NCBI RefSeq assembly: GCF_025151215.1
Contig: NZ_CP102286.1
Span: 3,906,001 to 3,970,000 of the forward strand
Length of the DNA: 64,000 bases
DNA from: Parabacteroides merdae ATCC 43184
GTDB lineage: Bacteria; Bacteroidota; Bacteroidia; Bacteroidales; Tannerellaceae
Reading direction: 5' to 3'
Positions 1-64,000 of the stretch are shown here, piece after piece; position 1 is the stretch's first letter; every line of letters begins with the position of its first letter. Under the pieces are notes generated by a model that saw only the letters and a list, made by a program, of their open reading frames with translations, had not been told where the DNA came from and did no database searches. A program made the position numbers and the translations under genes.

Positions 1-1
1 T

Positions 2-871
2 ACCTTTATTTCTAATCACCGCGATATTGTATTGGATGCCTCTTTTTTGAACGTCATGCTGTATGATGTAGGGTATGGAATGACACAGGTTGCTATTGGT
101 AATAACTTGTTGATCCGTCCGTGGATCGAAACGCTGGTTCGTTTGAACAATAGCTTCATCGTGAAACGCAATGTCCCGGTGCGCCAGATGTTGGAAGTGA
201 GTAAAGTCCTTTCCGCTTATATCCGTCGTACGATCACGGAGACGAAAGAATCCATCTGGATCGCGCAACGTGAAGGTCGTGCCAAGGATTCGGATGACCG
301 TACCCAGGGCAGTATCTTGAAGATGCTGAACATGAGTGGTGACAAGGATATCCTGTCAAACCTGATGGAATTGAATATTTTTCCGGTTGCAATCTCGTAC
401 GAGTTCGATCCGTGCGATTTCCTGAAAGCAAAGGAGTTTCAGCAGAAACGCGATGATCCGGACTTTGTGAAGAGCCAGCGTGACGACCTGTTGAGCATGG
501 AAACCGGTATCCTGAATAACAAGGGACGTGTTCATTTCACCTTGACGTCGCCGATTAACGATCAGTTGGCGCAATTGGATCCGAATATGGAAAAGAATGA
601 GTTGATCGCCGCTATCGCCTCCATTATCGATAAGGAGATTTACAAGCACTATCGTTTTTATCCTTGCAACTATGTTGCCTATGATATGCTGACAGGCACA
701 CGCCGTTTCAGCGAACACTATGGATTGAAAGATAAAAAGCAGTTTGAAGATTATCTGCAAGGTCAGTTGGATAAGATTGTATTACCGAACAAGGATGAAG
801 CATTTTTGCGTACGAAAATCTTGGAAATGTATACGAATCCATTGAAGAATTTTTTTGCTAATCAGGAATAA
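2..871 (+). CDS. Acyltransferase, PlsC/PlsB-like (5'-truncated by window edge)
   Basis: Only the last 289 codons are present; the reading frame is open to the first base of the window. The visible N-terminus reads SNHRDIVLDASFLN, in which HRDIVLD is the catalytic HX4D box of glycerolipid acyltransferases (block I). This is followed by RNNSFIVKRN, an arginine-containing segment resembling block II. The family transfers acyl groups to glycerol phosphate or lysophosphatidate at the inner membrane. No long hydrophobic segment is visible in this part. A TTG at 32 would give a shorter ORF but would cut off the catalytic histidine, so the true start lies upstream of the window. A terminator-like hairpin follows 28 bp after the stop. 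The acyltransferase assignment is strong; the exact substrate is unknown. Confidence 0.75.
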   Translation, partial: TFISNHRDIVLDASFLNVMLYDVGYGMTQVAIGNNLLIRPWIETLVRLNNSFIVKRNVPVRQMLEVSKVLSAYIRRTITETKESIWIAQREGRAKDSDDRTQGSILKMLNMSGDKDILSNLMELNIFPVAISYEFDPCDFLKAKEFQQKRDDPDFVKSQRDDLLSMETGILNNKGRVHFTLTSPINDQLAQLDPNMEKNELIAAIASIIDKEIYKHYRFYPCNYVAYDMLTGTRRFSEHYGLKDKKQFEDYLQGQLDKIVLPNKDEAFLRTKILEMYTNPLKNFFANQE

Positions 872-898
872 GGTCAAACGTGTTTCATCACGATCTTT

Positions 899-940
899 CA
901 GGCCCGGATTTCACATCGTGTGATTCGGGCCTGAATTATT
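899..940. terminator. Terminator-like hairpin after the acyltransferase
   Basis: CAGGCCCG at 899-906 pairs exactly with CGGGCCTG at 926-933, with further partial pairing in the loop, followed by AATTATTTCT. It sits between two convergent genes (acyltransferase + and hybrid sensor -) and could end both. Confidence 0.6.
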
Positions 941-979
941 TCTGTTAGTAAGTTGGATTTTGTTTAGGCACACCTTTTT

Positions 980-3900
980 CTATTTATTCTCTTTCGCATA
1001 ATTCGACGGGCTCATACCGAATTGCTTGATAAAGGCGGACCAGAAATAAGACTGGGAGCTGAAGCCTGTAGCTTCCGAAATCTCATAGATCTTCATATTC
1101 CCCTGTATCAACAGCTCGGCAGCCTTTTTCAGACGGCTTATCTTGATTAACTCGTTAGGAGTCAGGTCGGAGATGGCACGGATTTTCCGGTACAAGGTCG
1201 GGCGGCTCAGGTGCATCAGGTCTGCGATCATATTTACATCTAAGGCTGGATTGCCGATATGCTCGTTGATGATCTCGTTCAGCTTTTCCAGAAAACTTTC
1301 GTCCGCTTTGGTATAGGCCATCGATTTCATATTCGCTATAGGAGAGTTGAAATAGAATTTGCGTATATTGTCGCGGTTGGAGATCAGATTGGAAATCTGC
1401 GCCATCAGCAGGTTGGTGGAGAAGGGTTTGTCCAGGTAAGCGTCGGCTCCTAATTCCAGACCTTCCAGGCGTGACTGTATGGTGTTTTTGGCTGTCAGCA
1501 GGATGACCGGGATATGGCTGAATTCGATCTCCGTCTTTACCTCTTTCAAAAGGGCGAAGCCATCCATGACAGGCATCATCACGTCGCTGATGATCAGTTG
1601 AATGCTGTGTTTCTTTAATAACGTGATTGCTTCGGCTCCGTTTCCGGCTATCTCTACATTATATAACTGGTTGACTTCATCGGCGATGAAAACGGCCATT
1701 TCTTTATTGTCTTCGACGATCAGGATCGTCGGGCGCGATTCGTCGTGGACGAATTCTATTTTTTGAGGTACGGTTTGCGTTATAGCCTCTTCTTCTGTCT
1801 GCTTGATGGATTCGGGCAGCTTGACGGGCAAGGTCAGGCGGAACATCGTCATGAATGGGCTGTCGGCAAAAGTCTCCAACTGCAAGCTACCGTGGTGCAT
1901 CTCTGCCAATGAACGTGCCAAGGGCAATCCAAGCCCTGTCCCCGGTTTATCCGTAGCGCCTTCTTTCACCCGGAAGAAAGGTTCGAATATTTTTTCCTTT
2001 AATTCTGCAGGGATAGGAGTGCCATCGTTGATAAAGTCTATCGTGAATGTCTCATAATCGGGAGAAAGTTGCAGGCGTATAATGATGCTGCCGGATGCAT
2101 ATTTGATTGCGTTTGTAAACAGGTTGCTGAATATCTTTGTGATCGCTTCTTTATCCACGAACACGTACAATTCCGGCAAAGACAAGTCGAGGTTCAGCAA
2201 CAGGTTGTGTGCCGTTGCCGATTCTTGGAACCGCTTGGCTGTATCGTTTAGGAGCGAGACGATCTCCGTTCGGACGAAACTGAGGCGGTATCCTTCTATC
2301 TCTGTTTTGCGGAAGTCCAACAATTGGTTGACCAATGACAGGAGGCGGGATACATTTTTATCCATCAACGTAAGCGACTTATTCTCTTTTTCCCCGATCT
2401 TGTCGGATTTCAGGAGACGTTCGAGCGGGTTCTTGATCAGGGTGAGCGGCGTACGGATCTCATGAGCGATATTGATGAAGAAATCGATCTTGGCCTGATA
2501 CAGTTCCTTCTCTTTCTGATCTTCGAACAACTGCATGTTGTAGGCCATTGCCCGTTTGGTTTTCCGGCGCCAAGACCAGAAGAAGCCGACGATGATGGCG
2601 AGAGTGACGACAATATAAGAAGCATATGCCGGAGTCGATGCCCACCAAGGGGGCAAAACGGTAATATTCAGTCGTGTCGGAGTGTCGCTCCAGTTGTTCG
2701 ACAGGTTGGCAGCCCGTACCTCGAAGGTGTAGTCGCCCGGATGTAATTCAGCGAAATAGACCGTGTTGCGTTCTCCGATCGGAATCCATTCCTTGTCCAT
2801 ATTTCCCATCCTGTATGCATACTGGATGGATTTAGGGGCGATGAAGTTGAGTGCGGAGAAGTTGATGCTGAATGTGGATTGCTTGTAGGTCAGCGTGATC
2901 TTCTTAGCCTCTGATTCGGCGGAAGAGTTGATGATGCGTTTCTCTCCGGCTTCATTCTGGATTTCGAGGCTTCCCAAATGGACGTTCATCTTCTCGGCTG
3001 CCGGGATTACTTCGGATGGCTTGAAATGGATAAAGCCTTTGACCGAACCGAAATAGAAAGTCCCTTCGTTGTCTTTGAAGGCGGAGTTATCGTTGAATTG
3101 GCGAGTGATGAGTCCGTGGGATTCCGTGTAGGTCGTGATCTTACCGGTTCCTGTTTCCAGGCTGACCAGTCCGTTGGCCGTACTGATCCATAAGGTTTCG
3201 TTTTCGTCAGGTAGGATGCGGAAAGCAACATTGCTCGGCATACCGTTTTTGACGGTGTAATGTAGGGATTCGCCGGTTTGGAAGTCGTATTTGATAACCC
3301 CTTCTACGGTAGCAAACCACATATTGCCGTCTTTGTCCTCGCAGGCGTCGTTAACGAAATTGTGGCGCTGGGTGTTCAATTTGTCGTACGGCAGATACAT
3401 GCCGGTATTGCTGATCGGATTATAATAGAAACTGCGGTTGAACATGCCGGTCCAGATTCTTCCTAAGCGATCTTCGTAAATGCAGTTTACTGCGAAAGGA
3501 GGAAATTGCGGGGCATACAGGAAACGGTCGTTCAGGAAGTCATATTTATAGATACCGTCATCGGTCCCGACATAGACTTGTCCCTCCTGCAATACTTTGA
3601 TGCAGCGGACGGTGCTGTTCTTTACCGTCAGCGAGTCTTTCAGCAGGTTGTAATGCTTGATGACCTTTCTCGTCTTGATATCCATCAAGTCGATGCCGTG
3701 GATAACGTGTCCGATCCAGAGCCGGTCGCCTGATGCAGCCAAGCCTCGGATATTGGTGTGCGACAAGCCGTTTCCCCCCGGAACCGGCTGGTAGTTGGTG
3801 AATGTCCCGGTTTTCTTTTCCAAGCAGTTGATGCCCGCATCTTCCGTCCCGACCCATATATTACCGTATATATCGGTACAGATATCGCGGATTACTTCTC

Positions 3901-4948
3901 CTTTCATCGAATATTGCCCGTCCCAGGGATAATGCACATGGAAAGGGCGGAAAGGGGAATAGTAGTTGAGGCCGTTTTGGTGGAAACAAATCCAGATGCC
4001 GTTCTCCCTGTCTCGGCAGAATGCAGAGATGAAATGGCTCGATAAGGCGTATGGGTCCAATGGGTCCTGACGGATACGGGTACACTCGCCGGTGTTGACC
4101 TTATAGATAAACAATCCGGAGTCTGTCCCGATCCACAATTCGTCCTTGTCTTTTTCGAGGAAGCTGTTGATCAGGATCGTAAGCTGGTTGATCTTTTGAA
4201 TGTTCAGATCCTGGTAGTCGCGTGTGGCCGGATCGAATATCTTCACGTCGTCATGCTCGAAAGCGATGTAAATGCGATCAGTCGTAGGAGAGGGATATAA
4301 CATGGAAAGTTTCCGTGGCGTGTTCGGGGATGAGTGGGCGAATACATTATAGGACTCCATCGTCTCGTCTTCCGGATTCAGCAATGAAATCAACCCGTCC
4401 GAACTCCCGATCCAGATACTGTTTTCGCGGGTAATGCAAAAAGAGGTGTAGCTTTGGTTGTCTTCCGGAGCGAAGATACGGAACTGGCTGTCCTCCGTAT
4501 TGAACCGGATCAGGTTACCGTCCATCAGTATCCATAGTTTATTGTCTTTGTCGAACTGGAAGATGTCGATCCCTTTGTCTGCTGTGAAAGGAATGTGCCG
4601 GAACGATTCCTTTTCATCGTCATACTGATATAATCCCGAAAGCGTCCCTACCCACAAGTCGCCGTTCATGTCGCACCCCAGGCATGTGATCCAGTTGCTT
4701 CCCAATGTCTCGGTTTCGTCGGGGTCGTTACGGAATACTTTGAACGTATATCCGTCGAAGCGGTTCAGACCGTCGCGTGTCCCGATCCAGATATATCCTT
4801 TCCTGTCCTGCACGCAACAAGTGGCCATATTGTCGCTGAGTCCGTTTTCGACCTGATAATGGCGGAAAAGATAGTTACTGTCGTCTGCATATGTCCGGGT
4901 GAGACAAAATATGAATAGGATGGATAAGATTAACTTCAGATGTTTCAT
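980..4948 (-). CDS. Hybrid two-component system sensor/regulator (HTCS)
   Basis: 1322-aa one-polypeptide signalling protein of the Bacteroidota HTCS class. It has a signal peptide (about residues 1-21), then repeated WIGT..GL propeller motifs forming two periplasmic seven-bladed sensor propellers (to about 690), a Y_Y_Y domain (about 700-770, ending LPPWW) and one membrane span near 785-805. A histidine kinase follows with HEIRTPL at H829, an ATPase domain ending GTGLGLPLARSLAEMH, a receiver domain with LIISDVMMPVMDG (phospho-acceptor D1122), and a C-terminal AraC-type DNA-binding domain (about 1215-1320). It is divergent from the MFS transporter at 5171, separated by 222 bp, so that transporter is a likely target. 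HTCS ligands are usually sugars or nucleosides taken up by the neighbouring locus; the ligand here is not visible. A near-consensus -7 box (TATCTTTC) lies just upstream. Confidence 0.93.
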   Translation of the reverse strand: MKHLKLILSILFIFCLTRTYADDSNYLFRHYQVENGLSDNMATCCVQDRKGYIWIGTRDGLNRFDGYTFKVFRNDPDETETLGSNWITCLGCDMNGDLWVGTLSGLYQYDDEKESFRHIPFTADKGIDIFQFDKDNKLWILMDGNLIRFNTEDSQFRIFAPEDNQSYTSFCITRENSIWIGSSDGLISLLNPEDETMESYNVFAHSSPNTPRKLSMLYPSPTTDRIYIAFEHDDVKIFDPATRDYQDLNIQKINQLTILINSFLEKDKDELWIGTDSGLFIYKVNTGECTRIRQDPLDPYALSSHFISAFCRDRENGIWICFHQNGLNYYSPFRPFHVHYPWDGQYSMKGEVIRDICTDIYGNIWVGTEDAGINCLEKKTGTFTNYQPVPGGNGLSHTNIRGLAASGDRLWIGHVIHGIDLMDIKTRKVIKHYNLLKDSLTVKNSTVRCIKVLQEGQVYVGTDDGIYKYDFLNDRFLYAPQFPPFAVNCIYEDRLGRIWTGMFNRSFYYNPISNTGMYLPYDKLNTQRHNFVNDACEDKDGNMWFATVEGVIKYDFQTGESLHYTVKNGMPSNVAFRILPDENETLWISTANGLVSLETGTGKITTYTESHGLITRQFNDNSAFKDNEGTFYFGSVKGFIHFKPSEVIPAAEKMNVHLGSLEIQNEAGEKRIINSSAESEAKKITLTYKQSTFSINFSALNFIAPKSIQYAYRMGNMDKEWIPIGERNTVYFAELHPGDYTFEVRAANLSNNWSDTPTRLNITVLPPWWASTPAYASYIVVTLAIIVGFFWSWRRKTKRAMAYNMQLFEDQKEKELYQAKIDFFINIAHEIRTPLTLIKNPLERLLKSDKIGEKENKSLTLMDKNVSRLLSLVNQLLDFRKTEIEGYRLSFVRTEIVSLLNDTAKRFQESATAHNLLLNLDLSLPELYVFVDKEAITKIFSNLFTNAIKYASGSIIIRLQLSPDYETFTIDFINDGTPIPAELKEKIFEPFFRVKEGATDKPGTGLGLPLARSLAEMHHGSLQLETFADSPFMTMFRLTLPVKLPESIKQTEEEAITQTVPQKIEFVHDESRPTILIVEDNKEMAVFIADEVNQLYNVEIAGNGAEAITLLKKHSIQLIISDVMMPVMDGFALLKEVKTEIEFSHIPVILLTAKNTIQSRLEGLELGADAYLDKPFSTNLLMAQISNLISNRDNIRKFYFNSPIANMKSMAYTKADESFLEKLNEIINEHIGNPALDVNMIADLMHLSRPTLYRKIRAISDLTPNELIKISRLKKAAELLIQGNMKIYEISEATGFSSQSYFWSAFIKQFGMSPSNYAKENK

Positions 4949-5118
4949 ATATGACTTTGCTATTATGGGCGAAAGATACTGAAAAATGTATTATGGATTT
5001 CCTTTTATTGTGTCACGGATTTCATAAATCATCTCAATAAGGGTGATAACGGCAGAGAATGAGATGAATACGGAAAAGATTGCAACAAGGTCAAACAAAC
5101 CGGCCGTGGAGGAATCGA

Positions 5119-5126
5119 TACATTTG
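5119..5126 (+). promoter_or_regulatory. Bacteroidota -7 box for the MFS gene
   Basis: TACATTTG matches TAnnTTTG and lies 44 bp upstream of the ATG at 5171. No convincing -33 TTTG at the usual spacing. Confidence 0.45.
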
Positions 5127-5170
5127 TACCATGTGAAACACAGGTAATAAAAACCTTTTATTCTAATAAT

Positions 5171-6403
5171 ATGAATACTCTTACTACAAAACAAGGAATC
5201 GGAACGAAGGTTCAACTCTGCACAATGATGTTTATGCAGTATATGCTGAGTGCAGTCTGGTGGGTTCCTTTAGCCGCTTATCTTTCCCATACGCTTAAAT
5301 TGGAAGTGTATCAAGTCTCGTTGGTATTAAGTGCGATGGCTATCGGTGCGATGGCATCCTCTTTTATCGGCGCGATAGCCGACCGTTATTTTGCCGCAGA
5401 GAAGATCTTGGCTGTATTGAATATACTGACAGGTGCCTTTTTGCTTCTGGCTGCCCAGCAGACATCATTTGTTCCTCTTATGGCATGTGTCGTGCTGGCC
5501 ATGCTTTGCCATATGCCGACACAGAGCCTGACCAGTACGATCGCCATGAGCCATACGCCTTCGGAACAGTTTCCGCGTATCCGTATGTTCGGTTCGGTAG
5601 GATGGGTAGCTTCCGGTATCTTCAGCGTGATCGCCCTTCATGTGATGCATTTATCCGCTTTCGATGATACGAACCTGCCGATGTATTGTGGCGCCGCTGT
5701 CTGTTTCGTGGCTGCGCTTCTGAACTTGCGACTGCCGCACACCCCGCCTTCGGTCGATAAGAGTGCCGGTATCTCGGTGATGGATATAACCGGCTTCAGC
5801 GCTTTCTCCCTGATGAAGGATAAGAATTACCGGGTTTTTATGATTCTGACGTTCTTGGCTATCATCCCGTTCAACTTGTACCATGTATATGGTTCGATGA
5901 TTCTCGCCGACGAGCATGTGCAGAATATAACGGTGACGCTGAACCTCGGGCAGTTGGCCGAAATGTTTTTCCTGGTCATCACCACTTCTATACTGATAAA
6001 GTCGGGGATTAAGAATACCTTGATCTTCGGTATGATCGCTCTCGTGGTCCGGTATGCTTCGTTCTATATCGGTGCGGAGACCGGTCTGCAATGGTTCTAT
6101 TATATCGGGATTATCGTACACGGGTTGATCTTCGGCCTCTTCTTTGTCGGTGGCCAGGTCTATACGGACAATGTGGCTCCAAAAGAAATGAAAGCACAGG
6201 CACAGGGTTTGCTCTTCTTCCTGGTGTGGGGCATCGGCTTCCTGATCGGGACGCTTTGGAATGGCTGGCTGATCGGCCTTTTCCGTGACGGGGATAAATG
6301 TGATTGGCCTGTCGTCTTTGCCATCTCGACCCTGTTCTCGTTCGTCTTGTTGATCCTTTTTGTCTTTTTATTTAAACCGGTAGCATTAAAGACTAATAAA
6401 TAG
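5171..6403 (+). CDS. MFS transporter, nucleoside:H+ symporter (NupG)-like
   Basis: 410-aa polytopic inner-membrane protein with about 12 hydrophobic segments. The N-terminal MMFMQYMLSAVWWVPLAAYL and the PRIRMFGSVGWVASG segment resemble the NupG/nucleoside-permease branch of the major facilitator superfamily, and GAIADRYF is the A-like loop between TM2 and TM3. The likely role is proton-driven import of a nucleoside or related small solute. It stands alone, divergent from the HTCS gene, and is followed by a good terminator at 6483. Pairing with a propeller-type HTCS suggests substrate-induced expression; the substrate assignment is only family level. Confidence 0.75.
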   Translation: MNTLTTKQGIGTKVQLCTMMFMQYMLSAVWWVPLAAYLSHTLKLEVYQVSLVLSAMAIGAMASSFIGAIADRYFAAEKILAVLNILTGAFLLLAAQQTSFVPLMACVVLAMLCHMPTQSLTSTIAMSHTPSEQFPRIRMFGSVGWVASGIFSVIALHVMHLSAFDDTNLPMYCGAAVCFVAALLNLRLPHTPPSVDKSAGISVMDITGFSAFSLMKDKNYRVFMILTFLAIIPFNLYHVYGSMILADEHVQNITVTLNLGQLAEMFFLVITTSILIKSGIKNTLIFGMIALVVRYASFYIGAETGLQWFYYIGIIVHGLIFGLFFVGGQVYTDNVAPKEMKAQAQGLLFFLVWGIGFLIGTLWNGWLIGLFRDGDKCDWPVVFAISTLFSFVLLILFVFLFKPVALKTNK

Positions 6404-6482
6404 TAAAGAGTAGTAAAGTAATAATTTTATCAAACCCTTTTAATTCTCAAGATCAAATATATTATCACACGCCAGATGTAAT

Positions 6483-6520
6483 GCGGGCTGTCCAACAACT
6501 TTGGATGGCCCGCTTTTATT
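6483..6520 (+). terminator. Rho-independent terminator after MFS gene
   Basis: GCGGGC (6483-6488) pairs with GCCCGC (6508-6513), with an inner TCCA/TGGA extension, followed by TTTTATT. Confidence 0.75.
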
Positions 6521-6656
6521 GATGGGAATTAGCTCCGGGCACTTATTTTTCCTTTTTCATAGTTACTGTTTTTTTATTTGTTACGTGATCTACAAATATG
6601 TATATTGTATTATTAATTAATCAACAAATACACAGGTATTAACAGCATTACTACCA

Positions 6657-6753
6657 CTCCTTTACTTTTCGCCCTTAGTCGAAAAGGTTTTTGACCCGTG
6701 TCGAAAAGGCTTTTGACCAAGGGCGAAAAGGTTTTCGACTAAAGGCAAAAGGT
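6657..6753. repeat. 22-bp tandem repeat array with inverted ends
   Basis: Three 22-bp units at 6679-6700, 6701-6722 and 6723-6744 share (T/G)CGAAAAGG(T/C)TTT(T/C)GAC. Degenerate partial units flank them (6657-6678 and 6745-6753). Each unit core is quasi-palindromic (GTCGAAAA.TTTTTGAC). The outer parts are perfect inverted complements: CTTTTCGCCC (6665-6674) with GGGCGAAAAG (6721-6730), and TTAGTCGAAAA (6675-6685) with TTTTCGACTAA (6732-6742). It lies in the 617-bp gap between the MFS terminator and rocD; apart from this array, the terminator and the -7 box I see nothing else in that gap. Confidence 0.8.
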
Positions 6754-6965
6754 CTATGAGCAGGCAGTTTGACAATAGTAGCATGGCGATTGTCACTTAA
6801 ATAGAACCTTCCGGGGCCCGACTTTATCCCTGATGGAGGCAGACGTAAGCGGTGAAACTCCTTTTACTACCGGCATTCATCTGTCCGATGCCGACAGAAA
6901 GGAATGACACTGGCGTATGTTTCTTAACATACTCTTTTGGGTGACATAATGTTAGCCTTATTTCT

Positions 6966-6973
6966 TATCTTTG
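6966..6973 (+). promoter_or_regulatory. -7 box for rocD-arginase
   Basis: TATCTTTG matches TAnnTTTG, 47 bp before the rocD ATG. A TTTG at 6936-6939 is too far away (26 bp) to be a normal -33 element. Confidence 0.5.
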
Positions 6974-7020
6974 AGACAAGGACGTAAGAAACGCTTACAG
7001 TCTGCTAATTTTAAATCTGA

Positions 7021-8235
7021 ATGAAGATGAGACCGGAAGATTACATCACCCGTGAGGGGAAGTTTGGTGCGCACAACTATCATCCCCTGCCTGTCGTTCT
7101 CCAGAAGGGAGAAGGTGTTTATGTTTGGGACGTGGAAGGAAAACGATATTTTGATTTCCTGTCCGGCTATTCCGCCCTGAGCCAAGGGCATTGTCATCCG
7201 AAGATCATTAAGGCACTTACCGACCAGGCACAGCAGTTGACACTAGTGTCGCGTGCTTTCCATGCCGATATTTTAGGAGAGTACATGGAGTTTGCCTGCA
7301 AGTTCTTCGGGTATGACAAACTGTTGCCGATGAACACCGGAGCCGAGGCGGTCGAAACGGCTCTGAAGCTGGCGCGGCGCTGGGGATACCGGGTGAAGGG
7401 GATAACCCCTGAACATGCGAAGGTCGTCGTCTGCAGCGAGAACTTTCACGGACGGACGATCACGATCATTTCTATGAGTACCGATCCCAGTTCGTATGCG
7501 GACTTCGGGCCTTATACGCCTGGTTTTATCAAAGTGCAATATAATAATGTGGCCGAATTGGAAGAGGCATTGAACGATCCGGACGTAGTCGGTTTCTTGC
7601 TGGAACCTATACAAGGGGAGGCTGGCGTGGTCGTCCCCGACGAGGGGTATTTGCGTAAGTGTTATGACCTCTGCCGGCAACATAACGTCCTCTTTATCGC
7701 CGATGAGATCCAGACGGGTATCGGACGCACCGGTAAACTGCTTGCCTGTGATTATGAGAATGTCCATCCTGACATACTGATTTTAGGTAAGGCTTTATCC
7801 GGAGGTGTCACTCCTGTCTCGGCGGTCTTTGCCGACGATGAGATCATGTTGACGATCGCTCCGGGTGAACATGGTTCCACCTATGGCGGTAACCCGTTGG
7901 CTGCCCGTGTAGCGATAGCTGCCCTTGAGGTGGTGCGTGACGAGCATCTTTCGGAGAATGCTTTCGAAATGGGTATCCTTTTCCGCAGTGAAATGGAGAA
8001 GATCGACAATCCGATGATCCGCCAGGTGCGTGGAAAAGGACTTTTGAATGCTGTTGTCACTGAGCCGCGAGGTGGAAAAGCGGCCTGGGATATCTGTTTG
8101 GCACTGAAAGAAAAAGGATTGATAGCCAAGCCAACGCACGACCATATCATCCGTTTCACTCCCCCGTTGGTTATTGACCGGGATCAGATGATGGAGGCTA
8201 TTGGCATTATTAAAGATACGTTCGCTCAATTTTGA
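7021..8235 (+). CDS. rocD: Ornithine aminotransferase
   Basis: 404-aa class-III PLP aminotransferase. [19 protein letters not shown] (about 105-123) is the phosphate-binding region, FIADEIQTG carries the PLP-nitrogen aspartate (D228), and [10 protein letters not shown] places the Schiff-base lysine at K257. [14 protein letters not shown] is also typical of the family. It converts ornithine plus 2-oxoglutarate to glutamate-5-semialdehyde plus glutamate in the cytosol. The arginase gene begins 6 bp after its stop, so the two enzymes form a short arginine-to-glutamate route in one transcript. The start could also be the ATG at 7027; the length is normal for the family. Acetylornithine aminotransferase (argD) is the main alternative; the arginase neighbour argues for rocD. 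Confidence 0.88.
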
Positions 8236-8241
8236 TTGCCT

Positions 8242-9138
8242 ATGAAGATAAATGTGATAGGAGTACCTCTCAATTTAGGGTGTGACCGCGAAGGTGTGGA
8301 GCGCGCTCCGAACCATCTGCGTGAACGGGGCCTGATGAGGATTATCCGTAAAAACGGACATCGGGCCTTCGATCTGGGTAATCTGTATGTTCCTTTGGTT
8401 TCGGAGGCGGATAAGTTTGCCAGAGGGCGGAGCTTGAAATATCTGGATGCGATTGTCGAAGTCAATAATAACCTGGCAGAGCTGGTCTACGACACGTTGC
8501 GCGGAGGGGCTTTCCCTTTGGTGATAGGCGGAGATCATTCGTTAGGGTTGGGCAGTGCGTCAGGGGTGGGAAAGAGCTTTGATGATTTCGGTATCATCTG
8601 GTTGGATGCGCATGGCGACATCAATACGAGCGAGACTTCTCCCAGCGGCAATATTCATGGGATGCCGCTTAGCGCCTTGATGGGGATGGGGAGCGAAGAA
8701 TTAGTCAATATCTATGCGCCCGGCAATAAGGTGAACCCGCAGAATGTCTTCCTGGTCGGGACCCGGAGCCTGGATGAAGGGGAGCAGGCTTTGATCGAGC
8801 GTGAGCAGTTAAGCGTTTATACGATGGACATGATCCACCTGAAGGGTATCGGTTTTGTTGCCGAAGATATCAAACGGAAGCTAAAGGAACGGAAGATACG
8901 GAATGTCCATTTCAGCATAGACGTGGACAGTATCGATCCCCGCTTTGCACCCGGTACAGGGACACGCGTGTGCGAAGGGTTGATGCCGGACGAGTTCAAG
9001 GATTTCGTCGAACATATACTATTCACCAATCTGATCAAGTCGATGGATCTGGTCGAGCTGAATCCCGAACTGGATGTGAACGATCAGACAACCAATCTAT
9101 GCTTGGACATAATCGATTATATAACAGCCCGTTTGTAA
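8242..9138 (+). CDS. rocF: Arginase
   Basis: 298-aa ureohydrolase. The binuclear manganese ligands are all present: GGDHS (H99), WLDAHGD (D122, H124, D126) and SIDVDSIDP (D227, D229). The family hydrolyses arginine (or agmatine) to ornithine (or putrescine) plus urea. Arginase is favoured over agmatinase because the upstream gene uses ornithine. A TTG at 8236 could extend it by two residues, but the ATG at 8242 gives the natural MKINVIGVP start. It is translationally close to rocD (6-bp gap) and almost certainly cotranscribed. Confidence 0.88.
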   Translation: MKINVIGVPLNLGCDREGVERAPNHLRERGLMRIIRKNGHRAFDLGNLYVPLVSEADKFARGRSLKYLDAIVEVNNNLAELVYDTLRGGAFPLVIGGDHSLGLGSASGVGKSFDDFGIIWLDAHGDINTSETSPSGNIHGMPLSALMGMGSEELVNIYAPGNKVNPQNVFLVGTRSLDEGEQALIEREQLSVYTMDMIHLKGIGFVAEDIKRKLKERKIRNVHFSIDVDSIDPRFAPGTGTRVCEGLMPDEFKDFVEHILFTNLIKSMDLVELNPELDVNDQTTNLCLDIIDYITARL

Positions 9139-9244
9139 GCGGATTCTATTGTTGAGAATGGGACTTGGGGTTCCTCGTAGAAGAAACTGTCTTGAAACTC
9201 CAAGAGCCGTTCTTGAAGCGGCAAGCATATCCGAAACCGTTTCT

Positions 9245-11548
9245 TTAGAACGGATAACCGATTGCCAGATGGACGCCCATGCCGTCTTTGAAGTCCGGAA
9301 TATTGTAATAGCCTTTCTTTCCCGTATCGTACGGTACGTGCAAGCCGATTCCCCAATCCAGGCGGATAACGAGGAAGGTCAGGTCGTAGCGTAGTCCGAT
9401 ACCGGTTCCTAAAGCCAGGTCTTTCAGGAAACGGCCCCATTTCAACTGTCCGCCGGGGCGGCTTTTGTCGTAGCGTAGCAGCCAAACATTACCGGCATCG
9501 AGGAAAGTTGCTCCGTGCAGATCGCCCAAAATCGGGAAACGGTATTCCAGATTGGCTTCGAACTTGATGTCACCGGTCTGATCCAAATAGCCGTATTTTG
9601 AGTCGGTCGGGCGATAACTGCCCGGTCCGATGCTTCGGATCGTGAAAGCCCGGATACTGTTGGCACCGCCTATATAAAATTGTTCGCTGTAAGGTGTCGT
9701 GATCGAATTGCCGTAGCTATATGCGACTCCGGCCATCAGGCGTCCGACCAGGTGTTGCTTCTTTCCGAGATAATAGTTGTATCGTATTTCGCTCGTCAGT
9801 TTGGCAAACTGGGCGAAGCGGTTCCCTAACAGTTTCTTATCCCGTTTGTTAAAGCTCTTACCGGCGATGGCATAGGCACCGTCGAGAATAAGGCCCGCCT
9901 GTGTGATGGAAGACTGCCACCAGAGATGGTTCTTTTTGGTAGTGATGGGAGAATCGTCATACGTGTATGTATAGCCCATCGACGGGATGAACTGGTTCTC
10001 GAGGCTTCGCCCCAACGCCTTGTTGACATCTACGATGGAGTCGAATTCATGCGTCGTATGCTGCAACAGCGAGTAGGTCAGCTTGAACGGCGTCACCGAA
10101 TGGTGGCTGGTCGCCGATGGCTGGAACTCGTACGAGGCGCTTCCGCCGAATGCCAGCATCTTGAAGAATTTGGCACGGTTCAACTGATCCGCATAGATAC
10201 GGAAAGAGGTACTGGAAGGGTATTTCGTATCATGCTTTATCAAACTGGGGAAAAGTACCCGCGGGAAAGTCAGCGTACCGCTGATACCGAACTCCCAGCT
10301 GTTGATCGCCGAGCTGTTGCCCGAAACCCGTTTGCCGGTCTGCCATTCGTAAGAACCGCGCATACTGACGCCGAATGTCTCCCCTCCTCCGAATATATTC
10401 CGTTTGGTAACGCTGAAAATGGCGCCCGGTCCTGTCTGGTCATTGCTCTTGGTAGTCACGTTCAGTTCCAGTTCTCCATCCAGAGGAAGGTCGTAAACGG
10501 TGTTGATCTGCAAGTTCAACGTATCGCAACGGCGGGCGGTATCTTTGGGGATATATTGCATTTCCGAATAACGGAAAATGCCGAGACGGGAGAAGCCGGT
10601 CTGGGTCTTTTCCTGCTGTTGCTGCGAATAGAGATCGCCGGGGCGGAATTTCAGCCGGTCGTACAGCACCTTCGGACGGACACGCAACTTCCCTTCGTAA
10701 AAGATGGTCATATCTTTATACCGGATGGAATCTGTCGGTGGCTCGTTGTTGTAGCCGTTCAGGAATACCGATATGTCGCCTATCTTCCAGGGGCGCAGTA
10801 CGGTGCGTGGCAGCCCTGGCTTTGTGGAGATACGGAGCGCTACCTTTCCGGGATTCATGATCGTATCGGCCTGGTAGCTGATAAATTCGGGACGGAAATA
10901 GTAATACCCGTTGTTACGGAGTAGGGAAGATATGCGTTGGCGTTCGGCTTCGAGTTGTACGACATTGAAATTATCTCCGTCGCGCAGAAGCCGGTCGCCG
11001 ATGTTGCGCTGGACGAGTGTGTCGATGCGATGCCGTAGCCGGACGTAAGCAATGCTGTCGTATGTGTAGGCATTGTTCATCTCCACCTTGTAGCTGATCT
11101 TTGCCTTTTTGGGGTTCTTGGGGTCCGGTTCCACCTCGTAGGAAGTAGCTCCGTTGAAGTATCCATATTCGCGAAGCAGGTTATAGGCTACCTTTGTCCG
11201 GACTTCCGGATTGACCGTGTTGATGAAGACGGGTTTGGATGCCAGTTTATTGAATATCCATTTACCCACTTTTCTCTTTCTGTTCACGAATGCATTGTAC
11301 ATCCATAGTCCGAACGGCAAAGGGATACGGATAGATGAACTCCCTAGCAGGGCGTTATTGGGCGGATAGGCAAGAGCGGCCTCTATTTCCGTCAGCGCCT
11401 CTTCCCCTTCCTTGCTTTTGTCCTCGTTCGTCACTTCAATCTTCTTGATTCCCGTATATAAAACTTCCCCCTCCGGCAAATTCTTCGTTGTTGAGCAGGA
11501 AGCAAGCAGGAATAACGAAATATATGCAATATATTTGATGTGTTTCAT
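9245..11548 (-). CDS. tamL: TamL: lipidated BamA/TamA-family outer-membrane protein
   Basis: 767 aa. The N-terminus MKHIKYIAYISLFLLASCS has a lipobox (LASC), unlike proteobacterial TamA. POTRA-like repeats follow, then a C-terminal Omp85 beta-barrel (about 390-767) with the lid-type motif QFYIGGANSIRAFTIRSIGPGSY and a C-terminal aromatic residue (GYPF). In Bacteroidota the lipid-modified TamA homologue is called TamL and works with TamB to move lipid or help insert outer-membrane proteins. Its start overlaps the tamB stop by 4 bp (ATGA), which indicates translational coupling. The converging arginase gene is 106 bp away; only weak hairpins lie between them. Confidence 0.85.
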   Translation of the reverse strand: MKHIKYIAYISLFLLASCSTTKNLPEGEVLYTGIKKIEVTNEDKSKEGEEALTEIEAALAYPPNNALLGSSSIRIPLPFGLWMYNAFVNRKRKVGKWIFNKLASKPVFINTVNPEVRTKVAYNLLREYGYFNGATSYEVEPDPKNPKKAKISYKVEMNNAYTYDSIAYVRLRHRIDTLVQRNIGDRLLRDGDNFNVVQLEAERQRISSLLRNNGYYYFRPEFISYQADTIMNPGKVALRISTKPGLPRTVLRPWKIGDISVFLNGYNNEPPTDSIRYKDMTIFYEGKLRVRPKVLYDRLKFRPGDLYSQQQQEKTQTGFSRLGIFRYSEMQYIPKDTARRCDTLNLQINTVYDLPLDGELELNVTTKSNDQTGPGAIFSVTKRNIFGGGETFGVSMRGSYEWQTGKRVSGNSSAINSWEFGISGTLTFPRVLFPSLIKHDTKYPSSTSFRIYADQLNRAKFFKMLAFGGSASYEFQPSATSHHSVTPFKLTYSLLQHTTHEFDSIVDVNKALGRSLENQFIPSMGYTYTYDDSPITTKKNHLWWQSSITQAGLILDGAYAIAGKSFNKRDKKLLGNRFAQFAKLTSEIRYNYYLGKKQHLVGRLMAGVAYSYGNSITTPYSEQFYIGGANSIRAFTIRSIGPGSYRPTDSKYGYLDQTGDIKFEANLEYRFPILGDLHGATFLDAGNVWLLRYDKSRPGGQLKWGRFLKDLALGTGIGLRYDLTFLVIRLDWGIGLHVPYDTGKKGYYNIPDFKDGMGVHLAIGYPF

Positions 11549-14500
11549 TTTTTCTCTTCTGTTTGTTTGTCATCCGTTACCGGTTTGGGCTTGTTTTTTT
11601 TAAAGATGAAGAGTTCACGGAGGTGAAGCATCTTTTTGCGCAGGACGATACCGGCACCGGTTTCTGTGATCTCGCCTTCCAGCAGACTCTCGTAGTTCTT
11701 GTCGTGGAAGAGCTTGATGTAGCGGGTTCCGCTGCCGTCGAGACGGTATTCGATCGAAACGTTGTCGATGAACTGCTGCGACTGTCCGGCGTTGACATCC
11801 TGTCCGGTCGAAACACGTCCGCCCAGTATGATACTGATCCGGTCGTTGTAGAACCGCTTGGCGAAGCGGAAGGAGAAGTCTGTCCGCTCCCCGCCCGATC
11901 CTGTGCCGTTCTGGTCGTACTGCTCCATGCCCAAAGTGATATCCACGGACTTCAAGGCGCTACCCGCGATATTGTTGATCTCGCTTTGCAGGAAGCTGTT
12001 CAGGGCAGCTCCCATATCGAGGCTCGGTTTCTTTCCGCCGCCGCCGACATCGCTCATGTTGAGGTACATCCCTGTGACAAGCATCGTAACGGCGATCTGC
12101 GAGCGTTGTCCTTCGCCCATCTTGTCCAGCTCTTGTTGCATGGACTGGTCTTCCGGTGCGGAGAGGATAAATTGCAGTTGCAGGTTCTCCAACGTCTGTT
12201 TGATCGCCACACCGACATTGAAGGTGACCAGACGTGAGCTGCCGTCGTCCTGTGTGACGGATGCCCGCATCCGTTCGGTTGCTGTCAGGTTCAGCATCGG
12301 GTCCATCGGGTTGCCGCTCCACTGGACGTAACTACCGTCCTGTATCGTGAACTCCTTGAGCGGAATAATCGGCATGGCATATTTTACCATGCCTCCCGAA
12401 AGTGTATAACGTCCGTTCAGGATCATTTCACCCTGTGTCGTATATTGGAATGACAAGTCGCCCCCTCCCTCCAGTTCCACACGGCTCGATTGGTCGGGGG
12501 TGATATCTGCGTTCAGACGGACGGCCTGGTCGATCCGGATCGTCATCAACATGTCCAGTCCGCCGATGGGCAGAGGTGCTTCCGGCCGGTGCCGGCGGGT
12601 CAGCAGCGTATCGGAGAAATCGGTAAAGGTCACAAGGTCTGCTAAGCGGTCTTGAGCCGTGAGCGGGGATTCCTGCATCACGTAAGTGACATTTGTCCCG
12701 CCCAACAGTTGTAAATCTCCTCTCATGATCAAGGCGTTGAGCGGCCCCTTGACAGTCGAGTTGAGGTTGACAAGCAGCTTGCCGTACACCATGCTTTCCT
12801 TATTGCGTTTCACATTCAGCAGTTGCATGTCGTGGGCTGTCAGTTTCAAGTTTGCCGTCATCCGGGAAAGATTGTGAATGTCGATCGTTCCGTCGACTAC
12901 GAACGGATTGGTCCCCGATGCATAGATGTTGTATTTGTCGAAACTGATCAGATTATTCTTGATCTTGATATCCTGCTTGTCGAAACGGAAGGAAGAACCG
13001 ACTGCCGTGACATATACCGCCGAGCTGTCCATTCGCACATACCCGTTGACGGCAGGGGCCGAGGTGGTCCCGGTTATCGCCAGTTCCCCTTGCAAGGCTC
13101 CCGTCAGTTTGGCCATCTTGTCCGGAATGAACGGGTTTACCATCTCCAATGGCAAGGCGGTGATGTTCATATTTCCGTCCAGATAATCCGTTTTTCCCAT
13201 TTTGTAATAGGCATTGATCGCCGCAACCTCGTTACGGTCGCGGAAAAGGTGCATGTCGACCTGATGCTCCTTGTCGCTAAGTGGCAGGTAAACAGTGTTG
13301 AACATCAGTTCACCTACCCGTCCCCCTTCATAGAACAGGCTGTCGATATGAGCGTCCGCCACAACCATGAAGCTGCTGTCCGAAGGGGCATACTGCAAGT
13401 CGGCGCTAAGCATTCCTCGCATGGAAGGGAGGTCCGGGAATCCCTTCGTGATCGCATCTAGGTCTATCTGGCTTAGCTCGGCATGGATTTCTTCCATTCC
13501 TTCTTCTCCGGCAAGCGAGTGAATCCAGAGCGAAGCATTGTTTTCACCGGTCAGCCGGACATCGGCGGCAATATCCTTTATGTTGCGGTACAGGATATAA
13601 TTATCGGTATTCAATTTAAATGTACGGAAAGCCAGTATCGGGTCTTCCGGGAAAAGATGCAGGCGCAATCCCTCTTTTTCCTTGTCGACACGAGCCCCTA
13701 ACCGGATACCGGTTTTACCTTGGCCGTCGGTATATTTCAGTTTGGCATCGACAAAAGTGTTGCGGAGCTTTCCCAGCAAGCTGGCGGTGAAAGGTTGTTG
13801 TTTCCTGTATTTTGTCTTGATGACTTTCGTGTCGTACAACAAGCCGAGCGAATCCTGCCGGACAATGAGGCAGATCGTGTCGATCCGTGTTGTGTCCTGC
13901 ATCAGGTTGAAGAGATCGGCATCGAGGAAGAAACCCTTTTCCGGTGAAGTGTTGGCTTCGATATTCAGGTTGTCGAAGGTAATATAATATTGTTGCAGGA
14001 TGTTGTAGATCGGATTATCCTTACCGGCTGTGATTTTCAGGTCCATATCCGGGAGGAGAGGACGGAAAGATGGAATGTCGATCATCGAATCGCGTTCTAG
14101 CTGTTGGGTGAGACCTTCGTTTATTTTCGTGAACTTATCGGTCATCGTCTCGATATCCGCATTTCCGGTCAGGACGATTCCAAAGTCTCCGGCGTGGAAA
14201 GAGACGCGGGTAGTGTCTTTATCGCTGTGAGCGTGTAAAGTCAATGTTTTCGGGTGGAACTTACCGGTCGGATTTATCAGTTCCCAGTTACCGAGGGTAA
14301 CGTACACTTGGTTATTTTTTCCCATGTCTGTTTCCGCCTCTGCGAAAAGTTGGAAGGAGGTCGCCAGCGAATCATTCATAAAGTGCATGCCGTACAGGTC
14401 CAGGTTTTGCACGTCGGCGATTAGCATCGCATTCACTTTCTTCTTGTGGAGGGTTGCATTGAGCGACATATCCATCTTCGCAAGCGGATAATGGCTGAGC

Positions 14501-16173
14501 AGGTCGAATTTCAACAAGTTCTTTTCCAGCGAACCGTCTAACCTTACGTCGGATACGGCGTATGCCCCATACTCGATATTCGTAATCTTCCCCTCTAATT
14601 TAGCCCAAGTGGAAACGTGGAACGGATCATACCCTTTCCCCTCAGCACGGAACGAGGCGGCCAGGTGGTAAAGGGAATCTTTGGGTAAGAAATTGGTTGG
14701 TTTCAGGCTGTCGATCTTCAGGTCAGCCAAGTAAGACGCTTGTACGGGGTTATAACGTGCAGTCAGTCCGACCTTGCCTTCGCCTTGCGTGAGCAAAAGG
14801 TCGGCGCGGTACTCTTGGTTTTGCAAAGTCGCTTCCCCTTTCAGTTTCATTACCGGAAGGTTATAGCGTGACCGTTCGGATTCCGGTAGCATGCTGAGCA
14901 CAAAGTCAAGATTCCCGGTTTGGGCATTCAGCTGAAACTTACCCGAACGGCGGATACTGTCTGCCACGGCTCTCATTTCTCCTGTGATATTCAGATTGAA
15001 GATGCCAGGCAGTTCGCCTTTCAGCTGGCGCAGCCGTAAAGCAGCCAGGTTCCCTTCTATTCCGGCTGTCAGGCTGATTTCTTTTTGGGGATAGGCTTGT
15101 TTGAACTCCTTGGGAAGAGGACCGGCAAAGATAAATACATCTTCTTTTCCTACCGAGGCTGTCAGCAGGCTATGGAGCGTACCGCTCGGTGTATTGTCGA
15201 ACGTATTCCAGGGAACGGTTGCCAGCAGGCGGATCTCTGAGTAAGGTGTTTTCAACAGAAGCCCCGGAACCTGTATCGTCGTGCTGTCACTGCTGATGTC
15301 TCCGGTCAGTGAACTGAGCGTCAAACCCGAGCGGTCATTAGCAGAAAATTTTTTGATCCGTGCACTGATGTCCCTGCCTCCGTACAAAAGCGAATCGATC
15401 CGGATATTCACATCGTTCAAGGCTATATGTGCCGGATCGAAACCCGGTACCGGGTCACTATAGCTACCGTCGTAGTTCAGGGAAGAGCCGGACAGCAGAA
15501 ACTGGGATGCACTGTAGCGTGCCGATCCGAGGTCGACTATCCCGTCGGTTAATCCAGCCTTTTCGATATAGGTCGAAAGACGCAGCGAGTCGCCCGGTAT
15601 CTGCATGGCAAACGCTACCCGATCCAGGTCGATTTGATCCAGCATCAATTTCCAGTTGACCGCCGTCGATGTCGTATCCTTGTTTGTTGTCGTGTCGTTC
15701 ATCAGGAGAGTGATGGCTGTGTCCGAAAGGTCGATTTTGTTCAGCCGGGCGATCTCTTTTCCGAGGTCTATACGATCTGCTTTAGCATAGAGCTTTCCTA
15801 AAGTACCTTTGATCTCCATTCCCTCGATCAGGTTGCCAGTATTGGCTTTCACGCCGCGCAGGTCGATCGCATCCACCAAGACTTCTTTTTTCAGCAGTGG
15901 CAGCGGACGGATGTTGACTTGGAAACTTTCGAGTGACAATAACGTGTCGGGAGGAGTTATGACTTTCACGTCCCGGATCGTCAGATTCAGCGGGAAGGAA
16001 AGACGTATCTGCCCGATCCTGATATTCATACCGGTTGTTTCACTGGCATATTCGGTGGCTAGCCGCACAGCGAAATTCTGGAAGGGAGGTATATATAAAA
16101 GAATTGAAATCAAGATGACCAATACCATCGGTATCAGGCATATGATCCCTATTCGCTTCATCCAACGTCTCAT
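11545..16173 (-). CDS. tamB: TamB-like translocation/assembly module protein
   Basis: 1542 aa. A single N-terminal membrane anchor (about residues 8-30) is followed by a very long beta-rich repeat region and a C-terminal TamB (DUF490) domain, recognisable in the last 350 residues by VELEGGGDLSFQYTTQGEM and the run after GGMVKYAMP. TamB proteins span the periplasm as a hydrophobic beta-taco that carries phospholipid between membranes and works with an Omp85 partner, here TamL, encoded immediately downstream with a 4-bp overlap. The length is typical for Bacteroidota TamB. The start is the ATG at 16173, 174 bp from the divergent phosphatase gene. Confidence 0.88.
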   Translation of the reverse strand: MRRWMKRIGIICLIPMVLVILISILLYIPPFQNFAVRLATEYASETTGMNIRIGQIRLSFPLNLTIRDVKVITPPDTLLSLESFQVNIRPLPLLKKEVLVDAIDLRGVKANTGNLIEGMEIKGTLGKLYAKADRIDLGKEIARLNKIDLSDTAITLLMNDTTTNKDTTSTAVNWKLMLDQIDLDRVAFAMQIPGDSLRLSTYIEKAGLTDGIVDLGSARYSASQFLLSGSSLNYDGSYSDPVPGFDPAHIALNDVNIRIDSLLYGGRDISARIKKFSANDRSGLTLSSLTGDISSDSTTIQVPGLLLKTPYSEIRLLATVPWNTFDNTPSGTLHSLLTASVGKEDVFIFAGPLPKEFKQAYPQKEISLTAGIEGNLAALRLRQLKGELPGIFNLNITGEMRAVADSIRRSGKFQLNAQTGNLDFVLSMLPESERSRYNLPVMKLKGEATLQNQEYRADLLLTQGEGKVGLTARYNPVQASYLADLKIDSLKPTNFLPKDSLYHLAASFRAEGKGYDPFHVSTWAKLEGKITNIEYGAYAVSDVRLDGSLEKNLLKFDLLSHYPLAKMDMSLNATLHKKKVNAMLIADVQNLDLYGMHFMNDSLATSFQLFAEAETDMGKNNQVYVTLGNWELINPTGKFHPKTLTLHAHSDKDTTRVSFHAGDFGIVLTGNADIETMTDKFTKINEGLTQQLERDSMIDIPSFRPLLPDMDLKITAGKDNPIYNILQQYYITFDNLNIEANTSPEKGFFLDADLFNLMQDTTRIDTICLIVRQDSLGLLYDTKVIKTKYRKQQPFTASLLGKLRNTFVDAKLKYTDGQGKTGIRLGARVDKEKEGLRLHLFPEDPILAFRTFKLNTDNYILYRNIKDIAADVRLTGENNASLWIHSLAGEEGMEEIHAELSQIDLDAITKGFPDLPSMRGMLSADLQYAPSDSSFMVVADAHIDSLFYEGGRVGELMFNTVYLPLSDKEHQVDMHLFRDRNEVAAINAYYKMGKTDYLDGNMNITALPLEMVNPFIPDKMAKLTGALQGELAITGTTSAPAVNGYVRMDSSAVYVTAVGSSFRFDKQDIKIKNNLISFDKYNIYASGTNPFVVDGTIDIHNLSRMTANLKLTAHDMQLLNVKRNKESMVYGKLLVNLNSTVKGPLNALIMRGDLQLLGGTNVTYVMQESPLTAQDRLADLVTFTDFSDTLLTRRHRPEAPLPIGGLDMLMTIRIDQAVRLNADITPDQSSRVELEGGGDLSFQYTTQGEMILNGRYTLSGGMVKYAMPIIPLKEFTIQDGSYVQWSGNPMDPMLNLTATERMRASVTQDDGSSRLVTFNVGVAIKQTLENLQLQFILSAPEDQSMQQELDKMGEGQRSQIAVTMLVTGMYLNMSDVGGGGKKPSLDMGAALNSFLQSEINNIAGSALKSVDITLGMEQYDQNGTGSGGERTDFSFRFAKRFYNDRISIILGGRVSTGQDVNAGQSQQFIDNVSIEYRLDGSGTRYIKLFHDKNYESLLEGEITETGAGIVLRKKMLHLRELFIFKKNKPKPVTDDKQTEEKK

Positions 16174-16243
16174 TTGTTCTTATTGTGTGTTTTCGTTATA
16201 ATCATAACGGTTAAAGGACCTGTTTTGTTTGACATTCCATTAA

Positions 16244-16251
16244 CAAAAATA
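16244..16251 (-). promoter_or_regulatory. -7 box for tamB-tamL
   Basis: On the minus strand TATTTTTG fits TAnnTTTG, 71 bp upstream of the tamB ATG. Confidence 0.4.
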
Positions 16252-16347
16252 GGGAATAAATTAAAAATAAAGAAGTAATATCGATAAAACGGTAATAATA
16301 ACTGCTTGGAGCCGTTATATTAAGGCTGAACATAAAAAGATTAAACG

Positions 16348-17136
16348 ATGATTGGAATATCGGACCTGGAATACCTTTGTGCAGAAGTACGGCAAATAGC
16401 CCGTAAAGCCGGTGCATTTCTGCGTGATGAACGGCAAAAGTTCGATCGGGAGCGGGTGGAGGAAAAGAGTGCACACAATTATGTCTCGTATGTGGATAAA
16501 GAATCCGAACGGCGTCTGGTCGAACAACTTTCGACATTGCTTCCCGAAGCAGGGTTTATTGCCGAAGAGGGTTCGGGAAGCCTGACGGATGAGGAGTATT
16601 GTTGGGTGATCGATCCGCTCGACGGGACCTCCAACTATATCCATGATATGGCTCCTTACAGTGTCAGTATTGCCTTGCGGGATAGGGAAGAACTGTTGTT
16701 GGGAGTTGTATATGAGGTCTGTCGCAATGAATGTTTTTATGCTTGGAAAGGAAGTAAGGCTTATCTGGACGGTAAAGAAATACGGGTAACGGATGTAGCT
16801 GTTTTGGATAAGGCTTTTGTTGCGCTTGGTTTCCCCTATGATTCCGACCACTATCGTCCGGTCGCCCAAAAGCTGGTGGACCGTTTGTATGGTTATGCCG
16901 GGGGGACGAGGCTGTTGGGATCTGCTGCGGCCGAGCTCTGTTACGTCGCCTGTGGGCGATTCGATGCTCGGATAGAAGGACATCTCGGCCCGTGGGATGT
17001 TGCGGCAGGCGGCTTGATCCTGATGCAGGCGGGTGGCAGGCTGTCAGACTTTGCCGGTGGCGACACTTGGCCTTCTGCCGAGCAGGTGATGGCGAGTAAC
17101 GGGGTGATACATGATAAGATCCTCCGCTTGTTGTAG
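16348..17136 (+). CDS. Inositol monophosphatase-family phosphatase
   Basis: 262 aa, the normal length for the family. The lithium-sensitive phosphatase metal site is intact: IAEEGSG (E73, E74), WVIDPLDGTSNY (D89, D92, G93, T94) and a C-terminal GPWDVAAGGLILMQAGG carrying the third aspartate. The family includes inositol-1-phosphatase (SuhB), 3'(2'),5'-bisphosphate nucleotidase (CysQ) and fructose-1,6-bisphosphatases. Bacteroidota use inositol lipids, so a myo-inositol phosphate substrate is plausible, but sequence alone does not decide it. It is monocistronic and divergent from tamB. Confidence 0.85.
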   Translation: MIGISDLEYLCAEVRQIARKAGAFLRDERQKFDRERVEEKSAHNYVSYVDKESERRLVEQLSTLLPEAGFIAEEGSGSLTDEEYCWVIDPLDGTSNYIHDMAPYSVSIALRDREELLLGVVYEVCRNECFYAWKGSKAYLDGKEIRVTDVAVLDKAFVALGFPYDSDHYRPVAQKLVDRLYGYAGGTRLLGSAAAELCYVACGRFDARIEGHLGPWDVAAGGLILMQAGGRLSDFAGGDTWPSAEQVMASNGVIHDKILRLL

Positions 17137-17352
17137 TATTGTTTTTATCAATGCCGTTATTTCCTTTTCCAGTCCTTTTTGAGGGCTTTCTTTCGGATTA
17201 GGATGATTGGGATAAATATGATAGCTATCCAAAAGAGGCTGATCAACATAAGAGTTAGAGATGAAAGGTTCTCTGGCATCAATGCTTTGTCGGCCTGTTT
17301 ATCGGGTATTGCTTCGGAATGTATCTTTTGGGCGGATAGATGAAAAAAGTCC

Positions 17353-17368
17353 TACCTATTTTTAGGTA
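17353..17368. promoter_or_regulatory. Palindromic site TACCT-N6-AGGTA (copy 1)
   Basis: Perfect 5-bp arms TACCT/AGGTA around a 6-bp A/T core. The same architecture recurs at 22340, 22553 and 22585, as expected for an operator of a dimeric regulator. No regulator is identified. Confidence 0.45.
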
Positions 17369-17469
17369 TGAATGTAAAGGGCAGAATGATTTATTTGTCG
17401 GAAAGAATCGTGATGAGGAGCGATATTCCTGCTAACAAGCCCCTGAAACTAATCAATTCTGGTGAAAGA

Positions 17470-17508
17470 GGTTGTGCCGAAACAGTCTTGTTCCCGCACA
17501 ACCTTTTT
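17470..17508. terminator. Hairpin terminator downstream of DUF4374 gene
   Basis: GGTTGTGC (17470-17477) pairs with GCACAACC (17496-17503), followed on the + strand by TTTTT. On the minus strand it lies 36 bp beyond the DUF4374 stop, so it may work in both directions. Confidence 0.6.
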
Positions 17509-17543
17509 ATTTAAAATATAGATACAGGCAGATTAGGAATGGA

Positions 17544-19082
17544 TCAATCGTTTTCTATCACACGGATCATGTCGAAGTAGAATTCGCCGGCTACTTCTGC
17601 TCCCTTTTCTACAACTCCTGTCTTTGTATCGTAGATGTAGATGATGGCATTAGTGTCGACTTCAGTGTTCACACCGAAATAGGCTTTCTCGTTGAAGACG
17701 ACAGAACGCTGTGAGAAACGGCCGCCACTGTAAGCGAGTTCTTTTCCTTCATAGCTCAAACGTGTCCTTTCGCCTGTAGCAAGATCGATGATAGAATAAT
17801 AATGGCTGTAACTGTCAATTGCTGTACCAGCAGCATCGTTGCGTGCATAAGCTAGAGCTTTGCCGTTTCCCAAATACTGGATGGTGAGCAATTTACCGTC
17901 TGCATTCGGATATCCTTCGTAAGTGGCGTCGAAATCGATTTCACCATTGTTGATACGCAACAGGTGTCCTTGTTCCAAATCGCCCTTTTCGGTGATTGCG
18001 GCGAGGTAGAGGTTACCGCTTTCATCATACATTACGCAGTCTTGCATCAATTCGCCGTAGGCACTTCCCGCCATTTCTCGGGCAAGCGAGTTGCGCTTGT
18101 TGCTTTCTACCGCCAGAGTGACAGGATCGAGCACTGCTGTATAAAAAGCAGTAGTGGTTTTGCCGCTCTTTCCTGAAAGACCGTTCTTCCCGTAATAGAA
18201 ATAGAACAGTTTTCCCGTTTTTTCATTATAGGTAAGGATGCCCGATGTGGTGAATTTCTTTGTTTCTTCTCCTGTAACCTCTGATTCCGGTAGTAGGATG
18301 TCCAGTGTGCCTTCTGCTAGAATCGACATATTATCGGTGTTCAGCTTACTCCAGATGATCTTGCTTGCATCGCCGTTGGCAGCCATGACAACAAGCGTGT
18401 TGTCATCTATCCAGGCATGGGTGTAGGAGCGTACTTTGTATGTATTTGTCTTAAAGGGAGATGATGCACATTCTATTACTTTGTTATCTTTGATCTGATA
18501 TTTTACGAAACGGTCGTTGCTTGAAGGGATCTGATAGTAATATTTCCCTTTCGAGATGCTTTCCATCGAGTAGTCTCCCAATTCGGTTCCTTCACCTTTA
18601 ACAGTGATAGTCCCCATATCGGCTGTCAGTTTATTGACGCTGTTGACAACCGTCGTGTTCTTGCTGCTCATGCCGCCATGTTTTCCTACGGTCAGAAACA
18701 GGTCGAAATGATACTTGCTTTCGTCGAAGGCAGGTGCATCGTTGGTTACAGTCACTTCACAAGTGGCAGTGAATCCACCGTCGTCCGTTTTTACCTTGAT
18801 TGTAGTCGAACCTTCGGAAATTGCTGTTACAATGCCATTTTCTATTGTAGCGATATTCGTGTCCGAACTGCTCCAAGCGACAGTTGTAACAGCTGCATTT
18901 TCAGGAACGACAGTCGCAGTCAGTGTTCCTGTAGTTCCTGCTTTTAGTGTTAATGTGGTAGGAGTGATCGTGACACCGGTCACAGACACGTTTTTCAAAT
19001 CATCGTCATCAGAACAAGCCGTGAAACCAACTGAGATCAGGGCTGTCATGAAGGTGAGTAATGCAAATTTGAACTTCTTCAT
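17544..19082 (-). CDS. Surface lipoprotein: Big_2 domain plus DUF4374 propeller-like domain
   Basis: 512 aa. The signal peptide ends in a lipobox (VGFTAC, C23) followed by SDDDD, an acidic stretch of the type that exports Bacteroidota lipoproteins to the cell surface. Residues about 32-115 are a bacterial Ig-like (Big_2) domain (VTGVTITPTTLTLKAGTTGT). The rest is a DUF4374 domain, a family found beside TonB-dependent receptors and thought to be beta-propeller ligand-binding lipoproteins. The gene starts 26 bp after the stop of the receptor at 19109, so both are probably transcribed from the cobalamin riboswitch at 21614-21795. By analogy with BtuG it is a candidate capture protein for a corrinoid or related ligand; the binding function is inference. 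Siderophore capture is an alternative known for similar receptor-lipoprotein pairs. Confidence 0.8.
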   Translation of the reverse strand: MKKFKFALLTFMTALISVGFTACSDDDDLKNVSVTGVTITPTTLTLKAGTTGTLTATVVPENAAVTTVAWSSSDTNIATIENGIVTAISEGSTTIKVKTDDGGFTATCEVTVTNDAPAFDESKYHFDLFLTVGKHGGMSSKNTTVVNSVNKLTADMGTITVKGEGTELGDYSMESISKGKYYYQIPSSNDRFVKYQIKDNKVIECASSPFKTNTYKVRSYTHAWIDDNTLVVMAANGDASKIIWSKLNTDNMSILAEGTLDILLPESEVTGEETKKFTTSGILTYNEKTGKLFYFYYGKNGLSGKSGKTTTAFYTAVLDPVTLAVESNKRNSLAREMAGSAYGELMQDCVMYDESGNLYLAAITEKGDLEQGHLLRINNGEIDFDATYEGYPNADGKLLTIQYLGNGKALAYARNDAAGTAIDSYSHYYSIIDLATGERTRLSYEGKELAYSGGRFSQRSVVFNEKAYFGVNTEVDTNAIIYIYDTKTGVVEKGAEVAGEFYFDMIRVIEND

Positions 19083-19108
19083 TTTTTTCTTGTTTTTAAA
19101 TATGAATG

Positions 19109-21469
19109 TTAATTGATAAATACTCTGAATTTTGCAAAGAATGCGCGTCCGGGTTTTTGCAGTTTATAGTTGTCATAAGCTGTTTCGTCGAGGAAATTAG
19201 AACATTCCAGTGAGATGTTGTAGCTGTCGTGTTTCCATGAATAGGTGATATTGGCATTGCAGATATGCTGTGAGGGTATACGGGCTTTGGTATCGCGGTT
19301 GCCATAGGCTTCCCACGTTAGGAAATACCAATGTACCCACTGGAATGTACAGCCTAAACGTAGCTTGTTGTCATGTAGTAGGAGGTTGTGGAACGTATAA
19401 CTCGCCTCCGCGTTGCCGAATAGCCAGGGACGGTTGGGTACGTGGTTGTCGTATGTGGCGGATGGTTTGCCGTCTTCTTTGTATTTTTGTTGGTCACGGG
19501 CGTCTTGATAGCTGACGTTGGCCATGAGTTGTAATCGACCGTCCCAATCATAACGAATTTCCCCTTCTACGCCTTTGATATGGACGGCTGGATCATTGAC
19601 AAACTGCATCATACCCTCTTTTTCAATGACGGAGGTTTGAATATAATTGTCCACATAACGTAGGAATCCGTTTGCCTCGTAATAGATAGTATGTCTGCCG
19701 GCAGGATGCCATGTGCCGAACAAGGCGAGATTGACGTTGTTGCTTTTTTCTGGTTTCAGCGCTACATTTGCATAAATGGTGGTTCCGTTGCCTAACAATT
19801 CACGGGCGATGGGCAAGCGTACGCTGTGTTCATAAGAAACCTTTACCGCTAATGGGTCGAAGAACATATAGCGCAGTCCGGTACCATATCCAAAGTAATT
19901 TTTGGTAGTAGAACCTTGCACTTTGTCCGATCCCGTCACGGTGGACTGGTCGGTCTGCCGGATATTCGGGTGATTCACATAATCTTTGGCAAAGAATATA
20001 TTCTGCATTTTCCCATCAAAAAACGACTGGCTGTAGGTCAGTCCGATGATATGTTTGGTAACTGCATCGTTTGATGGTTCGAAGCTTTGGTCCAAATCAT
20101 CATAGCGATCATTTCCGGTCCGGTTCATATGATAATTCAGGTTAAGACCGTGATGTCCGTCCAGTTGGTAATCCAAATTGACACGCACGATAGTCAGAGG
20201 GCGTTTGTAATGACGTATAGAAGGTTCATTACCTCTGATTTCGTTGCGTTGACTCACGATATAGCCTCCATCCCAATAATATTTCCGATAAGCTGTATCG
20301 ATAGTAATGGAATGATCCCATGTATGTGACAAAGTTGCTTTCAATGTCATGCTTTCGGTCATGAAATTATATTTGTTATAACGAACCGATACGTTCCATG
20401 CATCCGAATTATGTTCAGCCATACCATAAACTTTGGTTTGTATGGATCCGGTCTGCAGTTCCTTGTCTGTTTTGGAGTAGGAAGCGGAAACGAAAAATTC
20501 GTCAGCCCAAAACTTACCTGTGATTCCAGCTTCTATCTGTGCCAATAGCGAAAAATAGCCGTCATGGAAACGTTTTGGGTTGCCGTAGATGAATTGATCA
20601 CCTGTCTCATTGCGCATCTGCACGTCTTTCATCCGGTAGTCGTTTTTCGAATAGCTGATACCGATGGCAGGACGCACGACCAATCCGGTGTGCCGTTCCA
20701 TAAACTGTGCGTTCAGGTTGGCACGATGTGTATGGAAGGAACCGATGCTATAAGAAGCGTCCATGAAACTTTTCTTTTCTGCCTGGGTGATAATGTTGAC
20801 AGCTCCGCCTAATGCATCCGTCCCCAATGAGGCTGGTACTACGCCTTTATAGATTTCCACTCGGTCAATCAGGTTGACGGGCAGATTGGCGAGCGTCACA
20901 TAGCTTCCTTTGCTATCCAAGGGAACACCGTCTATGAAATAGCGGACGGAATTACCTGACAGACCGTTGATCGAGAGGTCGAAATCGGAACCTACGCCTC
21001 CCTCTTCGCGTATTTTGACACCGCTTGTACGATTCACTAATTCATTCAGGCTATTAAGTGAATTAATGACAGGCTTAACGTCAAGAGCATTAACCGAAAG
21101 TGCGCTTTCTCTTACCTGTTGTGATTGTGTTTTCCCATACACCTCCACTGGACTTATGCTTACGGAACTTTCTTCCAGTTTGAAGTCGAGGGTTTTGTCG
21201 TGATGAAGGTCGAGTGAGGTTTTGATCGTTTGGTATCCTAAGGAGGAGACGACGAATGTGTGTTTGCCAGGGGATACTTGTAGGGAATAAAGCCCACTGT
21301 CATCTGTATAAGTGCCGGAGACCGTGTTTTCGACGGCGATCGTTACCAACGACAGGGGCGTACCTTGTTGATCGGTGACTTTCCCGGAGAGCGTAATTTT
21401 GTTTTGTGCCGTCAGACTTAGTTGCGACAGGCAGACAAGCAAAAGGAATACATGTACAAAGACTTTCAT
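19109..21469 (-). CDS. TonB-dependent outer-membrane receptor under B12 riboswitch (BtuB-like)
   Basis: 786 aa. A signal peptide (MKVFVHVFLLLVCLSQLSL) is followed by a carboxypeptidase-D regulatory-like domain (ITLSGKVTDQQGTPLSLVTI), a plug (about 135-245, with NGLSGNSVRYFIDGVPL) and a 22-strand-type barrel ending in aromatic-rich FRVFIN. It imports a ligand across the outer membrane using TonB energy. The reading frame stays open through the riboswitch to 22246, but the codons upstream of 21469 are riboswitch sequence, not protein. ATG 21469 has AAGGA five bases upstream; ATG 21493 is the alternative. The riboswitch makes a corrinoid the most likely cargo. The downstream partner is the DUF4374 lipoprotein rather than BtuG. 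Confidence 0.85.
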   Translation of the reverse strand: MKVFVHVFLLLVCLSQLSLTAQNKITLSGKVTDQQGTPLSLVTIAVENTVSGTYTDDSGLYSLQVSPGKHTFVVSSLGYQTIKTSLDLHHDKTLDFKLEESSVSISPVEVYGKTQSQQVRESALSVNALDVKPVINSLNSLNELVNRTSGVKIREEGGVGSDFDLSINGLSGNSVRYFIDGVPLDSKGSYVTLANLPVNLIDRVEIYKGVVPASLGTDALGGAVNIITQAEKKSFMDASYSIGSFHTHRANLNAQFMERHTGLVVRPAIGISYSKNDYRMKDVQMRNETGDQFIYGNPKRFHDGYFSLLAQIEAGITGKFWADEFFVSASYSKTDKELQTGSIQTKVYGMAEHNSDAWNVSVRYNKYNFMTESMTLKATLSHTWDHSITIDTAYRKYYWDGGYIVSQRNEIRGNEPSIRHYKRPLTIVRVNLDYQLDGHHGLNLNYHMNRTGNDRYDDLDQSFEPSNDAVTKHIIGLTYSQSFFDGKMQNIFFAKDYVNHPNIRQTDQSTVTGSDKVQGSTTKNYFGYGTGLRYMFFDPLAVKVSYEHSVRLPIARELLGNGTTIYANVALKPEKSNNVNLALFGTWHPAGRHTIYYEANGFLRYVDNYIQTSVIEKEGMMQFVNDPAVHIKGVEGEIRYDWDGRLQLMANVSYQDARDQQKYKEDGKPSATYDNHVPNRPWLFGNAEASYTFHNLLLHDNKLRLGCTFQWVHWYFLTWEAYGNRDTKARIPSQHICNANITYSWKHDSYNISLECSNFLDETAYDNYKLQKPGRAFFAKFRVFIN

Positions 21470-21613
21470 TTTAATCCTTGATATAGTGTTCATGACTTGC
21501 TTAAGGGAATACACACAAGGAGAAATGATATCTTTATGTAAGGGGATAAAGAATGACTTGACTCGATGTTTTGTAGCTTTATTTCCCGAAAGCTTTAAAA
21601 CTATGTTTGTTTT

Positions 21614-21795
21614 GGCAGGTCTTCTGACTTGTTCCGTCTTTGAATGCCTTCCCATCCGGTGACGGACAGTGGCTTGTAGCGTATTCAAAGATTTGGAGAG
21701 GAACTTACAGCAGCGGGTCTGTTCAGGATTCGCACCTGATTCCCTTTTCATCACGCCTCCCGTAGCGGTTGGGAGCCGTGAAACCAAAACTGTGG
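21614..21795 (-). ncRNA. Cobalamin riboswitch (receptor/DUF4374 operon)
   Basis: On the minus strand, in order: AAAGGGAATCAGGTGCGAAT, CAGACCCGCTGCTGT, GCCACTG, GGGAAGGC and the B12 box AGTCAGAAGACCTGCC. All are conserved blocks of the cobalamin riboswitch. It ends about 145 nt upstream of the receptor ATG. Binding of adenosyl- or related cobalamin is expected to lower expression. Confidence 0.93.
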
Positions 21796-21803
21796 CAAAG
21801 GTA
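21796..21803 (-). promoter_or_regulatory. -7 box for riboswitch transcript
   Basis: On the minus strand TACCTTTG fits TAnnTTTG just before the riboswitch begins. Confidence 0.55.
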
Positions 21804-21923
21804 TGAAAAAAGTCTGTCTGTACAAAAAACGGATTAAAAAACAAATTCATTATTTTTGGCGCCGGATTCGTTAGACTCCGTGAAAGAATAACAGAATGTG
21901 GAACGATTAAAAATGAAGTGACT

Positions 21924-22301
21924 ATGTTGGAAAAAGGATTGAAACATATCAGCCGGACTGTCGTGCAGCCGGATAATTTTGCATTGACGATGGGATCGGG
22001 AGATTTGCCTGTATTGGCAACGCCGGCTTTGGTAGCATTGATGGAAAATGCGGCAATGTTGGCCGTAGCGGCTGAACTCCCCGAAGGGGCGACTACTGTC
22101 GGTGCTAAAATGGACATGACACATGTTCGTCCTTCCGGTGAAGGTGAGGAAGTGCATGCGGAAGCGACGCTGGTTGAGGTGGAAGGGCGAAAGTTGACCT
22201 TCTCGTTGGTTGCCAGGGATTCGGCAGATGTGATCGGCGAAGGCACGCATATCCGCTATATTGTCGACAGAGCGAAATTTTTGTTGAAACTGAAAGGCTA
22301 A
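21924..22301 (+). CDS. Hotdog-fold thioesterase (FlK-like)
   Basis: 125 aa from the ATG at 21924; a GTG at 21918 would add two residues. Single-domain hotdog protein with LATPALVALMENAAM, the signature of the fluoroacetyl-CoA-thioesterase-like family, followed by GAKMDMTHVRPSGEGEEV, which carries the family histidine. It probably hydrolyses a small acyl-CoA in the cytosol. It is divergent from the B12-regulated receptor and has no obvious functional partner; the substrate is unknown. The length is normal for the family. Confidence 0.78.
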   Translation: MLEKGLKHISRTVVQPDNFALTMGSGDLPVLATPALVALMENAAMLAVAAELPEGATTVGAKMDMTHVRPSGEGEEVHAEATLVEVEGRKLTFSLVARDSADVIGEGTHIRYIVDRAKFLLKLKG

Positions 22302-22339
22302 CCATCACTTCGATTGCTGCGAGAAAAGGAATATGAAGT

Positions 22340-22355
22340 TACCTATTTGTAGGTA
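22340..22355. promoter_or_regulatory. Palindromic site TACCT-N6-AGGTA (copy 2)
   Basis: Perfect TACCT/AGGTA arms around ATTTGT, 56 bp upstream of the -7 box at 22411. Matches copy 1 at 17353 except for one core base. Confidence 0.45.
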
Positions 22356-22410
22356 TTTACGGCCTGCTGAATAGTTATTTATGGTGATTTTATATTTCTT
22401 TTCCACCTTC

Positions 22411-22520
22411 TATCTTTGCCTCAATTTAAAATAATCAGATATAATCATAATTGCTAATTTGCATAGACAACGAAACTAAAATCGAAGAAGGCTTCTCGTG
22501 AGAGAGGCCTTTTTTATTTG
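22411..22520 (+). ncRNA. Candidate small intergenic RNA
   Basis: TATCTTTG (22411-22418) fits TAnnTTTG. About 70 nt further is a strong intrinsic terminator: AGGCTTCTC (22489-22497) pairs with GAGAGGCCT (22502-22510), followed by TTTTTATTT. No ORF of useful length lies between. This gives a predicted untranslated RNA of about 95 nt starting near 22425. The palindrome at 22340 could control it. Predicted from sequence pattern only. Confidence 0.4.
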
Positions 22521-22552
22521 AATGTATTCTACCGATAACTCGATCCTGAAAA

Positions 22553-22600
22553 TGACTATATGTAGGTAGTATGGAGGTCTGTTTTACCTGTAAATAGGGA
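22553..22600. promoter_or_regulatory. Two palindromic sites (copies 3 and 4)
   Basis: TGACT-ATATGT-AGGTA (22553-22568) and TACCT-GTAAAT-AGGGA (22585-22600). Each differs slightly from TACCT-N6-AGGTA, and they start 32 bp apart (about three helical turns). They lie just upstream of a -7-like TAAATTTG at 22615-22622 and the His-rich protein gene at 22669. Confidence 0.42.
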
Positions 22601-22668
22601 TTGGATATTATCGTTAAATTTGCGAACTTTGTCACCTAAATGGCTGTTATGTCTATAGTTCTCGATAA

Positions 22669-23031
22669 ATGGAAGGATTAAGGAAATATTTAAGGATTGC
22701 GCTCCCATTACTTTTCATATCGTATTTGGGATGCCTGATAGCTTTTACCCACGTTCATATAGTGAACGGGGTGACGATCGTCCACTCCCATCCCTATCAG
22801 AAAAATGACGACGGGACTCCCAAGAAAGAACATAACTACGCCGAGTTTCAGTTGCTGCACCAACTTTCGACTATTCAAATCAGCGGTGCTGCTTTTGCAC
22901 AAGTGCTGATTGCTGCGTTTCTTGCAACATTTTGTGTTTTATCCACCTGTCCGGTTTATCCGGATCACCTTCGTCCCGTCCTGGGGAAGGTTTCGCTTCG
23001 TGCGCCACCATTTGTCTTTTTTAATAATTAA
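22669..23031 (+). CDS. Small His-rich membrane protein, unknown function
   Basis: 120 aa. Hydrophobic segments lie at about residues 9-26 and 75-95. Between them is a short loop with HVHIVNGVTIVHSHPY, four histidines in 16 residues, followed by a charged stretch KKEHNYAEFQ. I do not recognise a named family, but a histidine-rich loop next to a TonB-dependent receptor suggests metal sensing or handling. The receptor at 23211 follows after 179 bp with no clear terminator, so an operon is likely. Two palindromic sites precede it. Function is unassigned. Confidence 0.65.
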   Translation: MEGLRKYLRIALPLLFISYLGCLIAFTHVHIVNGVTIVHSHPYQKNDDGTPKKEHNYAEFQLLHQLSTIQISGAAFAQVLIAAFLATFCVLSTCPVYPDHLRPVLGKVSLRAPPFVFFNN

Positions 23032-23210
23032 TGACGGTATGTCAAAAATCTACTTGTCCCTGCATCTTGCGGCGAGACCGTAAAAGAACATGCCTTATCA
23101 ACCAGATGTTTTTATGGCCGGCTTTTATGTGATCTCGCGTCTAACGTGGGAACAAGGCAGTTCTGTATACCTACCACTTCCTATATTATTAATTTTTAAA
23201 AGACATCTCA

Positions 23211-25646
23211 ATGAACAAAATTTATATACTTTTCCTATGCCTTTGCTATGCCGTTTCGGCAATAATGGCAAACACCTATAAAAATGATAAAGAAGTGACG
23301 AGCCCTACGGATGCCAATATTTTTGGGCATGTCGTGGATAAGGCGACCGGTGAACATTTGCCGGGAATAACGATCATCCTGAAAGGAACGACGATCGGTT
23401 CCGTGACCGATGACTCCGGGCATTATATGTTAAAAAATCTCCCCGAAGGAGAGTTTACGATCGAAGTCTCTTTTGTCGGCTTCAAGACAGTTACGAAAAA
23501 AGTAACGACCGGAAAAGGAAAGACGCAGGAACTGAATTTCGAGCTTGAAGAAGATTTGATATCGCTCGAAGGAGTGGTCGTCTCTGCCAACCGCAACGAG
23601 ACGAAACGCCGTCTGGCGCCTACCCTGGTGAAGGTACTCAGCCCGACCGTGTTCGAAAAGACCAACTCCACGACATTAGCACAAGGGCTGGTTTTCCAAC
23701 CGGGCGTCCGGGTCGAAAACGATTGCCAGAACTGTGGTTACTCGCAAGTCCGCATCAACGGTATGGAAGGAAAATATACACAGATATTGATTGATTCCCG
23801 TCCTATCTTCTCCGCATTGGCTGGCGTGTACGGATTGGAACAAATTCCGGCCAATATGATCGAACGGGTCGAAGTGATACGGGGCGGAGGATCTGCTTTG
23901 TTCGGTTCGTCGGCTATCGCCGGAACAATCAATATCATAACGAAAGAGCCCATTCGCAATTCCGGTTCCTTTGGACATACGATCTCTAATCTGGACGGAT
24001 CTGGAGCGTATGATAACAATACGACCCTCAACCTCTCGTGGGTATCTTCTGACAATAAGATGGGAGCTTATATCTATGGGCAAAACCGCTATCGTTCGGC
24101 CTGGGATTCGAATGGAGACGGCTTTTCAGAGCTTCCAAAGCTGAAAAATCAGACGATTGGTTTCAACGGCTTCTATAAGACCAGTGCCTACTCCAAATTG
24201 AATATTGAATACCATCATATGGAAGAATATCGTAGAGGCGGTAGTGGAATGAAACTTCCGCCGCATATCGCCGAAGACCCCGAGCTCAACGGAACAGGTG
24301 AGGCCGGGCTTGTCGAACAGTTACAACATTCGATTAATACGGGAAGCCTGAAGTTTAATCTTTTCACTCCGAACCAGAAACATAACCTCAGCTTCTATGC
24401 GTCCGGACAGCATATCCACCGTGACAGTTATTACAGCGCATATGGCCGGACGACGGATTTCACAGGAGTGACGGGAGCGCAGTATATCTACAGTTTTGAC
24501 AAATGCCTCTTCATGCCTGCCGATCTGACGGGAGGTATCGAGTTCAGTCACGACGATCTGGACGATCGTGCCACCGACAAGCAGAAGTACCGGGAAGCGG
24601 CCCTGGCGGAAGATCCGACGGCTACCGGACAGCATTTGCAGGAACTGATCGAAAAATATACGCCGGCATCCTTGCATCAGATCATAAACGTATGGAGTGC
24701 CTATGCACAGAACGAGTGGAAAAATGATAAATGGAGCTTCCTTATCGGTGGGCGTGTCGATAAAAACAGCATTATGGATAAGGCTGTTTTCAGTCCACGT
24801 GCCAATGTGCGCTATAATCCGACAGCCGACGTCAATCTCCGGTTGAGCTATGCCGAAGGTTTCCGTGCCCCGCAGGCCTTTGACGAAGATTTGCATATCA
24901 GTAATGTCGGAGGTGCGCGCGTCTCGATCGTGCGGGATCCGAATCTGAAGGAAGAGCGTTCGCGGAGCGTGAACGGGTCTGTCGACTGGTATCATTATTT
25001 TGGAGATTTCCAGGTGAATATGTTACTGGAAGGATTCTATACGAAATTGAGTGACCCGTTTGTCTTGTCAGCCCCTGTAGAATCGGAAAATGGTTCGCTG
25101 GTGCAGACTCGCAGCAACGGTTCGGGGGCAAAGGTGTACGGTTCTACGCTGGAGGGAAAAATTGTCTGGAGGAATAAAGTACAGATACAGGCAGGTATAA
25201 CGGTACAACGGAGTTTATATGACGAACCAGAGGAATGGAGCGCGGATAAGGAACATTTGACGGATGCGGAGCGGTATAGCGATAAAATTTTGCGTACTCC
25301 GAATCTGTACGGTTATTTCACTGCATCCTATACACCGGTAAAACCGTTTACAATAGCGTTTAACGGTAATTATACCGGGCGAATGTATGTACCTCATCTG
25401 ATGTCTGAAGTGAATGGGACGGCGGATGTTTTGGTGAAGAGTCCGGATTTCTTTGAATTGGGAGTCAAGTTGAGCTATGATTTCAGGTTGACGACAGCCA
25501 TGACTTTGCAACTTAATCTGGGTATCCAGAACCTGTTCGATTCCTATCAGAATGACTTCGACAAAGGGGCAACCCGTGACTCCGGCTATATTTACGGTCC
25601 GGGAACTCCCCGCACCTATTATGCGGGGGCAAAGTTCAGTTTTTGA
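23211..25646 (+). CDS. TonB-dependent receptor, probable metal or metal-complex uptake
   Basis: 811 aa. A signal peptide (about 1-20) precedes a carboxypeptidase-D regulatory-like domain (about 38-118, IFGHVVDKATGEHLPGITI). The plug (about 130-245) carries VENDCQNCGYSQVRINGMEG and ends in VEVIRGGGSALFGSSAIAGT. The barrel ends in FSF. The CQNC pair in the plug could bind metal or form a disulfide; this subtype often sits in zinc, copper or iron loci. The His-rich protein upstream fits that reading. It lacks the SusC-type STN domain and has no SusD partner. The metal assignment is inference from motifs and context. Confidence 0.8.
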   Translation: MNKIYILFLCLCYAVSAIMANTYKNDKEVTSPTDANIFGHVVDKATGEHLPGITIILKGTTIGSVTDDSGHYMLKNLPEGEFTIEVSFVGFKTVTKKVTTGKGKTQELNFELEEDLISLEGVVVSANRNETKRRLAPTLVKVLSPTVFEKTNSTTLAQGLVFQPGVRVENDCQNCGYSQVRINGMEGKYTQILIDSRPIFSALAGVYGLEQIPANMIERVEVIRGGGSALFGSSAIAGTINIITKEPIRNSGSFGHTISNLDGSGAYDNNTTLNLSWVSSDNKMGAYIYGQNRYRSAWDSNGDGFSELPKLKNQTIGFNGFYKTSAYSKLNIEYHHMEEYRRGGSGMKLPPHIAEDPELNGTGEAGLVEQLQHSINTGSLKFNLFTPNQKHNLSFYASGQHIHRDSYYSAYGRTTDFTGVTGAQYIYSFDKCLFMPADLTGGIEFSHDDLDDRATDKQKYREAALAEDPTATGQHLQELIEKYTPASLHQIINVWSAYAQNEWKNDKWSFLIGGRVDKNSIMDKAVFSPRANVRYNPTADVNLRLSYAEGFRAPQAFDEDLHISNVGGARVSIVRDPNLKEERSRSVNGSVDWYHYFGDFQVNMLLEGFYTKLSDPFVLSAPVESENGSLVQTRSNGSGAKVYGSTLEGKIVWRNKVQIQAGITVQRSLYDEPEEWSADKEHLTDAERYSDKILRTPNLYGYFTASYTPVKPFTIAFNGNYTGRMYVPHLMSEVNGTADVLVKSPDFFELGVKLSYDFRLTTAMTLQLNLGIQNLFDSYQNDFDKGATRDSGYIYGPGTPRTYYAGAKFSF

Positions 25647-25655
25647 TTTTCCTTT

Positions 25656-25715
25656 ATGGACGCCTGTTCGTTATTTCATTTCCTTCTTATTTAAACTTTC
25701 GATTCAGGCGTCCAT
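25656..25715. repeat. Long-loop inverted repeat after the receptor gene
   Basis: ATGGACGCCTG (25656-25666) and its exact reverse complement CAGGCGTCCAT (25705-25715) enclose a 38-nt T-rich loop, 9 bp after the receptor stop. It could terminate transcription, but the loop is unusually long and no T-run follows. Confidence 0.5.
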
Positions 25716-25872
25716 ACGCGGGTTCTTTATGTTGTTGTAGATTGTAAAAGAATAGACGAAATTTTGGGAGAACTATGTCAAGATAAAAGAAAAATTGATC
25801 GTTAACAGTGTTTAACGAATAAGATGGGGTCATTTGGGGCGTTCTTTTGTCTTTTGGTAAAACAAACTCAAA

Positions 25873-26303
25873 GTGGAAGAACTGCGACATAGAAAAAATA
25901 TAGACCAATTGTTACATGACAAATCTTTTATTCTTTGGTGTCTGTTTCCTACAGAGGAATCGGATAAACAATGGAAGGAGAATTATTTGTCACTTTATCC
26001 TGAAGAAGCGGAGACTTTGATGTTGGCTAGAGAGAAGGTTTGCCGACTTAAATTCAACCACGTACGACTTGCCTTTGCGGAAAAGACTGCATTGAAAAAA
26101 AGAATTCTGGATAATTACGAGAAACACCGTAAGCCTAAATATATTAGGTTGAGTTGGCTGTTTGCGGCTGCTTGCTTGTTGATATTCTGTTTTTTGGGAT
26201 CTTTATACTTGCAGTATCAAGAAGTGTCGAATGTGGAATTGAGCACTTCGGTCTTAGCTGATGTCAAAGTGGATCCGGAACAAAAAGAAGTTGAACTTCA
26301 TTT
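25873..26303 (+). pseudogene. fecR anti-sigma factor, 5' part (split by IS)
   Basis: GTG start at 25873. The first 144 codons of a FecR-type anti-sigma regulator: a cytoplasmic sigma-binding segment (about 1-95) and one membrane span (SWLFAAACLLIFCFLGSLYL, about 98-117), then the start of the periplasmic part up to VELHF. An IS4-family element is inserted here; translation continues only 13 codons into the IS to a stop at 26341-26343. Deleting the IS and one copy of the 9-bp duplication rejoins this frame exactly to the 3' part at 27638. The truncated product keeps the sigma-binding domain and membrane anchor but lacks the sensor domain. Confidence 0.85.
26295..26303. repeat. Target-site duplication, left copy
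   Basis: ACTTCATTT directly before the IS left end; identical to 27629-27637. Confidence 0.85.
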
Positions 26304-27628
26304 CACTAGTGTCCCGTTAAAATCGGGACGAGTTATTAATTAATCAAATAATCCCGGAATAAGGGGATTAAATTGTTCTTTGACATCATTGAAATTAGTC
26401 TTATTAAACAGCTCTTGTAAATGCGTTTTATCTGTTAATGAGATGCTAAGAATCTGCAAGACCTCATAAGTTGAACGATTCAGTTGCATATCATATTGTA
26501 CAATAGCTACTAAACAATAGGTGATGATAGCAACACTAATCTGTATTCGAACCGCATTCTCGGTAGTACCCCAGAACCTTTTTATCTTAAGGTGTTGTTT
26601 CAGCCATTTGAAGAAAAGTTCCACGAACCATCTTTTCTTATAAAGATTGGCAACATCAAGTGCAGATATGTGTTTGGCATTCGTCAGGAATGTGAATTCA
26701 CGATCATCCTCTTCATCATAGAAACGGATGACTCTGAATGATTCAGGATACTTCTTTTCAGAAGTGTACCCTATCAGTTTCACTTCCGCATCTGAAAGGA
26801 TATTCTTCGGCATTCTACGCTTCCATTTACAGAACTTGCATTTCAGATTAGACTTCGCTCTGACTACAAAGAAAGAACCTGTAAGATGAATCCGATAAAG
26901 TTCTTTAAACGAGTCATACGCTCTGTCAAATATATAATAAGCATTTGGCTCATAATTAATTGCGGACATTTCTGTTGAATCATGCCTGGATGCTGTAGTT
27001 ACTGTATAAAAGGCTGGAAGTTGTGCTTCTATGTCATAAAGGACATGAGCCTTAACTCCACCTTTTTTCTTACGGAACTTCGCCCAAGGGAATATAGCCA
27101 AACATAAAGGAATCGTAGTGGAATCAAACGCATACTTCCTTCCTGGAATATCCAAGATGTGAGTCGATCGTTTTTCACATGCTTCCTTCATCATATAGAA
27201 AGCAAAATCTTCGAAGATTCTGTAATCCCGATTCTGATTGGCAGATGCAAGCGTAGTTTTGGCAATGGGCTCACGACCCAATCCCAAATGATAACGCTTT
27301 CCTTGATGTGCTTCCAAAGCTACAATCAAGTCACGAAGACTTTCACGATTACTGAGTTGACCGAACATCATTGCAAGTAACTGACTCCAGCAAGTGAAAT
27401 GTTTCACATAACGATTGCCATCATACTTGTCTACAAGTCTTCTGAACTTATCATTGTTCAAGAATTCTACTAACTGAGCGAAAACATATTTATCTTGGTT
27501 CATTTGAGGTCACCTTAATTGACCTCAAAGGTATGATTTCAAATCGTCGCGCCTAAAAAGTAGTATCTAATAGACTATATTTCAATTATTTCAAAGAACT
27601 ATTTATCCACTTTTACGGGACAGTAATG
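26304..27628 (-). mobile_element. IS4-family insertion sequence, complete, 1325 bp
   Basis: Bounded by identical 9-bp duplications. The terminal inverted repeats are about 18 bp and imperfect: the left end reads CACTAGTGTCCCGTTAAA, and the right end on the minus strand reads CATTACTGTCCCGTAAAA. It carries one transposase gene that fills most of the element. The transposase is intact and the target duplication is perfect, so the insertion looks recent. The element name cannot be assigned without a database. Confidence 0.9.
26340..27503 (-). CDS. IS4-family transposase
   Basis: 387 aa DDE transposase. The first catalytic aspartate is in YAFDSTTIPLC, the second in FDRAYDSF, and the glutamate lies in the IS4 signature YKKRWFVELFFKWLK (Y-2-R-3-E-6-K, all positions present). 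The N-terminal domain resembles DUF4372, common in this IS4 subgroup. The ORF is full length with no frameshift, and the start ATG lies 125 bp inside the right end. It is transcribed against the interrupted fecR gene. Confidence 0.92.
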   Translation of the reverse strand: MNQDKYVFAQLVEFLNNDKFRRLVDKYDGNRYVKHFTCWSQLLAMMFGQLSNRESLRDLIVALEAHQGKRYHLGLGREPIAKTTLASANQNRDYRIFEDFAFYMMKEACEKRSTHILDIPGRKYAFDSTTIPLCLAIFPWAKFRKKKGGVKAHVLYDIEAQLPAFYTVTTASRHDSTEMSAINYEPNAYYIFDRAYDSFKELYRIHLTGSFFVVRAKSNLKCKFCKWKRRMPKNILSDAEVKLIGYTSEKKYPESFRVIRFYDEEDDREFTFLTNAKHISALDVANLYKKRWFVELFFKWLKQHLKIKRFWGTTENAVRIQISVAIITYCLVAIVQYDMQLNRSTYEVLQILSISLTDKTHLQELFNKTNFNDVKEQFNPLIPGLFD

Positions 27629-27637
27629 ACTTCATTT
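27629..27637. repeat. Target-site duplication, right copy
   Basis: ACTTCATTT directly after the IS right end; identical to 26295-26303. Confidence 0.85.
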
Positions 27638-28412
27638 GTCAAAGGAAAAAATCCAGGTTACGGATAATTCTACAATTTCAGTCGATAAAAAGGGTAATGT
27701 ACAAGTTGCTGAAATAGAAATAAAATCAATTGATCGAAAGCAACATTCTGAGCAGGAAAAAGAAGACGAACATCTGAACATGTTGAGTGTCCCAAATGGG
27801 CGACGATCTTCATTGATCTTGTCTGATGGGACAAAAGTATGGATTAATTCAGGAACGGTATTGCAGTTTCCTGAAACATTCGAGAAAGAGAAAAGAGTGC
27901 TCTATGTGAACGGGGAAATCTATATTGAAGTAGCCAAACATCCCCAATGGCCTTTTTATGTTAAAACGAATCAAATGGAAGTACAGGTTTTAGGTACTTC
28001 TTTCGGGATTACTGCGTATGATGACGAAATTTTCCAGACTGTCGTATTAAAAGAAGGAAGCGTCTTTGTTAAGAATAACCAGGGAAATGGACAGACAATT
28101 CAACCTAACCAATGTCTGATGGTTGAAAAAGAAGAAATGACCGTCAAGGACGTTGATGTTTATGATTATATCTCATGGATAGATGGTGTACTTCAATTTC
28201 ATGAGAAAAGTTTACAAAAGGTGTTGAACAGCTTATCACGCTATTATCGTGTCCGTTTTGACTGCCCTATGGAGATTGGGCAGATAAAGTGCTCGGGTAA
28301 TTTGGTCTTGTTTGATGACATTGACCAAGTCTTGCAGACACTTCAACGGACTCTCTCTATTTCTTTTAGCCATCGGGATGAAGTAATAAAAATAGAATAT
28401 GTTCATAAATAA
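27636..28412 (+). pseudogene. fecR anti-sigma factor, 3' part (split by IS)
   Basis: 258 codons from the TTG at 27636 encode the periplasmic FecR domain (SVPNGRRSSLILSDGTKVWINSGT, about 50-73, and VQVLGTSFGITAYDD) and a C-terminal DUF4974-type segment that contacts the STN domain of the SusC partner (ending SISFSHRDEVIKIEYVHK). In the intact gene it would follow VELHL in frame. If translated alone it has no signal peptide or membrane anchor, so it should not reach the periplasm. The susC gene begins 98 bp later. Confidence 0.85.
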
Positions 28413-28509
28413 TAAAAAGCCTATGAGAAAACATACAAAGTGAAGTTTAATTGAAACCAAGTATTTGGTAATATGAATCATGTGATTTTTTTTAATAATT
28501 TATGCTATC

Positions 28510-31500
28510 ATGAAATATCAAAAATTAAAAAGAAATTTGTACACAGCATGCGTAGTCGCAAATTTATTTTTGATTCCTAGTCCTGTACTTTGGGCTGAAC
28601 AATCATATGCGCAGTCTACGCGTTTGTCATTGGAATTATCCAACGCAACGATCAGTGATGTTTTTGCATCTGTTGAGAAAAATAGTGAATATCGTTTCTT
28701 TTATTCTGACGCAGTTCGTGCGGAATTATACCGGAATGTCGATGTGAATATTAAGAATAAAACCATTGACCGAATCTTATCGGAAGTTTTGGATGGTACG
28801 AATCTGACGTATTTCCTTAACGACAGGCAGGTGATGATTATCAGGAAAGAGGAAAAAACGCAGCAAGAGAAAAAAATATCAATCAACGGAACTGTCAGAG
28901 ATGCCCAACAGGAACCTTTGCCCGGAGTCAACGTATTGGTCAAAGGTACGACTATCGGTACGACTACGGATATCGATGGAAATTATTTTATCAGCGTTCC
29001 CGATAAGAATGCAGTGCTAGTCTTCAGTTATATCGGCTTTGAATCGCAAGAAGTGAAGGTTGGTGGACAAATCAATATCAATGTCAATATGTCAGAAGAG
29101 TCTAATAGCCTTGATGAAGTGGTGGTTGTCGGCTATGGCTCTCAGAAAAGAGCTTCTGTAGTCGGTTCTATCACGGCGATAGAGCCTGCTCAGTTACAAC
29201 AAGGGACTACCCGTGCCGTGTCTAACAATCTGGCAGGACAATTGGCTGGTGTGATTGCCGTACAACGTAATGGTGAACCGGGATCTGATGGTTCGGATTT
29301 TTGGATTCGCGGTATCTCTTCTTTTAAGGGGACTGGTGTTTCGCCATTGGTGTTGGTCGATGGGATTGAGCGTACGCTGGATGACTTGTCGGCTGCCGAA
29401 ATCGAATCGTTTTCCGTACTAAAGGATGCAGCGGCTAGTGCTGTATATGGCGTACGAGGTGCAAACGGTGTCATCCTTGTGAAAACGAAGAGAGGTCAAT
29501 TGGGGAAACCGAAAGTCAATTTCCATTTGGAACAAGGTTTTACCAAGCCGACACAGTTGCCTGATTATATCGGTTCGGTAGATTATCTTTCCTTGATGGA
29601 TGAATTGTATATGGATGCCGGTAATCCGAATCCGCTTTATGGAGAGGAAATGATCAACAACTACCGTAATAATGTAGATCCGGAGTTATATCCGAATGTC
29701 AATTGGTTGGATGCCGTATCGAAAGACATGGCTTCCAATACGCGTGGAGATTTGACTATTACCGGTGGTAGCGATATCCTTCGTTATGCGTTGGTCGCAT
29801 CGTATTATGGTGAACGAGGCATCTTTGTTCGGGATGAAAGTAAGGATTGGGATTCGTCTACACGCTTGAACAAATATAATATTCGTTCGAATGTGGATAT
29901 CAATGTGACGAAGACGACTGTTGTGGGCATTAGTATCGGTGGTTACCTGCAAGAACAGAACGGTATGGCTGTCAGTGGACAGGATGTCTGGAATCATGCA
30001 TTTGAAACGCCTCCATTCGTTCATCCGATCCAATATTCAGAGGGACGTGATGTACGTGTCCGGGAACGAACTAATCCATGGGCAGAAGCAACACAACATG
30101 GTTATCAGACAACATCCAGTTCCAAAGTTGAATCATTGTTCTCGGTTGAACAAGATCTGAAATTTATTACTCCCGGTTTGAAATTCAAAGGTCTGTTTTC
30201 TTTTGACCGCTATTCGAAGTCGTGGGTGAAACGGCATCGCACACCAACCTACTACAATCCGGCTACGGGCCGTGATGAGGAAGGTAACTTACTGCTGAGT
30301 GTCGGAACGGACGGACAGGAGTTCCTCGATACGGAAAACAAAGGCGAATGGGGTAATAAGGCTACTTACTTGGAAGGAAATATCACGTACGATCGTACGT
30401 TTGATGGGAAACATGCCGTCAACGCCATGTTTCTTTATAACCAACGCGACTATCAGGACGGCAATGTCGTCCCTTTCCGCCGCATGGGTATCGCCGGACG
30501 TGCTTCCTATACGTATGACAATCGCTACATTGCCGAATTTAACTTTGGATATAACGGCTCCGAAAACTTCACGAAAGGGAACCGCTTTGGTTTCTTCCCC
30601 TCTGTGGCTGTCGGCTATATGCTCTCAGAGGAAAAATTCATGGAGAAATACAAAGATACTTTTTCTAAGATCAAATTCCGTGCTTCTTGGGGGTTGACCG
30701 GTAATGACCAGTTGGATGGCCGTCGTTTTGCCTTTTTGCCGACCATTGATACGGATGGCAGTTATAAATGGGGAGTCAACAACGATTATAACCGTGCTTC
30801 CCGTTTTGAAGGAGAATTTGGGGTGATGAATCTGACTTGGGAAACGGTTGAGAAACTGAATGTCGGAACCGAAATAGGTTTATGGAATGCCTTGGATTTG
30901 CAAGTGGATTGGTTTAAAGAGCAGCGTCGGGACATCTTTATGCAGCGTAACAACATTCCGTCGGCAGCCGGATTCCGCAAAACGCCGTGGGCAAACTATG
31001 GTAAGGTGGATAATATCGGTGTGGATTTGTCGCTGACTTACAACCAACAGATTACAAAAGATTTACATATCGGTTTTAGAGGTACGTTTACATATGCTCA
31101 CAATACGATTGTCGAAATGGATGAAGCGCTCGGTGTTATGGGAACGAACCGCCAACGGACGGGACATTCTGTGAACGAACTGTTCGGGTTAGTGGCAGAC
31201 GGGCTCTTTACGGAAGATGATTTTGTTACTAATGATAAAGGGGATCTGGTGTTGAAAGAAGGTATTCCGTCGCATACGTTTAACAGTGTGCGTCCCGGTG
31301 ATATTAAATATGTGGATATTGATGGTGACGGATCGATCACAAATAAGGATGAGGTTGCCATGGGAGGAACGGTCAATCCGGAAATTGTTTATGGTTTCGG
31401 GGCGACAGCTCGTTATAAGCAGGTCGATTTCAATGTCTTTTTCCAAGGAAACGGTAAGACTCATCGTTTCATCGGTGGTGTGGCTTCGAACTTCTTGCCC

Positions 31501-31869
31501 GGATCTTCACAAGGTGCAATGGGCAATGTCTTGACTAACTACAATGACCGCTGGACTCCGGAAAATCCGAGCGAAGATGTTTTCTATCCGCGCCTAAGCT
31601 ATGGGGCGAATACGAACAACAGCCAGAATTCGACTTGGTGGCTGCGTAATATGAGCATGCTGCGTATGAAGGATATAGAAGTCGGATATACGTTGCCCAA
31701 ACGTTGGATGAGTCGGATCGGATTGGAAAATATCCGCCTGTATGCTAAAGGGTCAAATTTATTGACATTCTCGGCTTTTGATCTCTGGGACCCGGAACTT
31801 GATACGCAGAACGGTGCGAAATACCCGATTATGAAATCTGTCTCATTCGGTATTGATGTTAATTTCTAA
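28510..31869 (+). CDS. SusC-family TonB-dependent transporter with STN domain
   Basis: 1119 aa. A long signal peptide (about 1-34) is followed by a secretin/TonB short N-terminal (STN) domain (about 45-110, ISDVFASVEKNSEYRFFYSD), a carboxypeptidase-D-like domain (about 122-200, INGTVRDAQQEPLPGVNVLV), the SusC plug starting EVVVVGYGSQKRASVVGS and a large barrel ending FGIDVNF. It forms the outer-membrane channel of a SusCD pair with the SusD protein encoded 29 bp downstream. The STN domain signals to a FecR anti-sigma factor, so this transporter should control its own expression; here that FecR is disrupted. The glycan or other ligand is unknown: no glycoside hydrolase genes are nearby. Confidence 0.93.
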   Translation: MKYQKLKRNLYTACVVANLFLIPSPVLWAEQSYAQSTRLSLELSNATISDVFASVEKNSEYRFFYSDAVRAELYRNVDVNIKNKTIDRILSEVLDGTNLTYFLNDRQVMIIRKEEKTQQEKKISINGTVRDAQQEPLPGVNVLVKGTTIGTTTDIDGNYFISVPDKNAVLVFSYIGFESQEVKVGGQININVNMSEESNSLDEVVVVGYGSQKRASVVGSITAIEPAQLQQGTTRAVSNNLAGQLAGVIAVQRNGEPGSDGSDFWIRGISSFKGTGVSPLVLVDGIERTLDDLSAAEIESFSVLKDAAASAVYGVRGANGVILVKTKRGQLGKPKVNFHLEQGFTKPTQLPDYIGSVDYLSLMDELYMDAGNPNPLYGEEMINNYRNNVDPELYPNVNWLDAVSKDMASNTRGDLTITGGSDILRYALVASYYGERGIFVRDESKDWDSSTRLNKYNIRSNVDINVTKTTVVGISIGGYLQEQNGMAVSGQDVWNHAFETPPFVHPIQYSEGRDVRVRERTNPWAEATQHGYQTTSSSKVESLFSVEQDLKFITPGLKFKGLFSFDRYSKSWVKRHRTPTYYNPATGRDEEGNLLLSVGTDGQEFLDTENKGEWGNKATYLEGNITYDRTFDGKHAVNAMFLYNQRDYQDGNVVPFRRMGIAGRASYTYDNRYIAEFNFGYNGSENFTKGNRFGFFPSVAVGYMLSEEKFMEKYKDTFSKIKFRASWGLTGNDQLDGRRFAFLPTIDTDGSYKWGVNNDYNRASRFEGEFGVMNLTWETVEKLNVGTEIGLWNALDLQVDWFKEQRRDIFMQRNNIPSAAGFRKTPWANYGKVDNIGVDLSLTYNQQITKDLHIGFRGTFTYAHNTIVEMDEALGVMGTNRQRTGHSVNELFGLVADGLFTEDDFVTNDKGDLVLKEGIPSHTFNSVRPGDIKYVDIDGDGSITNKDEVAMGGTVNPEIVYGFGATARYKQVDFNVFFQGNGKTHRFIGGVASNFLPGSSQGAMGNVLTNYNDRWTPENPSEDVFYPRLSYGANTNNSQNSTWWLRNMSMLRMKDIEVGYTLPKRWMSRIGLENIRLYAKGSNLLTFSAFDLWDPELDTQNGAKYPIMKSVSFGIDVNF

Positions 31870-31898
31870 TTTGAGTTTAAGTTTATAAAAATAGAATC

Positions 31899-33857
31899 AT
31901 GAAACTGTTTAAATACATAACGATAGCTTTTTCAAGTCTTTTTATGTGTGGTTGTTCGGACTATTTGGATAATGCTCCGGATGATACATTGACAATGGAA
32001 ATGGTCTTCAATGATAGAACTCGTACAGAGGATTGGTTATCAGGTGTATATAATCGTATTCCAGATAATTATTGGGATTTGTTGAAAGTTTGGGGGTATG
32101 ACTCGATGGGGGATGATTTGGATCCGTCGCAGCGTTGGTATCAATGGTGGGGGAATTCACTGAACTTCATCATCGGACAGTGGTTTACTAGTTCGACCTG
32201 GGATGCTGCCATTTGGAGTGCGAACCCGATTCGTATTCGTTCGGCTTATCTTTTCATTGAAAATGCTCACGCTTTGCCGGATCAGGGGGTGAGTGAGGCT
32301 AACATCGAACGGATGAAGGATGAATGTCGTTTTTTGATTGCCTATTATTATTGGCAAATGATTGAAGCTTATGGAAGTGTTCCTTTTTTCGATGGACTGG
32401 CAGATGTGAATGATCCGAATTTGATGCGTGGACAAATGCCTTTCGATGAAATGGTAGATTGGATTGATGCACAGTTGGTTGACCTTTCCAAGAAACTTCC
32501 GGCTTCTTACTTGAATGAATCTACACAATTTTATGGCCGTGCCACTTCCATCATGTGTTTGGCGGTTCGTGCCCGTATGTTGTTGTTTGCTGCAAGTCCG
32601 TTGGTAAATGGGAACGAATGGTATGCAGGTTTCAAAAATTATGATGGTAAATTCCGGTTCAGCCAAACTTACGATCCTGCAAAATGGAAACGTGCCGCTG
32701 ATGCTAACCGGGAGTTGATCGAAGCAGCACATGCTGCCGGTCATGATTTGGTACGTGAATATAATGCCGATGGCAGTATTGATCCTTTCATGTCTTGTTA
32801 TAATGTGTTTTTCCTGCGCGGCGATCAGAATCCTGAAGCTCTGTTCATCCGTTCCGACTGTAATTTCAGTGAGTTTGAAAAACATGCTACTCCGCGTGGA
32901 GCTTCCGGTAACGGCGGTTTGGGTGTCTATCAGACATTGGTCGATGCCTTCGCCATGAAGGATGGTTCCCTTCCGATTACCGGTTATGATGGCAATTATG
33001 GAAAACCGATTATCAACAAGGAATCCGGCTATACGGAACGCGGTTTTTCTGCGCAAAAGGATATCCGTAAAACTAAGTACAATCTTTACCGTAATTGTCC
33101 GGGAGCTACAGTCGACTCGGTTGGTGCAGATGGTTGCACCTATAATCAAGTGGCTGCCTCCGGCACTTACAATATGTATGTCGGTCGTGAACCTCGTTTC
33201 TATTTGACGGTGATGTGGAATCGTCAGTGGTATCATCAGGCAGAACGTGAAGTACAAATGATGTCGAACGAACAAGACGGCGGCCCTACGCATGACGCTC
33301 CGCAAAACGGTTATCTGAACCGTAAGAAAGTCTCATTGGATCAAAACCAGCGTAACGGTATACACCCGTATCGTCCGGGTATCCTTTACCGTTTGGGCGA
33401 GGCTTATCTGAATTATGCCGAGGCTTTGAATGAGTGCGATCCGGGTAATCCTGACATCTTGAAGTATCTGAACTTGATTCGTGAACGTGCCGGTATGCCG
33501 CAGTATGGAACCGGAAAGGATAGTAATGGCTTTGATAAAATTCCATTGAACGGCCAGGATGAGGTGCGCGAAGCGATCTATCATGAACGTCGCGTAGAAC
33601 TTTGCTGTGAAAACGGCTTGCGTTATTTAGACCTCCGTCGTTGGAAGAAAGCGGAAGAAGTGTTGAATCAACCTATGTATGGTATGAATTTCAGTGGAAC
33701 GAAGCTGTCGGATGATCCAAATGATGCTGCTGCATTCTTCAAGCGCACGCAATATATCAAACGTGTCTACGAGCGTAAATTCTATTGGTATCCGATCTAT
33801 CAAGATCAAATAGATAAAGACCCGACACTTGTTCAGGCTCCGTTCTGGGACAAGTGA
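31899..33857 (+). CDS. SusD/RagB-family outer-membrane lipoprotein
   Basis: 652 aa. The signal peptide ends with a lipobox (LFMCGC) followed by SDYLDNAPDD, the usual SusD N-terminus. Helical TPR-like segments include AYYYWQMIEAYGSVPFF and ATSIMCLAVRARMLLFAASP, and the C-terminal conserved region has YLNYAEALNECD, LNLIRERAGMPQYG and EAIYHERRVELCCENGLRYLDLRRW. SusD forms the lid over the SusC channel and binds substrate at the cell surface. The gene is cotranscribed with susC and is followed by a perfect bidirectional terminator at 33886-33911. No hydrolases follow, so this is a minimal SusCD pair. Confidence 0.93.
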   Translation: MKLFKYITIAFSSLFMCGCSDYLDNAPDDTLTMEMVFNDRTRTEDWLSGVYNRIPDNYWDLLKVWGYDSMGDDLDPSQRWYQWWGNSLNFIIGQWFTSSTWDAAIWSANPIRIRSAYLFIENAHALPDQGVSEANIERMKDECRFLIAYYYWQMIEAYGSVPFFDGLADVNDPNLMRGQMPFDEMVDWIDAQLVDLSKKLPASYLNESTQFYGRATSIMCLAVRARMLLFAASPLVNGNEWYAGFKNYDGKFRFSQTYDPAKWKRAADANRELIEAAHAAGHDLVREYNADGSIDPFMSCYNVFFLRGDQNPEALFIRSDCNFSEFEKHATPRGASGNGGLGVYQTLVDAFAMKDGSLPITGYDGNYGKPIINKESGYTERGFSAQKDIRKTKYNLYRNCPGATVDSVGADGCTYNQVAASGTYNMYVGREPRFYLTVMWNRQWYHQAEREVQMMSNEQDGGPTHDAPQNGYLNRKKVSLDQNQRNGIHPYRPGILYRLGEAYLNYAEALNECDPGNPDILKYLNLIRERAGMPQYGTGKDSNGFDKIPLNGQDEVREAIYHERRVELCCENGLRYLDLRRWKKAEEVLNQPMYGMNFSGTKLSDDPNDAAAFFKRTQYIKRVYERKFYWYPIYQDQIDKDPTLVQAPFWDK

Positions 33858-33885
33858 GAATGTACAAAAAGTTATTCGTAATGCT

Positions 33886-33911
33886 AAAGAGGGGCAAAAC
33901 AGCCCCTCTTT
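33886..33911. terminator. Bidirectional terminator between susD and the ECF sigma gene
   Basis: AAAGAGGGGC (33886-33895) pairs perfectly with GCCCCTCTTT (33902-33911). A- and T-rich flanks on both sides suit the convergent genes. Confidence 0.8.
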
Positions 33912-33916
33912 ATTGT

Positions 33917-34453
33917 TTATCTCAGGAACATCAGTAGAAACAATAGTTCAATTTTTCCTTGTTGCATACGTTCTATGGCACGGTAGATCATTTTTCGCAC
34001 ACTTTTGGGTGTGATATTGAGTATTTCGGAAATTTCTTGTATGGAGAGTGCTTTGATAAAGCGCAAATATATGACTTCCCGCTGCTTGTTTGTCAATAAA
34101 TTCAATAGGCTTTCAACCTCTTTCTCATAGTTTCTTCTTTCTTCTTCATCCTCCATTAAAGCTTCGGCATCAACTTCTATTTTGAAATTATATTCGACTT
34201 CTTCTTCTAAGCTAAGCCAGTTCGCCTGTTTACGTAAAGATGTTATTATCTTGTTCTTGAGAGCACTAAACAGATAGGATTTCGGAGAACCGAGAATTTC
34301 TATTTTATCAGCCGATTCAAACAAGTGCAAAAAGAGATCATGTATTGCATCTAATACAAAATCTTTTTCCACTCCAAAGGCTATTCCATAGGCGAACAAC
34401 TCATCTATATAGTTCTCATACCATTTATCAATTTCTGATTTGATATTTGACAT
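33917..34453 (-). CDS. ECF-type RNA polymerase sigma factor
   Basis: 178 aa. Region 2 (about 25-90, AIHDLFLHLFESADKIEILGSPKSYLFSALKNKII) and region 4 (about 120-170, LLTNKQREVIYLRFIKALSIQEISEILNITPKSVRKMIYRA with its helix-turn-helix) match Bacteroidota ECF sigma factors that pair with FecR anti-sigma proteins. Such sigma genes normally sit directly upstream of fecR. Here it lies 8 kb away, convergent with susD, and is the only ECF gene in view, so pairing with the split fecR is likely but unproven. Acidic residues are abundant in the inter-domain linker (AEALMEDEEE). Confidence 0.85.
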   Translation of the reverse strand: MSNIKSEIDKWYENYIDELFAYGIAFGVEKDFVLDAIHDLFLHLFESADKIEILGSPKSYLFSALKNKIITSLRKQANWLSLEEEVEYNFKIEVDAEALMEDEEERRNYEKEVESLLNLLTNKQREVIYLRFIKALSIQEISEILNITPKSVRKMIYRAIERMQQGKIELLFLLMFLR

Positions 34454-34483
34454 TTCGTATTGGTACAGTGAAATTCAAAACCG

Positions 34484-34491
34484 CAAAAATA
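34484..34491 (-). promoter_or_regulatory. -7 box for ECF sigma gene
   Basis: On the minus strand TATTTTTG fits TAnnTTTG, 31 bp upstream of the sigma ATG. Confidence 0.45.
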
Positions 34492-34621
34492 TAGAATCTC
34501 ATTCGAATAGGCAATGAAATATCAAGGCTACGCACCAAAATTGTAATTGCCTTAGTTGTTCAACAGGGTGACCGTATCACAATTTTCTAAGGTTGTAATC
34601 TCTATACGGAGTTTTCACAAA

Positions 34622-34722
34622 TCCTCTATCACTCTATCACTACGAAGGTTATGGCTATTAATATTCAAGCGTTAGAGGCAGTGATACAGGACGTTTTCCT
34701 CTATCACTCCTCTATCACTTCT
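34622..34722. repeat. CTCTATCAC repeat cluster
   Basis: Two pairs of direct repeats, CTCTATCACTCTATCAC near 34624-34640 and CTCTATCACTCCTCTATCAC near 34700-34719. The segment between them holds a partial inverted copy (GTTAGAGGCAGTGATA). It lies in the 829-bp gap between the sigma factor and the acyltransferase; I see no gene in the gap. Confidence 0.55.
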
Positions 34723-34913
34723 GACACATGGTGCTTTTATCATATAATTGAAAACCAGTGTGTTGCCTTCTTTTGCTTTTGAAAAAGCATATAAAATAAT
34801 CGAATAAACAAATGTAAAAACGAATATAACAGGTATTAAATTGGCGAAATACGGTTCTTCATTTCACAAAAGCCCTCTCTTTTTTTAGCAGAAACAAGCA
34901 GATAATTCCGTAA

Positions 34914-35005
34914 ACACCCCCATGTTGCCATCCTTAACATCCGGGTGTAGAGAGTCGGTACATCCGGGTGTAAGAGGGGGCAACATGGGGATGTCCGGCA
35001 ACAAA
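34914..35005. repeat. 23-bp tandem repeat array with inverted ends
   Basis: Units at 34937-34959, 34960-34982 and a diverged third at 34983-35005 begin ACATCCGGGTGTA (third: ACATGGGGATGTC). CCCCATGTTGCC just before the array is the exact reverse complement of GGCAACATGGGG at its end (about 34979-34990). Short ORFs crossing it on both strands look spurious. Confidence 0.7.
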
Positions 35006-35170
35006 AGTGCCTTGCCGGACAATAAAAACCACCCGGTTTTACCTATTTTTATAGCCGTTTTTAGAGAAAAAGGCTCTGTTTTTTTGGGGTATATTTCATG
35101 CGATTTCCGGGTGTTGGTGCGGTTGCCCTGGTTGTTCAAACCTGTTTGAGAGGATTTCCGGCTTTTTTCC

Positions 35171-35178
35171 TATCTTTG
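35171..35178 (+). promoter_or_regulatory. -7 box for acyltransferase-3 gene
   Basis: TATCTTTG fits TAnnTTTG; about 105 bp before the ATG at 35283, leaving a leader of about 95 nt. Confidence 0.5.
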
Positions 35179-35282
35179 CCGCCAATTAAGCAGTATCTGG
35201 AAAATTACGAAATTTTCCGCCATGAATGCATGCTTCGCCTAAAGAATTAAATCTCTTATTAATATAGTAATTAAGCAAAAAA

Positions 35283-36371
35283 ATGAAACGTATAGTTTTT
35301 TTGGATTATGTACGCGTGTTCGCATGTTTCCTTGTTATGGTCGTCCACGCCAGTGAAAACTTTTACGGTGCCCCCGGTTCGACGGACATGGTGGGACCGC
35401 AAGCCTTTCTGGCAAATGAGTCAGACCGGCTATGGGTGTCCATATACGATGGGTTTTCGCGTATGGCCGTGCCGTTGTTTATAATAGTCTCCGCTTTTCT
35501 TCTTGCGCCGATGAAGGAAGGGCAGACCATGTGGCAGTTCTATCGTCGGCGTTGTATCCGCATTCTACCACCGTTTTTCATATTCATGATACTCTACAGT
35601 ACTCTGCCGATGTTGTGGGGACAGATTGATGGAGCGACCTCGATCAAGGATCTGTCGCGGATATTTCTGAACTTCCCGACGCTGGCCGGGCATCTATGGT
35701 TTATGTATCCCTTGATCAGCATTTACCTGTTTATTCCTATCATCTCGCCCTGGTTGAGCAGAGTGACGGTCAAAGAAGAACGTTTCTTTATCGGGTTGTT
35801 TCTCTTGTCGACCTGTATGCCATATCTGAACCGTTGGTTCGGAGAAGTGTGGGGACAGTGCTTTTGGAACGAATACCATATGCTGTGGTATTTCTCCGGT
35901 TACTTAGGCTATCTTGTGCTCGCACATTATATACATGTCCATCTGACCTGGAACCGTTCCAAACGTTTTATTATCGGAATTGTTTCGATGCTCATTGGTG
36001 CAGCTATTACCATATATTCGTTCTATGTTCAGGCCGTTCCCGGAGAAATACTCCCCACGCCCGTGCTGGAAATAGGGTGGGCTTTCTGCACCATCAACTG
36101 TGTGTTGCTTACGGCCGGCACGTTCCTGATGTTCAGTTGTATTGAACTTCCCGAAACTCCGCGCTTCGTATTGGAACTCTCTAAACTCAGCTATGGGATG
36201 TATCTGATGCATATCTTTTGGCTCGGTCTGTGGGTGGCGGTGTTCAAGTCCGTCTTGCCGTTACCGACTGTTGCCGCCATTCCTGCGATTGCGACATGCA
36301 CGTTCATTTGCTGCTTCGTGACAACCAAGGTTATTTCGCTCATTCCGGGCGGCAAATGGATCGTCGGGTAG
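35283..36371 (+). CDS. Acyltransferase-3 family membrane protein
   Basis: 362 aa, about ten hydrophobic segments. The N-terminal FLDYVRVFACFLVMVVHASE contains the family R and the conserved membrane histidine, FYRRRCIRILPPF is the typical basic loop after TM2, and GHLWFMYPLISIYL is the middle signature. The family (OafA/WecH-like) moves O-acetyl or other acyl groups onto exported sugars, lipopolysaccharide or exopolysaccharide at the inner membrane. It stands alone between two tandem-repeat arrays; no glycan synthesis genes are adjacent, so the acceptor is unknown. Confidence 0.82.
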   Translation: MKRIVFLDYVRVFACFLVMVVHASENFYGAPGSTDMVGPQAFLANESDRLWVSIYDGFSRMAVPLFIIVSAFLLAPMKEGQTMWQFYRRRCIRILPPFFIFMILYSTLPMLWGQIDGATSIKDLSRIFLNFPTLAGHLWFMYPLISIYLFIPIISPWLSRVTVKEERFFIGLFLLSTCMPYLNRWFGEVWGQCFWNEYHMLWYFSGYLGYLVLAHYIHVHLTWNRSKRFIIGIVSMLIGAAITIYSFYVQAVPGEILPTPVLEIGWAFCTINCVLLTAGTFLMFSCIELPETPRFVLELSKLSYGMYLMHIFWLGLWVAVFKSVLPLPTVAAIPAIATCTFICCFVTTKVISLIPGGKWIVG

Positions 36372-36446
36372 AATATATTCGTTTGTTACTTTCGATTTTC
36401 ACTTTGTAAGGGGTAAAAAGATCGTTATCCCTTCATTTATTCTAAA

Positions 36447-36530
36447 ATCAGCGATAGCAATTCTGTAATCAGTGGCAGTGATTATATAATTGCTGTCGCT
36501 GATTTTGTAATTGCTGTCACTGATTACAGA
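36447..36530. repeat. 21-bp tandem repeat array with inverted ends
   Basis: Four contiguous 21-bp units at 36447-36467, 36468-36488, 36489-36509 and 36510-36530. Units 1-2 read ATCAGYG.YAG..AT, and units 3-4 are the opposite orientation (ATTGCTGTCRCTGAT). TTCTGTAATCAGTG near 36461 and CACTGATTACAGAA near 36517 are exact 14-bp reverse complements. It lies between the acyltransferase gene and the riboswitch promoter. Confidence 0.8.
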
Positions 36531-36591
36531 ATATTTCGTGTGTCCGTACCGAATTTTGGCGATCGAAATAGAGCGTATCAGAAAAAAAGTT

Positions 36592-36599
36592 TACATTTG
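36592..36599 (+). promoter_or_regulatory. -7 box for riboswitch-carboxylase transcript
   Basis: TACATTTG fits TAnnTTTG, immediately upstream of the riboswitch. Confidence 0.6.
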
Positions 36600-36604
36600 C
36601 CACC

Positions 36605-36813
36605 GAATCGGTTCTGTATTTCCCGTTCGGGAATATGGATTAAAAGGGAATCGGGTGTAAATCCCGGACAGTCCCGCTGCTGTGAAGCTCCGTTTTAACA
36701 TCTTGGAACTACTTTCGCCACTGACTTGTTATAATTAAGTCGGGAAGGCTTCAGGATGGGAGTCAGTCAGAAGACCTGCCGTTCATTATAAGGTTCATAT
36801 CCTCGTGGGTTAG
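36605..36813 (+). ncRNA. Cobalamin riboswitch (biotin-dependent carboxylase operon)
   Basis: The core at 36637-36780 shows AAAAGGGAATCGGGTG, GACAGTCCCGCTGCTGT, GCCACTG, GGGAAGGC and CAGTCAGAAGACCTGCC in the correct order. It is followed by CCTCGTGGGTTAGG, shared with the riboswitch at 45082, probably the expression platform and kissing-loop partner. The carboxylase start lies 8 to 32 nt beyond, so control at the level of translation initiation is plausible. Confidence 0.93.
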
Positions 36814-36844
36814 GCTATGGATGCGAAACATAAATACAATAAAT

Positions 36845-38362
36845 ATGATAAGAAAAGTTCTGATTGCGAATCGGGGCGAGATAGCTGTGAGGGTTATGCG
36901 CTCCTGTCGCGAAATGGGGATACGGTCGGTGGCTGTTTTTTCGGAAGCAGACCGGACGGCACGTCATGTCCTTTATGCCGACGAAGCGGTCTTGATAGGA
37001 CCGGCAGCATCAAAAGATAGTTACCTGAATATCGAAAAGATCATCCGGGCAGCCAAGCAACACAAGGTGGATGCGATTCATCCCGGATATGGTTTCCTGT
37101 CCGAGAATGCGGATTTTGCCCGCCGGTGCAAAGAAGAAGGAATCGTCTTTATCGGCCCGTCGGCAGAAACGATGGAGGCGATGGGAGATAAAATATCCGC
37201 CCGCAAGCGGATGATAGACGCCGGCGTGCCGGTCGTTCCTGGCACGCAGCAGCCTTTGCAGGATGTTGGAGAAGCATGCCGGGTCTGCCGGGAGATCGGT
37301 TTCCCGGTCATGCTGAAAGCCTCGATGGGAGGCGGTGGAAAGGGAATGCGTCTGATCCATAAGGAAGAAGAGGTGGAAGAGGCTTACAACGCCGCTCGCT
37401 CGGAGTCGCTCTCTTCTTTTGGTGACGATACAGTTTATCTGGAAAAGTACGTGGAGGGACCACATCATATCGAGTTCCAGATTTTAGGCGACAATTACGG
37501 GAATGTGGTCCATCTCTGCGAACGCGAATGCTCTGTGCAACGCCGTAACCAGAAAATTGTCGAGGAAAGTCCGTCGCCGTTCATTACGCCGGAACTGCGG
37601 AAAGAGATGGGCGAGAAGGCGGTTGCGGCTGCTAAGGCCGTCGACTATTCCGGTGCCGGGACGATCGAGTTCCTGGTCGATAAACACCGTAATTTTTATT
37701 TTCTCGAAATGAACACCCGTTTGCAGGTGGAGCATCCGATTACCGAAGAGGTGTTGGGGCTCGACTTGGTAAAGGAGCAGCTTCGTATTGCCGACAACGA
37801 ACCGTTGCATATCCGGCAGGAAGATATATCCCAGCGTGGGCATGCTATCGAATGCCGGATCTGTGCCGAAGATACCGCCAACAATTTCATGCCATCTCCC
37901 GGCATTATCCGCCAGCTGACCGAACCGAACGGGATCGGAGTGCGAATCGACAGCTATGTCTATGAAGGTTATGAGATTCCGGTCTATTATGACCCGATGA
38001 TCGGCAAGCTGATCGTGTGGGCTACCAGCCGCGAGTATGCGATCGAACGAATGAGGCGTGTCTTACACGAATACAAGATTACCGGGCTGAAGACGAATAT
38101 CAGCTATCTCAGGCGGATCATGGATATACCTGATTTTGTGCATGGAACCTACGATACATCGTTTATCGGAAAGCATGGCGAGGAGCTGCAACATCCGGTG
38201 AACCCCGGAGACGAGCATGAATCGGAAAATATCGCCATGATCGCTGCTTATATGGATTACCTGATGAACCTGGAGGAGAACGTATCGGGCTCTTCGGTGG
38301 ACAACCGTCCGATCAGCCGTTGGCGTGAGTTCGGGTTGCAGAAAGGTGTGTTAAGGATTTGA
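36845..38362 (+). CDS. Biotin carboxylase subunit of acyl-CoA carboxylase
   Basis: 505 aa. [20 protein letters not shown] is the canonical biotin carboxylase N-terminus, the ATP-grasp glycine loop [14 protein letters not shown] is intact, and metal/catalytic residues lie in [18 protein letters not shown]. It carboxylates biotin on the carrier protein encoded next, using ATP and bicarbonate. An in-frame ATG at 36821, 8 bp after the riboswitch motif, could add eight residues; 36845 is chosen because it gives the conserved start. With the genes at 38376 and 38893 it makes a three-subunit propionyl-CoA or acetyl-CoA carboxylase, with propionyl-CoA favoured by the beta subunit and the B12 riboswitch upstream. 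Confidence 0.9.
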
Positions 38363-38375
38363 AAAATTGTTTATA

Positions 38376-38915
38376 ATGGAAATACATATTGGAAACCGGG
38401 TGGCTGATGTGGAGCTGCTTGGAAAGGATGGAAACAAGGTGCGGCTCGACATAGACGGACAGCCCTACGAGGTGGATATCGTGATGGCTGAGAACGGGGC
38501 TTGTTCGATCTTGCATGACGGACATTCTTACAATGCCGAGCTGATCCGTTCGGGAGGAGGAAAGAACTATCAGGTCAACACGCTTTTCTCCTCTTATTCG
38601 GTCGACATAATCGATTCGCAGGCCAAATATCTACGTATGCGCAAGAACAGCGAAGAAAAGCAGGGCGACAAGGTTGTATCGCCGATGCCCGGAAAGGTCA
38701 TGAAGATTCCTGTGAACGAAGGAGACCTTCTGTCTGCCGGGGATATCGTGGTGGTGCTCGAAGCCATGAAGATGCAGAGCAACTATAAGGTCAGCTCTGA
38801 TTGTCGGGTACGTGAAATCCTGGTGAAGGAAGGAAACACGGTAAACGTGAATCAGGTGTTGATGACATTGGAAGTAATTAATCAGGAAGAAAATGCAGAA
38901 AGAAGAGATATATAA
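38376..38915 (+). CDS. Biotin carboxyl carrier protein subunit
   Basis: 179 aa. The C-terminal biotinyl domain (about 95-170) contains [16 protein letters not shown] and the biotin site [10 protein letters not shown] with the acceptor lysine K132. The N-terminal 90 residues resemble the carrier/BT-type domain of propionyl-CoA carboxylase alpha chains. The start is the ATG at 38376; a TTG at 38367 is in frame but less likely. It begins 13 bp after the biotin carboxylase stop, and its end overlaps the beta-subunit gene by 23 bp in another frame, so the three are one translationally coupled operon. Confidence 0.9.
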
Positions 38916-40425
38916 GAAGTTTGAAGAACTAGATAAAGTAGCTGCTCTGGGTGGCGGCGTAGTTCGTATCGATAAGCAACATGAGGCGGGGCGTATGACA
39001 GCCCGTGAACGTATTGATATGTTGCTGGATAAAGGTACGTTTGTTGAACTGGATAAGTTCGTGACGCATCGATGCACGAATTTCGGCATGGAGAAAAACA
39101 AGATTCCGGGAGACGGTGTCGTTTCTGGATATGGTAAGATCGAAGGTCGTCAGGTCTTTGTCTACGCCTACGATTTTACAGCTTACGGAGGAACGCTCAG
39201 TTCGACCAATGCCGCCAAGATCGTAAAGGTCCAGACGCTAGCTCTGAAAAATGGTGCACCTGTGATCGCATTGAACGATTCGGGAGGTGCGCGTATCCAG
39301 GAAGGAGTCGGTAGCCTGGCAGGTTATGCGTCGATCTTCTATCAAAATACGATGGCCTCTGGGGTGGTTCCCCAGATTTCGGCTATCCTCGGTCCTTGTG
39401 CCGGTGGAGCTTGTTACTCGCCGGCACTGACCGATTTCATTTTTATGGTGAAAGAGAAGAGCCATATGTTCATAACCGGACCGGATGTCGTGAAGGCCGT
39501 TACGCATGAGACGGTGGAGAAAGAGGAATTGGGAGGCGCCTATGTGCATAGCAGTAAAAGTGGCGTGACGCATTTCGTGTGTGATACGGAGGAGGAAACG
39601 TTGATGAGTATCCGCGAGCTGCTGAGCTTCCTGCCGTCAAACAATATGGAGGATGCGCCGTCTCTCCCGTGTTCTGACGATATCCGTCGTGAAACGGAAA
39701 CGTTACAGACGGTGATTCCCGATGATCCGAACGTGCCGTATGATATGAAGGACGTGATCGAGCCGGTGGTCGACAATCATTATTTTTTCGAAGTGATGTC
39801 TCATTTTGCAAAGAATGTGGTGGTCGGCTTTGCCCGTCTGGGTGGCCAGTCGGTTGGTATTGTGGCGAATCAGCCGGCTTTCCTAGCTGGTGTGCTGGAT
39901 ATCGATGCCTCGGACAAGGCGGCTCGTTTCATCCGTTTTTGCGATTGCTTCAATATCCCGCTGGTGACGTTTGAGGACGTACCCGGCTTTTTACCCGGCT
40001 GTCAGCAGGAGCATGACGGGATTATCCGCCACGGGGCGAAGATCGTTTACGCTTATGCCGAGGCGACAGTTCCCAAAATTACGTTGATTACGCGTAAAGC
40101 TTACGGCGGCGCTTATATCGTGATGTCGAGCAAACCGATCGGCGCCGACATCAACTTGGCTTACCCGATGGCGGAAATCGCAGTGATGGGAGCCGAAGGG
40201 GCTGTCAATATCCTGTACCGGAAAGCGGAAGGAGAAGAAAAAGCACAGGCTATGAAGGCATACAATGAACAGTTCTCGAATCCTTATCGAGCAGCCGAAT
40301 TAGGATTTATCGATGAGATCATCATGCCCCGTCAGACACGTTACAAGTTGATACAGGCGCTTGAAATGGCAAAAAATAAGAGCCAGAGCAATCCGCCAAA
40401 GAAACATGGCAATATGCCTTTGTAA
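38893..40425 (+). CDS. Carboxyltransferase subunit (propionyl-CoA carboxylase beta / methylmalonyl-CoA decarboxylase alpha)
   Basis: 510 aa crotonase-fold carboxyltransferase. The acyl-CoA site is [20 protein letters not shown] and the carboxybiotin oxyanion site [36 protein letters not shown] is also typical. It transfers CO2 between carboxybiotin and propionyl-CoA (forming methylmalonyl-CoA), or the reverse in a decarboxylase complex. Membrane decarboxylase partners are not in the window, and a dedicated biotin carboxylase is, which favours the ATP-dependent carboxylase. Methylmalonyl-CoA is the substrate of the B12-dependent mutase, a metabolic link to the riboswitch. Confidence 0.9.
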
Positions 40426-40510
40426 ATCAAGGATGTCGATTTGAAAATTATAAATAACTAACATGGTGAACAAAAGAATCATTCGACAGAATCAATAGAA
40501 TTGATTAGAG

Positions 40511-40538
40511 GAAGGCTTGCTTGTGAAAGTCAGCCTTC
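40511..40538 (+). terminator. Hairpin terminator after the carboxylase operon
   Basis: GAAGGCT (40511-40517) pairs with AGCCTTC (40532-40538), followed by TTACTTTTG. The T-rich tail overlaps the next promoter box. Confidence 0.6.
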
Positions 40539-40539
40539 T

Positions 40540-40547
40540 TACTTTTG
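40540..40547 (+). promoter_or_regulatory. -7 box for the exporter gene
   Basis: TACTTTTG fits TAnnTTTG, directly after the terminator and 32 bp before the ATG at 40580. Confidence 0.5.
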
Positions 40548-40579
40548 TGCCCGCATTTAATAGAGAAAAGACAAAAAGG

Positions 40580-41929
40580 ATGGAAAAAGAGACTTTGACA
40601 GACCGGGAGGTTTTGTTGTTACGGAGAAAACTGGACTTATTACTCCGTACGGGAAAATTGCTGATGGAGAGTGCCGCGGATACGAACCGCATCGAACGGA
40701 ACATGAAGCGTGTGGCTGCTTTTATGGGGATTCCTGAAGAAAAGCTTCATCTGGATATCAGATGGACGATGATTATGGTGAATGTGAGCGACGAGACACA
40801 TTCCTTTTCAAAATTTCAGAAGTGTGAGAAGCATGGTATCAATATGACGACCATTACGGAGGTCAGCCATCTGTCATGGAAGGCGATTGAACAAGACTAT
40901 TCATTGGACCAGTATGAGGAAGAGCTTGAGCGGATTGCGCGTAAACCTCGTAACTATATGCCTTACCTGGTGGCAATCGGTGCAGGGTTTGCCTGTGGCG
41001 GTTTCTGTAAGTTGTTCGGCTGTGACTGGATCGCGTTTTTGTTCGCTTCTATTTGTGCATTTGTCGGATTCCGTGTCCGAGCGCGTTGTATCGAGTTCGG
41101 GATAAATGTGTATATGAGTATTGCGATTGCGGCGTTTGTGGCGACTTGTCTGGCGTATGCTTCTTCTTTTTCGGGGCTGTCATCCACGCCTTACCATCCG
41201 TTGCTGGCTTGTGCTCTGTTTATCGTGCCGGGAGTACCGTTAATCAATTTTGTGGATGACATGATTGACAATCATTTGCTTGTCGGGATTACGCGGGCGG
41301 CCAATACGATGATGATGGTCGGAGCGATGACGTTCGGGATTGCTTTTGCCATGCGGGTGTTGGTAATGAACGATATAGAGATCGACCATAAGTTCAGTGA
41401 ATTGAGCATGGTGCCGCATGATCCTTATTATATTTATGCCATTGCGGCGGCTATTGCAGCGATGGGTTTTTCAATGATTTTCAATATCCAGCGACGTTTG
41501 TTGTGGGTTGTGGCTTTAGGGGGGATCATTGCAGTGTGTACCCGTAATTTTGTGAATTTTGAGTTGGGATATGGTCCGGTGATCGGTTCGTTTATGGGAA
41601 GTTTTGTCGTGAGTCTGATTGCGGTAAAGGCGGTTCATTGGTTCGATGTCCCCAATCATGTGTTAACGATCCCGTCTGTTATCCCGATGATTCCGGGAGT
41701 ACTGATGTATCGTTCGTTGTTTGCTTTTATCAACCTGCACGGGGTGATTGGTGAAGTGACCAATGCTTTTGCCAACGGGATCAATTCGGCTTTAATTATC
41801 CTGTGTATCTCTTTAGGTGTTGCCGTTCCGAATATCTTCGCTCGTCGCTACATTGCCAAAGACCGCCAGCGTTATCTTGAAGAAGAACTTGAAAAACGCA
41901 GGCAGCGTGGTAAGTTCATTGAATGGTAA
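40580..41929 (+). CDS. Threonine/serine exporter family protein (ThrE, fused form)
   Basis: 449 aa inner-membrane protein. The soluble N-terminal part (KLDLLLRTGKLLMESAADTNRIERNMKRVA) and membrane segments to about 260 form the ThrE/DUF1212 domain, and the C-terminal half (YYIYAIAAAIAAMGFSMIF onward, with PSVIPMIPGVLMYR) is the second ThrE_2/DUF3815 domain. In many bacteria these are two proteins; here they are fused. The role is export of threonine, serine or small peptides. The start is the ATG at 40580 with AAAAGG upstream; an in-frame TTG at 40517 falls in the terminator region. It is monocistronic, convergent with nrdG. Confidence 0.83.
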   Translation: MEKETLTDREVLLLRRKLDLLLRTGKLLMESAADTNRIERNMKRVAAFMGIPEEKLHLDIRWTMIMVNVSDETHSFSKFQKCEKHGINMTTITEVSHLSWKAIEQDYSLDQYEEELERIARKPRNYMPYLVAIGAGFACGGFCKLFGCDWIAFLFASICAFVGFRVRARCIEFGINVYMSIAIAAFVATCLAYASSFSGLSSTPYHPLLACALFIVPGVPLINFVDDMIDNHLLVGITRAANTMMMVGAMTFGIAFAMRVLVMNDIEIDHKFSELSMVPHDPYYIYAIAAAIAAMGFSMIFNIQRRLLWVVALGGIIAVCTRNFVNFELGYGPVIGSFMGSFVVSLIAVKAVHWFDVPNHVLTIPSVIPMIPGVLMYRSLFAFINLHGVIGEVTNAFANGINSALIILCISLGVAVPNIFARRYIAKDRQRYLEEELEKRRQRGKFIEW

Positions 41930-41939
41930 GGAGATTCAT

Positions 41940-41983
41940 GAATTATGATTTATGAGTTATAAAAGATTCATAAATCATAATTC
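41940..41983. terminator. Perfect 16-bp inverted repeat between convergent genes
   Basis: GAATTATGATTTATGA (41940-41955) and TCATAAATCATAATTC (41968-41983) are exact reverse complements with a 12-nt loop. The right arm includes the last codons and the stop of nrdG. AT-rich; probably a bidirectional terminator or transcript-end stabiliser. Confidence 0.55.
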
Positions 41984-42468
41984 AGTTCCAACAAGACAGT
42001 CTTGTTGGCTTTTAGGGAAGCTTTGACATCGATCAGGCGTTGGTTGCTGCTGCCACGGAAAAGAAGGCTTTCATCGCGTAGGGCTTGTTTGAATTTACCA
42101 TCTACCAAGACGTCGATGTATTTGAGCAGCTCTGCCTGTTTCGGATTGTCCAGAAGACGCTCGAAAGTATAGCCGGTATAACACCAGATGTTTTTCCGGC
42201 TTTTTTCTTTGATCGCCTGTGCCAGCTTGGTGAAACCTTCCGGTTGGAACATGGGGTCGCCGCCGCTGAAGGTCACGTTGGCAAAGTCGTCTGCCAAGAC
42301 CTTCGTTAGAATCTCTTCCGTCGATATTTGTTTCCCCTTTTTTATGTCCCACGATTCGGGATTATGACAGCCAGGACAAGCGTTCGGACAACCTGCCGCA
42401 TAGATCGCGGTCCGGAATCCCGGACCGTCGACAGTTGTATCTTCTATGATATCAATGATGGAAAGCAC
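41968..42468 (-). CDS. nrdG: Anaerobic ribonucleotide reductase activating protein
   Basis: 166 aa radical-SAM enzyme with the [4Fe-4S] motif GCPNACPGCHNPESW (C27, C31, C34) and VTFSGGDPMFQPEG for SAM binding. It generates the glycyl radical on NrdD under anaerobic conditions. It lies 104 bp downstream of nrdD in the same direction; the gap has a small hairpin (GAATTGAA/TTCAATTC, 42488-42527). The final codons form one arm of an inverted repeat. Confidence 0.93.
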   Translation of the reverse strand: MLSIIDIIEDTTVDGPGFRTAIYAAGCPNACPGCHNPESWDIKKGKQISTEEILTKVLADDFANVTFSGGDPMFQPEGFTKLAQAIKEKSRKNIWCYTGYTFERLLDNPKQAELLKYIDVLVDGKFKQALRDESLLFRGSSNQRLIDVKASLKANKTVLLELNYDL

Positions 42469-42572
42469 TTTGGAATTTGAAAATTAAGAATTGAAAAATA
42501 AAATGCTTGACTTATAAGCTTCAATTCTTGGTTTATAATATAACTGTTTATATCTCTCGCAATCTTCAATTT

Positions 42573-44780
42573 TTAATTATGGACGACCCTGTCGTTCAGT
42601 TCTGCCAGTTTCGCTTTGTTCCAGCGATCTGTCGTACCGACCAGGTAGCCGGTGATGCGCTGTAGTTTGTCGAGATGGATACTGCCGCATTTCGGACATT
42701 TCTCCAAATGGGTTTCCGCATTTTCGTAGCCGCAGTCGAGGCAGCGGTTACGATTGTGGTTGACGGAACCGTAGCCAATATTATAACGGTCCATCATATC
42801 GACAACTTGCATGATCACTTCCGGGTTATGGGTCGCGTCTCCATCCATTTCGACATAGAAGATATGGCCTCCGCGTGTCATCTCGTGATAGGGAGCCTCC
42901 ACTTCTGCCTTGTGGCGGGCGCTACATTTGTAATAAACGGGTACATGGTTGGAGTTTGTATAGTAGTCGCGGTCCGTGATACCGGGCAACGAACCGAATT
43001 TCTTACGGTCACGACGGGTAAATTTGCCCGACAAGCCTTCGGCCGGTGTTGCCAGTACGCTGTAATTATGCTGGTATTCCTCTGAAAACTGATTGGCCCT
43101 GTTACGGATATAGCTGACGATCTTCAGGCCTAACTCCTGCGAAGCCGCATCTTCGCCGTGGTGTTTGCCGGTGAGGGCGACCAGGCATTCTGCCAGGCCG
43201 ATAAAACCGATCCCCAATGTACCCTGATTGATAACGGGTGCGATCGTGTCGTTCGGTTTCAATTTCTCGCTACCCAGCCAAAGAGATGACATCAGCAACG
43301 GGAACTGTTTGGCATATGCCGTTTTTTGGAATTCCATGCGCTCGTGTAGTTGGCGGGCGGTTATATCCAGCATGTGGTCGAGCTTGGCAAAGAATTGGGC
43401 GATCCGTTCTTCCTTGTTTTCAATGTGCATGCATTCGATAGCGAGGCGTACGATATTGATTGTCGAGAAAGAGAGGTTACCGCGGCCGATAGATGTTTTC
43501 GGACCGAAGCGGTTCTCGAATACACGCGTGCGGCATCCCATGGTCGCAACTTCGTGCATATAACGTTGCGGATCATCGGCACGCCAGTCTTCGCTCTGGT
43601 TGAATGTCGCGTCGAGGTTGAGGAAGTTCGGGAAGAAACGGCGAGCTGTAACCTTGCAGGCAAGCTGGTAAAGGTCGTAGTTACGGTCTTCCGGCAGATA
43701 GCTTACCCCGCGTTTCTTTTTCCATATCTGAATCGGGAAGATGGCCGTTTCGCCATTGCCGACTCCGCGATATGTGCTTTTCAATATCTCGCGAATGATA
43801 CAGCGTCCTTCGGCAGAAGTGTCCGTTCCGTAATTGATGGAACTGAATACTACTTGGTTGCCTCCACGAGAATGGATGGTGTTCATATTGTGGATAAAGG
43901 CTTCCATCGATTGATGCACGCGGCTGACAGTTTTATTGACGGCATGTTGGATGATACGTTCGTCGCCACTCAATCCTTCGAGCGGACGATTCACATAGTC
44001 ATCCAGTTTCTGCTGGTAGAGATGTGAATAATTCTGTCCGTTCAGTTCTTCCAGGTTCTTGATTTCTTCGATAAAACTATTGCGCACGTAAGGAGCCAGA
44101 TAGAAATCGAATGCCGGGATCGCCTGACCACCATGCATTTCGTTCTGGGCTGTTTCGAGCGAGATACAGCCTAAAATACTGGCTGTTTCGATACGCTTTG
44201 CCGGGCGTGATTCGCCATGTCCGGCTGAAAAACCGTATTTCAGGATGTGGTCCAACGGATGTTGTACGCATGTGAGGCTCTTGGTCGGATAATAGTCTTT
44301 ATCATGGATATGCAGATAGTTGTTTTCTACCGCCTCCTTGACCTCTTCGCTCAACAAGTAATCGTCAACGAACGGCTTGGTCGTTTCGCTGGAGAACTTC
44401 ATCATCATGCCGGCGGGCGTGTCGGCATTCATATTGGCATTCTCGCGGGTGATGTCGTTGGATTTGATATTGATGATCTCCAGGAACATATCGCGTGTCT
44501 TGGCTTTGCGGGCGATACTGCGCTGGTTGCGGTAAGCTATGTATTTTTGTGCAACGTCTTTGCGGCTACTGTTCATCAGCTCCAACTCGACAGCGTCTTG
44601 GATGGCTTCGACAGTCATTTGCGAGTCGCCTTTGAAAGAAATATGATCCGTGATCTGGCGAACCAGCTCCCGGTCTTCCCCGTTTTCTGTGTGCAACATC
44701 GCTTTGCGGATAGCTGTTGCTATCTTTTCTTCGTTGAATCCAACGATACGTCCATCACGTTTAATAACTGTCTGAATCAT
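42573..44780 (-). CDS. nrdD: Anaerobic ribonucleoside-triphosphate reductase
   Basis: 735 aa class-III ribonucleotide reductase. It has an N-terminal ATP-cone (MIQTVIKRDGRIVGFNEEKIATAI), a catalytic barrel, a C-terminal zinc site with four cysteines (CLDCGY then CPKCGS) and the glycyl-radical region RITGYLVGTTDRWN near the C-terminus. It supplies deoxynucleotides without oxygen and is activated by NrdG, encoded next. The open frame extends to 44900, but the conserved N-terminus starts at the ATG at 44780. The upstream region holds three copies of TTGGAAAACTT that may be regulatory. Confidence 0.94.
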   Translation of the reverse strand: MIQTVIKRDGRIVGFNEEKIATAIRKAMLHTENGEDRELVRQITDHISFKGDSQMTVEAIQDAVELELMNSSRKDVAQKYIAYRNQRSIARKAKTRDMFLEIINIKSNDITRENANMNADTPAGMMMKFSSETTKPFVDDYLLSEEVKEAVENNYLHIHDKDYYPTKSLTCVQHPLDHILKYGFSAGHGESRPAKRIETASILGCISLETAQNEMHGGQAIPAFDFYLAPYVRNSFIEEIKNLEELNGQNYSHLYQQKLDDYVNRPLEGLSGDERIIQHAVNKTVSRVHQSMEAFIHNMNTIHSRGGNQVVFSSINYGTDTSAEGRCIIREILKSTYRGVGNGETAIFPIQIWKKKRGVSYLPEDRNYDLYQLACKVTARRFFPNFLNLDATFNQSEDWRADDPQRYMHEVATMGCRTRVFENRFGPKTSIGRGNLSFSTINIVRLAIECMHIENKEERIAQFFAKLDHMLDITARQLHERMEFQKTAYAKQFPLLMSSLWLGSEKLKPNDTIAPVINQGTLGIGFIGLAECLVALTGKHHGEDAASQELGLKIVSYIRNRANQFSEEYQHNYSVLATPAEGLSGKFTRRDRKKFGSLPGITDRDYYTNSNHVPVYYKCSARHKAEVEAPYHEMTRGGHIFYVEMDGDATHNPEVIMQVVDMMDRYNIGYGSVNHNRNRCLDCGYENAETHLEKCPKCGSIHLDKLQRITGYLVGTTDRWNKAKLAELNDRVVHN

Positions 44781-44852
44781 GATAAGTTTATTATTGAGGT
44801 TTGTGAATTTTGTAGTTGCAAAAGTATATAGTATAACAATATGGTAAACTTT

Positions 44853-45004
44853 TTGGAAAACTTTTATGCAGTTAAAATATGTCAATTCACTGATATGCAA
44901 TTATAAATTTTGGGTAATTGGAAAACTTTAAATGACTATCATGTTTTAATGTTGTCCAAAAGTGTATATCTTTTTCAACTTTTCGTGTATAATGTGGAAA
45001 ACTT
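44853..45004. promoter_or_regulatory. Triplicated TTGGAAAACTT motif upstream of nrdD
   Basis: TTGGAAAACTT at 44853-44863 and 44918-44928, and GTGGAAAACTT at 44994-45004, all in the same orientation, spaced 65 and 76 bp. They lie between the nrdD start and the riboswitch promoter. Confidence 0.4.
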
Positions 45005-45068
45005 CTGAAGGAAGTGTTAACGTGAAAAAATAACTTGGAAAAGAGATACACGCTATGCTTTTTTTGTC

Positions 45069-45076
45069 TAATTTTG
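45069..45076 (+). promoter_or_regulatory. -7 box for orphan riboswitch
   Basis: TAATTTTG fits TAnnTTTG, just upstream of the riboswitch. Confidence 0.5.
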
Positions 45077-45081
45077 TCTTC

Positions 45082-45294
45082 GGATCGGTTTCGTATGATT
45101 AAATCAGATGATACGGATTAAAAGGGAATCGGGTGAAAATCCCGGACAGTCCCGCTGCTGTGAAGCTCCGTTTCAACATCCTGAAAACTACTTTTGCCAC
45201 TGGTTTATGGTTATAAACCGGGAAGGCTTCGGGATGGGAGTCAGTCAGAAGACCTGCCGTTCATTAAAGGCTATTCTTTCCTCGTGGGTTAGGA
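45082..45294 (+). ncRNA. Cobalamin riboswitch with no recognisable target gene
   Basis: The core at 45112-45258 has AAAAGGGAATCGGGTG, GACAGTCCCGCTGCTGT, GCCACTG, GGGAAGGC and CAGTCAGAAGACCTGCC, plus the same CCTCGTGGGTTAGG platform as the riboswitch at 36605, to which it is closely similar along its length. The next + strand feature is a 32-codon ORF at 45337 and then a hairpin at 45486; the next real genes run the other way. Confidence 0.9.
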
Positions 45295-45336
45295 GAATGG
45301 TTCGAAAATGTTTCTAACTTCATAAATAGTAAAAAG

Positions 45337-45435
45337 ATGGAAAAGCTTTGCTTGTGTTGTGGCACAAAGTTTTCCGGCAATATTGATTTATTGTCAGGCG
45401 ACTTTGCTGCTACTTATTTTTCTATACATAAATAG
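45337..45435 (+). CDS. Candidate 32-aa Cys-rich micro-ORF downstream of riboswitch
   Basis: The ATG at 45337 follows AAAAAG and opens 32 codons to TAG at 45433. The product starts MEKLCLCCGTKF, three cysteines in four positions, with no signal peptide or membrane span. It lies 42 bp after the riboswitch platform and before a hairpin at 45486-45509, so it is the only reading frame of note on that transcript. It could be a real small protein, a leader peptide, or the remnant of a deleted B12-regulated gene. I recognise no family. Confidence 0.3.
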   Translation: MEKLCLCCGTKFSGNIDLLSGDFAATYFSIHK

Positions 45436-45485
45436 TATTGTTATTCGTTGTTAGAATATTGTTCAATAGTAATTAAAGTAAGAAG

Positions 45486-45521
45486 CTCCGTCGAAGTGAT
45501 TCGCCGGAGTTTCGTGTTTTT
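45486..45521. terminator. Hairpin between riboswitch transcript and atpG
   Basis: CTCCG-T-CGAA (45486-45495) pairs with TTCG-C-CGGAG (45500-45509) around GTGA, followed on the + strand by TTTCGTGTTTTTT. It can end the riboswitch transcript and probably also the minus-strand atp operon. Confidence 0.65.
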
Positions 45522-45544
45522 TAAGCGCATAGCCGGACGTTTTT

Positions 45545-46402
45545 TTACTGTCCTCCCATAATATCCAACAGCTCGTTGGTGATAGCCTGCTGGCGGGTTT
45601 TGTTATATTGCAAGGTCAATTCCTGGATCAGGTCGTTGGCATTGTCGTTGGCCGTTTGCATCGCCATCATGCGGGCGGCATGCTCGGATGTCGTTGTGTC
45701 GAGTAATGTCGTGTAAATCGTTAAGTTGAGCAGCTTCGGAAAAAGCAATGCCTGAAGGCTTTCCGGCGACGGTTCCAGGATGTAATCGGTTGTCGGGACG
45801 GTGTTTTCAACCGAGGCCTGTGGCAGGGTGACCGGCAGATAGACTTTATGGGTCAATACCTGTGTGGCCATATTCTTGAAATGATGGTAAAGCAGCTCCA
45901 CTCGATCGGCCTTACCCGAAGAAAAGAGCTCCATCAGTTTTCCGGCGAGGCGGACAGCCTCTTCGTACGAAGGTTTCTCTCCTAAATGAAGAAAATCGTC
46001 CTCAGTCGTATAGCCCGCCTTGTGCAGTTCGTCAGCAATCTTTTTCCCGATGGGGTAGAGGCAGACGGCGGTGTGTTGTGCTTCTAATTCGTGCAAACGG
46101 GCAGATAGCTCTTTCCATACGTTGGCATTGAACGTGCCGCATAGTCCGCTGCTGGATGAGAAAACGGCGAGAGCGACCTGTTTCACCTCACGCTTTTCAG
46201 TGTAAGGTGATTCCAGATCGCATTCCGCATCTAAAAGACCGTTTAAGATGGCGGAAAGTTTGTTTGCATAAAGGAGTGTGTGTTCGGTTTGCGTCTGGGT
46301 ATGATGGAGTTTCGCTGAAGATACCATTTTCATGGCTGCGGTGATCTTTTGCGTACTCCGGATAGACGCGATCCGAACTTTTATTTCTTTTAATGATGCC
46401 AT
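45545..46402 (-). CDS. atpG: ATP synthase F1 gamma subunit
   Basis: 285 aa, standard length. The N-terminal helix MASLKEIKVRIASIRSTQKITAAMKMVSSAKL and the C-terminal helix ANDNANDLIQELTLQYNKTRQQAITNELLDIMGG form the coiled-coil rotor shaft. It is the last gene of the nine-gene atp operon, which is read from 52644 down to here, and is followed by the hairpin at 45486. A 52-bp gap rich in ATTGTCA-type repeats separates it from atpA. Confidence 0.95.
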   Translation of the reverse strand: MASLKEIKVRIASIRSTQKITAAMKMVSSAKLHHTQTQTEHTLLYANKLSAILNGLLDAECDLESPYTEKREVKQVALAVFSSSSGLCGTFNANVWKELSARLHELEAQHTAVCLYPIGKKIADELHKAGYTTEDDFLHLGEKPSYEEAVRLAGKLMELFSSGKADRVELLYHHFKNMATQVLTHKVYLPVTLPQASVENTVPTTDYILEPSPESLQALLFPKLLNLTIYTTLLDTTTSEHAARMMAMQTANDNANDLIQELTLQYNKTRQQAITNELLDIMGGQ

Positions 46403-46415
46403 AATCCCTTTTTTT

Positions 46416-46478
46416 AATTGACAATTAGGTGTCGCTTGTTGTAATTGTCCATTGTCAATTGTTCATTGTCAGTTGTTT
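46416..46478. repeat. ATTGTCA-type simple repeat cluster
   Basis: Successive AATTGACAATTA, TAATTGTCCATTGTCAATTG and TTCATTGTCAGTTG blocks, an imperfect short repeat running from the atpG leader into the 3' end of atpA. Similar sequence fills a peripheral arm of the riboswitch at 52953. Confidence 0.5.
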
Positions 46479-48035
46479 TGCTGTTTCTTCCAGTTTCTTC
46501 CGGATATCGTCGTTGATAGTTCCGGTTTTCAGGATGTCCAGTACGTCGTGCTGGTGTGATGTATGCAGTTCGTGCAGGAATTCCTTTTCGAAGTCGTGCA
46601 CTTTATCCAACGGGACTCCTTTCAGCAATCCCTGTGTACCGCAGTAGAGGATGGCGATCTGGTCTTCTACAGGCATCGGGCTGTATTGGGGCTGTATCAG
46701 CAGTTGCGTGTTCTTTTGCCCCTTGTCGATTGTGAACGCCGTAACGGCATCCATCTCACCGCCGAATTTGGAAAACGATTCCAGTTCGCGAAACTGTGCC
46801 TGGTCGATCTTCAGCGTTCCAGCCACCTTCTTCATCGCCTTTAGCTGGGCGTTACCTCCTACACGAGATACCGAGATACCGACGTTGATAGCCGGACGGT
46901 TTCCTTGGTTGAAGAGGTCAGTTTCGAGGAAGATCTGCCCGTCGGTAATGGAAATGACGTTCGTAGGGATGTAGGCTGACACGTCACCCGCCTGGGTTTC
47001 GATGATCGGCAGGGCAGTCAGGGAACCGCCGCCTTTTACCTTGTCCTTCATGCTGTCTGGCAGGTCGTTCATCTGCCGGGCCACTTCGGGCTGATTGATG
47101 ATCTTGGCAGCTCGTTCGAGCAGACGGGAATGCAGGTAGAAGATATCTCCCGGATATGCCTCGCGTCCGGAAGGACGGCGCAGGATCAGGGAGACCTCTC
47201 GATAGGCGACCGCCTGTTTCGAAAGGTCGTCGTAGACAACTAAAGCATGACGTCCGCTGTCCCGGAAATATTCACCGATGGCGGCACCCGCAAAAGGAGC
47301 GAAATATTGCATGGCTGCCGGATCGGATGCTGTCGCGCTGACAATGATCGTATAGTCCATCGCGCCTTTTTCTTGCAACGTGTTGACAAGCGAGGCGACG
47401 GTAGAACCCTTCTGTCCGATTGCTACATAGATGCAGTAGACTGGGTTACCGGCTTCGTAGTTGCCACGCTGGTTGATGATCGTGTCGATGGCAATGGAGG
47501 TCTTTCCGGTCTGGCGGTCTCCGATGATCAGTTCGCGCTGTCCGCGTCCGATTGGGATCATTGCATCGACAGCCTTGATACCGGTCTGTAACGGTTCGTT
47601 GACGGGCTGGCGGAAGATAACCCCCGGCGCCTTGCGTTCGAGTGGCATCTCACAGGCTTCTCCCGTGATTTCCCCTTTTCCGTCGATAGGGTTTCCGAGC
47701 GGGTCGATCACACGTCCGATCATACCTTCGCTGACATTGATGGAGGCAATACGTCCTGTGCGTTTGACGATGTCGCCTTCCTTTACCTGGTCTGTTGGTC
47801 CCAGCAGGACAGCTCCCACGTTGTCCTCTTCCAGGTTCATCACGATCGCTTCCATCCCGTTGTCGAACTGCAGGAGTTCGTTAGCCTCGGCATTGTCGAG
47901 ACCGTAAATCCGGGCTACGCCATCGCTCACCTGGAGCACCGTACCTACTTCTTCCGTCCGGATACCAGTACTGATCCCTTCCAATTGCTGGCGCAGGATG
48001 GCGGAAACTTCACTCACTTTTATCTGATCTGTCAT
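46455..48035 (-). CDS. atpA: ATP synthase F1 alpha subunit
   Basis: 526 aa. The Walker A motif is [15 protein letters not shown], with the alpha-type [20 protein letters not shown] region and [17 protein letters not shown] near the C-terminal domain. Non-catalytic nucleotide-binding subunit of the F1 head. It lies 14 bp after atpH. The extreme 3' end is built from the local ATTGTCA-type repeat. Confidence 0.96.
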
Positions 48036-48049
48036 ACTTCTTTCTGTTT

Positions 48050-48592
48050 TTATCTGTTTTCGAGTAACCGGCTACGGATATCCCGTAGCTGTGTCGCATA
48101 GCTGGCATCTATCCGGTAGTTCCCGATACGCAGGCGAAAACCGCCGATCAGCTCCGGTTGTACAATGCCGGAGAATTCGATGGTGCTGCCTGTCTCTTCC
48201 TTCAGCTTGTTCTGGAGATGTACTTTCACTTCCTCGCTTACCGGAACTGCGGTACTGAACTGCACGCGGGTGATGCGTTTGTCTTTCCGGTACAGGTGGA
48301 TATAGATATGCGCCATGAAGAGCAGGAGGCTTTCCCGTTTATGTTCCAGTACGAGGTGCATGAAACGTTCATACAAGTCGGAGACCTCTATGCCGCCTGC
48401 CGCTGTCAGCAGCTTGAGCTTTTCCTCTGCCGGGAGGATCGGATTGCCAAGGGCAACCCGCAGTCCGGGTTCGAGCGAGAAGCTGTCTGCCAGCATCTTC
48501 ATATCATCGTATACCCGCGTTTCCAGTCCTTTCTCCTTCGCTAAGGAGAAAAGGGCTTTCGCATACCGGGAAGAGATTGTTCCTATATCCAT
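48050..48592 (-). CDS. atpH: ATP synthase F1 delta subunit
   Basis: 180 aa OSCP/delta family protein, with [17 protein letters not shown] at the N-terminus and [25 protein letters not shown] near the C-terminus. It links the peripheral stalk to the top of F1. It starts 3 bp after the atpF stop. Confidence 0.92.
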
Positions 48593-48595
48593 ACG

Positions 48596-49096
48596 TTACG
48601 ATTTACAAAACGATACCTCATCCAACAGCCGGTCGATGATTTGTTGTTGTTCCTTGTCGCGGCTGATCTTTTCTTTCATCACCTTCTCTGCTATGGCGAT
48701 CGAAAGGTCGGCAATCTCGGAACGGACCTCGCGGATTGCTTTCTCCTTCTCTTCGCGGATACGTCGGGCTGCCTCTTCCACCTGCAAACGAGTTTCGGCG
48801 GCAGCTTTCCGGTGAGCTTCGTCGATGATTTGTTCCTTTTCGGCAAATGCTTCTTTCAGGATGGCATTCTGTTTTTCCTTTGCTTCGGCAAGTATCCGGG
48901 CCCCTTCGGCCTGGATATTGGCAAGCTGTTCATTCGCCTGGCGAGCCGTTTCAAGAGAGTTGTCGATGTAGGCTTTCCGTTGTTCCACTGCCTTGATGAT
49001 GACAGGAAATCCGTATTTGGAAAGGATGACAAAGACAATCCCGAATGAAACGATCATCCAGAACAGAAGTCCCGAATCCGGTGTTAATAATGACAT
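48596..49096 (-). CDS. atpF: ATP synthase F0 b subunit
   Basis: 166 aa. One N-terminal membrane span (LLFWMIVSFGIVFVILSKYG) is followed by a long charged coiled coil (about 35-150, rich in Glu, Lys, Ala). Peripheral stalk subunit. It follows atpE by 13 bp. Confidence 0.94.
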   Translation of the reverse strand: MSLLTPDSGLLFWMIVSFGIVFVILSKYGFPVIIKAVEQRKAYIDNSLETARQANEQLANIQAEGARILAEAKEKQNAILKEAFAEKEQIIDEAHRKAAAETRLQVEEAARRIREEKEKAIREVRSEIADLSIAIAEKVMKEKISRDKEQQQIIDRLLDEVSFCKS

Positions 49097-49109
49097 AACC
49101 TGTTACTTT

Positions 49110-49370
<261 letters not shown>

Positions 49371-49399
49371 TTAAACTTTAAATTAGTAACCTAATATAT

Positions 49400-50458
49400 T
49401 TAATCTTTAACCTTAGCCAAACCTATATAATTGGCTGACAATAATGTGAATATATATGCTTGCAGACAAGCCACCAGCAATTCCAGACAGTTCATGAACG
49501 CGCAGAACAGCACCGAAACGATCGTCATTCCGAAATTCACCAACAACCCCATCGATACCGTGATAAAGATCAGGCAGGTGAGGGCGAGGATGATCGTATG
49601 TCCTGCCATGATATTGGCAAACAGACGGATCATCAGGGCGAACGGCTTGGTGAATACGCCGAAAAACTCGACAAAAGGCATGATTGGCAACGGCAGTTTC
49701 AGATAGATCGGTGCTTTCGGCCAAAATATCTCTTTCCAGTATTCCTTTGTCGCAAACAGGTTGACAGCGATAAACGTACATCCCGCCAAGACGGCCGTGA
49801 CCGCAATGTTGCCGGTGATGTTGGCCCCTCCCGGAAAGACCGGGATGATTCCGATCAGATTGTTGATCAGGATAAAGAAGAAGACCGTCAGCAGATAAGA
49901 GGAAAACGGCCTGTACTCTTCTTTGCCGATCGACTCCTTGATGACGCCGTCTTGTATGTAGGAAATAATCATTTCCATCAAGCCGGTAAACCCGCTCGGA
50001 ACCTGGTTCGGATGTCTCTTGTACCAACGGGCGGTCCGTAGAACTACGAACAGCAGGATGCCGCAACTCAGGAACAGGCCGCAAACATTCTTGGTCAGCG
50101 ACAAGTCGACCGGACGCACCTCTTCTCCGCGGCTGTTCTTTTCCACCACCTTGCCGGCGTGTTCGCCTTCTGTAGCGATATAATAGTTGTGATGCGCTTG
50201 GCCGTGATGTAAATGGTGGGAGAGGAACATGTCCCATCCACGCTCTTCACTTTTGACCAATATCGGCAGAGAGATGGCGATCTCCTTTCCGTTCCATTCA
50301 GTAATATGCCAGGTGTAAGCGTCTTGGATATGCGAAAAGACAATATCCTGGACATCGATGCCTTCCTTTTTGGAATCAGCATGAGCCGGGGCCAGAAAAC
50401 AGAGCCACATCAGCAATACTATCCATATCAACCTGTTATTTTTGATATTGTTCATCAT
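49400..50458 (-). CDS. atpB: ATP synthase F0 a subunit
   Basis: 352 aa, longer than the about 270 aa of proteobacterial forms because it has a cleavable-looking signal peptide (LIWIVLLMWLCFLAPAHA) and a periplasmic His-rich domain (MFLSHHLHHGQAHHN) before the membrane part, a known Bacteroidota feature. The essential arginine is in FALMIRLFANIMAGHTI. The gene overlaps the preceding atpI-like gene by 23 bp. Confidence 0.93.
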   Translation of the reverse strand: MMNNIKNNRLIWIVLLMWLCFLAPAHADSKKEGIDVQDIVFSHIQDAYTWHITEWNGKEIAISLPILVKSEERGWDMFLSHHLHHGQAHHNYYIATEGEHAGKVVEKNSRGEEVRPVDLSLTKNVCGLFLSCGILLFVVLRTARWYKRHPNQVPSGFTGLMEMIISYIQDGVIKESIGKEEYRPFSSYLLTVFFFILINNLIGIIPVFPGGANITGNIAVTAVLAGCTFIAVNLFATKEYWKEIFWPKAPIYLKLPLPIMPFVEFFGVFTKPFALMIRLFANIMAGHTIILALTCLIFITVSMGLLVNFGMTIVSVLFCAFMNCLELLVACLQAYIFTLLSANYIGLAKVKD

Positions 50459-50864
50459 TTTCCTTTTTCTCTCTTTTCATTCTTTTCTTCTCGAACAGAT
50501 AAACCGTATACGTTTCCAATCCCAAATAGATAAAATAGAAAAGCATCAGGGTGAAGCCGAACATTCTCAAATTTTCTCTGACCAGTGCGGCATAAAGCCA
50601 CAGGAAAACAACGGCAAGGGTGAACTTGCAGAAACGGACTACCATGAAAGCGGTAATCGTCACATCGCCGTTTTTTCTTTTCTTCCGGTCAAGTATATAG
50701 GTCATCACAATTGCCATCACCCAGTAAAAGATCGGAATGGAAGGATACCATTTGAAATAATGATCCGGCCAGATCGTGTATAATAATCCTCCTAACGTCA
50801 CACCGATGGCTGCATTGATAAATGTAATCAATCCCATCAGCTTTAATTTTAACCATCCAGTCAT
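50436..50864 (-). CDS. Small membrane protein of atp operon (AtpI-position protein)
   Basis: 142 aa from the ATG at 50864; an in-frame TTG at 50897 would overlap atpC and is less likely. Four predicted membrane spans (LMGLITFINAAIGVTLGGLL, IPIFYWVMAIVMTYIL, FTLAVVFLWLYAALV, GFTLMLFYFIYLGLETYTVY) are followed by a very basic C-terminal tail. It sits where AtpI or a related assembly protein is found in other atp operons and overlaps atpB by 23 bp. Direct similarity to AtpI is weak by eye, so only the position supports a role in F0 assembly. Confidence 0.75.
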   Translation of the reverse strand: MTGWLKLKLMGLITFINAAIGVTLGGLLYTIWPDHYFKWYPSIPIFYWVMAIVMTYILDRKKRKNGDVTITAFMVVRFCKFTLAVVFLWLYAALVRENLRMFGFTLMLFYFIYLGLETYTVYLFEKKRMKREKKENDEQYQK

Positions 50865-50884
50865 GTCGTCGTATATACTTTTAT

Positions 50885-51124
50885 TTATTCGATGCAAACA
50901 GATATGTAATCATCCTTAACCTCTACGAATCCGCTCTTGATAGCCTGTTCGCCTTTTTTGCCATCGTGTTCATATTGGATGGTTCCCTGTCGGAGGGCGG
51001 CTATCAGCGGGGCATGATGGGGGAGGATATCAAATGAACCGGCTGCTCCCGGAAAGGAAACACGCTCTGCTTCGCCTTCGAAAAGAATGCCGTCCGGTGA
51101 TACAATTTCCAATCTCATATCCAT
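50885..51124 (-). CDS. atpC: ATP synthase F1 epsilon subunit (short form)
   Basis: 79 aa. Contains the N-terminal beta-sandwich (MDMRLEIVSPDGILFEGEAE, FPGAAGSFDILPHHAPLIAAL) but lacks the C-terminal two-helix domain of the about 135-aa enterobacterial protein. That domain inhibits ATP hydrolysis, so this enzyme should not be regulated by epsilon extension. The 2-bp gap after atpD shows tight coupling. Confidence 0.92.
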   Translation of the reverse strand: MDMRLEIVSPDGILFEGEAERVSFPGAAGSFDILPHHAPLIAALRQGTIQYEHDGKKGEQAIKSGFVEVKDDYISVCIE

Positions 51125-51126
51125 TT

Positions 51127-52746
<1,620 letters not shown>

Positions 52747-52776
52747 TTAGTTAAATATTCAACTAATTTCAACCTC

Positions 52777-52818
52777 TTCTAAAATGAACCAATCGAGTTC
52801 TGAAATGAACCAAAATAG
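52777..52818. repeat. Two 21-bp tandem repeat units
   Basis: TTCTAAAATGAACCAATCGAG (52777-52797, one short of the next copy) and 52798-52818 share TTCTRAAATGAACCAA and end in AG. It lies between the divergent atpD gene and the riboswitch promoter at 52945. Otherwise the 579-bp gap holds only the riboswitch and its promoter. Confidence 0.6.
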
Positions 52819-52944
52819 TAGGAATAGCTTATTTTGTAAACCATAGAGATAGAAGATTCTAAGCATGATATGCCGTTTTGTTGGCGAAAAACAGATGAAA
52901 TGTTTTACTTTGTTAAATAAAAAGGATTACTCATCTGTTTTTTC

Positions 52945-52952
52945 TACCTTTG
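52945..52952 (+). promoter_or_regulatory. -7 box for btu riboswitch transcript
   Basis: TACCTTTG fits TAnnTTTG, immediately upstream of the riboswitch. Confidence 0.55.
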
Positions 52953-53216
52953 CAATCGGATTATGGTGTAACCGTATTTGCTTCCGCTGACGGTTAGTAA
53001 AAGGGAATCCGGTGAAAGTCCGGAGCTGTACCCGTAGCTGTAAGTTCTGAAACCCCGGCAAATCTTGTTGCCACTGGTGGTTCAATTGAGAATTGACAAT
53101 TTGAACACCGGGAAGGCTGCCGTTAGTTGGTAATTGTCCATTATCAATTATCAATTGAAAAGGGGGGAACAAGCCAGAAAACCTGCCATTATTCGGTATC
53201 CGGTTCCTCGGGTAAA
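52953..53216 (+). ncRNA. Cobalamin riboswitch (btuB-btuG-btuF)
   Basis: AAAAGGGAATCCGGTGAAAG (52998-53017), CTGTACCCGTAGCTGT, GCCACTG (53070-53076), ACCGGGAAGGC and AGCCAGAAAACCTGCC (53172-53187) occur in order. The peripheral arm between GCCACTG and the B12 box is long and made of AATTGACAA/TTGTCCATTATCAATTA simple repeats. It ends 7 bp before the btuB ATG, so it probably controls translation start. Confidence 0.93.
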
Positions 53217-53223
53217 GGAACTG

Positions 53224-55236
53224 ATGAATCGAAAAGGTATGCAGAATATATTTGTAAAACGATTGTCGGGCCTGTTATGTGCCTGGCTATTTCCGTTTGC
53301 CGCTTTGTATGCGCAGGTAGACACGACGACCTATCACCAGCTTTCGGGTGTCGAGGTGTTAGGAAAGGTACGCCCTTCCACCACCCGTGAGAGTACACCG
53401 CTTCAGGTGATGGACAAGGCTGGGATCGAACGGCTCGGTGTGCAGGACTTGTCGGAAGCCGTAAAACGCTTTTCCGGTGTGACCGTACAGGATTACGGAG
53501 GTATAGGAGGTTTGAAAACCGTTTCCGTCCGCAGCCTCGGTGCCAAACATACGGCTGTCTGCTATGACGGGGTGACGGTCACGGATGCACAGAGCGGCCA
53601 GGTGGATATCAGTCGCTTTTCACTGGACAATGTCGATATGATCTCCCTGTCGATCGGTCAGGCCGACGATATCTTCCAGACGGCACGGATGTACGCTTCG
53701 GCAGGGGCGTTGAGCATAAAGACAAGTCGGCCCGTATTCACTGATCGTTCGTACCATCTGAAAGCACAAGTAAAAGCCGGTTCGTTTGGTTTGGTAAATC
53801 CTTATTTACGGTATGAGCAGAAGCTGGGGAAAAAGTGGTATACTTCTTGGCACGGCGATTATTTACGAGCGGATGGGAATTATCCATTTACGTTGGTGAA
53901 TGGTAATTTGATAGAAAAGAAGAAGAGATACAACAGTGATATCGAATCGTGGCGTACGGAATTGAATTTTACAGGTGATTTAGGGAAGTTCGGTACATTA
54001 TCGATGAAAGGATATTATTTTGACTCCCATAGAGGATTGCCCGGATCTGTAATATTTTATAATGATTATTCGGGTGAACGTTTGTGGGATAGGAATGCTT
54101 TTGCACAGATTCATTATGAGAATCATATAACTGAAAAATTTACTTTCCAGGCACAGGCTAAATATAATTATTCGTGGATGCGCCATTTGGATGTTGATAA
54201 TAAATATGAATCGGGACGACAGGATGATCGATATACACAAAAGGAATATTATCTTTCTATTTCGGGGCTATATTCTTTGGCTGATCATCTTTCTTTGGCT
54301 GTAGCTGAAGATTATTTCATTAATTCATTGGATAATACAATTCCAGAATGCCCGTTCCCAAAACGATATACGTCTTTGACGGCTTTGGCTATCCAGTATA
54401 AAGATCCGAGACTGACTGCTACTACCAGTTTGTTAGGAACATATATAACCGAGAATGTAGAGAGAGGAGACAGACCGTCTGATCGTAAACGATTATCTCC
54501 TGCTGTAAGTCTTTCTTGGCGAGTTCTGTCAGACCATAACTTCCGTTTACGAGCCTCTTATAAAGATATATTTCGTGTTCCGACTTTTAATGATCTATAT
54601 TATTTGAGGATAGGCAATACTGATTTGAAGCCGGAACGGGCGACTCAATACAATGTAGGTATGACATGGAGTGGTTTGTTGCCTTTTATTAATTATCTGA
54701 ATGTTTCAGTAGATGGTTATTACAATCGTGTGAGTGATAAGATCGTTGCTATACCGACAATGTTCATTTGGAAAATGATGAATATGGGAGAGGTCTCGAT
54801 CGGAGGAATTGATGTGAATTTATCGACAGAAGTTCCTCTGTGGAAAAATATCTCCTTAACCGGACAAATGTCTTATTCTTGGCAACATGCGATAGATATA
54901 ACAGATGAAACAGAAAAGAACTATCGGGATCAAATACCTTATACCCCCAAACATTCGGGAAATTTTTCTGCGGCATTGCAAATGCCTTGGATTAATATTT
55001 CTTATTTATTGACAGTGGTTGGAGATCGTTATGCCAGTCCGCAAAATATAGAGAGAAATTTGATAGATCGTTATGCAGAACAGACTGTTTCGTTAAACCG
55101 GACGTTTACTTTTGGATCTTGTTCTTTGCGGTTACAATTTGATATTATAAATATAGGTAATATAAATTATGATGTGGTAAAGTACTATCCCATGCCTGGA
55201 CGTTCTTTCCGAGGAGGACTTGTTTTTATATATTAA
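53224..55236 (+). CDS. btuB: BtuB: TonB-dependent cobalamin receptor
   Basis: 670 aa. A signal peptide (about 6-27, VKRLSGLLCAWLFPFAALYA) is followed by a plug with VQDYGGIGGLKTVSVRSLG and a barrel ending RSFRGGLVFIY. There is no carboxypeptidase-D-like N-terminal extension. It imports B12 across the outer membrane with BtuG, encoded 39 bp downstream. The start is the ATG at 53224; the frame is open upstream through the riboswitch, which is not coding. ATG 53239 is an alternative. The first about 550 bp are GC-rich like the rest of the chromosome; from about 53.8 kb the gene becomes clearly AT-rich, suggesting replacement of the barrel-coding part. Confidence 0.92.
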   Translation: MNRKGMQNIFVKRLSGLLCAWLFPFAALYAQVDTTTYHQLSGVEVLGKVRPSTTRESTPLQVMDKAGIERLGVQDLSEAVKRFSGVTVQDYGGIGGLKTVSVRSLGAKHTAVCYDGVTVTDAQSGQVDISRFSLDNVDMISLSIGQADDIFQTARMYASAGALSIKTSRPVFTDRSYHLKAQVKAGSFGLVNPYLRYEQKLGKKWYTSWHGDYLRADGNYPFTLVNGNLIEKKKRYNSDIESWRTELNFTGDLGKFGTLSMKGYYFDSHRGLPGSVIFYNDYSGERLWDRNAFAQIHYENHITEKFTFQAQAKYNYSWMRHLDVDNKYESGRQDDRYTQKEYYLSISGLYSLADHLSLAVAEDYFINSLDNTIPECPFPKRYTSLTALAIQYKDPRLTATTSLLGTYITENVERGDRPSDRKRLSPAVSLSWRVLSDHNFRLRASYKDIFRVPTFNDLYYLRIGNTDLKPERATQYNVGMTWSGLLPFINYLNVSVDGYYNRVSDKIVAIPTMFIWKMMNMGEVSIGGIDVNLSTEVPLWKNISLTGQMSYSWQHAIDITDETEKNYRDQIPYTPKHSGNFSAALQMPWINISYLLTVVGDRYASPQNIERNLIDRYAEQTVSLNRTFTFGSCSLRLQFDIINIGNINYDVVKYYPMPGRSFRGGLVFIY

Positions 55237-55275
55237 GACTAGATATTGATTAACAAACAATTAATGTAATTGAAA

Positions 55276-56361
55276 ATGAAAAAGAATTTTTATTGGTTTG
55301 CTTGTTTTGCTTGTGCAACTGTTGCATTAGCGTTTTCTTCTTGTAATGATGATAAGATAGAACCGGATATAGAGGTTCCGACAGAAGTGACAGGGGTTTA
55401 TATTCTGAATGGCGGTGATTATGGAGGAAACAATGCTGGGATTTCTTATTTAGACTCAGAAGGGAAGGTAACTGAAGATATTTTTAAGAAGCAAAACAAT
55501 CGTGCTTTAGGCGATATGGGGCAGCATATGATTAAATATGGTTCGAAACTATATGTATCGATGTATGGCTCGAAAACTGTTGAAATCTTGGATGCAGCAG
55601 ATGCCACAAGTCTGAAACAACTGACTTTGACAGACGATCAAGGAGCAATACGTCCTCCTCGTATGTTTGCAGCTTACAATGGTAAGGTATATCTGACAAC
55701 ATTCGATGGTTATGTGGCTAAAATCGATACTGCATCGATGGCTGTTGAAGGCTATGTAAAAGTTGGACCTAATCCGGATGGTATAACGATTGCTAATGAG
55801 CGCATCTATACAGCTGATACAGATGGTATGAATTGGCCGAGCCAAAGTACTAGAGTCTCTGTTGTCGACATAAATAGCTTTGAGTTTGAAAAAACGATTA
55901 CAGTATCATTGAATCCGAATTATATCTATTCAGATTCCGATGGGGATGTATATGTTATTTGCATGAGCGACTATTCAGATGACAAATCGTATATTGTACA
56001 ACGTATTGATGCTAAAACTGACGAAGTAAAGACTGTTGAAGGTATTAAGGCTTATAAAATGACAGTTGCGGATGATATCGCTTATATCATGTTTAATGAT
56101 TATTATGCAAATGAAGTGAAGTACTATAAATATGATTTGAAAAATGAAAAATTGCTAAGTGATAATTTTATTACGGACGGAACAGTAGTCAGCTCTCCTA
56201 ATGGCATCGGGGTAGATCCGGTAACAGGTGATATCTATGTAGGAAAAAGTAATAAGAAGAATAACGGTGATGTATATGTCTTTTCTTCTGAAGGAAAGCT
56301 GAAATCTCAGTTTGAAACGCTTCCTTATCCGGCCGATTTTGTATTTATGACTAATAAGTAA
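55276..56361 (+). CDS. btuG: BtuG: surface cobalamin-binding lipoprotein (YncE/DUF5074-type propeller)
   Basis: 361 aa. The lipobox LAFSSC (C23) is followed by NDDKIEPD, an acidic surface-export-type signal. The rest is a beta-propeller with repeated blades such as VYILNGGDYGGNNAGISYLD, MIKYGSKLYVSMYGSKTVEIL, KVYLTTFDGYVAKIDT and GDIYVGKSNKKNNGDVYVF. In gut Bacteroides BtuG binds B12 very tightly and forms a lid on BtuB; the gene order and riboswitch match. The whole gene is AT-rich compared with its surroundings. Confidence 0.88.
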   Translation: MKKNFYWFACFACATVALAFSSCNDDKIEPDIEVPTEVTGVYILNGGDYGGNNAGISYLDSEGKVTEDIFKKQNNRALGDMGQHMIKYGSKLYVSMYGSKTVEILDAADATSLKQLTLTDDQGAIRPPRMFAAYNGKVYLTTFDGYVAKIDTASMAVEGYVKVGPNPDGITIANERIYTADTDGMNWPSQSTRVSVVDINSFEFEKTITVSLNPNYIYSDSDGDVYVICMSDYSDDKSYIVQRIDAKTDEVKTVEGIKAYKMTVADDIAYIMFNDYYANEVKYYKYDLKNEKLLSDNFITDGTVVSSPNGIGVDPVTGDIYVGKSNKKNNGDVYVFSSEGKLKSQFETLPYPADFVFMTNK

Positions 56362-56373
56362 AAATATATTCAC

Positions 56374-57501
56374 TTGAAACGAATTTGTTTTTTCGTAATT
56401 CTTGTACTTTGGGCTGTTTCGTGTATACAACCCAAAGTACAAAATTCTGCTGGAAATAATTTATTAACTTCCGACACCATCCGCTACGCCCAGGGTTTTA
56501 TCGTGCATCATTTCGACGGCTATACGGCTGTTGAAGTGCGTGATCCGTGGGACAGCACGCGCCTGTTGCAACGGTATCTTTTGGTAGACCGTGACCGGCC
56601 TGTTCCCGAAAACCTTCCGAAAGGAACGGTCGTGCAGGTTCCGGCACAGAATGTCGTGGTCTATACATCCGTGCATGCGGCTATTATCGACCAGTTGGGC
56701 GAGACAGGGCGGATCATAGGCGTTTGCGAGCCTCGCTATATGGACACCCCTGCCATCCGGGAAGGGCTGAAAGCCGGACGGATTGCCGATATGGGAGAGG
56801 CGACCGCCCCTAATGTGGAGATGATGATCGACAAAGGGGCCGAGCTTGTGATCGTTTCCCCTTTCCAGAATAGTGGCTACGGGCCGGTCGAGAAGTTGGG
56901 AATCCCCATTATCGAGGGAGCCGATTATATGGAATCGCTGCCGTTGGGACGTACCGAATGGATTCGTTTCTACGGGATGCTGTTCGGTAAGGAAGCGTTG
57001 GCCGATTCCATTTTCAGGCAAACGGAAAAGAGTTATCTCGATCTGAAACAGCTGGTCACGGCCGATATGCCTCACCCGACCGTTATCTCCGAAAAGAAGT
57101 TCGGCGCTTCCTGGTTTATGCCGGCGGGAGATAGCTATATCGCCAATATGTATGCCGATGCCGGAGCCGATTATGTTTTCAAGGAACTCCCCGGAGCCGG
57201 AAGTACGCCTTTGGCTTTCGAGACGGTACTCGACCGGGCTATCCATGCCGATATGTGGCTGATTAAGTATAACCAGTCCGAAGACATGACCTACGGTGAC
57301 CTGCGTGCCGAATACGCGCCGTACGAGAACTTCGATGCCTTTAAGAACCGCCGGATTTATTCCTGCAATACGGGACTTGTCCCTTATTATGAGGAATTTC
57401 CTTTGCATCCCGATTACCTGCTGAAAGACCTGATCTGGGTGTTCCATCCGGAATTGCTGCCCGGCTACAGTCCGCGTTACTATCGGAAGATGCAGGACTA
57501 A
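56374..57501 (+). CDS. btuF: BtuF-like ABC-transporter substrate-binding lipoprotein
   Basis: 375 aa. TTG start at 56374, the only possible start in frame before a stop at 56359. Lipobox AVSC at about residue 17, anchoring it in the periplasm. The fold is a two-lobed helical-backbone binding protein (VVYTSVHAAIIDQLGETGRIIGV in lobe 1, FKNRRIYSCNTGLVPYYEEFPLHPDYLLKDL near the end). It would take cobalamin from BtuB to BtuCD; the permease and ATPase genes are not in the window. The first about 90 bp are AT-rich, then base composition jumps to GC-rich at about 56468. Confidence 0.85.
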   Translation: MKRICFFVILVLWAVSCIQPKVQNSAGNNLLTSDTIRYAQGFIVHHFDGYTAVEVRDPWDSTRLLQRYLLVDRDRPVPENLPKGTVVQVPAQNVVVYTSVHAAIIDQLGETGRIIGVCEPRYMDTPAIREGLKAGRIADMGEATAPNVEMMIDKGAELVIVSPFQNSGYGPVEKLGIPIIEGADYMESLPLGRTEWIRFYGMLFGKEALADSIFRQTEKSYLDLKQLVTADMPHPTVISEKKFGASWFMPAGDSYIANMYADAGADYVFKELPGAGSTPLAFETVLDRAIHADMWLIKYNQSEDMTYGDLRAEYAPYENFDAFKNRRIYSCNTGLVPYYEEFPLHPDYLLKDLIWVFHPELLPGYSPRYYRKMQD

Positions 57502-57917
57502 CCGGCAACGAAAGTTTGTGGAGAATAATCTATATGTTTGTTGCATAGTGGATTGTGTAGGTGAAGGATTTTTTTTCATTATCGATGACAGTACGAAGAT
57601 AAGGCCCCGCTACAGGCAGGAATACCGTTTCGGGAAGATCGGCGAAGATCGGTGCAGAAACAGGTAGGAAGAGGTAGGAAATAGATGTCATTATATTTTG
57701 AATATCAGCATTTATTGCTTATCTTTATAGGGCAATGAAACGATGGGGATGAGGAGGAGGAATGAATTCGACGTCAGGCGTTACGGGTAGCAGGTATAGA
57801 TGGCCCTTTACGGTCCGGATTCGATGTCGGCATCAGTTGGATAACGGTTGTCCAGTTGGATGGGGGGCAAACCCGGAGCTGCAGGTGAGGATGATCGTGC
57901 AATATCAAGGTGAGCCT

Positions 57918-58027
57918 TGAAACAAGGGACTTCTGTGTACGAAACAAGGGACTTTGACGTGTCAAACCAAGAAGTTCGGGAGGTAAAAGACCGGACTTCC
58001 GGATGCGAAAGAAGGGATTTTTCTCGT
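57918..58027. repeat. 22-bp tandem repeat array, five units
   Basis: Exactly 22-bp units at 57918-57939, 57940-57961, 57962-57983, 57984-58005 and 58006-58027. The consensus is roughly YGAAACAAGGGACTT followed by a variable 7-bp tail. Units 1, 2 and 5 are closest; 3 and 4 are more diverged but keep length and register. No ORF runs through it. Confidence 0.85.
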
Positions 58028-58332
58028 TCCTGTCGTGTCTTTTTCTATGCCGGTTTAAAAGGGCACAAGGAAATGAGTATATATATATATTATTAATATA
58101 TTTATTCTAAGATGTAGGATTGAAACGCAATGAACGAAAAACCTCTGTAATCTGCTTGCAATGAATGGTTTATATTGAGACATTGACTGCACCGTTTGTT
58201 TGCCTTGGTGAAATCGGAGTGGCGGTAATTGTTAAAACACAGGTACAGTTAAGGTCCATCAGGTATTCGTTTTTTGTAATGAAGTCGTTGATAAAAGAAG
58301 TATGTGTCAGACCATATTCCACGATTAATGAT

Positions 58333-58340
58333 TACATTTG
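58333..58340 (+). promoter_or_regulatory. -7 box for small lipoprotein/propeller operon
   Basis: TACATTTG fits TAnnTTTG, 16 bp before the TTG start at 58357. Confidence 0.45.
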
Positions 58341-58356
58341 TGCGTATAGATTGTGA

Positions 58357-58473
58357 TTGAGTCTGAATAAGATAGTTCAATATGGCACCTTCCTTGTCGT
58401 TTTGATTCTTGTCGTGGCATGCAATCAAGACAAAAGGAAGGAAGTAGCGGTGCAAAGTGTCACCAACAAATGA
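58357..58473 (+). CDS. Candidate 38-aa lipoprotein-like small protein
   Basis: TTG start at 58357 (no other start in frame before a stop at 58354). The product begins with one lysine, then GTFLVVLILVVAC, a complete lipoprotein signal with lipobox VVAC, then only about 17 charged residues (NQDKRKEVAVQSVTNK) before the stop. It lies 26 bp upstream of the propeller lipoprotein and directly after a -7 box. Small secreted peptides are known to precede propeller lipoproteins in Bacteroidota (NVEALA type), but this sequence does not show that motif. It could instead be the remnant of a truncated lipoprotein gene. Confidence 0.4.
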   Translation: MSLNKIVQYGTFLVVLILVVACNQDKRKEVAVQSVTNK

Positions 58474-58499
58474 ATAATGAAATATAATTTCAATTTGCA

Positions 58500-59663
58500 A
58501 TGAAAAAAAGAATAACGATTGGGACGCTTACCCTCTTATCTCTCATGGGAATGTTCGGCTGTAAGCAGCAGGAAACGGTCGAGGCACTTATGACTCTTGA
58601 TGTAAAAGCCGATTATCCGGAAAAGGAATGGGTTGTTCAAGACTTTTTGGATGTGGAATACATCCCGTTGGAAACGAACGACGAGTTTATCACCCAAGGC
58701 AGTGTCAAGGCGATAGGAAAGCGGTTCGTGCTGGTGACGAATCTGCTCAACGATGGCAATATCTTCGTTTTTGACAGAAAAACAGGCAAGGCGGTCAGGA
58801 AAATCAATCGGAAGGGACAGGGAGCCGAGGAGTATGCTTTTATCAACGGGATCATCCTGGATGAGGAAAAAGACGAGATGTTTGTCAATAGTGCTTCGAA
58901 CAAGAAGATATTCGTCTATGACTTGCAAGGAAATTTCAAGCGGAGTTTCCAGCATGCCGAGGGCGCGCAGTATCTGGATGTGTTCGATTATGACGCCGAC
59001 AATCTGATCTGCTACGATATGTCTGCTTCTTATAAGGACGGGCAGAAAAGGGATAAGGAGTTTTACCATGCACTCATATCGAAGCAGGACGGAAGTGTCA
59101 CCCGGGCAATTCCGCTTCCTTTTGACATAATCAAGGCTCCGTTTGTTCAAAAGGGGGATATGGTTGCTGTCGCTTCCGTTCGCTCTATCACGCCTGACCA
59201 GGGAAACTGGCTGCTTGCCGATACCTCTTCCGATACGGTGTATCGCTATATTCCCGGAAAAGACAAATTAATCCCGTTCATCGTAAAAAAGCCGGCGGAA
59301 AATCCGGATATGTTCCTTACGATGGGGGTGAACACTGGTCGTTATTGTTTCATGCAAACCATTGGAAAAGAGTTTAATTTTGAAAAAGGAAGGGGTTTCC
59401 CGACTACGGATTTGATGTACGACAGCCGTGAAAAGGTTGTATTCAAGCCGATAGTACTCAATGCTGATTATACGACCCGGAAAAGGGTGGACTTGATATC
59501 CCGTCTCGGAAACGAGGAAGTGGCCGCCTATGAGATTCTTTCTGCCGACCGGCTGGTCGAGGCCTATGGGAAAGGTGAGTTGAAAGGCGGGTTGAAAGAG
59601 ATTGCGGCCGGTTTGGACGAAGAGTCGAATCCCGTGTTGATGTTGGTCAAGCATAAGAGATAG
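58500..59663 (+). CDS. Six-bladed beta-propeller lipoprotein
   Basis: 387 aa. Signal peptide with lipobox MFGC. VQDFLDVEYIPLETNDEFI is the characteristic N-terminal segment of the Bacteroidota 6-bladed propeller (DUF4934/BF3164-like) family, followed by blades such as IFVFDRKTGKAVRKINRKGQGAEEY and KKIFVYDLQGNFKRSF. The molecular function of the family is unknown; members are lipoproteins, often linked to small secreted peptides. Probably cotranscribed with the 38-aa ORF upstream. Followed by a strong terminator. Confidence 0.8.
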   Translation: MKKRITIGTLTLLSLMGMFGCKQQETVEALMTLDVKADYPEKEWVVQDFLDVEYIPLETNDEFITQGSVKAIGKRFVLVTNLLNDGNIFVFDRKTGKAVRKINRKGQGAEEYAFINGIILDEEKDEMFVNSASNKKIFVYDLQGNFKRSFQHAEGAQYLDVFDYDADNLICYDMSASYKDGQKRDKEFYHALISKQDGSVTRAIPLPFDIIKAPFVQKGDMVAVASVRSITPDQGNWLLADTSSDTVYRYIPGKDKLIPFIVKKPAENPDMFLTMGVNTGRYCFMQTIGKEFNFEKGRGFPTTDLMYDSREKVVFKPIVLNADYTTRKRVDLISRLGNEEVAAYEILSADRLVEAYGKGELKGGLKEIAAGLDEESNPVLMLVKHKR

Positions 59664-59677
59664 AACCGGAAGGAAAT

Positions 59678-59717
59678 AAAATCCCCCCGTACTCTTACAA
59701 GCGAGCCGGGGGATTTT
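59678..59717. terminator. Bidirectional terminator
   Basis: AAAATCCCCC (59678-59687) pairs perfectly with GGGGGATTTT (59708-59717), between the convergent propeller gene and the flavoprotein gene. Confidence 0.8.
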
Positions 59718-59756
59718 CAGTTTGGCATTTTTATTATAGGGAGTTGTTTTAAGTTA

Positions 59757-61133
59757 TCATGCCCAACCGTTCAACATTCCGTAGAAATACATGGGTTTCA
59801 GGAAATAAACCTTCAACAGCCATGCGGCCCATTGCTCTTTCGATGTGTCCAGCAACGTGAACGGGAACGAGTTTTGCGCCTCTTTCTTATAGTTGAACTC
59901 ACACAAGAGAACATGCCCGTAGTCCGTCACGATCGGGCAGGCGGCATATCCGTCGTATTTCTCTGCCGGTTCTTTGCCTTCCATCAGCGAGATCAGGTTC
60001 TTGGCTGCGATCGGCACTTGCTTGCGGATTGCAGCGGATGTTTTGCTGGTCGGGATTCCGGCTACGTCTCCTAGGGAAACGATATTCGGATATGTTTTGT
60101 GTACCAGTGTCTCTTTGTCTACCATAACCCAGGCATCGGCAGCCAGTTTACCTTCCGTCCAGCCCAGTCCGGCTTCTCTTACAAAATCGGGGGCCGACAT
60201 CGGCGGTGTGAAATGCAGGAAATCATAATCTTCTACAAACGGAGTGTAGACTTTCTGATCGCCCACTGTTTCGATCTTCTCGAAATGAACCTGCTTGGCA
60301 GCCGTATCCACACCTTTCACTCGTACATTCAGGTTGATAGGAATGTTACGCTCTTTGTAGATTTCCAACAAGCGGGGAGTGAAAAACGGGACATCATACA
60401 GCTCTTTGGATGCTGTGTAAAAATTCAGATCCACCGTTTCGCGTGTACCCTGTTTGCGGGTATAGTGTTCTGTCAACAAACAGATTTTCTTGGGAGCACC
60501 TCCGCATTTGTGCTTGGTATAAGTATCAGTGTAGATTCCACGTCCACCCGTCTTGGAGAATTCCTGTATGGCTTTCCAAGTCTTTTGTGCACCTTCGAAA
60601 TCATAGATGCTGTGGGCGTTCCCTTGTCCAAGTGTCGCTTGCGTGATACCTTCTACCTTTTCCCAGTTGATTTGGATTCCGGGAGTCAGGACCAGGAAGT
60701 CGTAGGCGATCTTTCCGTTATTTTTGGTCGTTACCTGATTCCATACGGGATCGACGGCAGCAACAGAATCTTTAATCCATTTGATGTCATTGGGTATGCA
60801 GTCCTCCTGCTTTCTCCAGACGTCATCCGGTTGATATACACCCGATGCGATTAAGGTGAACCCCGGCTGATAAAACTGACGGTCACTGGGATCGATCAAA
60901 GTGATATCCGGCTTGTCCAGCCAACTCTTTAAACGGGCAGCCATACTGATACCGGCAGCACCTCCGCCGATAATTACAATTTTACCTTTGGCTTTGCTTG
61001 AAAATGCTTTTGCCTTTTGGGTACTTGCAGCAGTCAGTAAACCGGCCATTGCCATCAGTTTGAAAAAGTGGCGGCGGTCGATACCTTTCTTCTCGAACGC
61101 CTTTAATTGATCTTCCAGTTCGTGTTTCATCAT
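59757..61133 (-). CDS. Sulfide:quinone oxidoreductase/FccB-type flavoprotein with Tat-like signal
   Basis: 458 aa. The N-terminus has DRRHFFKLMAMAGLLTAAS, a twin-arginine motif plus hydrophobic core, before the FAD-binding IVIIGGGAAGISMAARL (about 52-68). The redox cysteines expected for sulfide oxidation are present: KHKCGGAPKK and YAACPIVTDYG, with a third in EDCIPND. LGDVAGIPTSKTSAAI is the second FAD segment. Sulfide:quinone reductases oxidise sulfide to polysulfide and pass electrons to quinone; Tat-exported relatives (FccB) work in the periplasm. The exact acceptor is not visible; no cytochrome gene is adjacent. The start could be either ATG at 61133 or 61130. Confidence 0.82.
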   Translation of the reverse strand: MMKHELEDQLKAFEKKGIDRRHFFKLMAMAGLLTAASTQKAKAFSSKAKGKIVIIGGGAAGISMAARLKSWLDKPDITLIDPSDRQFYQPGFTLIASGVYQPDDVWRKQEDCIPNDIKWIKDSVAAVDPVWNQVTTKNNGKIAYDFLVLTPGIQINWEKVEGITQATLGQGNAHSIYDFEGAQKTWKAIQEFSKTGGRGIYTDTYTKHKCGGAPKKICLLTEHYTRKQGTRETVDLNFYTASKELYDVPFFTPRLLEIYKERNIPINLNVRVKGVDTAAKQVHFEKIETVGDQKVYTPFVEDYDFLHFTPPMSAPDFVREAGLGWTEGKLAADAWVMVDKETLVHKTYPNIVSLGDVAGIPTSKTSAAIRKQVPIAAKNLISLMEGKEPAEKYDGYAACPIVTDYGHVLLCEFNYKKEAQNSFPFTLLDTSKEQWAAWLLKVYFLKPMYFYGMLNGWA

Positions 61134-61328
61134 GTATGAAAATTAGATTTTGATCGCAAAGAAAGGATAATCCGCAGGAGCGTACAAAGAAAGGACTACT
61201 ACATGGCTTGCGCAAGTGCTTTGAGTGGAAAGAAATACTACAACATTACTTTCTCATGTCTTTTTATGATGCATTTAATTATCTGATATGTAATAGTATA
61301 TAAGATGTGAAAATCTGAGAAAATATTT

Positions 61329-63386
61329 TCAGAAATTCATTAGGAAATCGACGAGATTCGTATCTCCTTCCAGCTCCAAACGCTTCCTTAGACGGTATCG
61401 GCGCAGCTCTATTGCCCGTACGGATACGTTCATGAGGGATGCTATTTCCTTTGTGGAGAGATTCATGCGGAGCAAGCAACAGATGCGGAGATCGCCTGTC
61501 GTGAGATCGCTGTATCGCTGTCTGAGGCGGTCCATGAAATTTTGGTGCGTGCTGTTGAAATAGCTTTCGAACAGTACCCAGTCCGCTTGGTTGTTCAAAG
61601 TCTCTTCCATCAGCGTCTTCATGCGGATGTAGAGTTTGTTCGGATAACGTTCGCCTAGCGTTTCTTTTTGTTTTTCCAGTTCTTCCAACAGGCTTTGGAT
61701 GGCCTGGTTGCGTTTGACGAGGGCTGTTGTCTGAAGTGTCAGTTCGTTGTTCTTGTTTTGCAGTTCGGCTTCGAGCATCCGGTTTTTTATGACCTGCATC
61801 TGCTGTTGCTCGGCTTGCCGTTCGGCTTCGGCTTTTTCCTGTTCTTCCTTATGCAGGTTCTTCAGGTTGTAGCGGAGCACGGCCTGTACGAGAAACCAGA
61901 CGAGTGTGATATAGACCAGCCATGCCCATACGGTATTATACCAGGGAGGGCGGACTTCGATGGGCAGTGTGAGTTCGGGATAGGGACCCTTGATGACGTA
62001 TTTGCGGACTTTCAATTCATACCTCCCTTCCGGCAATTGCAGGAAAGTGATTTTCCCGTCGTGTTGCCAGGCTGACCAGTCTGAAGATACGCCTTCGATC
62101 TTGTAGCTGATCTGGTGGTTGGAGGTGAATATCGTGGTGCCTGCCCAGACATTGAACTCCTGGAAGTTGTGCGGGAGAGAAATGCGTTGCGTGTTGATCG
62201 GCAAGTGATGGATACCGGAAGCATCGACGTATTCGAGTCCCGAAACTTTCAGGGGAGTGCTGCCCAGGCTATTGCCGATCAGTTCCCGGATATTGACCAA
62301 TAAAGTCCCTTGCATGGCAGAGACCAAGACCAGGGAGTCGTTCAAAGGGATGATCCGTTTGCCTCTCGTCACGAGGTTCATATTGTAATTGTCGAAGAGC
62401 AGGCGGCATTTCAATGTTCCGATGCCGTCCGCTACGTGAAACAGTCCGGCTTCGTTTTCGATGGAAAGCCAGTAGAGGTTGTCACCGGCCGGATAAACAT
62501 GTTCGGCATCGGCAAATACGCCCACTGCTTCCGTGTCCCTAAATAATTTCTTAACGGTCGGAGCGGGGTCTTTTTCGATCCTAAAGCAAGGTTGCGCTTC
62601 GGCTTTGCTTACGGCGATGAAAGGGCTTGTGGCTCCCAATGAGCGCTTGAAATAGCCGAGGTTGGTTTGGATATACAACTCTTCGCCATCTAGTCCGGCA
62701 TTCACCAGTTTGCCGATCTCGCTTCTTTTTCCTAACAAAGTGATCGGAGGATCGAAAGAGATTTGTGATAATCCGTTGTCGAGCGCCACCCAGATTTGCC
62801 GGTTGTCCTGTACGCAGATAAAGCGGACGATATTGTCTTGTAGTTGGTTCTGTAAAGACAGGTGTTGCAGGATCGTACCGTCGGAGTCTGTGATATATAA
62901 TCCTTGTGTGAGGGTTCCGATGAAAAAGAGCGTTCCGTTGGTAGCGAAGGCACTCGGCTGTGCATCCTGTATTTCTTTCGGTAAAGTAAAAGGTATTTCA
63001 ACAGGGGGTGGAGTGAAGCGGATTTCTGGCGGGACCGTGTCCAGCGGGTGGTAGCGGAGGATTCCGTCTTTGTCGTATGTCCAGCTTCCCAACATCGTCT
63101 CGTTGCGGGTGTAGATCGTGTCGTTGTAGTTCGTTACGCCGGTCACCTCTTCCTGTCCCGGCAGCGAATATAGTTTCCATGTGTTGCCGTCGAAAGCAAG
63201 CAGGCCGGAATTGTTGGCGACATACAGCATACCGTCGGGTGTCAGCGAAAAGCCCCAGTTCTGGCAGCTCGCTTTATAATCGTCGACCGTATAGTTTTTT
63301 ACAAATACATAAGGAATGGCTACTGACGCGCGCATGGCATGTGCCGTGAACAGAAAAGAAATGAGAATGGTCAGCAGTCTGTACAT
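61329..63386 (-). CDS. Membrane-anchored regulator: periplasmic propeller sensor plus LuxR-type HTH
   Basis: 685 aa. A signal peptide (about 1-20), periplasmic propeller-like blades (GFSLTPDGMLYVANNSGLLAFDG), a Y_Y_Y domain (about 375-455, ending RPPWYNTVW), one membrane span (VWAWLVYITLVWFLVQAVL), a long coiled coil (about 485-560) and a C-terminal LuxR-type helix-turn-helix (DLRICCLLRMNLSTKEIASLMNVSVRAIELRRYRLRKRL). It has no kinase or receiver domain, so it couples a periplasmic signal directly to DNA binding. Target genes are unknown; the flavoprotein gene lies 195 bp downstream on the same strand, but no link is proven. Confidence 0.82.
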   Translation of the reverse strand: MYRLLTILISFLFTAHAMRASVAIPYVFVKNYTVDDYKASCQNWGFSLTPDGMLYVANNSGLLAFDGNTWKLYSLPGQEEVTGVTNYNDTIYTRNETMLGSWTYDKDGILRYHPLDTVPPEIRFTPPPVEIPFTLPKEIQDAQPSAFATNGTLFFIGTLTQGLYITDSDGTILQHLSLQNQLQDNIVRFICVQDNRQIWVALDNGLSQISFDPPITLLGKRSEIGKLVNAGLDGEELYIQTNLGYFKRSLGATSPFIAVSKAEAQPCFRIEKDPAPTVKKLFRDTEAVGVFADAEHVYPAGDNLYWLSIENEAGLFHVADGIGTLKCRLLFDNYNMNLVTRGKRIIPLNDSLVLVSAMQGTLLVNIRELIGNSLGSTPLKVSGLEYVDASGIHHLPINTQRISLPHNFQEFNVWAGTTIFTSNHQISYKIEGVSSDWSAWQHDGKITFLQLPEGRYELKVRKYVIKGPYPELTLPIEVRPPWYNTVWAWLVYITLVWFLVQAVLRYNLKNLHKEEQEKAEAERQAEQQQMQVIKNRMLEAELQNKNNELTLQTTALVKRNQAIQSLLEELEKQKETLGERYPNKLYIRMKTLMEETLNNQADWVLFESYFNSTHQNFMDRLRQRYSDLTTGDLRICCLLRMNLSTKEIASLMNVSVRAIELRRYRLRKRLELEGDTNLVDFLMNF

Positions 63387-63402
63387 AAGTCTAAATGAAT
63401 AT

Positions 63403-63431
63403 AGGCACGGAAGTCCAATACTTCCGTGCCT
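63403..63431 (-). terminator. Hairpin after carB
   Basis: AGGCACGGAAGT (63403-63414) pairs perfectly over 12 bp with ACTTCCGTGCCT (63420-63431), between carB and the next gene on the minus strand. A T-run is weak (TATATTC). Confidence 0.6.
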
Positions 63432-63463
63432 GAATGAGGTTACAAATATAATGAAATTCCTAT

Positions 63464-64000
63464 TTACTTGTATTCCTGCCAGCTCTTAATCTGGATGTCT
63501 TTTTCGTCCATATTACAGAAAGCGCTGATGAAAGCACTTGCCAAGCGGGCGTTGGTGATCAATGGAATGTTGTGATCGATCGCTGCACGACGGATCTTAT
63601 AGCCATTGGTCAGCTCGCGCTTGCTGTGGTCTTTCGGAATGTTGACAACCAGTTCGAACACGTGCTTGCTGAACATATCCATGATGTTCAGGTCGCCCTG
63701 TTCGTCCGGCCAGCAAACTGCTGTCGCAGAGATGCCGTTTTCATTCAAGAATTTAGCCGTTCCAGCCGTTCCGTAGATGTTGTAACCTTTGACTGCCAGC
63801 ATATGGCACGGTTCCAGCAGTTCAGCCTTGCTCTTGGCGGCACCGGAAGAAACCAGTACGTTCTTCTGCGGGATTCTATTTCCGACAGCGATCATGGCAG
63901 AAAGCAATGCTTCGTTGAAGTCGTCGCCGATGCAGCCTACTTCACCTGTAGAGCTCATATCTACGCCCAGTACAGGGTCGGCCTTATGCAGACGGGCGAA
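63464..64000 (-). CDS. carB: Carbamoyl-phosphate synthase large subunit, C-terminal part (5' truncated)
   Basis: Only the last 178 codons are present; the frame is open to the window edge. The segment DPVLGVDMSSTGEVGCIG marks the end of the second ATP-grasp domain, followed by the MGS-like allosteric domain (about the last 140 residues, VLVSSGAAKSKAELLEPCHML and ELVVNIPKDH). The enzyme makes carbamoyl phosphate for arginine and pyrimidine synthesis. The internal ATG at 63958 is not the true start. Confidence 0.92.
   Translation of the reverse strand, partial: FARLHKADPVLGVDMSSTGEVGCIGDDFNEALLSAMIAVGNRIPQKNVLVSSGAAKSKAELLEPCHMLAVKGYNIYGTAGTAKFLNENGISATAVCWPDEQGDLNIMDMFSKHVFELVVNIPKDHSKRELTNGYKIRRAAIDHNIPLITNARLASAFISAFCNMDEKDIQIKSWQEYK

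Follow-up and report, generated by a model that had tools for sequence, protein, structure and literature searches.

The array at positions 57918..58027 (+ strand) of the window, i.e. of the whole 64-kb stretch of DNA that was analysed, is a real array of helix-length units. It lies within a small dispersed element that carries a gene of the DUF4248 family, and it is a member of a class of arrays with 21-23-bp units that is frequent in the genus. This genus is probably Parabacteroides, to judge by the name attached to protein P0019 and by locus L182.

The five-unit array and its dispersed element

The array consists of five direct units of 22 bp, the first of which overlaps the position of the DUF4248 stop codon. 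The core AAGGGACTT is present in units 1 and 2, and the pairwise agreement between units ranges from 9 to 16 of 22 positions. At period 22 the five-unit register that scores highest begins at 57911; its score of 0.577 compares with 0.346 +/- 0.020 at the same period in 400 dinucleotide shuffles of the 998-bp gap. None of the 400 shuffles reached the score of the array, the shuffle maximum being 0.475 when any period from 16 to 30 was admitted. The tandem array is real and far above chance, which confirms the five strictly 22-bp units proposed in the first-pass annotation. The absence of CRISPR-like spacers, noted there as well, also holds, i.e. the units abut at 22 bp. The array is not in the list of Tandem Repeats Finder (TRF) at a minimum score of 30. 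The five-unit consensus is not palindromic (p 0.45), and the RNA folding of the array does not exceed that of shuffles on either strand (z 0.18 and 0.83), so that an RNA hairpin was rejected for this array. A known structured RNA was likewise rejected, since Rfam at the gathering score gave no match at the array; the window has four Rfam matches at other positions, all of them cobalamin riboswitches.

The array is not an independent site: it belongs to a repeat element with a DUF4248 gene, here called family D, that spans 57573..58197 (+ strand), is about 625 bp long and occurs at six unrelated places in the genome, as seen by blastn, by alignment and by a two-core pattern of AGGGACTT. When the whole gap was compared with the own genome (4.38 Mb, one contig), five further places matched, near 337, 1166, 2786, 3757 and 4373 kb, and the own-genome matches to paired AGGGACTT cores with spacers of 8-20 bp are exactly the six copies. 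The neighbours of the copies are unrelated to each other where checked; the annotated flanks of three copies are DnaJ and TetR, an alpha/beta hydrolase and ribosomal protein S6, and an aminotransferase and DnaB. At the DNA level a search of 58 other genomes gave no match to the element, and the exact core pattern had no match in the named genomes to which it was applied. A phage or plasmid origin was rejected, as the element has no DNA match in plasmids, the exact array pattern has none in viral contigs, and the DUF4248 alignment confirmed no relative in viral contigs, where candidates were sought by two peptide patterns.

Two of the copies show additional features. Copy L012 is flanked by the inverted ends TTAGAGCCTGTTT (L012:3861 and 4630), which may be IS5-like; such ends are seen around this copy only, and the TTAGAGCCTGTTT end occurs singly elsewhere. 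Copy L013 matches the array into its fifth unit, and there, at the end of the array, an insert of about 600 bp starts. Inside this insert, directly behind the array, there is an open frame of 156 codons (L013:3928-4398) with no significant family match.

The conservation of the element was compared among five copies, L013 being left out. The array has 94.2% identity, no gap cells and five units in each copy. The AT-rich block behind it (58080..58125; identity taken over 58090-58150) has 93.7% identity with 18 gap cells. The values are 84.5% and no gap cells for the leader, 88.8% and 250 gap cells for the DUF4248 region, 87.5% and 88 gap cells for the stretch 3' of the array, and 85.7% and no gap cells for the right end. 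With L013 included the identities become 91.0% for the array, 91.7% for the AT block and 87.1% for the DUF4248 region, and the array then has ten gap cells because the alignment is cut at the insert. In other words, the array and the AT block are the best-conserved parts of the element, and freedom from indels is common to the leader and the right end too. The six copies share ancestry, therefore their conservation is a weak sign of selection.

The same gap was inspected in related genomes. In G002 the genes that flank the window gap are adjacent and separated by about 255 bp that lack the element; this gap contains weak 22-bp repeats of another sequence (score 9.6), and its DNA is too diverged to place the ends of the element. 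In G012 the gap corresponding to copy L010 is about 238 bp long. In the other nine genomes compared, a search of 1.5 kb did not locate the left neighbour gene. No clean empty site was found. Behind the left-hand gene, 5 of 19 relatives' loci (L163, L166, L167, L168 and L171) have an array of 20-24 bp with a score of at least 13 within 1.5 kb.

Arrays behind DUF4248 genes

The DUF4248 (PF14053) gene of the window copy is a remnant at approximately 57747..57921 (+ strand), located by alignment and frames. Its frame is broken early, it lacks about 58 bp that four other copies have, and it is not among the DUF4248 family matches. Copies L009 (337 kb; E 4.3e-24 to PF14053) and L013 (3757 kb; E 2.8e-23) carry intact genes, and the frame is broken in four of the six copies, i.e. 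in the window copy and in three others with stops or a split frame. The start of the array coincides with the DUF4248 stop codon.

The association of core and gene extends beyond the element. Among 34 genomes of the genus, pairs of AGGGACTT with spacers of 8-20 bp occur in the six own copies (period 22) and once in G019, again with period 22 and immediately after a gene from the nearest DUF4248 subfamily. The pairs elsewhere in the genus are two in a single G002 array (period 21), with no DUF4248 match among the hits on its contig and none recognised in the surrounding 3 kb, and one in G028 (period 18). For 9 of 49 DUF4248 genes the 200 bp behind the gene contain the core AGGGACTT or the variant AGGTACTT, and upstream this holds for 0 of 49, the background rate being 0.011 per 200 bp. 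These nine genes are five own element copies, L183 in G011, L184 and L036 in G019, the latter with five 22-bp steps behind the gene, and L022, an own-genome DUF4248 gene of another subfamily with a single core only. The nearest subfamily is not uniform in this respect: L182 (P. faecalis) has a single inverted pair of the core and no 22-bp array at the scores used, L043 (G009) has the variant core only, and L186 (G023) has a different 22-bp array.

Arrays of any sequence show a similar tendency. A score of at least 11 at period 21, 22 or 23 was reached in the 300 bp behind 19 of 49 DUF4248 genes, as against one in shuffles and 5 of 48 upstream; five of the 19 are own element copies, which leaves 14 of 44. 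Within 1 kb of DUF4248, a 21-23-bp array is present at 10 of 20 relatives' loci and at two of five own loci outside the element. The array density near DUF4248 in relatives is 0.232 per kb, compared with 0.02-0.04 in the sampled stretches of three genomes, a comparison uncorrected for longer gaps. Class arrays are also found far from any known DUF4248 gene, and we regard the link between array and DUF4248 as suggestive only.

In the genus, DUF4248 genes occur in cassettes of varying make-up (L028-L031, L142-L159) with an amidase or glucosaminidase, an HU-like protein and a primase-helicase, the last consisting of BT4734-like_N plus a VapE-like or DUF3987 part. At L028 and L030 of the own genome (identified by Pfam) and at L142 and L158 of relatives, a DUF4248 gene and a VapE-like gene converge on a 22-bp array; this arrangement is not seen at the window locus. 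Sequence searches with DUF4248 gave no DNA-binding relative, and a search among solved structures gave three matches, none of them significant (best E 0.46).

The class in the window and across the genus

The first-pass annotation had listed arrays in four other gaps of the window, at 6657, 34914, 36447 and 52777. Three of these are clear by TRF and dyad-symmetric: a 22-bp array at 6666..6753 (TRF 6678-6753, score 82) in a dispersed repeat termed family A, a 23-bp array at 34914..34994 (TRF 34936-34986, score 65) in family B, and a 21-bp array at 36439..36525 (TRF 36479-36526, score 75), to which similar arrays exist in the related genome G013. The fourth, at 52777..52813, is weak; it was seen by autocorrelation, is absent from the TRF list and amounts to only about two 21-bp units. 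The consensus units of the window arrays differ from one another, as had been stated. What the first-pass annotation did not notice is that three of the five window arrays (6666, 34914 and 57918) are within dispersed repeats, and the remaining two lie upstream of cobalamin riboswitches (36592-36797 and 52947-53204). The window has four such riboswitches, the other two being at 21597-21803 and 45069-45275, so that two of the four have a 21-bp array upstream.

We looked at 17 loci of family A and 20 of family B, beside the six of family D. The aligned array of family A is gapless, with dyad centres every 11 columns. Gap cells in the array number 0 in nine family A copies and 0 in twelve family B copies; in the flanks they number 14 and 16 (family A) and 38 and 0 (family B). 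The right part of family B is as conserved as its array (91.8% and 91.1%). Locus L115 of family A has a longer array (117 bp, period 22), therefore units can be gained. A purely repeat-generating process, as considered in the first-pass annotation, is disfavoured by the absence of gaps from the family A and B arrays and from those of the five target copies; yet some neighbouring parts are gapless as well, and the array of L115 is longer. Two further observations concern these families. In the array of L108 (family A), compared with L102-L107, single unit cores appear in inverted orientation while the arms around them are unchanged, a pattern to be expected from template switching at inverted repeats. 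Several copies of the family B repeat of about 500 bp (window 34564-35070, L122-L141) have TATCACT heptads to the left and AGTGATA heptads to the right.

The frequency of the class was estimated from 20 own-genome stretches, each of 20 kb, and from 40 stretches of five genomes of the same genus, pooled with the window; intergenic DNA was defined as lying outside tiled open frames of at least 110 codons, i.e. genes were approximated by long frames. In this sample 90 intergenic arrays passed a fixed score, 41 of them at 21-23 bp (27 at exactly 22), 22 at 14, one at 20 and three at 24. Among the arrays with periods of 17-60 in the sampled stretches of the six genomes, 41 of 56 are at 21-23 bp and 6 of 56 at 42-46. 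Shuffled intergenic DNA gave none at 21-23 bp and a few at other periods, and the coding DNA of the own sample had four at 21-23 bp in 355 kb. The sharp intergenic peak at 21-23 bp that had been predicted is thus seen in the sampled stretches of the genus (41/56, none in shuffles), and it is weaker outside. In other families of the order (20 stretches, eight genomes) 5 of 13 intergenic arrays have this period, the density being 0.13 per kb versus 0.295 in the genus, and E. coli K-12 has no 21-23-bp array in 31 kb of intergenic DNA and one of another period. Among the literature matches listed, no paper names this array class in its title. The arrays at 14 bp form a second intergenic class (22 of the 90; e.g. 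L062:4190-4280 and L089:11885-11930) made of two heptads such as ATAAATC, GTTGAAA and TTGTCAA; of the arrays with periods of 14-16 that were placed in gaps, 23 of 24 lie between co-directional genes.

The consensus unit is palindromic in 22 of the 41 class arrays at p<0.05 and in 9 of 41 at p<0.01, compared with 4 of 15 arrays of other periods (17 to 60), all four at 44-47 bp. The palindromes differ in length and are padded to 21-23 bp. The spacing was followed in one family, TAAnnCTATGnnTTA, with 20-24 bp allowed: in 64 of 65 cases the step from one unit to the next is exactly 22 bp, and in one it is 23 bp. The pattern matched in 4 of 10 genomes searched, and the same pattern read backwards gave six matches in all; the matches are not independent, because some are the two strands of one array. 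Co-variation of the arms is absent, i.e. letters match in 14 of 65 cases versus 17.3 expected, and across the spacer there are 7 letter matches versus 16.4 expected. We read the exact spacing together with the absence of arm co-variation as phasing on double-stranded DNA, and helix-phased protein sites are therefore favoured over RNA hairpins. The same-face docking at two helical turns that had been suggested would fit both these spacings and the peak in the genus, with the qualification that the target array is part of an element.

Possible roles and relation to known systems

We tentatively favour, with less than even confidence, the reading that the target array is a phased cluster of five sites and a working part of the DUF4248 element, most likely a landing strip for a protein. 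A short site (core AAGGGACTT) would then be present five times in direct orientation, at two DNA turns per copy and always on one face of the helix, and an oligomeric DNA-binding protein could assemble side by side on these copies, as repressors and initiators do on operators and iterons. The putative protein would bind the DNA here in its double-stranded form. Candidate binders are DUF4248 itself or a partner from the DUF4248 cassettes (HU, primase-helicase), which would be supplied in trans by the intact copies because the local gene is broken, and the outcome may be the control of the cassette or of its replication. This docking function is what we infer from the DNA sequence.

A serious competitor is the idea that the array is an old minisatellite in a decaying mobile repeat, without present function, that looks conserved as the copies are young. 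It would agree well with the DUF4248 frame being broken in four of six copies, with the element DNA being confined to one of the genomes searched (0 of 58 others), with the unrelated genes that adjoin the copies where checked and with the inverted ends around L012, and the leader and the right end are free of gap cells just as the array is. However, the array is better conserved than the leader, the gene region and the right end, the same core recurs behind DUF4248 in other species, and a genus-wide peak of the period is not expected from carried-along repeats alone. An origin-like role, which we consider rather improbable, would make the array a replication or maintenance site of the cassette of DUF4248, primase-helicase (VapE or DUF3987), HU and amidase, from which the six-copy element would derive by loss of the helicase. 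In some plasmids, origins that bear repeats are sites of action of AEP primase-helicase proteins, and the arrays between convergent DUF4248 and VapE-like genes, as well as those within 1 kb of DUF4248 at half of the relatives' loci and two of five own loci, are consistent with such a role; however, the gene is present without a 21-23-bp array within 1 kb at the other 10 of 20 relatives' loci and 3 of 5 own loci, arrays occur also without such genes, and the searches of viral contigs for DUF4248 and of plasmids for the element gave no support.

It appears very unlikely that the arrays work at the RNA level, be it as transcribed stem-loops, as terminators or as 3' stabilisers. Those at 6666, 34914 and 36439 do fold far better than shuffles (z -4.6, -7.8 and -9.1), and 10 of 38 genus arrays lie in convergent gaps versus 14.8% expected by length; with p 0.06, a preference of the class for such gaps is not claimed. 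The target array, however, neither folds above shuffles nor is palindromic, and the arm letters of TAAnnCTATGnnTTA match no more often than expected. If the landing-strip reading of the target array is extended to the class, the genus would carry an undescribed system of helix-phased intergenic sites with many unrelated families, only a two-turn unit in common and a reader protein for each; some families would have been dispersed by small mobile elements, of which the DUF4248 element is an example. We consider this broader proposal somewhat unlikely. The abundance of the arrays is about 0.3 per intergenic kb, which extrapolates from the samples to roughly 150 in the own genome. If the helix fixes the period, these would be roughly 150 intergenic sites per genome (by the same extrapolation) in common gut bacteria that are bound by yet-unnamed proteins, and each array family could serve as bait to fish out its reader protein. 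The DUF4248 element would offer a testable pair in this sense, consisting of a small uncharacterised protein and the array located behind its gene.

The array resembles several known systems in part. With CRISPR arrays it shares tandem units in an intergenic gap; it differs in that the units abut, and a CRISPR array was ruled out by the lack of unique spacers between the repeats. In iteron origins and phased operators, direct repeats are short, with about 22 bp, and follow one another every two helical turns. The 22-bp direct repeats seen here are alike, and the differences are that the array is chromosomal, the local gene broken and the initiator only putative. Other members of the class recall the small intergenic palindromes of REP/BIME elements with their RAYT transposase, as described in the available part of PMC3733652, but the tandem period here is a regular 22 bp and the target array is not palindromic. 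A RAYT/REP origin was rejected on the absence of PF01797 (Y1 transposase), which had no match in the own genome in a search whose control was positive in 5 of 14 genomes.

Two precedents come from Porphyromonas gingivalis. One is PG_RS02100, likewise a DUF4248 gene and a lone one, whose deletion alters pigment and oxidative stress tolerance; the word "repeat" is absent from the main text of that paper in the version available (PMC6231650). The other is the BrickBuilt MITE, the closest known system (Klein 2015, PMC4596501, cited here from the accessible portion). It is a dispersed intergenic element with several copies per genome and a central head-to-tail array of 23-nt units without spacers, between a unique leader and tail, and according to PMC4596501 it has no BLASTn match outside the species. 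Family D is similar in having multiple (six) intergenic copies with an internal 22-bp tandem array, which is a likeness of description. The unit number of BrickBuilt varies between copies and strains, whereas there are five units in five copies here; BrickBuilt has terminal inverted repeats, and a pair of inverted ends is seen here only around L012; and family D carries a DUF4248 gene, which the accessible portion of PMC4596501 does not mention. Finally, the class described here comprises many unrelated families that have only the period in common.
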